Shown: positions 1 to 64,000 of the stretch, piece by piece | How the letters are laid out: each line of letters starts with the position of its first letter | How positions within the stretch are numbered: the first letter of the stretch is position 1 | Made by a program: the position numbers and the translations under genes | Notes under the pieces: generated by a model | What the model was told of the DNA's origin: nothing | Seen by the model: only the letters and a program-made list of their open reading frames with translations | Database searches by the model: none | NCBI RefSeq assembly: GCF_031877795.1 | Contig: NC_133954.1 | Location: forward strand, 6,291,256 to 6,355,255 | Length of the DNA: 64,000 nt | Direction: 5' to 3' | Source of the DNA: Strix aluco | Taxonomy: Eukaryota > Chordata > Aves > Strigiformes > Strigidae

Positions 1-1127
1 TTTTCTCATAACTGCAGGTGTCAGTAAGAAAACTATTAGATCCATGTCCCCAGCGGCCCCATGATGATCCCTCAATTGAAGCTACAAGTTCCTACACCCT
101 CCTGCCAACAGGCTGCGAGATGGCCCTGCCAGACAGGTGGGATTCGTTTCCCCAGGGCTGTTTGACCTCTGCAAGGAGGGAAACTGGATGCACAGCCTCT
201 GCACCCCTCACCAGGCTCGCAGCACGCAGGCTGCCCCACGTCACATCCCTGGAGGACAGTTGTCACAGCACTGCCACTGACTGCAACCAGCTCCAACAGC
301 ACCTGAGGACAAGGGAAGCAGTTTGACACCACCCCTGCCCAGGCACCACCGGTCTCTCCACCATGTTATCAGGGGAATGGATAAAAAAGAGCAGGAGAGG
401 AATGGGAGAGCCAGAGGTTCCCAGAGGAGCTTGGCAAGATGCCTGTCAGGAGCCAGAAAATAAACCCAAAATCTTTCCCTGAACAGCTCAAGGATTAAAA
501 CATCTGTCCTGGGACAGGCAGCATGAGGACTGGCAAAGGTTGGACACCGCCAGATGTGAAAAATCTTTGTCGAGGAAAAGCCTCACCATCCAAAGAGAGG
601 AAAATAAGAGCCTCAGCTCTTGATGGATGTGTCTGCAGTGAGCAGCAGAGGAGAAGGTGCCCTTTGCGTTCACTGCCAGCTTTTCTCCACAAAAAGCAAC
701 AGAGGATGAAAGCTTCACTGCAACACTGCTGAGATGGACAGAGCGCAGACTGCTCCCAGATCTACCCAGCAGCTCCCTCCTACGAAAAGCAGAGACTGTT
801 TGCAGTGTCTGTGCTGTAAAAGCCTGCCGCCCCTTTGGTGTGACCCCTGCCCACCTCTAACCTGATGTCCCTGGGCTGCACCACGTTCTCTGCACCGTGG
901 TCCCTGCTGTAGCTGGACCCAGTGGTTTGGGTGCTGCCTGGTGGGTGGTAATGTGGGAGGACCTTGACACTTTATGTTAAGCGAACTGATGGCATCAATG
1001 CCACAGCCATCTGCGCCCCTCTGGTCTCCTGGGGCCACAGTCTTCCTCTCTCCGCACTCCCTAGGGATTGCTACATGGTGTACTGGCACTGAGGCCAGTG
1101 TTTGGTATGTGACTTTGGCAGAAGATA

Positions 1128-1235
1128 GGATCCTTATCCCCATCTTACAGAGGGAGGAACTGAGATACAGAAAAGTGACTTGGCTTGGTTCAACTCAAGC
1201 ACAGCAGAGATGGAAAACCACGCTTCCCAGCTCTG
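1128..1235 (+). repeat. MIR-like SINE relic
   Basis: The segment reads like the conserved core and 3' part of a MIR element: a TTATCCCCATCTTACAG block, then GAGGAACTGAGATACAG, then GTGACTTGGCTTGG followed by an AACTC/AGCA block. This is the order seen in MIR consensus (TTATCCCCATTTTACAG, GAGGAAACTGAGGCACAG, AAGTGACTTGCCCAAGGTC). It is strongly diverged, as expected for a pre-avian element. The boundaries are approximate. Confidence 0.6.
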
Positions 1236-4200
1236 AGCAAATAATCCAGTCCACAGATGCAACATCCTACCCTGTTTGCCAACCACTATATTTTTGTTTG
1301 CTCTTGCTTTCAGAGAGAGGCTGAATTACCCCTAGTTACAATTCAAATTAGAGGAACTATAGCTTCTTCAGCCATCAGCACAGGGAAAACCAGCTGGAAA
1401 GGAAAAGGCGCTATCAGCTATGTCAGGGATTCAGATTGATTTTTCTCCCTATGTTCCAGAATATTTTGACATCAGAGTGAGACCAAGTGAGGAGAAATTT
1501 TCATCCCAGAAGAGCAATTGTTTGCTTTAAAAAGGTTTAAAGCTGCTAGGAAAGAGACTTAAATTTGAAGTGACCATTTAGCCATAACTGCAACTTTGCC
1601 AGCAATTTGCTATAATGTGGAATGACTCAGAAATACAAAACCAAGGGGAAAATCTCTTCCTTTGTTCAAGGGGGAAAAGAGATGTATCCTTGTTTAAAAC
1701 AGAACTGAAAGCTCTGCAATATTACATTGAATTCAGAGCAAAAACTGCAAAGAAAATACTCCTGAGTACCTGGTCCCAATCCTATCAGTCTCCCTCTAAC
1801 TGTTAATACTTGGTCCTCTTATTCACAACAGAGGGGTGTAAAATGGGGTGTGTAAATCAGTAAAGAACCAGATAAATCAATTCTGAAAATCACCTGCACA
1901 CTGTTATTTTCCTGTATCAAGTGATGTTTCAAGCTGCCACTTTTCCAGTTGGGTAGAAATCGCTGTGTCCCGTGGCCAGGGGAATGTGTTTGGCTTGTGG
2001 GTTCCTGTGCAAGGAGGGCAGGATGGTAAATCTCGGGTCTAAATGGGGAATATGGACCCTATAAGCCCAAACATGCATCTCCCAGTTGCTCTCCAGTTTG
2101 TGATTTCTCTCCTACTCCATGTGCCTGACACGTCAGACCCCATGGCCATGGGCCAAAATTTAAGCAGAGCCTTGTAGTGATGCAAGCAGCACGTAAGAGG
2201 TTTACTCCCAAATGCTCTTCTACCGTCTGTAACCCACTTAGTGTGTTAAAAACTCATCATAGCAATAAGCAGTGGGGATCTCATTAAGTGCCACCTATCA
2301 ACACTGAAGATACTGCTCTTGTATCTCTGCAAGAGCCTCTTTGGCAGATGACACGAGCCTGAAAACTGCTTTCACCAAACTAAATATGCCTCAATGAGAA
2401 AGCGCCACTCCTTCATACTTGGCAGAGTCATCTACAGTCATCATAAAAATAACTCAGCGAGGATTTAAAAGATCTTCTGTGAAGAGCAAGGAACAGCCAT
2501 ATCTGTGCCCTGGGATACCCCAGGCACCACCAGACCAGGACCAGACGCTGAAGCTGTTCCCTCCCAGCACCCAGAGCTCTGTGCCCTTTTCCACACCTAA
2601 AAATCATAACTCCCCCCTCAGCCAGAGCCTGGGAATGCCTGACACACACAGCCCCGCTCAGCCAGCTCGCTCATGAAGATGAATGATCCTATTTGATGCG
2701 ATGACACGAGCCAGTAGCTGGGGCCATCTCCCAGCTGCTATGAGGGCAAAGCAAAGCATTGAGGCTGACATGGAGAATGAGGCATCATCTGCATCTGTGG
2801 GGAAGGGAGAGACAGATTGCCTGATAATTAGCCCTGGGGGGCTAATGACACTTAAAGCATTTACAACCATCCCTCCGCCCAGTCCCCTGAATTGAACAGG
2901 GAAGCTGCAGCATGCAAAGGGCAGCAGGAGACCTTGCCATGCCAGAGGTGAAGTCTCAGCAGGACAAGCTGTGCTGGTTTGCAGTGGCAGGACTGTGAAC
3001 AGGATTTAGGCACAGAGCATGGCTTTGGGTCTTCCAGTATGAGTGCAAATTAGTGCTGCGCTTATGAGTTGTACTTGGTTGGCTGTGTCCATAAGCATGA
3101 AGGAAATCTGATTTCCCTCTGAACCAGTGAGACCAGATGTGGCCTTTGGAGGATAGCCAGGGAAGGGGATGGGGGATCTCCACCCTTGCAATCCACAGGC
3201 ACAACACCACAGCAGAGCTGGGCAAAGCTCAGACCTGAAAAGTCAGGAAGAACCTGCTCAAAAAACAACGAAGATGCAACATTGTTACCATTCTTGGGAA
3301 ATTAATTCCCCACACAAAGAAGTTTCTTTTCATTTGGTCAAAACCTTCCACTCTGATTATAATCAAAGCATCACATTCTGCCTTGTCTTCTCCCTGGTGG
3401 TGATAGGGTCACTGGTGATATCTCAGCAGGAAATTTCTAAAGGAAATGTCTTTCAAAACAAGCCTTTGCAATAAGAACATATCCATCTTATCAAAACGCC
3501 TTGTTCCCTGTTTTATTTTTAAACAAAATCTGCCCAGATGTGTGCTGTGAATCCATACCAGGCTGCATCACCCAGCCGTGCCTGTGGCTCGCTACAGCCC
3601 TGCGAGGCCAGGAGAGGAATTCAGGCATTTGCTACCCTCTGCTGTCCTCCTCCTGCTATTTCACCTCCCTCTAGCAGAGGCCACTGCTATTTTCCTCTCT
3701 CTTCTATGTCCCTATTCACCTGCCAGAGAAGAATCATCATCCTTTACATCAGAAGACACTGAGCCTTCCCAGGCGCCTTTGGGCTGAGCCTGCTGCCCCC
3801 ACAACCATCTGCTCCCCCAAACCACTCAGACACATCTCCCACATATGATCATCTCCACACGCAGAGTGCTTCCTTCTATCCCCCAGACTGCTTTTCCACA
3901 CTGCCCTTTCTGCTTTCCAGACAGTCTCCCTGCCCCTAACCCTACCCCTGTGCCGCTCCGCCCTCTGCATTACTCACAAATATGAAACAGCTCACAGGAG
4001 AGCTGGACTCTGACCGACTGAGCCCTTCTGCAGGTCTCAGAGAATGGCCTGGCATCACCAGGGTTAATTCTGAGGTGGTATCAGTGCAGTTCCTGCCTTT
4101 ATTAACAACCCTTGACCCTTCACGGAGGAAAACAAGCCAAGAGATAAATGCCAGCCTTGAATCTTTGGTGCCCACGTTGAATATTTATCACCATCAAGGT

Positions 4201-4470
4201 CATTTATCACAGGAAGAGAGATCAGGGCATAATTCCTTCCTAATGAGCCATGTTCAGCTGACTCCTGATAGGATCTGAAGTGTGGAATCCCTTTCTCTGA
4301 AATCGGTTATTTACCGCAGCTGCCGAGCTGTGCCGTGCTCCCCTGGGGAGCCGCGCGCCGCTGCCTGTCCCAAGGGTTGGGAGTTTCAAAGGGAGATAAA
4401 TGCGACCCGGCGCTGCTAACACAACTTGTGGATTCCCTACGATAACCAGTGTTGCTGTCTTTAGCAGAGA

Positions 4471-4507
4471 GATTATATTCTGCTCTCCCCTGGAGCAGAA
4501 TATAATC
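4471..4507. repeat. Perfect 15-bp inverted repeat with a 7-nt loop
   Basis: The left arm GATTATATTCTGCTC (4471-4485) and right arm GAGCAGAATATAATC (4493-4507) are exact reverse complements, separated by TCCCCTG. The structure could form a cruciform or an RNA hairpin. It is too short for a typical microRNA precursor, and the flanks do not extend the pairing. No matching second copy was noticed in the window. Confidence 0.9.
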
Positions 4508-7380
4508 ACCAAATCATCGGTCCCAGTCTGAAGCCCAAACCTAGTAGCTATGGTGACATTTCTAGGTGGTGCTCCCTGGATCCGGTCTAGTTGTTGCTCT
4601 GGGGCAGTGGGAGCCCAAAGAATCTCTTTAGGAGGCATCACGATCTCAGGAGATCCAGCTCTGGCTTCCATGGGCCCTCAAGGGCTGCAGAAAGGGGCAC
4701 ATTCCCTCTGTGCTAAACATCATAGAGGGATCAGAATCTCATGGCCAGGAGCCAGCCACCAGCATAAAGCACTTGTTCCTCTTGTAGCCCTGCAGTAGTT
4801 CCCTGGATGCCCTTAAGGAGTCCCCAAGGGACCGGCGCACCTTCTCATTCAGTGCTGAAGCTGATGACAGTTTTGTTTGACAAGTTTAATCTCCACCAGA
4901 GATCAAACTTGGGCACCTCTGTCTCCTTGTGAATCTGGACTTGGATGTACCCCAGCCTTAGCCAGATTTAACTTAATCCAGGTCTCCCCAGCCAATTTTA
5001 GGGGACCGATGTGAGGACATACAGGCTGAGATCCCGTGAGATCTGCCAGCAGGGAACAGGGTGCGACAGTGCCAGAGGCAGAAAGTAGGTCTGTGTTTGT
5101 ACAGCACAACAGGATGCTCCTCCATCCCTGGGCACTGCTGCAGTTCATACAAAGCCAAGGGAAAATGAAACCTCCTGGATGCAAAATGTCCACAAATCCC
5201 AGATCCCTCCTTTCTAGCCATGCAGGGATGCAGAAACTACTGAGATGCTCCTGTATCAATTCTCATTTATAAATGGAATTTGCATGTAAGCGTAACTCGC
5301 ATCTCTCTTTTAGGGGGAGGGAGGAAGGTTAATTCCTAGTCAGAACAATACAGGGAATGATCTTTCTATGCACTTACTGAAGCAGTGGTTGTGCTCTCTC
5401 CAGGATAAGCAAATGAATAACAAATGCTACAAGATGATAAGAAAGTGAATCTGTATTCTTGGCATTTTACTATGGGTGACCCAAGTTCAGCTTCATATGT
5501 GAGCCAGAATTTTGCATTTCAAGCAGACATCCAAGCTCTTTGCTATGGAAGAAGGGTATCCCTTCTCCTGACGCTGCAGCAGACGTTCTGTGACTGCTAA
5601 ACACTTTTTCTGAGAACTCACAAACAAATCCCTTAATGAGCTGATGAGCTAAAATGAATGCAAAAATAGGAAATTTCAAAGTGTCACACCTGCCTCAGAT
5701 CATATATATTTTTAGCCTGGTTCCCTCAGGAAATGAGTCCATGGAGTTGTTCAGAGTCTGTCCTGGCTGGCTGCCCTCTTTGTAATAACTTTTGAACACG
5801 AGTTTCAGTCAATTTTGACAGAGTGGAGATCTCAAAGATACTATCAAGCTCCTACACATTTAGTAAAAAGAGGTGATCGCAGAGAAAAGCCACAGCTGTG
5901 CCATGACTCAGCCTGCACCAGGCAGGAGGCGACGCGCAGCCCTGTACCATAAATCGAAAGGAAACCTTCCTTCGTTCTGCTGCTAGTCTGTGTTTTTATC
6001 CCAAGTGATTTCAGGCCAGACTTGGTTTATTTATGCTAAAACTGTCAGAGAAACTTGAGAGCTGGGGTGTAGGGGGATTTTTATTTTTTTTCTTTTTAAA
6101 GAAACACTAAAGATTCATTCATCCCATTATTCAGCAGGGCGAAGCTTTCTCCACAGGCACAGCCTGAAAACAAACAGCCTCCGGAGATGCTTGCTCAGCC
6201 CTGCCCTTTCCTTCTCCTCTCGCCAGGACGGAGGGGTGAGGCTGCCCTCACTGGATCTGGCCCCCACCCCTCCCGGCCAGGGGACTGCAAAATGTAAGGT
6301 TTTTCACTGATTTTCTCATGATTTCATCATTCTGGGAGGACAGGGAGGGAGGGCCGCCTTCGCTTGTCATGATCTTCCCCAAGAATAATTGCTGGTGCTT
6401 TCTACTGTCTCTAAGTTGTTGCGTGCTCTGTAGTTCTGTTGTATCTTAAACAAAGTGGTGGGTGTTTTCTGATTTCTCTTGGGTTTTTTTAACTTGTGCT
6501 GTTTTCTCATGTATACATTTTTTTCACAAGCCAGTAGGATGATTTGAACACATTTACCCTAAAAGCACTTCTCCCTCCCCCTACATCTCGCCTCCAGAAA
6601 CGCTGGTGCAAGTGAGAAGGAAATTTTAGCTTTACTCTTCCCAAGTTTCTGGCTGGCTGCGTATTTTAGCTCTTCACTTTTAGTTCTCAATGGACAATCA
6701 TAGGAACCCAAATCTCATTTCCAGAACAAACAGGAACATAAAGAAAACACACCCTTTTTAAGAGATTCCAAGAGATTACCTGAAGTGTCCCAGGCTTGAA
6801 TACAAACTTCCTGCTGGAAGCTGTGGGCTGAGCTCTTGCTTAGGATCCACCCAAGCTGGCAGAAAGAAATTCCCTTCTGGTATGTGGCCACATTTTGCTC
6901 TCCTTTGCTCAGCAACTTCCGTCATTTCTCCCTCTGAGACTTTTGGTGCATGTCATTTCCCCTCAAAACCACAATTTCCTATTTTCTTCAACATGTTCTA
7001 ATTTTTCCAGATACCCTCCACAGCCAGTTCTAGGTACCCTCATAGCTGGAGGCCCTGGAGTCTCCCTCTTGAGTTATGGGACAAACTCACCCTCAACATA
7101 GGCTTTCTGGGTTTTCCCCACCTCTTGGTCTGCTTTCCACCAAAAAAGCCTTGCATAGCACTCTCATCATCTACCTCCTCCTCCTTCCCTCTCTCCTACC
7201 ATGTCTCCTCTACTAGGTTATCCCCAGCTATATTCCCTCTAGTGCATCCCACCCAGATGGTGCCCTGAAGAAGGGCCATGTTTCCCACAAAGTTCAGACC
7301 TGGTGAGTGGGGCAGGAGACACGATGCTGCCCAGCCTGTGAGCGATCACTAAGGTGACAAGGAGAAGCAGCAGATTCCTC

Positions 7381-7394
7381 ATTGCCATGGTAAC
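7381..7394. promoter_or_regulatory. RFX-type X-box upstream of the ZPBP-like gene
   Basis: The sequence ATTGCCATGGTAAC matches the palindromic RFX X-box consensus (GTTGCCATGGTAAC and variants) at all but the first base; its reverse complement is GTTACCATGGCAAT. It lies 30 bp before the first in-frame ATG (7425) and 87 bp before the preferred ATG (7482) of the ZPBP-like gene. RFX2 is known to drive many spermiogenesis genes through promoter X-boxes, so the site suits a sperm gene. Binding and the transcription start are inferred. Confidence 0.6.
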
Positions 7395-7481
7395 AAAATA
7401 TTCCACACTGCGCAGCGGGGCAGAATGCTCTGTGCTCCAGGTGTCTGGCCAGACCTTGGGGGACCCAGGGTGTTGGGGACC

Positions 7482-7518
7482 ATGGGGATCCTGACTTTGG
7501 TGCTTTGTAGCTGCTCAG
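7482..7518 (+). CDS. ZPBP-like exon 1: signal peptide
   Basis: The exon encodes MGILTLVLCSCS plus the first base of the next codon, then a GTAAAA donor. The ATG sits in a good context (ACCATGG). The upstream in-frame ATG at 7425 would give a 31-residue leader with the same hydrophobic core; both starts remain possible. The phase-1 end matches exon 2. Confidence 0.65.
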
Positions 7519-10500
7519 GTAAAAGATGAGGGTGGAGGTGGAGATATTCTGCTCTGACTCCTTGGAGGGCCGAGGGCCTAGAAGAGGAGACCAGAGTGAG
7601 GTGAGCACCCTCCAAGCTGAGCCTGAGCACTGCCCCTCTGCTTTCCTCCTAGGACAGCCAGCGTCCCTTCCAGCCATCTCCAGCTGGGAACACCAAGGGG
7701 GTGAGCTCTGCAAAGCTGGACCTCCCTGAGCCCTGCGCTCCTCCTGCCTGGGTGAAGTAGTCTTCCCATCCAGCCTGTCTCCAGGGGCTGGTGAGAGGAC
7801 CCTCTCCTCGCTGCCCACTCCACCAATGACCTGGGCAGAGGATGTGGCGTCCCAGTCACAGCCAACACGAGCAGAGATGGCCCAGTCTGGTCTCCACCAG
7901 CTCTGCTTACCACAGCCGCACTTCTTGCCACTTATTCCTCCAGCTCCTGGCCTTTTCTCTCCTCTAAGCACATAAACAACCCCAGGCCTCCATGTAGGAT
8001 GGTCCCCAATGGGTCTGGGTCCATCCACATGCCACACAGGTTCCCAGCCTGCTCCAGCGGCTTCCCAACCCTCCTCTCTGCTCAGCTCCAGGCCTGCTTT
8101 TTGCAATGCCCTGAAATTCCTCAAATGTGTCCCCAGTTTTTGTCTCTCTTTCTCTGGACTAGGCCTTGTCTTCATCCACACAGCGAGCAGCCTGTATTCA
8201 CTGACCTGCAGCCCTATCAGGATGGAGTCAGCTGATCACACCTACCACTGGGTGCAGGACAGGGCAGGTAAGGTCCCAGCTCCTCTCATCTACACAGTCA
8301 GGAGCAAGCAGCTGCAATGGGCTCTGCTATTGTGAGGAATAGAGGGGTAGGAGGGGAAACAGCCACCCAAGGAAGAAGCAGGTCTGTGGAGCAGGTGAGG
8401 GGCACATGAAGACTGGGATCTCCTAAGACTGCATGTGTTGGGGGTTGCTGAACTGCAAAAAGGACATGAGTTATGGGGTAATACTTACTCCTTTTTCTGT
8501 CCTAATAAGGTCTGAGAAGTTTTGTTAAGAAAGTTTTCAGGCATTTGGATGGTTCTTTTGTAGAACTTGACATTTCTGGCAGAAGAGAGGGCACTGGGTT
8601 TCTTAATTTCTTCCCTCTCCCTCAATAACTTATCAGAGAAGGAAGGGGAAGAGCAGCTTTGAGGGTCCTTGTAGAGTCTCAGCAGTGGTTTAAGGAGACG
8701 AAATCTGGGACAGTCCAGGAGAGCATGACACAGCCACACAGTAACTAGGACAGCTCAGCAAGGACAGCCAACTCCTGGTGATCACCGTCAACCTCTCTGT
8801 CTCCTGCACTAGCCCCCAAGTTGTTGTCAGTCACCAAAGAGGGACATCTCCTCTTCCACCACTTCCAAGCAGGTGACAGTGGGAAGTACTCCTGCACCAT
8901 CTCCTACATGAAGCACGGGGTCCACGTGTCCCAGATATTTCACTACAGCATCTTTGGTGAGTCCAGCATCATGCTAACAAGCAGGGGGACCAAGAAAACA
9001 AGGGCAGGGAGGACAGAGAGGCCATGGGGTGAGAGGAGGGGTGGGACAATACTGAGCTCTCTGCACAAGAGAGCTCTCTCGGTAAGGGGGAAGAACCAGG
9101 CACCTTTCAGGGTTTTCTTCCACAGGCTACCATGTGCTTGGAGGCCTGGACACTGTGCTGCTCTTCCACAGCAAGCTCTGTGAGGATAAGTGGACCAGAA
9201 AGTTCCCGTGGGTTCTACAATATAAGCTGAGGCAGCTAGAGATCAAGCAGCACTGCAAACTCCAGGGCACTGCCACCTGCTTCCCCTCGCTCAACAACCC
9301 TTCGGATAAGTTCATCATCCAAGTACAGCTAGAAGGTAGAGCCCCGGGCAGAAGCTCCACAGCAGAGTCCCCAGGGGACAACGGAGGCAGTGGGGTGGAG
9401 TGAGAGGAATTCAGACCTCACAGTTCATGCTTGCAGGGGGAAGAGGGAGGCAGCACAGAGCTGAAGGGAGTGTAGTGAAATTAGGGGAAGGCAGTGGTGT
9501 TGAATGGCTAGATTTGTTGAGGGCTTTGCCCATCTCCTGCTGGAGCTGGGGCTGCCTGAGCTGCACCGGTGACTCTTTGTACTCTAGTGTCCCTCTTTGG
9601 GCCCCACTGGGACAAACACTGCAACTCTCAGGACATGGAGACAGTCACAGACTGCTACCACAAAACAGTCCGGCACAACCTCTGGCAGGTAAGCCCTGGG
9701 GCCAGTGTATGGCAAAGCAGGGAGGATGGCACAGGGTGGGGGGAGGTGGGGGGTTGGAACCAGGACACTCTCTCCAGTCCCAGGTAGCTTCAGCAGTGCT
9801 GGAATGAAGAAGAGCACCCCTAAGGGTTTGCTCACTCTCTCTGGGGCCCAGCTAGAGCTCCCACTCAGGCTGGTGTGCGGTGCATGTCCCCCCTGGCTCA
9901 CACACCCCAGCACCCGCACTATGGCACGGAGAGGACATTTCCTGTGCAACAAGGTCTCAGCTTCCTCTTGGACGCTAACATTGCCCTGCTGAGCTCTGCC
10001 TGCTCTGCACTCCCCAGGTCCAGCTCGCCCGTACCAGGTTCTTCAAGGAGCACAAGTCCTTCCATGTCACTGGGGCTGATATCCCCAGCATCAACTTCAC
10101 CAATGAGTTTGTCGGCTTCTTAAAGACCGAGCAGTGCAGCGGGGGCTATGGGCAGACCAAGCAGCTGCAAAGATGTCTCAACTGTTGCAGTAAGCCAAGA
10201 GTCCACAGCCCTTTGGTCCCCTCTCTCCTTTCCCCCAGCTTGTGTCTTCCTCTCCCCATGCACAGCTCCGTGTTTCTGGGCTCTTGTTGCTCTCCCCGCA
10301 CACTCCCAGCCCAGGGATTGTAGCGGACAGGGTAATTCTGAGCCCCGAAGCATCAGGGCTCAGTTTCTCTGACTTTTTGTTGATACAACTTTATCAAGCA
10401 GCCAGTGCCATTGCTTAGAAAGGCTTTTCTACTTGTCATCTCCTCAGTTGTATGCCCGCCAGGGACGGTCAGCCCTCCTAAGAACAGCCAGTGCTCCCCA

Positions 10501-11778
10501 TGCCCTGTTGGGACCTACAGCCTGACCTATGGGGTGGCATTTTGCACTCCCTGCAAGGACAGCATGATAACCGCAGTGCCGGGTGCCAGCTCCATGATGG
10601 ACTGTGTCAAGAAGGAAAGGACCAAGCAGGGTACACAGATCATCTGCTACTGAAGCAGGGCAAGGGGGGACTGGGGACTCTGAACTGAAGACAGACACTA
10701 CAGTGGGACCTCAGAGCAGCTGCCCCAAATATTAGCCATGGCAACTTTTACAGCCCTTGGAGGTCCCTTTGGAGACAGGTAGTTCTTGTCTCTTCCATCA
10801 CCATCCCTGAAAAGATCACAGCTCCCTTGCTGCTCTTCACACCAGGCCAGTCCTGAACAATCTGATTTCTCTCCACCTTGGTGTCCCCAACTTGCCTTGA
10901 GCACTGACAGCCTCACTGCTAGGAGTAACGTAGGTAACAACATCCCTGCCTGTCTCTGGGGCTGGGGAGAATTAGCATCAGGATTATCTCCAGGGCCTTC
11001 TTCCTCTGAGTCTTCTCCCTTTGAGTCCATCCCACTGATTTCTCTCTCCTCAGCTGTCTCCATCACACACAGGATCCCAGTCCTGCTTCTTATCATCTTG
11101 CCAGTAATACTAGCCATCAACTTTCTCTTCATCCTGTAAGTCTGAGCTCTTTCTCCCAACATGAGTCATTTTGGGGGCAGCTTGTTGATGTTGAGTCCCC
11201 CAGCTCAACATTCCTCTTTGGAACAGGAGATGAAGGAAAACCTGAGCCCATCACTGAAACCAGCAGGAGGTGGCATGCCAGAATAAGCATGCAGAACACC
11301 AAAAGCTGGGATAATCCTTGGCAATAGCTTACACAGCCATATAGGGAGTGGTTAGGTATGGCCTAGGGGAATTCTGGCCCTGAGAGTTGGTGCTGGGTGG
11401 CTGCAGGGTTCTGGTGCTGGCTCCTGGCATGAAGTTCCCATTTTTCACTATGGGCTTCTGTCTTTCTGTAGCAGCTCTTGTTACTGGTTCTATCAAGAGT
11501 ACCAGGTGTCACCTCCAAGGGCTTCCAAGATGACAGGAAGCACCACGAGGATGGAGACGGTGACCAGTTTCTTCAGGATGCCCAGGCAGGGCCCCCACGC
11601 TGGCCCTGGTGCTGGACCTGCCAGTGACACCAGTCACCTGGACACCAGCGAATCTCAGGGGGGTGATGAGGAGCACACACATGGAGCATCACCCCTTGCT
11701 GTGACCCTGAACCTTGCTACTGTGGCCGATGAGACAACTCCTGTACTGACACTGGAGGACAGAAAGGACACTTTTTGA
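7482..11778 (+). CDS. ZPBP/Sp38-family membrane protein, ten exons (ZPBP-like)
   Basis: Ten exons join in frame: 7482-7518, 7653-7700, 8163-8267, 8813-8956, 9126-9335, 9588-9688, 10018-10189, 10448-10630, 11054-11135 and 11475-11778. All introns are GT-AG, the phases match, and the total is 1386 nt (461 residues plus stop). The protein has a short signal peptide and an Ig-like domain (Cys44, Trp58 and the DSGKYSC motif at 85-91). An Sp38-type middle region follows, ending in an RCLNCC-like cluster. Next come a CPPGTVSPP-type GCC2/GCC3 module (about 275-325), a transmembrane helix (about 341-361) and a tail rich in Ser, Thr and Asp. ZPBP proteins are acrosomal and bind the egg coat. The Ig pattern HxxS...LxC...W...GxLxFxxF...SGxYxC and the terminal CCxxCxPG motif match my memory of ZPBP. 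Those mammalian proteins lack the extra cysteine module, helix and tail, so this may be a separate paralog. An in-frame ATG at 7425 would add 19 residues. The gene is firm; the family is likely; orthology is unsettled. Confidence 0.8.
7653..7700 (+). CDS. ZPBP-like exon 2: short linker after the signal peptide
   Basis: This is a 48-bp, phase 1-1 exon with a good pyrimidine tract and TAG acceptor and a GTGAGC donor. It encodes GQPASLPAISSWEHQG, a plausible mature N-terminus. It could be skipped without changing frame. It is supported only by its splice sites and phase, so it is less certain than the downstream exons. Confidence 0.6.
8163..8267 (+). CDS. ZPBP-like exon 3: first half of the Ig-like domain
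   Basis: This phase 1-1 exon encodes LVFIHTASSLYSLTC and then a YHWVQD segment. These carry the first Ig cysteine (Cys44) and the core tryptophan (Trp58). It is flanked by CTGGACTAG and GTAAGG. Confidence 0.8.
8813..8956 (+). CDS. ZPBP-like exon 4: second half of the Ig-like domain
   Basis: This phase 1-1 exon contains GHLLFHHFQAGDSGKYSC, the typical F-strand DxGxYxC signature with the second Ig cysteine (Cys91). A tyrosine-rich strand follows. The donor is GTGAGT. Confidence 0.85.
9126..9335 (+). CDS. ZPBP-like exon 5: Sp38-type middle region
   Basis: This phase 1-1 exon of 210 bp includes LLFHSKLCEDKW and CKLQGTATCFPSLNN. It supplies cysteines downstream of the Ig fold. In ZPBP the equivalent part, as I recall it, is the poorly characterised Sp38 region. 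The donor is GTAGAG. Confidence 0.8.
9588..9688 (+). CDS. ZPBP-like exon 6
   Basis: The exon encodes SLFGPHWDKHCNSQDMETV and a following DCYHKTVRHNLWQ segment, entering in phase 1 and leaving in phase 0. The acceptor is ACTCTAG and the donor GTAAGC. It contributes two cysteines to the Sp38-like region. Confidence 0.8.
10018..10189 (+). CDS. ZPBP-like exon 7
   Basis: The exon enters in phase 0 and leaves in phase 1. It includes an N-glycosylation sequon (NFT) and ends with LQRCLNCC, the cysteine cluster that in ZPBP, as I recall, precedes the terminal CxPG module. The donor is GTAAGC. Confidence 0.85.
10448..10630 (+). CDS. ZPBP-like exon 8: GCC2/GCC3-like cysteine module
   Basis: This phase 1-1 exon of 183 bp encodes CPPGTVSPP, then CSPCPVGTYS, then CTPCKDSMI and a final MMDC. 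That spacing is typical of GCC2/GCC3 (ephrin-receptor-like) repeats. The module sits directly outside the membrane helix and may act as a stalk. Confidence 0.85.
11054..11135 (+). CDS. ZPBP-like exon 9: transmembrane helix
   Basis: The exon enters in phase 1 and leaves in phase 2. It encodes a basic HRI followed by PVLLLIILPVILAINFLFI, a clear single-pass helix. The acceptor is TCTCCTCAG and the donor GTAAGT. Confidence 0.8.
11475..11778 (+). CDS. ZPBP-like exon 10: cytoplasmic tail and stop
   Basis: The exon completes the helix edge (SCYWFYQEYQV) and encodes about 95 residues of low-complexity tail rich in Ser, Thr, Gly and Asp, ending in RKDTF and a TGA stop. The acceptor is a NAGNAG type (GTAGCAG), so an isoform with one extra codon starting at 11472 is possible. 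No domain is recognised in the tail. Confidence 0.75.
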
Positions 11779-11963
11779 GATTCCCTCCAGGTGTACAATG
11801 ACATTGAGGGACAACATCCCTCCAGCCACCGCTGGACACATTTTGTGTCCCCAACAACCTCATACTGGCTGAAATATCCGGGAATGGAGAAGAGGGATTT
11901 CTTTTTTTCTCCTCTCCAAATTTTCCTTCCCCAATAGCTCTGACTACAACCACTCCTTTTGCT

Positions 11964-11969
11964 AATAAA
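11964..11969 (+). terminator. Poly(A) signal of the ZPBP-like gene
   Basis: AATAAA lies 186 bp after the TGA stop, with GT-rich sequence about 50-70 bp further on. This gives a short 3' UTR and fits the end of the gene. Confidence 0.75.
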
Positions 11970-11999
11970 GATTGGCTTCTATTTGCATCTCTCTGCAAC

Positions 12000-12655
12000 A
12001 CTGGATGCTCCAGACACAGTGGGACTTGGGGGTTACAAGGAAGGGTTCTATCATACAGGTTGATCCAAGTGTTTGTATTTAGTCGTGGAAGGCATCATTC
12101 CCAGTCAGTCTTGCACTAAGGAATGACCCAGTTTCCTTCCTATACCACTTTTTTATACACCCCTGAAAAAGCAGCCCCTAGGAAGAGCTTAAGCCAGAGC
12201 ATTTGCTAGGGTCAAGGTCATACAGGACAGGTCAGGAAAAAGCTCAACCTCAGATATCTTCATTTTTGGAGCCAGGCTTTGCCATGTGAGGGACACAGAG
12301 CTTCCAGAAGGATTCCCACCTTCGTGGCCTCAAAGAGCTTAGCATCTGTAGCTGAAACTTTCCTGAGACCAGCGGCTGTTGAAGAGTCCAGGAGAGGGCA
12401 GCAATGCAGTGCGAGAGGCACCGCTCCAGCATACACCAGCCTGGGCAGCGAGTGGATGATTTTTAGCAGAAATAGGCCCTGGATCCAAAATGTAAGCAAG
12501 AAAAGGGGCTGGCTCTGCTTCTTGACGTAAAAGCGGCATACTCAGAGCAGGGGCACTGGTCCAGCTCCAGGTCTTGGGTTTAGTATGGTAGTTTCAGGGG
12601 CACTAAGCTGTCCCAAGAAACTTAGCAGTGCTTGCTGAGGCCCAGTGAAGGAAGA
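12000..12655. other. Intergenic, no feature seen
   Basis: Unique sequence between the poly(A) site of the ZPBP-like gene and the first CR1 piece. Short overlapping frames on both strands show no family resemblance. Confidence 0.5.
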
Positions 12656-12810
12656 AATCACAGAATCGTCTAGGTTGGAAAAGACCTTGAAGATCATCCA
12701 GTCCAACCATTAGCCTAACATTGACAGTTCTCAACTATACCATATCCCTAAGCACTATGTCAACCTGACTCTTAAATACCTCCAGGGATGGGGACTCCAC
12801 TACCTAAATG
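12656..12810 (-). repeat. CR1 LINE 3' end (minus strand)
   Basis: The start TCACAGAATCGTCTAGGTTGG, followed by AAAAGACCTTGAAGATCATC and CAGTCCAACC, is the reverse complement of the CR1 3' terminus. CTCCAGGGATGGGGACTCC further on matches the CR1 3' region. It is 5'-truncated, as almost all CR1 copies are, and similarity fades after about 12810. Confidence 0.9.
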
Positions 12811-15800
12811 GTGCAATTCATCCACTGCCAGCAGACCAGCCAGCCCAACAGTGGCCAGTCTGTGGGCAGGAATGCCAAAAAGTGCCTGGGAGGTGAGAGG
12901 AGGGAGTAGAGCAAAGAGGAGAAGAGGCAGAGTAGGGGGCAGGTGTATGGGATGTCTGAGCGGAGGGGGCTGTGAGTCTTCTGGCACAAGGAGGTGCAGG
13001 CAGGAGCAGGCAGGAGGGCCTCTGGTTAACTATAAAGTTCCGTGGGTCTTCTGCTCCTCACAGCTCTTCTCCAGCTCACAAGGCTCCTCTGTGGGACTGT
13101 GATTGAACACAGCTTTGGCATCAGCAAGGTGAAGGTAGGGAAGAAGTCAGTGATGGGGGTGCTGGCTTTCAGGTTCTCAGAAGCCTGGAGAGCTGGAGTA
13201 AGGAAAGGAGATAGTGGGAACAAGCAGGTCAGTTGTGGGTCCATCTCCTTAAAGTTGCTCTGCCAGGCTGGAGGTGAAGTCCCTGGGGGAAGGTTGTGCA
13301 TAGCTTCCTGAGGCATGGGGACTGAGGAGCACTGGGGCTCTCCCCTCTGCTGTGGAGTCTCGATGTGCTCAACCTCCTCCGTCACTCTCAGCTTCTCCCC
13401 TCTGCAAAATCCTATGGGGGGCTGCAAACCCCCTTTTGAATGAACCTGCGGGGCTGCAGCCCAAACCACAGGCATGCTAATGAGACAAAGCTAATGCCCA
13501 CCCACTGCCTTGAGGAGGCTGTGTATGTGCCAGAGAGACCCAGCAACGTGTAACGAGACTGCTCGCTTGGCATAGGCTGGGATGAGGAGGCAGCAGCAGC
13601 TGCTGCCCAACTTAGCTCTGCAGCCCAGCTTGGAGGGAACAGATTCCCTCTGACTAATCTTGAGACAAGTGTAATTAGCAGGTCTATGGTGGGGTCTGTG
13701 GGCGGGAGTCATGGTTGTCCCCTGTCCCTGGCTGCGTGGGCCATCCTGTGAGCTGGTGGGAAGGGGTGGGGGGAGCTGGCTCTCAGTACAGGCTGCTTTG
13801 CAACCCTGCAATCAAGGGCTGAGCAAAAAAGCCTGGCAGCGAAATCCCCCCCATACCCAAGTCAAGCTCCTCCAGGAGGGCTCAAAGAACCCAGTGTGGA
13901 AGGGGTTTGGGCAGAGCAGGGCTGGTAGCCTGGAGATGAGCAGGTGATGCCCAGCTGATGGCATGGCGGCAAACAAGCATGGGTCTAGCACATGCATCTC
14001 TGAACACTCCATCGTGGGGTTGGTCAAAAGCCTCCTTCAGTTCATTATGTTTTGCAGGTTCCTGGTTCTTTCCTACAAAATGTTAGAGTTTAATACTCTA
14101 ACACTGCCTTCCTGGTGTCACTGTTCTACATGAACATGGGGGAAAAAAGGCTTCTCCCATTCTGGGTTTAATTCAAATGTCTGTTAAGCACCCATGTTAT
14201 TTTCAGCATCTGGGGATGTTTGTGTCAGCATGTGTTTAGGTGCTTCCCTGGATTGGGATCTGGGAGAAAGACCAAGGTCTTTCTGGAAGGCCAAAGGGAT
14301 TTCTGGTGTGGGGTGATAAGGCGGTAAGTGGCAGCAACACAATCATTTATAATCATCTGCCCACACTGCTATTTAACCAGACTGAGATAACTAATTAATG
14401 CTTATGTTTGCAAGCAATCACCTTAAAAATATTCTTATTTCTGTCAGATTTCAGTCTTGCTGGATCCAAACAGGTCTTCTGTAAAATTAGGGCAATTCTG
14501 TGCATGTAATAGAACCTTTTTAGATGTAACTCAGGAATCAAAGTTTCATTTTCCGAAGGTCCCTCAGTAATTGCCATTTTTTAAAAAATGTTCTGGTCCA
14601 GAATTTATTTTATGCGTAAAAACCAACTAGAATACTGTGATCAATTCTGTGGGGAAAAGCAATGGGAAATTTTGATTGGCCAGAATGAGAAACAAAAAAA
14701 AGTATTGGAAACAGTAATTTCAAATGGGAAATCCAAAACATTTCAGCATGAAGTAGTGAGAGCTCTCAGTTTTAAATTTGGGGAGATGTTTTCCTCTGAA
14801 AATTAAAACATGGTGAAACACTGTAAAACTTCTGGAGGTCACAAAGTCCTACACATCCCGGGAGGGGGATGCTGAGTAAAGCTGCTGCCCAGTTCTCTGC
14901 AGGGCCCTGAATCCAGCCCAGAAGAGGTTTAATCTCCCCTGTAAATTCAGGGCTACGGCTTTCTCCCCAAGCTGCCAAACACCTTTCCTTGCACGTACCT
15001 CTTCCCTCATCTTCCTTTCCATCATCAGCAACCAGGTAGTCCAAAATATATGCTGGATTTGTGCATTTTAGAATATCCATGCTGGTTTGAGAGGCTGGGG
15101 GCTCTGCACTCAAACCATTGTCCCAGTTTTGCTCTCATGCAGACTAGTTTGAATTCAGACTCATCCCAGTAAAATGGGAGCTGGGAGACACAGCTGGGTG
15201 AGTAAGAGTTAGGAACCAGAGCCACATTCATAGCAGATTTTGATTTTCAGTTGCCTTTACCTCCATGACGTGAAATGGGGCCTCCACAGATCCCACACGA
15301 CAGGGCAAGGGAGGACAGGAGGAGCAGAGCGGTGCAGAATTGGGCCCCCGATTGCATACTGGTATCCATGACAACTTCTCATTGCTACTTGCTCACAGGA
15401 ATTGCTGAAACTCTCCTGCACCAGAGCACCCCTTGCTGGGACTGCACCGCCTTGCTGGGGGTGTAAGGGAGACAAGGGAGTGCAGAGTGTCTGGAGTGAA
15501 TTCATGTCTGAGGAGTGGGAGGTGGCACAGAGGTGTGACGCTCACAAGGACAAGAAACTTCCCATGTAGTGCCGAGGCTGTGAGCATCACTGCCTCAGAG
15601 CTCCGGCATCAGTGGGATGGACAGACCCTCAAGAGGGTGAGTCACTCCATCCCTGCACCTGCCTTGGGCTCCAGAGGCACCCCCAGTGCCCCCACGCCTG
15701 GTCCCCAAGTGCAGAGTGCCGGCAGGCATGGACGTGACAGACCCCAGGTGAACTTGCCCTCTGCCATCAGCCATGTCCTCCACGCGTTTTAAAATGATCA

Positions 15801-18787
15801 GCTCACAGCTGCCCCTGCAAGCACAGCATGACTTCGCAGCACAGCAGGAGCCACCCTGGAGTCAAACAGCATCAGTGACCCCAGAGAATCCCTCTCGGGA
15901 GGGCTACCCTGCCCTGCAGTGCTAACGCTGTGCAGTTTTCCAACACCGAGCTCTGCAGACTCACAGGCCCGCTGGTTTTAATGACATGGGGAAATTTTCT
16001 CCACACAAAGGAAGCGAGTGGGGTCCTTTGAAGCCCAGCTCCCTTCCCCGATCAACACCAGCAGGATCACTCGGCTCATCTGATGTCTCATTAGGCAGCT
16101 CTCCTGGGCACAGGATGTGTCCTGGGGAGGATGCACGTCAGCTCCAATAATGAGGCAAATTGCAACCCAAACCCCTTTGAGGTGGCTGCTCAGGCCAGTA
16201 AGGCCAAGCCTGCTGAGAAATGTTAAAGACCCCTCAACCTGCTCACAGCCCTCCTTCCCCAGGAGGGGGTCAATTTGAAGGCAGAAAACAAAGCTCTGGC
16301 TTTTGATTAGCACGTGGTGCTGCCTGGAAAAGCAGAGGCGTGGTGGGAGTGGGAGTGAAGGACAGTGTGTGTGGTGTCTGTAGCCGTTGGTGCCAAGCTC
16401 ACTGTTCTCTAGTTGCACAGAGGACCTCGAGAGAGGAAAGGGGTTTTGGCAGGATTGCAAGCAAATCTTTTCTCAGCCTTTCTTGCAGGCTGCCAGGCTT
16501 GAGCAAGGGGTTGTCACCAAACAGTAGAACCAGGCTCGGGAAAGGCCTGGAGCCAGCTGAGGGCTTCTCGGTGCCACAGGCAGCACCAAGTTTTGCCATC
16601 CTCTGAAGGATGGCTGTGGCCAGATTCGTGTGATCTTCGGTGTGAGGAGTTTGTTGTTCTTGCTGCTGGGGGTGGAGGAGATGGTGGTGTTGGGGTTGCT
16701 GTTCTCAGCTCCTTGCCACCCACATCCATGCACCAGCACTTCTGGCAGCAGTCGGCTGAGCTACCCTGAGCCTGGCCCAGGCAGGACAAGGGGCACCAAC
16801 ACTTCTGAATGAGTGAACTCCATCCAGACATCCTCTTCCTGGCCCCCACTTCTCCCCATGCTGGAGGACAGCCTGCCGCACCAGTTCAGGAGAGCAGCTG
16901 CCAAGGGTGCCCTTACCAAGGCCATCTGCACCTGAGCAAGCCCACAGGTCTCCAGTGGGTCATAGTCCACCTGTCCTCCAAACACCTCTCAGGAAAAACA
17001 GGAGCCCCACCAAGCTCCTGGGGTGCAATGCTTGTGCCATGAGGCTGTCCCCTGCTCCTGCAAGGCTCTGTGCTGCATGGGTCCAGCTTCCTTTGCAAAC
17101 CAGGATGGACGTGGTGGAGGTGGAAGCAGGAGGAGGAATTTCCTCTACCAAGGAAGAGCTCCACCTCTTTTATGCTCATTTTCTCTCCTCTTCCTCAGGC
17201 TTTGCTGCTGCTTTGCTCCCGGTGCCTCTGAACCTCTGAAACCCAGGGCCTCCCAGCAGCGGGGTAAGCCAGGTAAACGTGGCCCCACTGGTCTGACAGG
17301 TACTGGAGGCAACAGACTACACCTTCTCCCTGTGGATTCTGGGATTGCTAAATATGTTCTAAAACATATCTGATCACTAACTACTTGATAGACAATTGGA
17401 GTTTGTAATGAAAAAAACCAACAAAATAATTATGAGCAAGTACCGTGACTGCTGCTGTTTGTGACAGTTTATAATATACTTCCTATCTCAAGGTAACTAC
17501 GAGTTCAGTTTACAATTTGCAGTTCCAGTGCCTGCTTGTGTAACCTCAGCCTTAACCAAGACCTGCTTTGAGTTTGAGCGTCTGGGATTGTTTCTTTCTT
17601 GTTAAAACTGCCTAATCCAATGGAAGTATAAATGCCTTGATGACAGCCTTGTATTAATTCACTGCAACTCCAGGAGTATCTTGGATCCCAACTATCCACC
17701 GCAGAGCAATACCCCTGCACACGTGGCAAACAGCCTACAGGCAGGGATCTAGTGGAAAAATCGAGTTGTTTCTGCTGCGTATGTGATGTGAAATGGACTT
17801 CATCACAACTCACCAGGGACCTAGGAAAGAGCACGTCCCCGTGCCTCACACAACCTGCTCCAAACCATGAAAACAAAGTCTGCCCAGACCATTGTGACTC
17901 ACCCAGTACCTCCAGGGAGATGCAGATTGATTAGCTGAGGTGCAGAGGGGGAAGGTGGGAGCCCCCAGGGAGCTGCATCGGGGCTGGCTCATGCTGTTGT
18001 CTCGGAGATGAACTCCAAAGGCTGCACTAGCTCCAGGATCAGTGCTGGCAGCAGGACACTGCCTGTCAGGTCTGTCTTTGGCAGCCCCTGCTCTCTTGCT
18101 GGGTTTCCCTTACAGTCCCCAGTCCAGCTGCAGCTGACTCCTCCTAACAGACCACAAACCAGCTGGGATTTCCAGGAAAATGGGCTGCCTACTTGGCAAT
18201 GCCAAGGATAAACTGTGGTGGTAGCACCTGCCACTGTGAGCAAGCTGCCTTTGGGCTGAAGGTCCTTGGTGACACAAGCAAAGAACAGGCTCCCTGTCAC
18301 AGACAGCTCCTGCCAAAAGGTACCAAGGAAGTGAGAAGCCCAGTCATGAACCCTCCCCGGAGAAGAATGTCTCCGTGACAGTGCTTTGATCCCTGAGCTG
18401 GAGACTTTGAAGAAATGAGAAGTAGGGATTTTTCTCTGCAGATGATTAATCACAGAAGTGATTCACTTTGATGTTACCCAAAATACGAATAAATACAGAG
18501 CTGCTCCACCATCTCAGGTAGAGGACAGAGTTAACTAAGTGTCTAAATGCTGATGGGCAAAGGGCTGTCTTGCCAGCACTGTCAGTAGGCAGCAATTAAT
18601 TAAAAGTGTTCCTGTGTAATTCTGCATATCTTTCAAGCCCAAAATGACCACTATCCACTTGGTCTGCTCTTTCTCCTCCAGAGATACATACTTACTATCA
18701 TATGCAAGATGCAGGAGATAATTAGTGCGCTTTGCTCACTGCTGATGAGTTCTCAGCTGGAGACTGTCCACTTTTGAGCATCATGCC
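12811..18787. other. Intergenic, mostly unique sequence
   Basis: No supported gene was found. A TATA-like CTATAAAG at 13029-13036 is followed by open frame without an ATG, so no gene is called. A short collagen-like Gly-X-Y run near 17265-17310 is judged to be chance. The AT-rich stretch around 14340-14410, with TAACTAATTAATG, could be a conserved non-coding element. Confidence 0.45.
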
Positions 18788-19075
18788 TTAAAAGATGACA
18801 AATTAGAGAGGGCAGATGCCATCTGGAAGGCCTGAACCACTCCCTCTACAGAACTGAGAGGTCAAGTGTATTCAGTTCAGGTCAGAGAAGGCTCAGGGGG
18901 CAGGAGCAGGCTACCAGTCTCTGAAATGGCGTTGAGAAACGGCTGTCTGCATCCACTGAAAGGCAAGCAAATCAGCATAATTTGTAGCCGATAGTCTTTA
19001 GGCTGGATATTAGACTATCGAGCAATGACAATTAAGTTATTGAAAGAGGTACGGTTGCCTTCACTAGAAACCAAG
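18788..19075 (+). repeat. Ancient CR1/L3-type LINE fragment
   Basis: Several blocks follow the order of old CR1/L3 3' ends: AAGATGACAAATTAGAGAGG, AGAGAAGGCTCAGGGGG, GGCTGGATATTAGA and a TTATTGAAAGAGGTACGG segment like the usual ATTGGAACAGGCTGCC block. It is highly diverged and its edges are approximate. A 9-bp inverted repeat (CGATAGTCT at 18989-18997 against AGACTATCG at 19012-19020) lies inside it. Confidence 0.5.
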
Positions 19076-19443
19076 CAGCTACGTATTATCCCCAGACCCT
19101 CTTCCATTGCATCGGGCCAGAGCCCAGCGGAGCCCAGTGCTGGGGAAGGGCCCCGCCCCAGCAGTGATACGTCCTCCAGTGGGGCCACAGCTCTGAACCA
19201 CAGCGGGGGGGTGGACCCTACCCAAGGCCACGATGCTCATCCCTGGAGCCCAGTGGCCACATGTATGTCCTGCAGACTCCAACCCACGCCATGGGAGCCA
19301 CAAACACCCACTCGCAGCTGCAGAAGCCCATTTTGCAGAAGACACTTCACCTCCTGAGGGCCTCAGGCACCCACCCTCCCTCTTGAAAGTCCTATTCAAG
19401 CGTTTTCACCCTGGTCCTGGTGTTTCTAACTTTCCTCAGGCAG

Positions 19444-19540
19444 GGTTGTTACCTGAAAGGGGTTTCTCTGAGGGGGGTTGTTACCTGAAGGGGTTTCTCT
19501 GAGGGGGGTTGTTACCTGAAGGGGGTTTCTCTGAGGGGTT
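19444..19540. repeat. Minisatellite, unit 30-32 bp, about three copies
   Basis: Three successive units begin GGTTGTTACCTGAA and end GGTTTCTCTGAGGGG, with G-run length changes giving spacings of about 32, 31 and 30 bp. A fourth partial unit starts at 19537. The near identity of the units suggests recent expansion or continuing slippage. Confidence 0.9.
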
Positions 19541-20560
19541 GCTGCAGGTTTGGGCTCTCTGAGAACCACAGCACTTTGTCTGAGCAGCCAATTTTAAGGG
19601 AAAACTGCCTGGAGCTCGAGTTGCAGACCCCACCAGCAAGTGCCTAAGCGGGTCTGTGGTTGGGAGGATGTTCTGAGGCATCTTTGCTGAGAGCTATAGT
19701 GGTCCCGGGCAGGAAGGTGCTTTGTTTCTTTGCATGGCCACTTAGGGGCTGTAATTATTTTGGTACTGCATGGTTTGTTTTGCGTTGCACAAAGCTTCAG
19801 GGGGATCAACCAGAAAGGGGGTCTGATGGGGCATGTGAGCTGGCTGGAGGAAGGAAAGGCCAAAGTCATCAACAGCCTTCCCACTTCACTGTTCTTTTGT
19901 GATTTCTCCAATTAGTGCTGAGCAGGAAAAGCAGTCACAATTAAAATAATACCTATTCAAGATGAAATTGTAATTACTGTGGGTTGTTTATGCAAATCTG
20001 GCAAAGCACATAGGAGCTGAACAGCAGCCACAAATCTCCCGGTCTAAAGGCTGTTGTCACCTACAGTTATAGCTCAATGCAATACAATTTTCACCTTTCT
20101 GTTTTTCTTCTATTTCATTTATTGGCTCTTTTCTGCTTTTTTCTTGGTTTTGGGAAGAGTTGTATCCTGCTAAGCATGCTGTGAACTCTCTTATGGTGAT
20201 TGCTCAGTAGGTGTTGAGAGAAACACTTCCAACTAGTCAAGAGTGGCAGAGGGCACATAGCTGGACCTCCCTTGGCTTTAGTCACTGGGCTATGCTGCTT
20301 TTCGTGGTACTCAGCGAGCAGGACACAGACTCACGTGACTGCAGCTGGAAGGTGGTGCCAGCAGAAGGCACTTTCTGAAGCACTCTTCAGCTTTTGAGTT
20401 TCCTCTGGCACATTTGAGCCATTAGATCTGATTCTCCTGGAAACAAAGCCCCACAAAGCAACATCTCCCTTAACGCAGTCTAATGAAATGGATGCTCTTG
20501 TGTTGGGAGCTGGCAGGCTAGGATCCTCAAGCCTTTCCCCACACTACTGTCTACCCCCAC

Positions 20561-20572
20561 TTTTTTTTTTTT
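20561..20572. repeat. Poly-T tract (12)
   Basis: A run of twelve T residues following a C-rich segment. It is a simple repeat with no gene context. Confidence 0.9.
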
Positions 20573-22294
20573 CCCCATGCTCTTGCCCTGACCAAGTTGA
20601 TGATGTGATCACTGCACTTCTTTCTGCATTTGAAGCAGATGTTTCCATGGTCACAAGAGGCAAAGGGGCAGCCACTTCTGGAGGATATTGCTACAAGCTA
20701 GAAAACATCAACATCACATCAGTTTCTCAATTGCTTTTTCTCACTTGACCTGATCTCTTGCTTAGCAACTGCTTAGTAACGCCTTCTTCACTGAGAGGGG
20801 TGTGCAGGTCCCCCAGGCTTGGTGGTCATGGTTGTGTGATTGAGAGACTTGATTTGCTTCAAAAGAAGGGCAGCAGAATTTTTCCAGCTTGTGAGAAACG
20901 GTCCCTGACTGATGGGACCAAGTCACCCTGGCCTTGCTCTGCAGGTCGGGTGGAAGCAGGGTGGAGCAGTGGGAGAGGCTGCGGTGAGGGTGGCTCTTTG
21001 CTTTGAGCTCTGAGGCATCCCCAGCTAGACAAGGGTGTGCATCCTCCCTTCCATCTGCACTGAGAGATTCAGAGCTGACGGGGAGGCAGGCGAGGAGACA
21101 CTTACATTGAGAAAGCTGAAGGCCAATTTGACATCCCTTACAAGAAAGCCGTGGCTCCCATCTGGTGAGCGGGAATGTTCATTCTGTTGGGTAAGAAAGT
21201 GCAGATATGGGTCTTACAGCGGAAGCTGCAGTTCCAGTCTCCGGGGAGCAGTCAGAGCAGTAGGAAATGTCTCACCCTGGCTGATGGAGACACAGGCTCA
21301 GTTCTAGCGGAGGCTCCCAAAGTATTCTGCTGGGAACTGCTTTTAGTCTGTTAGTGTGCTTGGGCCCCCTGGGAAGCTTCAAGTTGAAATGCAGCGCTAT
21401 AATTAACAACCGACAGCTTAAATAATGTAAGGGAGCTGGGAGGCTGGAAATGCATCCTCTCTCCCAGCGGAGGCTGCGGGGGTGGGCAGGCAAGGCAAAC
21501 ATTGCCAGAAGGAATTAGTCCCTCCGATGGGGCATGTCAAATAGCTTTCAGCGCGGGTTCCAATCCGAGGCAGATAACCATAGGGAGGAGCATGGTCAGT
21601 TTGGCACAGAGGTCTCATTACTGGTTTTTTCCCGTTCCGAGGAACAGTGTGTACCAGGATGAGGTGATACTTTTCTCCTCTTCTTTTGGAAAGGTAGAAA
21701 GGACTGTTAATGGATGCAGCTGAGCTGTGATGAGTTTCCTGTTCTCTGACCGGTGACATAACATTTGACTGGACTTCCCCAGTGACCCTGTGACAGGAAA
21801 CCCCCCAGCTGTGGTTGAGCTGCAGGCAGGTCACAGCAGTTCCACCAGAAGCAAATGAGTTTGTGTTGGCCAGAGCCCTCTTGAGTGTCTCTTCCCCTTC
21901 ACACCTGGGAGATAATTGGTAATGGGCAGGCCAGCTATCATGGCCAGGGCCTTGGACAGCAAGGAAGAATTGGTTTAACCCTCCAGGTGTTGTCATCACA
22001 GTTGATAGGCTTTTCCATGTGTATGATGGTCAGGTTCATGTCCACAGCAACGTCTTTCCTTCCTCTTCCTCCTCTTCACCACTTCTATGACCACCAGCAG
22101 ATGCATCTCTGTTTCCTTCAGCCAATCCCATGAGGAAGGAGAGAAAGCTGTGACTGAGCCAAATGGTTGTATTTCACTTGGAAATAAGCAGATGGAACAG
22201 ACAGATGGGAGAACAAAGCTATATATATATATTTATTGCACAAATATCTAATAACCAATAAAATGGGTCTGGGACCACAAAAATCTCTGGCATG

Positions 22295-22308
22295 GTTGCC
22301 ATGGCAAT
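22295..22308. promoter_or_regulatory. Palindromic X-box-like site
   Basis: GTTGCCATGGCAAT matches the RFX X-box consensus, and the core TTGCCATGGCAA is perfectly palindromic. No gene start is visible nearby, so any role would be as a distal element. The claim rests on the motif alone. Confidence 0.4.
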
Positions 22309-22604
22309 ATGCACACAATTCCAGTGAGATGCAGGGAAGAAATCTTTTGTGTTGTTAGGGAGCTTTCTAAAATAAAAATAAATGAGATTTAAATGAGTGA
22401 TTACGGCTGTCTCAAGGAGCACCTGCCAAAAACTCTGGGCCAGACTATCTACCAGAGTATGGTGTGGGGTTTTTTTTAAAAAAACTGCAACAGTGGCAGA
22501 GCATCATTTGGAGCCAAAGCTGAGGGGCAATAAGAGGACTTACATTTGGGGAAATTTGACATATGAGGGGAGTTGACCTGTGAAAGCCTTTGACTGTTCA
22601 GGGT

Positions 22605-22830
22605 GATAGAAGTTTACACAAATTCAAAAAGAAACTAGACAGATTCATGGAAGGAAAATCCACAGAGAATGATGAAACCACAGCCAGGTCTGGAAGTCTG
22701 AGAATAATTGGAAGAAGGGAGACTTTCTGGGCCCACAGAAAGATTACTCAGGCCAGAGAGGGTTAAAATTACAGGGATTAAATAACATAAGAATAACAGA
22801 TTTATAGGGATACAAGCCATTGCCTGTCCT
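22605..22830 (+). repeat. Ancient CR1/L3-type LINE 3' fragment
   Basis: The segment AATTCAAAAAGAAACTAGAC followed by AGATTCATGGAAGG encodes the FKKKLDRFMEG-type end typical of old CR1/L3 ORF2. It is followed by a diverged 3' UTR-like stretch. Its divergence is far higher than that of the three younger CR1 copies in the window. Confidence 0.6.
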
Positions 22831-25800
22831 GCCATCAGTCTGACACTGAGCTGATCACTACAAGAAGGTGAATTTGGTTCTCTTTGTATTTTTCATAAAT
22901 GAAGTCCTGGGAGGAGGCAGCGTGTTAGATGATTCTATTTGTGAGGTTTGAAAATGGGTCTTGTTGGAGTTTCCACGTATTGCCATCTACCTCTGTGAGA
23001 GATTGAAACGGGATGGAAGTACTCTCAGTCTCATCATCTAAGTCTGTTCTAGTGGTGGTAATATCACAGTGTGTCTTCTTCTGTATCTGGGCTTGCTGGG
23101 CTCCATGTGGCCAGTTCTCTTTGCTTTTCTCTGGATTTTCACATCTCGTGTTATCAGTCCCCACAGAAGCAGTCCTTGAACCATTTCCTGAAAAACTTCT
23201 CCTGCATATTTCACAGGCGAAGCACTATTACCAAGTCTTCGCTTACTTGAATGTGTCCTTTCAGAGTAGGATAGTGTGTTCTGTGTTCTGGATTAGTATG
23301 TTTCTTTCATTAATGAGCACTGGCCTGAGTCCTGAAAGCAGGTGAGATTCTGAACTTGCTCGTAGCTTATGGCCGTGGTTGCCTCTGAGATGTCTCAGGA
23401 GAGCGGTGGTTCACGGAGTCTCCCACCCTTATGCTGTGTTGTACTGCTGACAGGGAGCTTTCATGAAAATTAGTTGTTTTTACTGTAGGAAGGACTGGGT
23501 CAAAATCCACATCAACCAAGGGCGTTTGGGCACTGCCAGTCCTCTTTGTGTCAGGGAGCCAGAGAGGATCTGCAATTCTTCTTCAGGGAACCACAAACCT
23601 TCTGCTGTCCTCAAAACAGGCATTTGCCCATGGCTTAACACCAGAGCGATTCTGAGGGGTGGGTTGGGATCTGCCTGGGACCAGATCACCAGGGTGGCCC
23701 TGAGCACTGAACCTTTTGGTGTTACCACCTGGGAGCATCTGCCTCTGCTTGTCCTGGCTGGAAACAGAAACCAAGGAGGGACGGCTCTGGCATAGCTTTT
23801 ATCCATACCCCTTCTTCCTGCCCATGGTGGGAAGCAGGACACAGCTGCCCAGGACCAGTGTGGTGTGGATTAGTCCTGCCACATCCTCCCCTGGGTGCGG
23901 GAGGGAGGCGGGTACCACTGCCTGCCTGCTCTCAGGGCAGGGCCCATCTGCAGTGCAGCCTGGCTGTGGGGAGGCAGGCAGGGAAGCAGTGCTTATTCAG
24001 AGCAAAGAAGCAAGCTGCTGGGTGAGCTCTGCGTGGGAAGGGAGCTGTGAAGTGTGACGCTTTGGGTAGATGGATTCTAGGCAGGCTTTCCTAGAATAGA
24101 CCAGGTGGAGGTGAAGGAAAATGAATGCTGTGGACATGCAACCCTCCGGGCTGAGCTGCCAGGGGTTGGGGTGTGCGTGACACACACAAGTGCCGTGGTC
24201 TGGTCTCTTCCAGCAGGTTTCTTCCCCCACTTGCGTGCCTCACTAGTGCCCTCTCAATCTCTCCTTTAGTTTGCCGACACTCGCATTCACACACAAAGCT
24301 ACTACCAGTGCTTCAGTGAGTGAAACCTGGCTGCTGAGAAGTTTCATGCTACGCTGATCTGCTCTGTGACTGCCTCAGGGAGGAAGAGGAGGAACTGTTT
24401 GCCTTTATGAGCACATGGGGATGGCTGCTGGATGAGAGCCCACCCTAATTCTTCAGTGGAAGCCACCCATTGAGCCATTCTTTTCACTTTTCCAAGTTGC
24501 AGAACACCTTCATCAGCAGAAGAAAGAGGTTTTGTGTCACTGCACGCAGGACTCCTGTAGATTTCCAGGGAACAGGAAAAGAGAGAAGTCTCAGTCAGAT
24601 AAAACACTAGACCTTTTTTGCAAGGAATTTTTTGCCTGGACACTCCGAAGGAAGTGCCAGGTATGGCTAGAGAAAGCAAGCACCTTTTACCCTGGGAAGT
24701 AGGCTGGAAACCTCCTAAAGCTGGCCAAAAATTGGTGAACAGACTGCAGGAATCCTACAGCATCATGTAGAGCTGTGGGCCTCACACCATAGCCTTTCCC
24801 AGTCCTTAACCAGACTTCTCACCTGCACGAGGAAAGGAATCAATACCGGCCCCTCCAGGACATCCCTGCATCTGGGGCTCACATGCTTGCAGGCCATAGT
24901 GCTTTTTCACAAAATCTTGCGTTACAGACCCATTAGGAAATCTCAAAGAATTGGTTCTGAGAAAATCCTTTAAAAGCTGACAAGCCCAAATGTGTATCGG
25001 CTAGCAACAGTTTGAATCGCAGTGTTCCTTCATGCTCTTTGTTTCCCAGACCGCGTGGGCCAGTGTTTAATGCACAATCCGGATTTATCACTGGTTTATC
25101 TTAATGCAGGAAATTGTCCAAAAAAAAAAAAAAAAAAAAAAAAGAAGAGAGGGAGGAATGGGGGGGAGGGCTCATGACTATTGGCAGCAAATTTTAATTT
25201 GGGTTTGGCAGATGAGGGGAGTTATTCATGGAAATCTTGTCCTGAAATAACACTGAGCCTGCCCTGCGTCAGCCAAGACAGGCAGGCACGTGCGGAATTT
25301 GTCTCTTCTTCCCGGCCACGGGGCCGAGCAGCACGCAGGGGGTGAGGACGGGCACGCTGGGTCAGACCAAAGGGCTTGGTAGCTGCCTGCAGGCAGTGCT
25401 GTTTCTTGAAGCACGTGAGTGCAGAGAGAGATGGTCCAGCTCTGCTTGTACATGTTCCCTCCCCAAGAGCAGATTAAGGATTGTTTTACAGTTTAAAGTC
25501 CTTGTGAAGAGATTTCAGTGAGTGCATCTCACCCTGCACTGAGCCTGTCGGTGGCTTTGACTCCTGCAAACATACGTGAATCCTGCGGTGTGCAAAAGCA
25601 CTGTCATATACTTCTTTTCCACCTGCTGATTTTTCATTTCTTTTGAGTTCCACCTTTCTAGAAGAGTGAAAAACGAGCAGTATTTCCTCCCTGGTCACTG
25701 TCTGAAGATCTTACAAACCTCAGTCGTTTCTTTCCTGTCACTGAACTCTCCTCCAGGCTGAAGATTTCTCGGTTAGTCCATCCCTGAAGAGTTGTTCCAC

Positions 25801-26540
25801 ACTTCTGATTTTTGATTCCTTTTAATTCTATTAGAAGCTGCAACATAGACATCACATCAGTCCCTGTCCCTTCTTGCACTGCCATGGGAGAGAAAGGCTG
25901 AAACCTTAACATTCCTCTGCCGTAAAGCCAGAGCATCTTCTACAGACCGTGGGTCCAATCCATACTACAGGAAGGAGGAGGCAGCAGTACCTTAAACAGG
26001 GATACTGTTTAAGCTGTGCTGCACAGAGGCTTCTAGGATGATTCACACACAGGACAGTGGCTGCTTGTACCTGACAAGACCTGTGATAGCCCAGAAGCAT
26101 CAGATCTTCTGTGTGTACAGATCAATATCCATTGTATGCTCACGTTTTCCTGTGGGAAGTCCCGATACGTAGGGACCATCTTACGCCCTTTCTGCCTGTG
26201 CTCTGTTGCAAGGATCCCTACATTAATGGAGCTGCTGGCTGGCAGGTGGCGGCTCATTCACAGTATCTTCACCCCAAATGCAGTTTGACAGTCCTCTGGT
26301 ACGAGTCTAAATTCTCAGGAGACTTTCACAGGGAAACAGGCAGCCCCTTCTTTGAATGGGAGAGGATGGTGTGTACTGCTGACACCAAAGATCCTGGTTT
26401 TTTGTTTCCTTGTAATGATAGAAACAGGAAAGAAATCTGACAAGGCCCAGAGACTGACCAGGGAAATGGAGTAACAGCCAGGCTCAGACCCAGGTCTATG
26501 GCACAGCAAACTGCATAGTACAGTACTTCTACAGAGCTGA
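22831..26540. other. Intergenic, no gene seen
   Basis: Mostly unique sequence with short frames on both strands and no recognisable domain. It contains a 24-bp poly-A tract at 25120-25143. The preceding segment (about 25060-25115) has GGATTTATCAC and GGTTTATCTTAATG motifs and may be a non-coding element. Confidence 0.45.
25120..25143. repeat. Poly-A tract (24)
   Basis: An uninterrupted run of about 24 A residues followed by a purine-rich AAGAAGAGAGGGAGG stretch. No retroposed gene was recognised next to it, so it is called a simple repeat. Confidence 0.9.
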
Positions 26541-26544
26541 GCAT

Positions 26545-26630
26545 CACTGACGTTATAGATGGGGAAACTAGGGCACGCTGCCTGACTGAAACAACTTAGT
26601 TAGCAAGCAGAGCCAGGTGGAAATGATCCT
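26545..26630 (+). repeat. MIR-like SINE relic
   Basis: GATGGGGAAACTAGGGCACG followed by an ACTTAGTTAGCAAGCAGAGCC segment resembles the MIR order GAGGAAACTGAGGCACAG ... GCTAGTAAGTGGCAGAGCC. The younger CR1 copy begins directly after it and probably inserted into or next to the relic. Confidence 0.5.
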
Positions 26631-26980
26631 GAGCTCATCGCCCTCTACAACTACCTGAAAGGAGGTTGCAGAGAGCTGGGGATGAGCCACTTTAACCAAG
26701 TAATAAGCGATAGGACAAGAGGTAATGGCCTCAAGTTGCTCCAGGGAAGGTTTAGACTGGATATTAGGAAGTATTTCTTTACAGAACGGGTTGTTGGGCG
26801 TTGGAATGGGCTGCCCAGGGAGGTGGTGGAGTCCCCATCCCTGGAGGTGTTCAAGAGGCGGGTTGACATAGCACTGAGGGATCTGGTGTAGTTGGGATCT
26901 GTCAGTGCTGGGTTAACGGTTGGACTAGATGATCTTCAAGGTCCTTTCCAACCTAGATGATTCTGTGATTCTGTGATTCT
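26622..26980 (+). repeat. CR1 LINE 3' end (plus strand)
   Basis: The segment encodes the C-terminal end of CR1 ORF2 (LYNYLKGGC, then [20 protein letters not shown] and [19 protein letters not shown]). The CR1 3' UTR follows, ending in the bird-type tandem octamer ATTCTGTG ATTCTGTG ATTCT. The element is 5'-truncated at about 360 bp and cannot move on its own. Confidence 0.95.
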
Positions 26981-29900
26981 TTCCGCTCTGGACTGTCCTA
27001 TTGTTTAACCAAGACTGGGCTCCAGTTGCCCCAGGAAAACATGAACGTACCTTGCAATGATGAACAACTGCATTGCTTCAAAACATGATTTCCTTTTGAC
27101 TTTGCTCTGGTGTAACAGACTGGCTCTGCTTCATTCAGGGTGCTGCAGGATGGGCTCTGAGTTGCTGACCTTGGCCCAGGGATTGGCAGTTCCCTTCCCA
27201 CGGAGGCTTGCACTGGGGTCAGCTCTGTGGAGTGAGCTGTGCTGCCGCGTGGGAGCCGTGGAGGCGGTGGCTCTTTCAGAAAGGCCAGGGAGAGCTGGAA
27301 AACAGACGAGGGCCTGACTGGTCTTATTTGAGCCTTGCTCCTGCCAGCCTGTTGCATCTGAAATGTGGGTACCATGCAGGAGGAAAGGGGAGGATCGAGC
27401 AGGTCTAGTTTTCCTGGGGCAGCCAGGAGGCCACCCACTGGGAACGCTCCCACCAGCTCTGCTGAAACAGGAGGGGGTTGTGTGAAAAACTGTTGCCCTG
27501 CCACCATCTGGGCCCAGCCCTGCTCCATCTGGCCAGCCCCGCCAGCAACCCCACTGCCTACCAGCCAGCCTCTGACCTCTGGCTGTCTGGCCTGAGGCAG
27601 CCCAATTAGAGAACAACCCGCAGGTCTCCAGGCTGGGAACTGGGCTAGCACTGGTACCAGCCCCGTTTGGTTTGGTGTGAATGGCTGGGGGCATGTTGGA
27701 GGGGAAGAATAAGGGCGGGGAGGCGGTTTGGCTGTGCCATGGAGGGAACTAAATACCTGGCTGAAAAACCTCCTACTTCCCAGCTTCACTGCTTCTATTG
27801 CTTTTCCAAAAGGATGTGTATGAGGCTGCTCTCGTGCTCTTCCCAGAGAGGCAGTGCCAGTGTCACAGTTGTTAACTTCCATCCTTCTGCCTCCATCCTC
27901 CAGCCCCGTTTATAGTGGGAAAGAACAGAGCGGGAGGGACCTGGAGTAGTTGGAGGAGCTTTCTGCTTAATTAACTTCACAATTGCTTTGCTGCCAGCTC
28001 AGCCCCATCCCAGGGGACAGTTAACTCTTTCATCATCCAGTCTGCAGCGTGCCACATCAAAGACCCGTGCTGTGGAAGTGCTACTCAGAGTAGACCCGAT
28101 GAAGGCAAAGAATGGGAAACAGCAAGGACCTCTGCAGCTCAGAGCTCTGCAAGGTGGGCTTAATCCCACCATCCCACAGGCCACCAGAGTCACAGGCCAG
28201 CCCTCACAGGCTTTCTCTGTGTCTTTACAGACCCTTTTCCAGGTCTGGGCAATTGTCCTTGGCTGTGCGGAGAGATATGAAGACCTGGGTGCTGTCCTGA
28301 AGCTCTGTGTCCTCACAGCCCTGCTCTCAAAGGACCCATCATCTGCTCTCTGCTGCGCACTGGGGGCACATCCCTGTGACAAGCCTGACCTTGACATTGC
28401 TTCACACTCCAGGAAGGTGTGGGCCCAGGAGGCTATGCTGCAGGGGCCCACTGAGTGGTGGGAGGTCTCTACAACCACGAGCTGCTGCTCGGCAGCTTGG
28501 AGGGAGGGTGCTGGCTCCAGGCACAGCTCAGCTCAGCTCTTGCTCTCTGGCACTTGTCAGCAGATGCTGGCCTCGAGGAACTGGACTGGTGCCCGGCTCT
28601 TACAACACAGTCATTCCCCTGGGCCCAGGCGGGTGCAGCCACAGCAGGGAGCAGCATGGGATCAAGTTTCTTTTCTGCTGCCAAATGCTACCTGTATGGG
28701 TAAATGAAGCCAGGTCATGGCTGGCATTGTTTTTACACACTCACATGCACGTGTCTCCCTGCATAGCAGAATAATGCTGCAGAATAATGACCAGGGCCTT
28801 CTAGGGAGGTCTGAAATACCTCCTGGCTTGTCCTGCCACTTGGAGGAAACTGTGGCTCTGCCCAGCCCCTATGTCTTCCTCCTTGCCTTGTTCCTAAATC
28901 CCTGGCTGCCTGTGGAGTGGCACGGGGAGATGGTGAGGGCGGAATGTGTTTAATCATGAGCACGGTGCTCCTCTTCACCGTTACAGGTTTTGTGCTGTCC
29001 AGAGAGGATGAGGGAGCTGAGTCTGCTCCCCATGACCACCTTAAGCCTCACAGCATCCCTGTTCCCACACACACACACACACACAGACACTGTGCCTGTG
29101 GCACAGAGTGCCAGCCTTGGGTGGGCAGGGAGGGCCCCAGTCTGGCTCGGTGGGGGGAGCAGGGAGGATGCTGGCACTGTAAATAGCAAGCGATTTCCAT
29201 TTCAATGCTCCTGCTGCGGGAAAGGGCTGGGCCTGGGTGTGTGGGTGCAGACCAGCTCCTCTCTGCCTCTCCCTACCTTGTGCTGCTTCTCTGCAGAATT
29301 TTCCTGTCATCCTGTCTGCCCTGCTCCCCCGTCTTCATATCTGCCCACCACTTTCTCTTTTGCTTTATTCTCCTGAACCACCTTCAGATGGGGCTTCAGT
29401 TACCCCTCCCAGGGCTTTGGGGTGGCACCAACGCAGAGAACCCAGCACAGCACTAGCCCAAAGCACAGCTGCAGCCAGTGGCTTATCCTTCACTGGCAGT
29501 CCTCAGGGATGCGAGGCTGGAAGCTGCCATGCAGCCCTTTGGGGCTCCCCAGGCTCACGAGGGCTCCAAGCACACAACAGAAATTACTCCAGTTCATAGC
29601 TCTGTCACGTACTGTGACAATGATTTTTCACCAGCCTCTCTGAATTCAGTTTCACTATTTTAGGAAAAGAAGCTCTGGCTGCCTTACACACCAGTGATCC
29701 CCACTGCTGAATGCCACATCCTCAAATTCAGGGATCTGAATTCAGGCATTCTTGAATTCAGGGAGACTCTTCCTCCATCGCAGTTAGGGAGAGACAGAAG
29801 AGCTATTCCTGAGCTGTTCTGAGTACATATATCTGTCCACCCCTTCTCGTCTGTCTACCGATGCCAAGGCAGAGGAGTGTGAGATCTCCTAGTGGAAAAA

Positions 29901-30155
29901 CAGAGGGAGAAGGGGGAGAATTGCCAAGTGCAACAAGGCAGAAGCAGGAGGCAGATAGACGCTGTGCCAAACAGAGATGTCAGTCACTCCTTCCGCACCA
30001 GGCAGGCTGTGAAAGGAGCTGGTGTCCTGGCAGCCGAGCAGTGCGGCAGAAGCGACTCTCTCCTGCCATGGAAGCAGAGCCCGCAGCGTGGAGCAGCAGC
30101 CACCTGCACGGGCTGGTGTGGATTCATGCCTGCGTCCCTGCGCAGGGCCATTCAC
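26981..30155. other. Intergenic, GC-rich, no gene seen
   Basis: Long frames occur on both strands (for example 26998-27882 minus and 27988-28707 plus). They are low in recognisable motifs, overlap each other and look like by-products of GC-rich sequence without stops. A (CA)n microsatellite lies at 29066-29085. Three ATTCAGG repeats occur close together near 29727-29762. Confidence 0.5.
29066..29085. repeat. (CA)n microsatellite
   Basis: About ten CA units in a row between GTTCC and GACACTG. A simple repeat, likely polymorphic. Confidence 0.9.
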
Positions 30156-30590
30156 AGGATCACAGAATCATCCAGGTTGGAAAAGCCCTTGAAGATCCTC
30201 CAGTCCAACCATGAACCTCACCCTGACCGTTCCCAACTCCACCAGATCCCTCAGCGCTGGGTCAACCCAACTCTTTGACCCCTCCAGGGATGGGGACTCC
30301 CCCCCTGCCCTGGGCAGCCCATTCCAACGCCCAACAACCCCTTCTGCAAAGAAATCCTTCCTAAGAGCCAGTCTGACCCTGCCCTGGCGCAGCTTGAGGC
30401 CATTCCCTCTTGTCCTGGCGCTGGTTCCTTGGCTCAAGAGACTCATGCCCCCTCTCTGCACCCTCCTTTCAGGGAGCTGTAGAGGGCCAGGAGGTCTCCC
30501 CTCAGCCTCCTCTTCTCCAGACTAAACCCCCCCAGTTCCCTCAGCCGCTCCCCATCAGACCTGTACTCCAGACCCTGCACCAGCCTCCTC
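30156..30590 (-). repeat. CR1 LINE 3' end (minus strand)
   Basis: It begins with CAGGATCACAGAATCATCC and GGTTGGAAAAGCCCTTGAAG, the reverse complement of the CR1 3' end. On the minus strand it continues as the ORF2 C-terminus ([20 protein letters not shown], then [18 protein letters not shown]). It is about 435 bp, 5'-truncated, and longer than the other two young copies. Confidence 0.95.
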
Positions 30591-33500
30591 CAAGGTATAA
30601 CCCAAGTGACAGCAGTTTACGCACCCCTTCTCCTGCTGAAGTGTGCTCCTCTCCCTGCTGAATTTCCACTCTGTCAGGGATCTAGGACTCCATCGCTCAC
30701 TAGCCCAGCCCTCCTTGAACACTGCCATGATGTTTGTGCCCCAGGAGGGGCGGCAAGCGATCGTAACACACGTAAAAACAGAGAAGAGGCAGTGAGACAG
30801 CAAGGAGTTTCAGAAACTAGCTTTTATCAAAGCTTTGGCTTGCCCAGGGTCCTCTACACGCAGATAGCGTTGGGTCTGTAAGAAGAAGAGCCAGTATTGG
30901 ACACTAGCTGGCAGCAGGACACCCTGGCCTAGTTTTCCTGGACTATCTGGCTCTTCAGAGCAAAAGAAAACAGTGTGGGCCTGCAGGCAGGTTGTGGGGG
31001 GCCGTTCAGTAGCTCTGCAAAAGCAAACACTCCACCTCAAGCACCAGTCCACTTCCAAGCCCCATCTTTGGCACAGATTCCTGTAGGAGAAGGCCTTGAT
31101 GTAGGTCAAAAGCATGAGAGAGCCGGGGGAGAGATGTGCACGAGGTGGCCAGCACCTTGCTCCAACCTTCTGCTGTCTCCTCAGCTCCGGCGCCAGCCGC
31201 GTGCTGGCAGCACACACCATCTCCAAACACCGCCTCCAGCGCAGGAGACAGCAGAGGAGGAAACACGGAGGTGACATAAAAAACAGCATTTGCTTTCTTG
31301 GCCATCTGTCACAGTGTCGCAGTCGCCTTCCCAAACACATCCCAGCTCAGCGCTGGCTGGGAAAAACAGGGAGTTATTTTGGTTCATCAGCATCCAGCAG
31401 GAGCGGGACGACCGATCCCACGTCGCAAGCAGGCAGGCAGTGTTCAGCCTCGGGGCTGCTGGCTTCGTGGCTGGGGTGGGACACAGCACCCTGTGCACCC
31501 CGAGCCACCACTGGGTGCAGTCACCGTGGGGGTGTCCACCAGCATCTTTGCTGCTCCACGTTAAGTGTCTCCAGCTGCAGGGCTCCTCCCTCTGCCTCAC
31601 TGACCTTCACAATGGAGAGTTGATTTGTCTGAAGATTCAGCCGTGATCTTGAGGCTGTGGTCAGGGAGATGCAGGCCACTGCCAGGCGGAGGATCCCACG
31701 CCCCCACTTGTCACCCCTGTGATAGCACTGGCAGCAAATGGATCCTCTCTGTGAGTCAGGTCAGGGAGCTGATCCAGAGAACTGAGGACAAAAAAACCCA
31801 ATATTCAGCCAGATCAGCTGCCTGATCTGCCTCACTGATGGGCACAGAGGCGATGGGAGGAGAGAACCCCCTTCTCTGGTGGCTGCCTGCTCTGATGTGA
31901 GATCATGAAGTTGTGATTTCAGCTGGTGTAAGCGTGCAGTCGGTGCAGGACCTGATTTAGCTAAGCAGGGCTTTGCACAAGGGGCTCTACAGGCTCAGAG
32001 CCTGTTCTCAGCAGCTCTGGCAGCCGGCAGACAAAGCAGTGAGGTGCTCGGGGCCAGTTTCAACCCCCAGCACAGCACAATGGGCTCCCTGTGTTCAGCT
32101 TGAATATAACAGCCCTGCCAGAGCTCTCTGGCCTTCAGGAGCTGTTTTCCTCAAGCCCTGCTCTGGACACACTTCCCCCACTGTCTTCTCATTTTCCTAG
32201 TCACGAGGCAGAGACCCCAGAGCAGACACAGCGAAGGCTGGCAGAGTTTTGACACATTTCATAAGGAGCATTAATAGCGCAAAACTGGAGGCTGTTCCGT
32301 TGGAGGGCTTCGGCTCCTTCTGTATTCATTTCTCAAGCAATTCATTACCCAGCTGAAATTATTCCTTGATTAAAAAGACAGGTAATTCTTTTACATTGAG
32401 TTTGGGATTTCAGGAGGAAATAACTTGCAGGAGACCCACACAAAGCAAACCATGATAAGAATGGCTTAGAACTGGTTGCCCTAGGATTTTTTTACATGGA
32501 ATCATTTCCTTGGAGCAGGCTGGGTTCACTGGGAGATTGTCCCAGCCAGGCAAAGGGAGCAAATTTGCAGGAAAATGGGGAGAAAAAAAAAATTTGGGGA
32601 GGATCAAGTGGAGGTTAGACATAGGCAAAGTGCCAAGGGCCAATTCTGTAATAAAAAGTTATTTTCTTGTCACACTGCAATAAATGGAGACTAAAAGAAG
32701 GGAGGGAAAGCCTGAGAAATGGAAACGACATGTGGCAGCTGGACTAAGGCAAAGCAAGCCAAGTTTTATCACGAGATTTTAATGTTTTGTCTCTTTCTGT
32801 TTATTTCCCAAGCTCCAAAATTACCCATCAGCAGGAAATCAATGCCACATACTCCCACCATCTCTGCATTGTGATCCAAATTCAAAGCAGGAGTAAAACT
32901 TCCCAGATCCACTGCAGTGAACCGATCTACACTGAAGACTTGACGCTGAGTAAGGGAACAGCGGGTCCCATGTACGTTGCTTTGGGCAAGGCATTTATTA
33001 CTGTTGCAGATGACAGACTCGGTGGCATGTTACCTGTGTTTCCCAAAAAAGCCTCATCGCACCCAGGAAAGAAAAGCAAGGGAGAAGCTACCAGAAAACA
33101 GGGGGCTTTTGCACAAGGACTGTTTGGTGGCTTGAACAAAGGAGCAGGATGTGTAATATGTTTGCAGACACCCCACACTGGGAGGAGAGGTGTGAGTAAT
33201 GCAAGATGAGAGTTTGAAAGGAGCCCGGTGAAACAGAGAAACGGTGCTGAAATAGCCCCTGTGATGGGGTTCACTAGGAACGAATGCAAACCTGTATCGA
33301 TCATCAGCTCCACAAATTGTGGAAGGGGACAGTGAGCTGGGCAGCAGCTATACAGGAACGATCCTGGGGTTTTAGTGGATCCAAAGCTGAAGGAGAACTC
33401 TTCTAAAGCTGTTTTTTTGGGGAGCTTGAGAAGTACCTTTCACAATGTGACACCCTTTCCCTCCTCTTTCCTGTAGCAGGACAGGGTTCCTGTTAGTTGT

Positions 33501-36500
33501 GCTGGGGGCTGCATGGAGAAGCAGAGAATGAACTGACCAACATGGAAACCTGTGTTTAGTGCTAGTTTGCTATGGGTTTTTTTCAGGTTCTCTGATCAGG
33601 TTCACTGATGACTCCCCTATGCATGAAAAGACAGCGAGGATGCAGGGAGCTGGGGGTGCTCTAAAGTGTAGCTGCCACAAGCTTTAGCACAAGAAAGCAC
33701 AGTCCTAAACGATCCCCTCCTCCAGAAATGGCCATAACTGCGAGGCTCAGCTGAGCATTTCCACCATAACAAAGAGGGAAGTGGTGATGCTGAGCTTTGG
33801 CGTCGCTGTTCTTCAATTTCTTCATCCCACAGCCCCCTGCACATGAGGAGGGAGCTATAAAAAGGGACTTTGGCCCAGTGCATCCAAGTGGCCAGCTGTG
33901 TTTCTTTGTGTTTTGTTGCCAGGTGTTGTTCCCTCCTGTCTGTTAAAGGGTAACCTGGTATATACCTTGCAGAGAATAATGGAGCTATTAGTCATCCTAA
34001 AGCTCCGAAATAAGACACCTGCAGGCAGCAGGCCTGAGCCATTTAAAGTAACTGTGTATGTGGCAAATTCCTAGGCAGCTGAGGTTCTTACTAACTTCTC
34101 TCTCCCGTCGGCCTTTGCTGCTCCACCTAGAGCCAAGGGGAAGGAGCTGGGTTTGTTGTGGCTCCTCCAGCAGTGCTGGAGACTTCACCTCTGGTGCAAA
34201 GTGCTTTGAAATCAGCACCTCAAACACAAGAGGATGGGAGCGGGCAAAGCCATTCGTACCACTGTGCAATGTGGCCAGTGCAGAGGAGGACTCTGGAATT
34301 GCTTTGCAGCCCAAGGGAAAAATGAGATGTCAGGTCTTGACTTGAAACTGTAGCAACATGCAGAGCTCCCTGTCACCGCAGAGCTGACTTCTTTCTTTTT
34401 TTCTTCCCATTCATTTGGGAAACACATAAAGCTGGAAGTGGTTTTCACCCCAAGGCAAAAGAAATATCCCTAGTGATACAGCCCAGACAGATGGAAGTGT
34501 GAAAAAAAACCCCAAACTACAGGAATGGTGCAAATGTGATTAGTACCTCCCTTCTGCACCCCCTGCCTGCCCCGGTGATTACTGCGTTTCTGTACAAGGA
34601 GATGATGAACAGTCAGCGCTGAGTGAAATGTGTATGTAATTTTTCATCCCCCATGCCTTGTTTCCCCAGGCACTTTATAAACTCCATAATGAAATGCAGC
34701 CACCTGGCACACAGCACGCTGCCTAGCAGGGAGAGAGAAGGGAAGCTTGAGCCAAGGATGCAGAATAAGTCCAGCATTTTTCTAGCATGATCCTTCAAGC
34801 ACTGTGATGAAAAGAACAACATCACATTTGTTCTTACCTGTGCAACCTTTCTGAACCATCCCTGGCCACTGGGAAACTGCCATCTGTACCAGGTCTCTGC
34901 TCCATGAAACAGGGATGTGGAGTCTCACAAGCGACTTGCTAGAAAAATTGTGTGCACCTGGGCAAAGCAACCTATTTGCTAAGCTCACAGCCAAAATGAT
35001 TGCTTCACTTCGCTTTGTCACATTCATGGTGGAGACATTCAGTTTTGTTCAGGTAGAAGGGAGCTCCAGTACAGCCAGAGGCTACTAAATCTGTGGTTTT
35101 CTACCAGAAAGCGCTGCCGAGGCAGATCTAGAAGTGTCACAGCCAACTCCAACTTGTACCCCAGAGGTTTCAATCAGCCCAGGGCAGGCTTGATCATGAA
35201 ACAGAGCTTCTGGAAACCCACCAGCTGAGACAGACTGAGCAGCAGAGACAGAAGAAGGGGCAACCAGCACGGTTGTTTCAGCACCGGCCATACGCAGCCA
35301 GTCTTGGAGGCCAGCCAACTGCTTGCATGCTGTAATCGTGATGGAGGCAAGTGGGAGTTAAACCTGTTGTCCTTTCCAGCTGTAGCCCTCTGGCATGTTG
35401 CAAATGGCCCAGAGTAGGGCCTGTCACACTAGGATTGTTGGCAGGCTCCTGCCTGGGTGTGTGAAGTTTAGTGGCCCGCTGGCTTCCTGGTTTGTGAAGT
35501 GTGAGATGAAGAACAATGAGCCTTGCTGTGTACATGGGTCACTAAACCAGCCTCACTGCAGCCTGGGGGGTTTAGGGGTTTTAATGTCTCTGGAGATGCG
35601 GAACTGGGCCCTGCAGAGTATTGCAGGTCAGTGGGTAGTAGTGTGCAGTCTCCAGGCTGGGCTTGTGCAGTGGTGTGGCAGCTGGCATAGCACACACCGA
35701 GCTGGATGGCTGTCTGTACTGGGAATTCATTGCAACCCATTAGTCTGATTTTCAATTATCTGAGAGAACGAACTTAGCTAATTAAAGCCTAATTACATTT
35801 TGCCTGCTTCTTCAGCTGTCTTGTCCTATTAAACCTGCATTTTGGGATTCAGCGAGACAAGAGGGGAGTACTCACAGCTGCACAGAAACCTGTAAGATGT
35901 GAACATGTGTGCGGCCTGCCAGAAAGGATGACTCTGGATTTAACCCCACACGCATGAAAGCTTGAGCCATGCCAGGGCAGAGATCCAGCATCCAGCACCA
36001 GCCAGGCAGCTGTCATGGAAAGGGAACAGTGCCCTGAGCTTGTATTCATGGACACCTTGTTTTCCTGGAAGGTGCAATGTTCTGAACAAGCACCTGCATC
36101 CGTCCTCACACCCACGCTTGTGTACCGGCCTTGAACAATACCAACAGCCATGCTGAGGTAACAAAAGCGCCTCTTTAATGAAGGAGCAGAGTTGTGTAGT
36201 TCTGCAGTTCCAGCTGCCTTTCCAGAAAGGTCATTCTAGTTTCCTGCTGCCAGAGGGTAGATATTTCTCCTGCCTTTTGCTGATTATTGCCTTGACCATC
36301 TCCACTTTCAGTGTCACATCCACAGCTAAAACGAGGTGGTAATTCCTGTCCTCACAGTATCAGAGACTTTCAGAAGAACTGGAGTGTCACAGAAAGGATG
36401 GATCTTGTCTCCTTTCCTCCTAGAGTCACTCAGAGCAAAACCACAAGTGTTGGTGTTCACTGAAGGCACATATCAGCAAGGCACAGCTGGTGCTGCATAA

Positions 36501-39289
36501 ATCATAAACAGCCAGTGAGCCCACATGGAAAGAAAAGGCAGATCTGACAAGGGATTCTGATGCTGTGTCCTCTAATCTCACAGTTCCTTGCTAGGAGAGT
36601 AAATCCACCTGCAGAGGTGGTATCTTCAAAGGTTGTCGCTGGGGCAAGAGAACCCCATTCATCTGAGAAGCAACGTGCAGACAGGTCTCATTAACTCAAA
36701 AAGAGGAAACTTGTTTGGTTTAATAGCTGCTCCCTGACTGCACCCCACCAGAGAGCGCTTTGCCATGGCCAGGACTCAGGATCCTGACCAGCTGAGTGCC
36801 ATAGGCTGACAGAGTGCCAAAACTGCTGCTTTCACCTTGAAGTCACCTGTGACCTGCAGCCAAGATTGCCATGCAGACCCATCTCTCAGTTTCTTGCACT
36901 ACCGTGCTAAAATCTTTGTCATTAAAAAGTCATTTTTGTTTTCTTGTTGATTAACGTGCCTTAAACTAATGATGTGAAAACGTCATCCACACTCACTAGC
37001 TTCCGGGAAGGATGAGAGCTGCAAAGCCATCTCTGCAGCTAGGCTTCTGTCATACTTACAACCTGAAATACATGTAGATGAGCAGTCACTTTAGATGCGT
37101 GCTCATGTTTTCGAGCGTTGCTAATGCCCACACCAGTTTCCAGCACGTTGACAGCGATATCTTCGGGTATGTGCCAAACCATACTGATTGTTGGCAACAT
37201 TCTGATCTTCTCTTAACTGAATTTTCCATAACCATGTGCTCATGAAACAAACAAGTCCAAGAAATTGCCTGTCTCTAAAATCAGAGGAGCGCAAACTTGA
37301 CCAGACTGCTGGGGAATTGCTTGGCTAAGTCATCTTAATGGGGGAACTAGTGTGAACCCAAAGATGTATCCAACACCAGGGAACAGGCAGTTGTCAAGGC
37401 TCTTGAGGATGTTTTGTGCTTCCCTGCGTTCACTGTTTTTCCAAAGATATATTCTCCAGGACTAAAACTAGGGGTTTCCAATCCCTCATTCATACATGAG
37501 AAAACCAAGGTGGATTCCAAAAGCCAAACATGCCAAACAACTGCTTTAAAGACATCTACACTTGCTTGTAAATCCACCAGATCTAATGAGATGCTCACCC
37601 TGTGCAGACAGCAATGTCCTTGAATGCACTGTGGTCTTGTACCTCTGTCATTTTGCCACAGCCCAGGGACTGTTTGGGTCAGGTTGTAGGCACAGGTCTG
37701 AACCATACTGAGAGCCATTCTCACAAGTTAACAGCAGCATCAGTCAAGTTCTAGTGCCCAGGAACATTCCTGGCGCTGCTCGTTTTCCTAGTACAGATGG
37801 AGCTGCAAGATCCATGTTTTATACCGAGGACTCTAAATACTCACACAATCCCATAACAGCTCTGATTTGGCAAAGAGCAAGAGGGACAACCTGCATTTAT
37901 TTGGAAGTGAGGAGCTTTCTGTGCCTCAGGTTTTGTGGTGCCAGGTGCTCCGCACCTCGGTAGGGAGCAAGCCCTGTGCCAGGCTAGCAACTTCAGGCAG
38001 GCTCAAGCAGGGGGCCAGGGCAGGGCAGGGGATCTGAGGAATTCTAGGCCAAAATGCCATCACCAGCCACAGCAGCAAAACAGCTGGGAAGACACAGAAA
38101 CTGGGAAATGTTTCCCTTTCAAACAGAGAAACTGGTAGGCAAAGTCTCCGAAGCTGTGAGGCAATGCTGGCTCTTGAATTCTGTCATCATTTGGCCTCAG
38201 TTCTCCCTTGAGTACCTGACTCTTATGGCATTAACTTGTCCCTCTCTGGCAGAGCTAATGGACTACAGAGGCTTTATCTGGAGGCTAATGGCTCTCACAC
38301 AGCCACTACACGAGAACCACGCTGAGCTGCAGTGAGGATTTATGGAGCAATGTTCCTGAGTAATAGCACTGCGTATTTCAAGCCATCTCTCTGCTAAGTG
38401 AACCCCTACAAGCACTGTCTCAGCTTCCTTAGTAGAAAATGGGCTCACAAAGCTGCTGATTTAACCAGCACTAAATTAAAATTCAATATGAGGATCAGCT
38501 GGACAAACCTGACAGATTTGCTGGAGGGGATGACTTGGGAGGGGAGATGGAAGTGGCTTTCTGCCTACTGATGGGAGGGCAGGAGGGAGACACAGGAGAT
38601 TTCCATTCCTGCTTGATGGGTGCCCCTGCGGGGAGCACAGCAGCCTGGAGACCTTGCCAGAGCGCAGGAAACCTGTGTTTTCTTCTTAGGTCTGTCGTGG
38701 CTTTAGGAGAAGTGGTCTGTTACCTCCTTTCCAGCCCCAAAACTGCCTGCCTCATCTTGGAGACCAGCTTTGGGACCTCATCGCTTGGGATGCAGGTAAC
38801 CGTAGGCAGGCTGCGGACGGGGATCACAGCATCCTGCTGTGGGCTCCGCTGGCTGAGGGCTTGTTGGTGACCGCTCTCTGGTGCGTATACACTTGGAGAG
38901 ACACGTGTGTCCTTCCCCTCGGCCAGCTGGGGACACGCCTAGAGCCAGCCCAGAGGTCTGGCAGGAAAACCGGGTGGTGGTGAAGCATCCCAGATGCCCA
39001 TGAGAGGGGTCCAGCCCCTTGCCCCCCATCAGCATTCCGTTTCGGACCCACGGAGATCCACTCCAGCCATTCTCCAGGCTTTCCAGGGCAATGTGTGTCT
39101 GGAAGAACCTGCTTCCCTCCACCTACCTACAGAACGAGCCCAGAACTGCTAGACAAGAGGAAGGAAACTGTTACTTACCTAATTTGATTTTATTTTACTT
39201 CTTTTTTATTTTTTGGGCTCTCAGAAATGTGTTCAGTTTGGATTGAGGTTACAACCTGGGTAATGCCTCCCTGCCTAAAAAAAAAGGCT

Positions 39290-39333
39290 GTTACCATAAC
39301 AACCTGACTCTGCACTTCATTACCATGGCAATT
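39290..39333. promoter_or_regulatory. Pair of X-box-like sites
   Basis: GTTACCATAACAAC (39290-39303) and ATTACCATGGCAAT (39319-39332) both resemble the RFX X-box, with 15 bp between them. A further GTTACAACCTGGGTAA lies at 39248. The surrounding DNA is AT-rich and non-coding. The function is inferred from motif clustering only. Confidence 0.4.
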
Positions 39334-42300
39334 CTCAGGAATTATTAAATACTGTGTATGTTTGGTGCACGCGCTCCAGTACATCTGGTGCCAGGCTCAG
39401 GTTGGGATCCTCCCTCCCCCCTAATCTGTTTGTCTGTCTCATCTTGTTTAACTCTTTCGTTGCCCCCAGCCAAGACTGCCAGGGCAGGGAGAAGGAGGTG
39501 GGTATCATTAGGGACTTGGTTTGGGTTGTTCCCCGCGGCAGGCAGGACTGTATAACCAGCGTTGCTGGGTTTTCTCAGGTGGGTCAAGCCACCTCTTTAT
39601 TTCTCCAATTGTAAAATCAGTGATTACAGAGGTAGAGGATTTCTCTTGCAGGCAGGCTGTTCAGCAGGAGGAAATGCTCTCACACTTGCCTTTCTCTGCT
39701 GTTTCCCTGCTGCCTGTCCAGAAATAAGAAATTCCAGCTGGAACAGAATTGTGGCAAGTGGGGACCAGCCCAGAGACAGGGAGCTGCTCCTGAAGGAGGA
39801 TTGTGAAGGTCCAGTGCAGGTTGCTCTTGATGGGGGTTAAGAAGCAGTTCCCCATTATCAGGATGACTTGACTGACCATGTACTGATCATGATTGTTTTC
39901 AGAGAAGGGATGCAGACTAGCTGGACCAGTGGCTCAGAGCAATGTGGCCAGTCCCACAGGATTGCATTCCACTGCTAGATGATTTTAAATGAGGCTCAAT
40001 GTCTGGTCCTCACTGTGCCACTGATGTGATGATGCACCTAAGCATGTCCCTTCTCTCCCTGTCTCTCTGCTGTACTCTATAGCCAGCAGTTTCTCAGCCA
40101 TACTTGTACAGCTCCTGGCACCCCACTGACGTTCTGGAAGCTAACATGCTACAAGCAACAATTAAAAAAAAATCAAAATAACATTAAATGAGCCTCGTTC
40201 AAAAAAATTGGCTTAAATTTTCTTGGGAGCCCATACCCACTCGTGAGCTTAAGCTAAATGAGTAGGCGTGAGATGAAAAAACACAGCTATTTGTGGGGAA
40301 AGGCAGTAGAAAGAGCCATTATGGTCTGCTTTCCTTACGCAAGCCCTGGAGTAGCCACCTCATCCTCTGGCTGCCGGACACGTGCCTCCGGGGCAGGGCA
40401 GCTGGGTTTTCAGGGTCTGAGATGGCAGCTCTTCCCCTGAGAACTGGGGAGCATCATGATGTCCTCAGCACCCTTCCTTCCACCAGGCACGACCTGAGCT
40501 GGCATCTGCTCTGCGTGAACAGGACAGGGAAGGAATCAGGGCAGTTAAAACAGCAACCATGACTTCACCTCAAGAGGGTCTTTAGACCCCAGATCTCTAA
40601 CCTGTGGGGTTCCCTCACCATGCCAGCCCTCCATTGCCTTCCTTCCGGTCTCCCCTTGCCATCTCAGTGCTGGCATCGATCCTCCAGAGACCTTTCCCCA
40701 AATAATTCCTCCTCTCAGTGGGGTAATCAGCCTTTTATTGGGAATCTAATGGGATGGGGGCTGTCGGGAATCTAATGGCACGACGAGAGGATGAACAAGC
40801 CAATGTGAAGTTGTGCTCTTGCTCCAAGGGGCCATGTGGAAAATCTTCCCTCTTCTAACTGACTCCTGAGCAAGTTCCAGCTTCCTCAGCAGGTGCCCAG
40901 CTCTGCTTTCTGTGGCACTGCATTGCTTCTCCACCTGATGTATGCATGACCCTGCTGTGGTTGACTTTTCTCCTTTCCTCTGGAAGACTCCACACCACAA
41001 AAGGGGTGAAGACCCCCACGCCCCACTCCTGGCTGTGGCCTCTAAGGACACTTGGCAAGTGGTGGCTGTGTGGGATTGCAGAGCCATGTTTCCCCACTGG
41101 GCAGCAGGACCCCTCAACACACACCCCAGCTCTCTCAGCCCCTGGCAGAGCAAGGCAGGTAGGGACACGTCAGATAATGTGACCAGCTTCTTCACTCAGG
41201 CCACTGCTGCAGGCCAGAGTTAAGGTGATTTTGATGCTTTCTTTGGATTGGCAACTTTTCCTGTGCCTTGCTTGCATTGCTGACACTGGAAGGTTTCTTC
41301 CTCCACCTCTGAATTCTCCCTTGTGCTGGGGCCACGGCTGGTGGATGGATTGACAAGAGGGACCAAAGGCCGGCTTAAAGCAGAAGGTGGATGGGAGTTT
41401 AGTGAGTACATCTGGGCTGTCCTCTGATAGCACAGCGGTCTGAAGATGCAGTTGCACATTTAGGTTATACAAGCAACTACACTCCTAAGTTTTTGCAGAG
41501 CTGGGTCGTTGTATGCATTGAGGTTATCTGCATCTCACCTTGATGTCGTGACCAGGCTGTGCTCCCACAGCAGGAGCAGTTTGCACTCATACGCAAAGAG
41601 CTCAGCGGCCATAACACCCCCTTCAGCAACAGGGACCAAAATCCCCTTCCACGCTGCTGTGTGAAGCCACTCTTACGTCTGCCGGCAGGGCAGCAAACCC
41701 TCCGTGCTGAGAAGGCTGCTCAGGTACACAGACCTACAAGCTGCTCATAAAAATCAGAGTCCTGCCTGTTCAGCCGTTTCGCTGGCACCAACAGGACATT
41801 TCAGAGCTTTGAATCCCAAATTCTGGTCCTGCTGCCGTGATGTCTTTGTGCTCTTAAAGCGTTTCAGACAACAGGTTATTGGGAGCAACCAGTGACAGCG
41901 CTGCACTAATCCTGCTCTGCATCAGGTTTAGTCCACCAATACCCTGTAGGAACCTTGAAGAAGGTGCTCAGCAAATACTGATTAATTACAAAACGTACTC
42001 TAATCTTGTTTTCTTCTGGGAAAGGCAGAGAGCTGTTGTGGATTTACATCCAAGTAGACCAGATTATCAGCTCCTCCAGTATCCAGGATTGCTTTCCCAC
42101 TACAGAAGTGGACCCAGCAGGAATATTGTTGGCGCAACAAAACTCAAATTATTTCCATCTCACACCCACGGACAGAGCTGTAATTCCATCACAGAACAAA
42201 GGTCAGGAGCCCTCCTCCTCTCACATAATTTAGTTTTGACAGCTCATCAGGATTAGAGGAGCTGGAGATTTTAACTTGGAGGCTGAAATCTTACTTTGCA

Positions 42301-43027
42301 AGAGGTGCATCAGTGCATCTTTATGAATCTCTGCCTCAGTACTGTGCAGGTATTTAACACAAGCCTGAAATACGTAGCTCCTGACAGATTTATTTGCTAG
42401 TGGTAGGTGATACTTGCCTGTGAAAAATGTATGGTAGTTTCTGCTTTAAAGAAACTCTAATTAGAGTTCAACTGGAAGGTGAGATGATTATATCAGGAGC
42501 TAGGATTGAAATACCTGAACTCACAGAGAGAGAAAATGAACACGAAAATGAACACAACACAAAATACTTTTGAAACAGGTTCTTTTTTCCTGAATGTTCA
42601 CCAGTTTTCAAAAAACTACAAAAACTGCAAGGACTGTAACAATATAGAACTTGAAAAAAAAAAAGGCTATTGTGTACAAAAACAATCATGCTTTTGTTTT
42701 GGGGTTGGAGCGGTTTTTTGTATTTATCTGGGTTCTTTTCTTCCTTCAGCATAGTGTGAAAGAAGAAAGTACCAGTTTATTTAACAGGATAGCTCAGAAA
42801 AATAAGGAAGAACATGCTTTCCTCACTACAAAACTGTACCAGAAGATGCATGCTTGAGGTCCGAAATACAAACAGTGACACATTTTGTAGCATGGAGACT
42901 TCGTTGTACGACCCACATGGCACTTCCTTTCCCCTGCCCCATGGTCAAGATGTGTCCGTGCCATGTATTTTGCTTTCCCTTTAGTTTGTTTTTTTGTTTG
43001 TTTTCTTTTTGTAGTGAGCTATTTGCC

Positions 43028-43063
43028 TTTTTTTTTGCCTTTTTCTTTTTTTTTTTTTTTTTT
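43028..43063. repeat. T-rich tract downstream of RPRML
   Basis: Runs of T broken by GCC and single C bases. On the minus strand this is an A-rich stretch about 130 bp past the RPRML poly(A) signal. It is most simply a microsatellite-like tract. Confidence 0.85.
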
Positions 43064-43191
43064 AGCCCTAAATCCCAGGTAGCAGTATCCAAGGTAACAG
43101 CAGAAAAGAGTCCAGATCTGCACATTATCACTGTTTCTGCAAGTTTCATGCAAAACTTAAGCCATTTCTGCATGCAACACGATGCTGGTCA

Positions 43192-43197
43192 TTTATT
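43192..43197 (-). terminator. Poly(A) signal of RPRML
   Basis: TTTATT on the plus strand reads AATAAA on the minus strand, about 210 bp past the RPRML stop codon. This would give a short 3' UTR for the intronless transcript. Confidence 0.55.
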
Positions 43198-43406
43198 GTG
43201 TCTGATACAACTCTGAGGAGATTTTCCCATTCACCACAACAGAGTTTGTTGACTGGGAAGCGCTGGTTTGCTTTTCCCACGGACACAGACATATTAAAAG
43301 ACCCCTCCCCCCCTTTCCACTCCCCCCCAGCTGCCCCAAACACATGGGAATGAGCATCTCAGCACCAGGTCCAGACAGTTCACTTGCCTACAAAAGCCCG
43401 GTGGCT

Positions 43407-45000
<1,594 letters not shown>

Positions 45001-47640
45001 TCGGGGTGTCCAGCTGTGTCTGGCTCAGTCCCGACCCTGCCCATCCCAGGGCTCTGCCCGTGGAACTGCTGTGTCCCGGCTTTGCCTGTTGGTATTTGCC
45101 CAGAAACGTGTCTGGAGGGCACGATCACCCCCAAGCCACGATGTGAGGACCTCGTCCTGCTTTAGCTGTGTACATCCTCACTCACTTTCTTTGCCCAGCC
45201 CCCAAAGGGGATTTTAATAAACCTAAAATGAGAATTGATAAATCGCAGCTAAAGACAGGAGCGTGAGGCTGGCTGGCTGAGGATGGGGGGTGGCTCCGTA
45301 GAGAGTGTCGGCTGATTTTCCTTTTAGGCGGTTGGGACCTGTGCTCCTGTTCTGCTGCTGTGACTTTAAGGGCTCAAAAACTGTTTAGTTTGGGTTTTAC
45401 TTGTTGCTTTTCCTCCTTGTTTTGCACATGGCATTTCTTTCCTTGAAGAGCTGCCTGGTCTGCCAGGGCAGTTTGCAGGTGAAGCACTTGCAGGAGGAAG
45501 GTGGAAAGCCCCGATCCCACAAGAGTATCTGCTCGTGTTTAACCCGAGGGCCAGGAAAAATCCCCACGGGAAACCAGAGCATCCCCGCTGCCCCAGCCCG
45601 GGTGGGAGCTCCTCTCCCCAGCTCACTTCCAGACTGAAGGAGTTTCTGCTCCCTCTGCTGGCTCCAGCTCCAGCCTCTCCTCTCCACGCACACCCGAGCA
45701 GGGATTGGGGCTGCTGCACCCATCGCTCCTGGGTCACAGCCTGTGGTGATGGGGCAGCCGGGGCTGTGGGGCCGCCCAGGTCTCAGACCTGCCTGCTCCT
45801 TGCCTTCATCCATCCAGGGACTTCAATCCCCAGAGCACCCCACTGTCTATTATGCGGTGCCTGGAAAACATCACGGCGGTGTTTCCAGGACAAGCAGCAC
45901 CTTCTTGCAGCTGGCAGGGAAATTCAGTCCAAACATGCTGAATTAGGTTCATGCCATCCTTGGCCTCAGGCAGGATGAGAGCCCAGACAGATGCAGGAAG
46001 GTCAAATACCTCATTTTGTGACTTTTTCCTTCTTCTTCAGAGTTTTTGCTCCATGCTGGAAGCAAGGCTGCAGTACCACAGCTCATGCTGGGCAGGGAGC
46101 TTCAGGCCACACAGGGCTGTGTGTCCCTTTGGAGCCGGCAGCACTCGCTGGTTTGGGCAACCAGCTGCTGGGCAGGATGGGTCCACCAGTGAAGAGGGGC
46201 TGCGAGATCGATGGCAGGTCGGATCTGTGGAGCGTGCAGAGCCAAGCAGGGCTCCCACATTTCCTCTCTAGAAACTCACACAAATTCATTGTTCCTTCCA
46301 TGAAGCATTGGGACGTGCTTGCAGGGTGATACAGTGCAGCCCGTGGGCACAGGCTGCCGTGTGGCCAGAAGGGCCACGTAGAAAGCCTTTTGAGGCAGGA
46401 CATGTGCAGGAAAAGCAGGAATTTGAATGCCCTAAAACTGGCTAATGAGGTCTGCAGTGCTCTGGGATCTGGAGCAGGACGAGACGTAGAGCCCCCCGGA
46501 AAGCAGGTTTGGGTTTGTATTGATGTCCCAGCCAAGGTGCCGCCCTTTTTGACACTGCAGGGGGGTCGATGGGCTTTTCCTAGTCCCCTTTACCAAATCG
46601 TCATTAACAAGTCTTGGGGAGGGAGTTGGATCCCAGACGGAAAATGATCTGCGGCTGAGCAGAGCCCACGCAGCCACGGGAGGGCAGCAGCACCCGCAGG
46701 GACAGTGGGGCTGAGTGGGGCAGCGAAGAGGCATCAAACCTTCTTTTAAAGCCAAGAAAAGTCCCCAGCTCCTGAGGCAGAGTTCCGAGCTCCCCCTCAC
46801 CCTCACAAACGCCATCACGTCTCGTTGAGAGCTGCACGGCTCTGGGGCAGGTGCCACTATCCCCATCTCTCCCAGCAGGGCTGTGGTTCTCGTACAGCGC
46901 CTTGCACATTGCCCCTCAACATCCGGCACTGCCAGGCTGCGGCTGCAGCTCTCAGCACCCACACGAGCTTGTTTTCTGCTGCCTGGTGTTTTCTGTGTGT
47001 CGGATCATCTTGACGCAGAGTTGTGTTATTATTGTCCCCAACCCCTGTCACCTGGTGGGAGAGAGCATCCCAGGGCTCCTGGCAAACAGCTCTTCCCTCC
47101 CTTTTGCCCCCCAGCTGTATTTTAAGTGCCTCAGTTTTCCCGTCTCTGAGTAGGACCTTGGTATTGCAGGGGAACAACAGGTTTATAAAACCCCTTAGGG
47201 AGGCACCCACAAGCAGCTCCAGCATTTCAGTGGGGACAGTTCTGGTGCAGGTCTGGCTCCCTATACTTGCTCAGTACAGGAGCAATTTCTGAGGACACAG
47301 AGGAGAAAAAACAACACAAGTGAGAAGAAAATCAGGTCCAAATAATCTAAGCCAAAGCTGAACTTCCCTCCCTTTGCGATGTCCAGGTTCATACTCAAAC
47401 TGCTGGTTTCACCAAGTCTCTGGGTCTCACTCAGCTCCCAGCTCCGTTTCAGCAGAAATATTCCATTTGCACCAGTACTCTGGGGAGGGGAGCCAAGAAC
47501 TGACAGTTTCATATCAGTATGTATTTGGTATATTGCCCCTTAAATCCTTGAACTCAGAGGCAGCTCGGACTGGATTTAAAACCCAGGCTGCCTTTCATGC
47601 AAGAGTTAATAAAAGGAGGGAGTGAGCAAGATTTTGCAAG
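45001..47640. other. Intergenic between RPRML and ITGB3
   Basis: About 2.6 kb with no recognisable gene. AATAAA motifs on the plus strand near 45217 and 47608 have no gene in front of them. In human the corresponding interval holds CDC27 and MYL4; no exon of either was recognised here. Confidence 0.5.
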
Positions 47641-47997
47641 GAATTAAACCCAGGCAAAAGAGCCTATGGGAAAGAGCCTGTTACCAGCCCCAGGGCTGTA
47701 GGTCACCAGTGCCGTGTACTGGCTGCCAGGGTTTATTAGGTCCTTGTCTGAGCTGAGAGAGTGAAAAAAGCATGAGAAGCTGCAGGCGGAGCGGGCGGGG
47801 GCACTCCCTGACTCAAAACTGAGTGACAAGCCAGCGGTTTCCTCCAGCCAGCCCTGCTCGCCATGTATGTCATACACCCAGACTCATGATTCATCTCCTG
47901 GACTGCTCAAAACCTCTGGCCACCCCAGAGCTGCTCTCCATCGCTCACGGCGGGGCTGGTCCAAGCAGCCCCCCACGTTCAGGGCTCGGAGAAGAAA
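47641..47997 (+). promoter_or_regulatory. ITGB3 upstream region and 5' UTR, with a small uORF
   Basis: This is the region directly before the ITGB3 start codon. It contains AP-1-like TGACTCA (about 47808). A short upstream frame, ATG at 47863 to TGA at 47889 (MYVIHPDS), would lie in the 5' UTR if transcription starts upstream of it. The transcription start cannot be placed from sequence alone. Confidence 0.4.

Positions 47998-64000
<16,003 letters not shown>

Follow-up and report, generated by a model that had tools for sequence, protein, structure and literature searches.

In this study, we have analysed a stretch of 64,000 nucleotides from the genome of Strix aluco (hereafter the window; C24:6291256-6355255 of the 1.41 Gb assembly G000, which is also the genome that was searched). 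It contains a ten-exon gene, hereafter the window gene, a polyadenylation-type signal that follows it, a single-exon reading frame which we attribute to RPRML (reprimo-like), and exons of ITGB3, a gene that continues beyond the window into the downstream flank (L031). The features and their coordinates are collected in Table 1. In the roughly 31 kb between the window gene and RPRML (12000-43400), no gene was recognised, and probing for MYL4, CDC27 and GOSR2 was without result. The flanks of the window on C24, covering 6.25-6.405 Mb (L013, L014, L028-L035), were likewise without a match to probes for GOSR2, CDC27, MYL4 and WNT9B. The neighbours found in the human genome may be arranged differently here. 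In a scan for viral contigs, two stretches fitted a pattern and neither was confirmed.

Table 1. Features of the window, in window coordinates.
Feature	Position	Strand	Remarks
Exon 1	7425..7518	+	Start ATG and signal peptide, from Met1 or, more compactly, from Met20 MGILTLVLCSCSG; signal peptide judged by eye
Exon 2	7653..7700	+	48 bases, phase 1-1
Exon 3	8163..8267	+	Sp38-type Ig domain, first half
Exon 4	8813..8956	+	Ig domain, second half (DSGKYSCTISY)
Exon 5	9126..9335	+	Central ZPBP-like region; intron phases match the ZPBP2 model
Exon 6	9588..9688	+	Central region (FGPHWDKHC...DC)
Exon 7	10018..10189	+	C-x2-GYG...C-x2-CC; the EGF_Sp38_C segment begins here
Exon 8	10448..10630	+	Ephrin_rec_like (GCC2/GCC3) module in full, at residues 297-344 (about 10462-10605)
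Exon 9	11054..11135	+	Encodes the transmembrane helix VLLLIILPVILAINFLFIL at residues 362-380; last codon shared with exon 10
Exon 10	11472..11778	+	Stop codon, preceded by a cytoplasmic tail of some 100 residues
AATAAA polyadenylation-type signal	11964..11969	+	First base lies 186 bases beyond the stop codon
RPRML, single-exon reading frame	43410..43742	-	Attributed to the reprimo family; no Pfam match
ITGB3 exons	53272..63557	+	Human probe and Pfam integrin EGF domains; gene runs past the window end

The ten exons of the window gene join in frame, as an initial annotation of this DNA had claimed; they do so over nine GT-AG introns and are free of internal stops. The product has 481 amino acids when read from the ATG at 7425, or 462 from Met20, which opens a compact stretch resembling a signal peptide; these figures replace the 461 residues given in that annotation. 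The frame is not a chance opening, since the spliced coding sequence holds 11 to 25 stops in each of the five other frames and none of 2000 within-exon base shuffles remained open (mean 17.5 stops). The model is least secure at the donors of exons 7 and 8, each of which agrees with the consensus at 5/9 positions.

A Pfam search of the window protein returned eight matches at E up to 5, five of which fall below their own cut-offs. The Sp38 Ig domain (PF07354) spans residues 57-116 and scores 23.3 bits, barely above its cut-off of 23.1, and Ephrin_rec_like (PF07699) reaches 34.3 bits against a cut-off of 23.1, its full 48 positions being encoded by exon 8. EGF_Sp38_C (PF20626) covers residues 274-324 and positions 1-49 of the 50 in the model (E 7e-5), and at 23.2 bits it just misses its cut-off of 24.0. 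On the Kyte-Doolittle scale, the best 19-residue hydropathy is 3.15, in a single helix, and the tail behind it gave no domain match in Pfam. The ZPBP-like Ig domain, the GCC2/GCC3-like module and the single-pass helix with its tail, all proposed when the DNA was annotated, are therefore recovered. Among solved structures, three thyroglobulin sequences match the protein within residues 274-347; no ZPBP entry was present among the 8 and 27 matches, which were to Ig, thyroglobulin and other chains.

Elsewhere in the genome, a search with the Sp38 profile matched four exons, one pair on C24 near 9.2245-9.2253 Mb and the other on C1 near 76.84-76.85 Mb. The EGF_Sp38_C profile gave seven matches at E up to 1, and the four above the cut-off lie at these same two loci. 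Taken exon by exon, the window gene had no match to either profile in the genome search. The C24 locus is that of ZPBP2 (9.2245-9.2290 Mb), on the same contig as the window gene and about 2.9 Mb away, with a probe match to an IKZF zinc finger on one side (9.195-9.197 Mb) and an ORMDL gene on the other (9.2475-9.2495 Mb). This is the arrangement that we take to be the human one, IKZF3-ZPBP2-ORMDL3, and the place between IKZF and ORMDL is held by a gene other than the window gene; the annotation had set human ZPBP2 near IKZF3/GSDMB and not beside RPRML/ITGB3. The other Sp38 exons belong to a separate locus on C1 (76.84-76.87 Mb), which is presumably ZPBP, a name given by elimination. Since ZPBP2 and ZPBP exist separately in the same genome, the window gene is a third locus, and the idea that it is a relocated ZPBP2 or ZPBP was rejected.

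A genome search with the whole window protein gave 23 matches at E up to 10; ten of them belong to the gene itself, the other 13 to different places. All 13 fall within residues 275-386 (best E 1.4e-4), and close further copies of the window gene were rejected on this ground. As the same search misses ZPBP and ZPBP2 too, it speaks against close copies only, and diverged copies are possible. At C25:4.2465 Mb, C16:12.803 Mb and C5:0.56 Mb, the likeness is to the Ephrin_rec_like part only (best E 1.4e-4).

Homology between the window gene and ZPBP2 follows from their alignment, their cysteines and their introns. With MAFFT, 14 of the 15 cysteines of the modelled ZPBP2 (288 aa) are aligned with the window protein. 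Intron phases agree at 5/5 sites and positions are exact at 4/5, the remaining one being three residues off, in a comparison that covers the five introns comparable beyond exons 1 and 2 and uses a ZPBP2 model drawn with the phases of the window gene in mind. ZPBP2 itself scores 140.7 bits for Sp38 and 76.1 for EGF_Sp38_C. Identity is 33-34% between ZPBP and ZPBP2 and 18-28% between the window gene and either of them, so that the window gene is less like ZPBP or ZPBP2 than those two are like each other. We also observed that the two Ig exons measure 105 and 144 bases both in the window gene (8163-8267, 8813-8956) and in the ZPBP model (L008:828-932, 9659-9802), unlike those of ZPBP2 (126 and 162 bases); this equality is perhaps a matter of chance, because the donor in the ZPBP model was picked to suit the reading frame.

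The two genes part at their 3' ends. The ZPBP2 exon homologous to exon 8 is terminal and ends in VVCDPGTYSPNNAVTCQICTRPRVKKYGARSC-stop, right after YGARSC, whereas exon 8 of the window gene encodes VCPPGTVSPPKNSQCSPCPVGTYSLTYGVAFCTPCKDSMITAVPGASSMMDC and the gene then continues into the helix and tail. MAFFT aligns YGARSC with YGVAFC of the window module, and so with the fourth module cysteine; a local alignment of the two proteins stops one cysteine earlier. Downstream of the ZPBP2 stop codon, no residual module was seen by eye. Because the ZPBP2 cysteines align to the first four of the module, the module is probably not wholly extra: what looks additional in the window gene is probably the remainder of a module that the family already possesses in its first half. 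Evidence to the contrary is that Pfam reported EGF_Sp38_C and no Ephrin_rec_like for ZPBP2 at E up to 5. The "extra cysteine module" of the initial annotation thus stands in so far as the window gene has the full module, and probably falls in so far as the whole of it was called extra. The contrast drawn there with soluble relatives is supported, with ZPBP2 stopping after YGARSC and the YGATKC-stop of ZPBP present only in a shifted frame. Mammalian ZPBP1 and ZPBP2 are not known to have a membrane anchor.

Based on these results, we consider it likely that the ZPBP (Sp38) family has a third, apparently intact member in the window gene, for which the genome search gave no close copy, and that this gene encodes a type I membrane protein. 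Within the Strix aluco genome, the comparison of sequences supports a third family member beside ZPBP2 and ZPBP, and the earlier suggestion to that effect is borne out here by the separate loci of these two genes together with the homology to ZPBP2. It is conceivable, but in our view doubtful, that the window gene instead arose recently, or within one lineage, by duplication of ZPBP2 on the same chromosome, evolved fast and acquired the remainder of the module together with helix and tail. The location of both on contig C24, about 2.9 Mb apart, would suit such an origin, fast evolution could explain the low identity, and Pfam finds no Ephrin_rec_like in ZPBP2. Against this, ZPBP and ZPBP2 resemble each other more than the window gene resembles either, and the additional sequence fills out a standard domain of 48 positions, the loss of which in the sister genes we judge easier than its gain.

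Another reading concerns the product rather than the origin of the gene, and would have intron 8 retained in the main transcript, so that exon 8 reads on to ...KKERTKQGTQIICY and a stop, the main protein is soluble, and exons 9 and 10 are minor or spurious. It is a real rival because the exon 8 donor is weak, and an in-frame stop lies just inside intron 8 (10651-10653, closing a read-through stretch at 10631-10653); ZPBP2, moreover, terminates inside the homologous exon. We nevertheless regard it as improbable, given what follows in the genomic sequence. Exon 9 has a polypyrimidine tract of 12/12, a donor of 7/9, a fitting phase and a textbook helix, and exon 10 is open up to its stop and is followed by AATAAA. 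A search for exons between exons 8 and 10 required an acceptor tract with at least 9/12 pyrimidines, a donor of at least 6/9 (a filter that would reject the gene's own exons 7 and 8) and an open frame in phase 1, and two candidates passed. Only 11054-11135, which encodes the helix, exits in phase 2, the reading phase of exon 10, and the notion that the helix exon was picked from many equivalent options was rejected.

The ZPBP locus on C1 (L010:3883-4073, L011:504-601; 76.86-76.87 Mb) looks decayed, although an assembly error is possible. Its exon 7 carries a frame-shifting 13-base tandem duplication (191 bases, against 178 in ZPBP2), its last exon has YGATKC-stop in a frame other than that of the VVCNPG start, and exon 6 was not found at the locus using ZPBP2 exon 6. 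As a caveat to the reading of decay, turkey sperm and seminal plasma phosphoproteomes list the product of a gene written ZPBP (PMC12027420, PMC11432639). The apparent decay of ZPBP in the same genome means that relaxed constraint is possible, yet it is very improbable that the window gene is a unitary pseudogene or an unexpressed relic, with 481 codons open over ten exons and splice sites that are good for the most part, even though its identity to its relative is about 22%.

ZPBP1 and ZPBP2 are acrosomal proteins (PMC6186287). ZPBP1 is described in a review as intra-acrosomal, with male mice that lack it being sterile and having round-headed sperm and defective matrix assembly (PMC6186287), and elsewhere it is termed the secondary receptor for sperm-zona binding, located in acrosomal membranes or matrix (PMC7827414). 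A sperm proteome of multiple species, including the saltwater crocodile, compares ZPBP between species (PMC12070448). No third ZPBP gene is named in the literature searched, which lay mainly outside subscription journals; reference lists mention a paper of 2003 on a "ZPBP-like gene" in human, and ZPBPL is given elsewhere as an alias of ZPBP2.

A gamete role for the third family member is plausible by its family membership. One possible mechanism would be that the protein is made in spermatids, enters the acrosome via its signal peptide and is anchored by the helix in the acrosomal membrane, where the ectodomain, with its Ig and cysteine-rich parts, would bind glycoproteins of the egg coat or the acrosomal matrix that contains ZPBP2, and the tail would link to the cytoplasmic side. 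The protein would then be an acrosomal, membrane-anchored relative that tethers the matrix or binds the egg coat. As a tentative extension, which we hold to be possible rather than probable, the gene could represent an old third branch, "ZPBP3", that predates the split of ZPBP and ZPBP2, retains the ancestral module, helix and tail, survives beside RPRML/ITGB3 in birds, is absent from mammals, and works with ZPBP2 while ZPBP has decayed here. Already in the main reading, the full module would be the ancestral state, with ZPBP and ZPBP2 as soluble descendants shortened at the C terminus. An anchored and tailed relative would extend the family to receptor-like proteins, and would suggest that the soluble ZPBP proteins derive from a membrane ancestor by shortening. 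With a membrane anchor and an intracellular tail, the window protein could be a receptor or a tether, which would make it a concrete candidate for a sperm-membrane component in bird fertilisation.

With the Ephrin_rec_like/GCC2_GCC3 proteins (PF07699), represented by thyroglobulin among the solved structures, the window protein shares the full 48-position module of exon 8, but the thyroglobulin match is confined to the region noted above and leaves the Ig and Sp38 parts unmatched. ZPBP/ZPBP1 (Sp38, IAM38) has the same domain order, as far as its exons were found, and its exon 8 starts at the matching place with VVCNPG where the window gene has IVCPPG; its last exon has YGATKC and a stop in one frame, and two of its coding exons are frame-shifted in the assembly. 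The likeness to ZPBP2 (PF07354/PF20626) extends over the Ig domain, the central cysteine region, the CC-x2-C-x-PG segment and the intron phases of the shared exons. The two differ in that ZPBP2 ends at the fourth cysteine of the module, with neither helix nor tail in that exon, whereas the window gene, by its gene model, has both.
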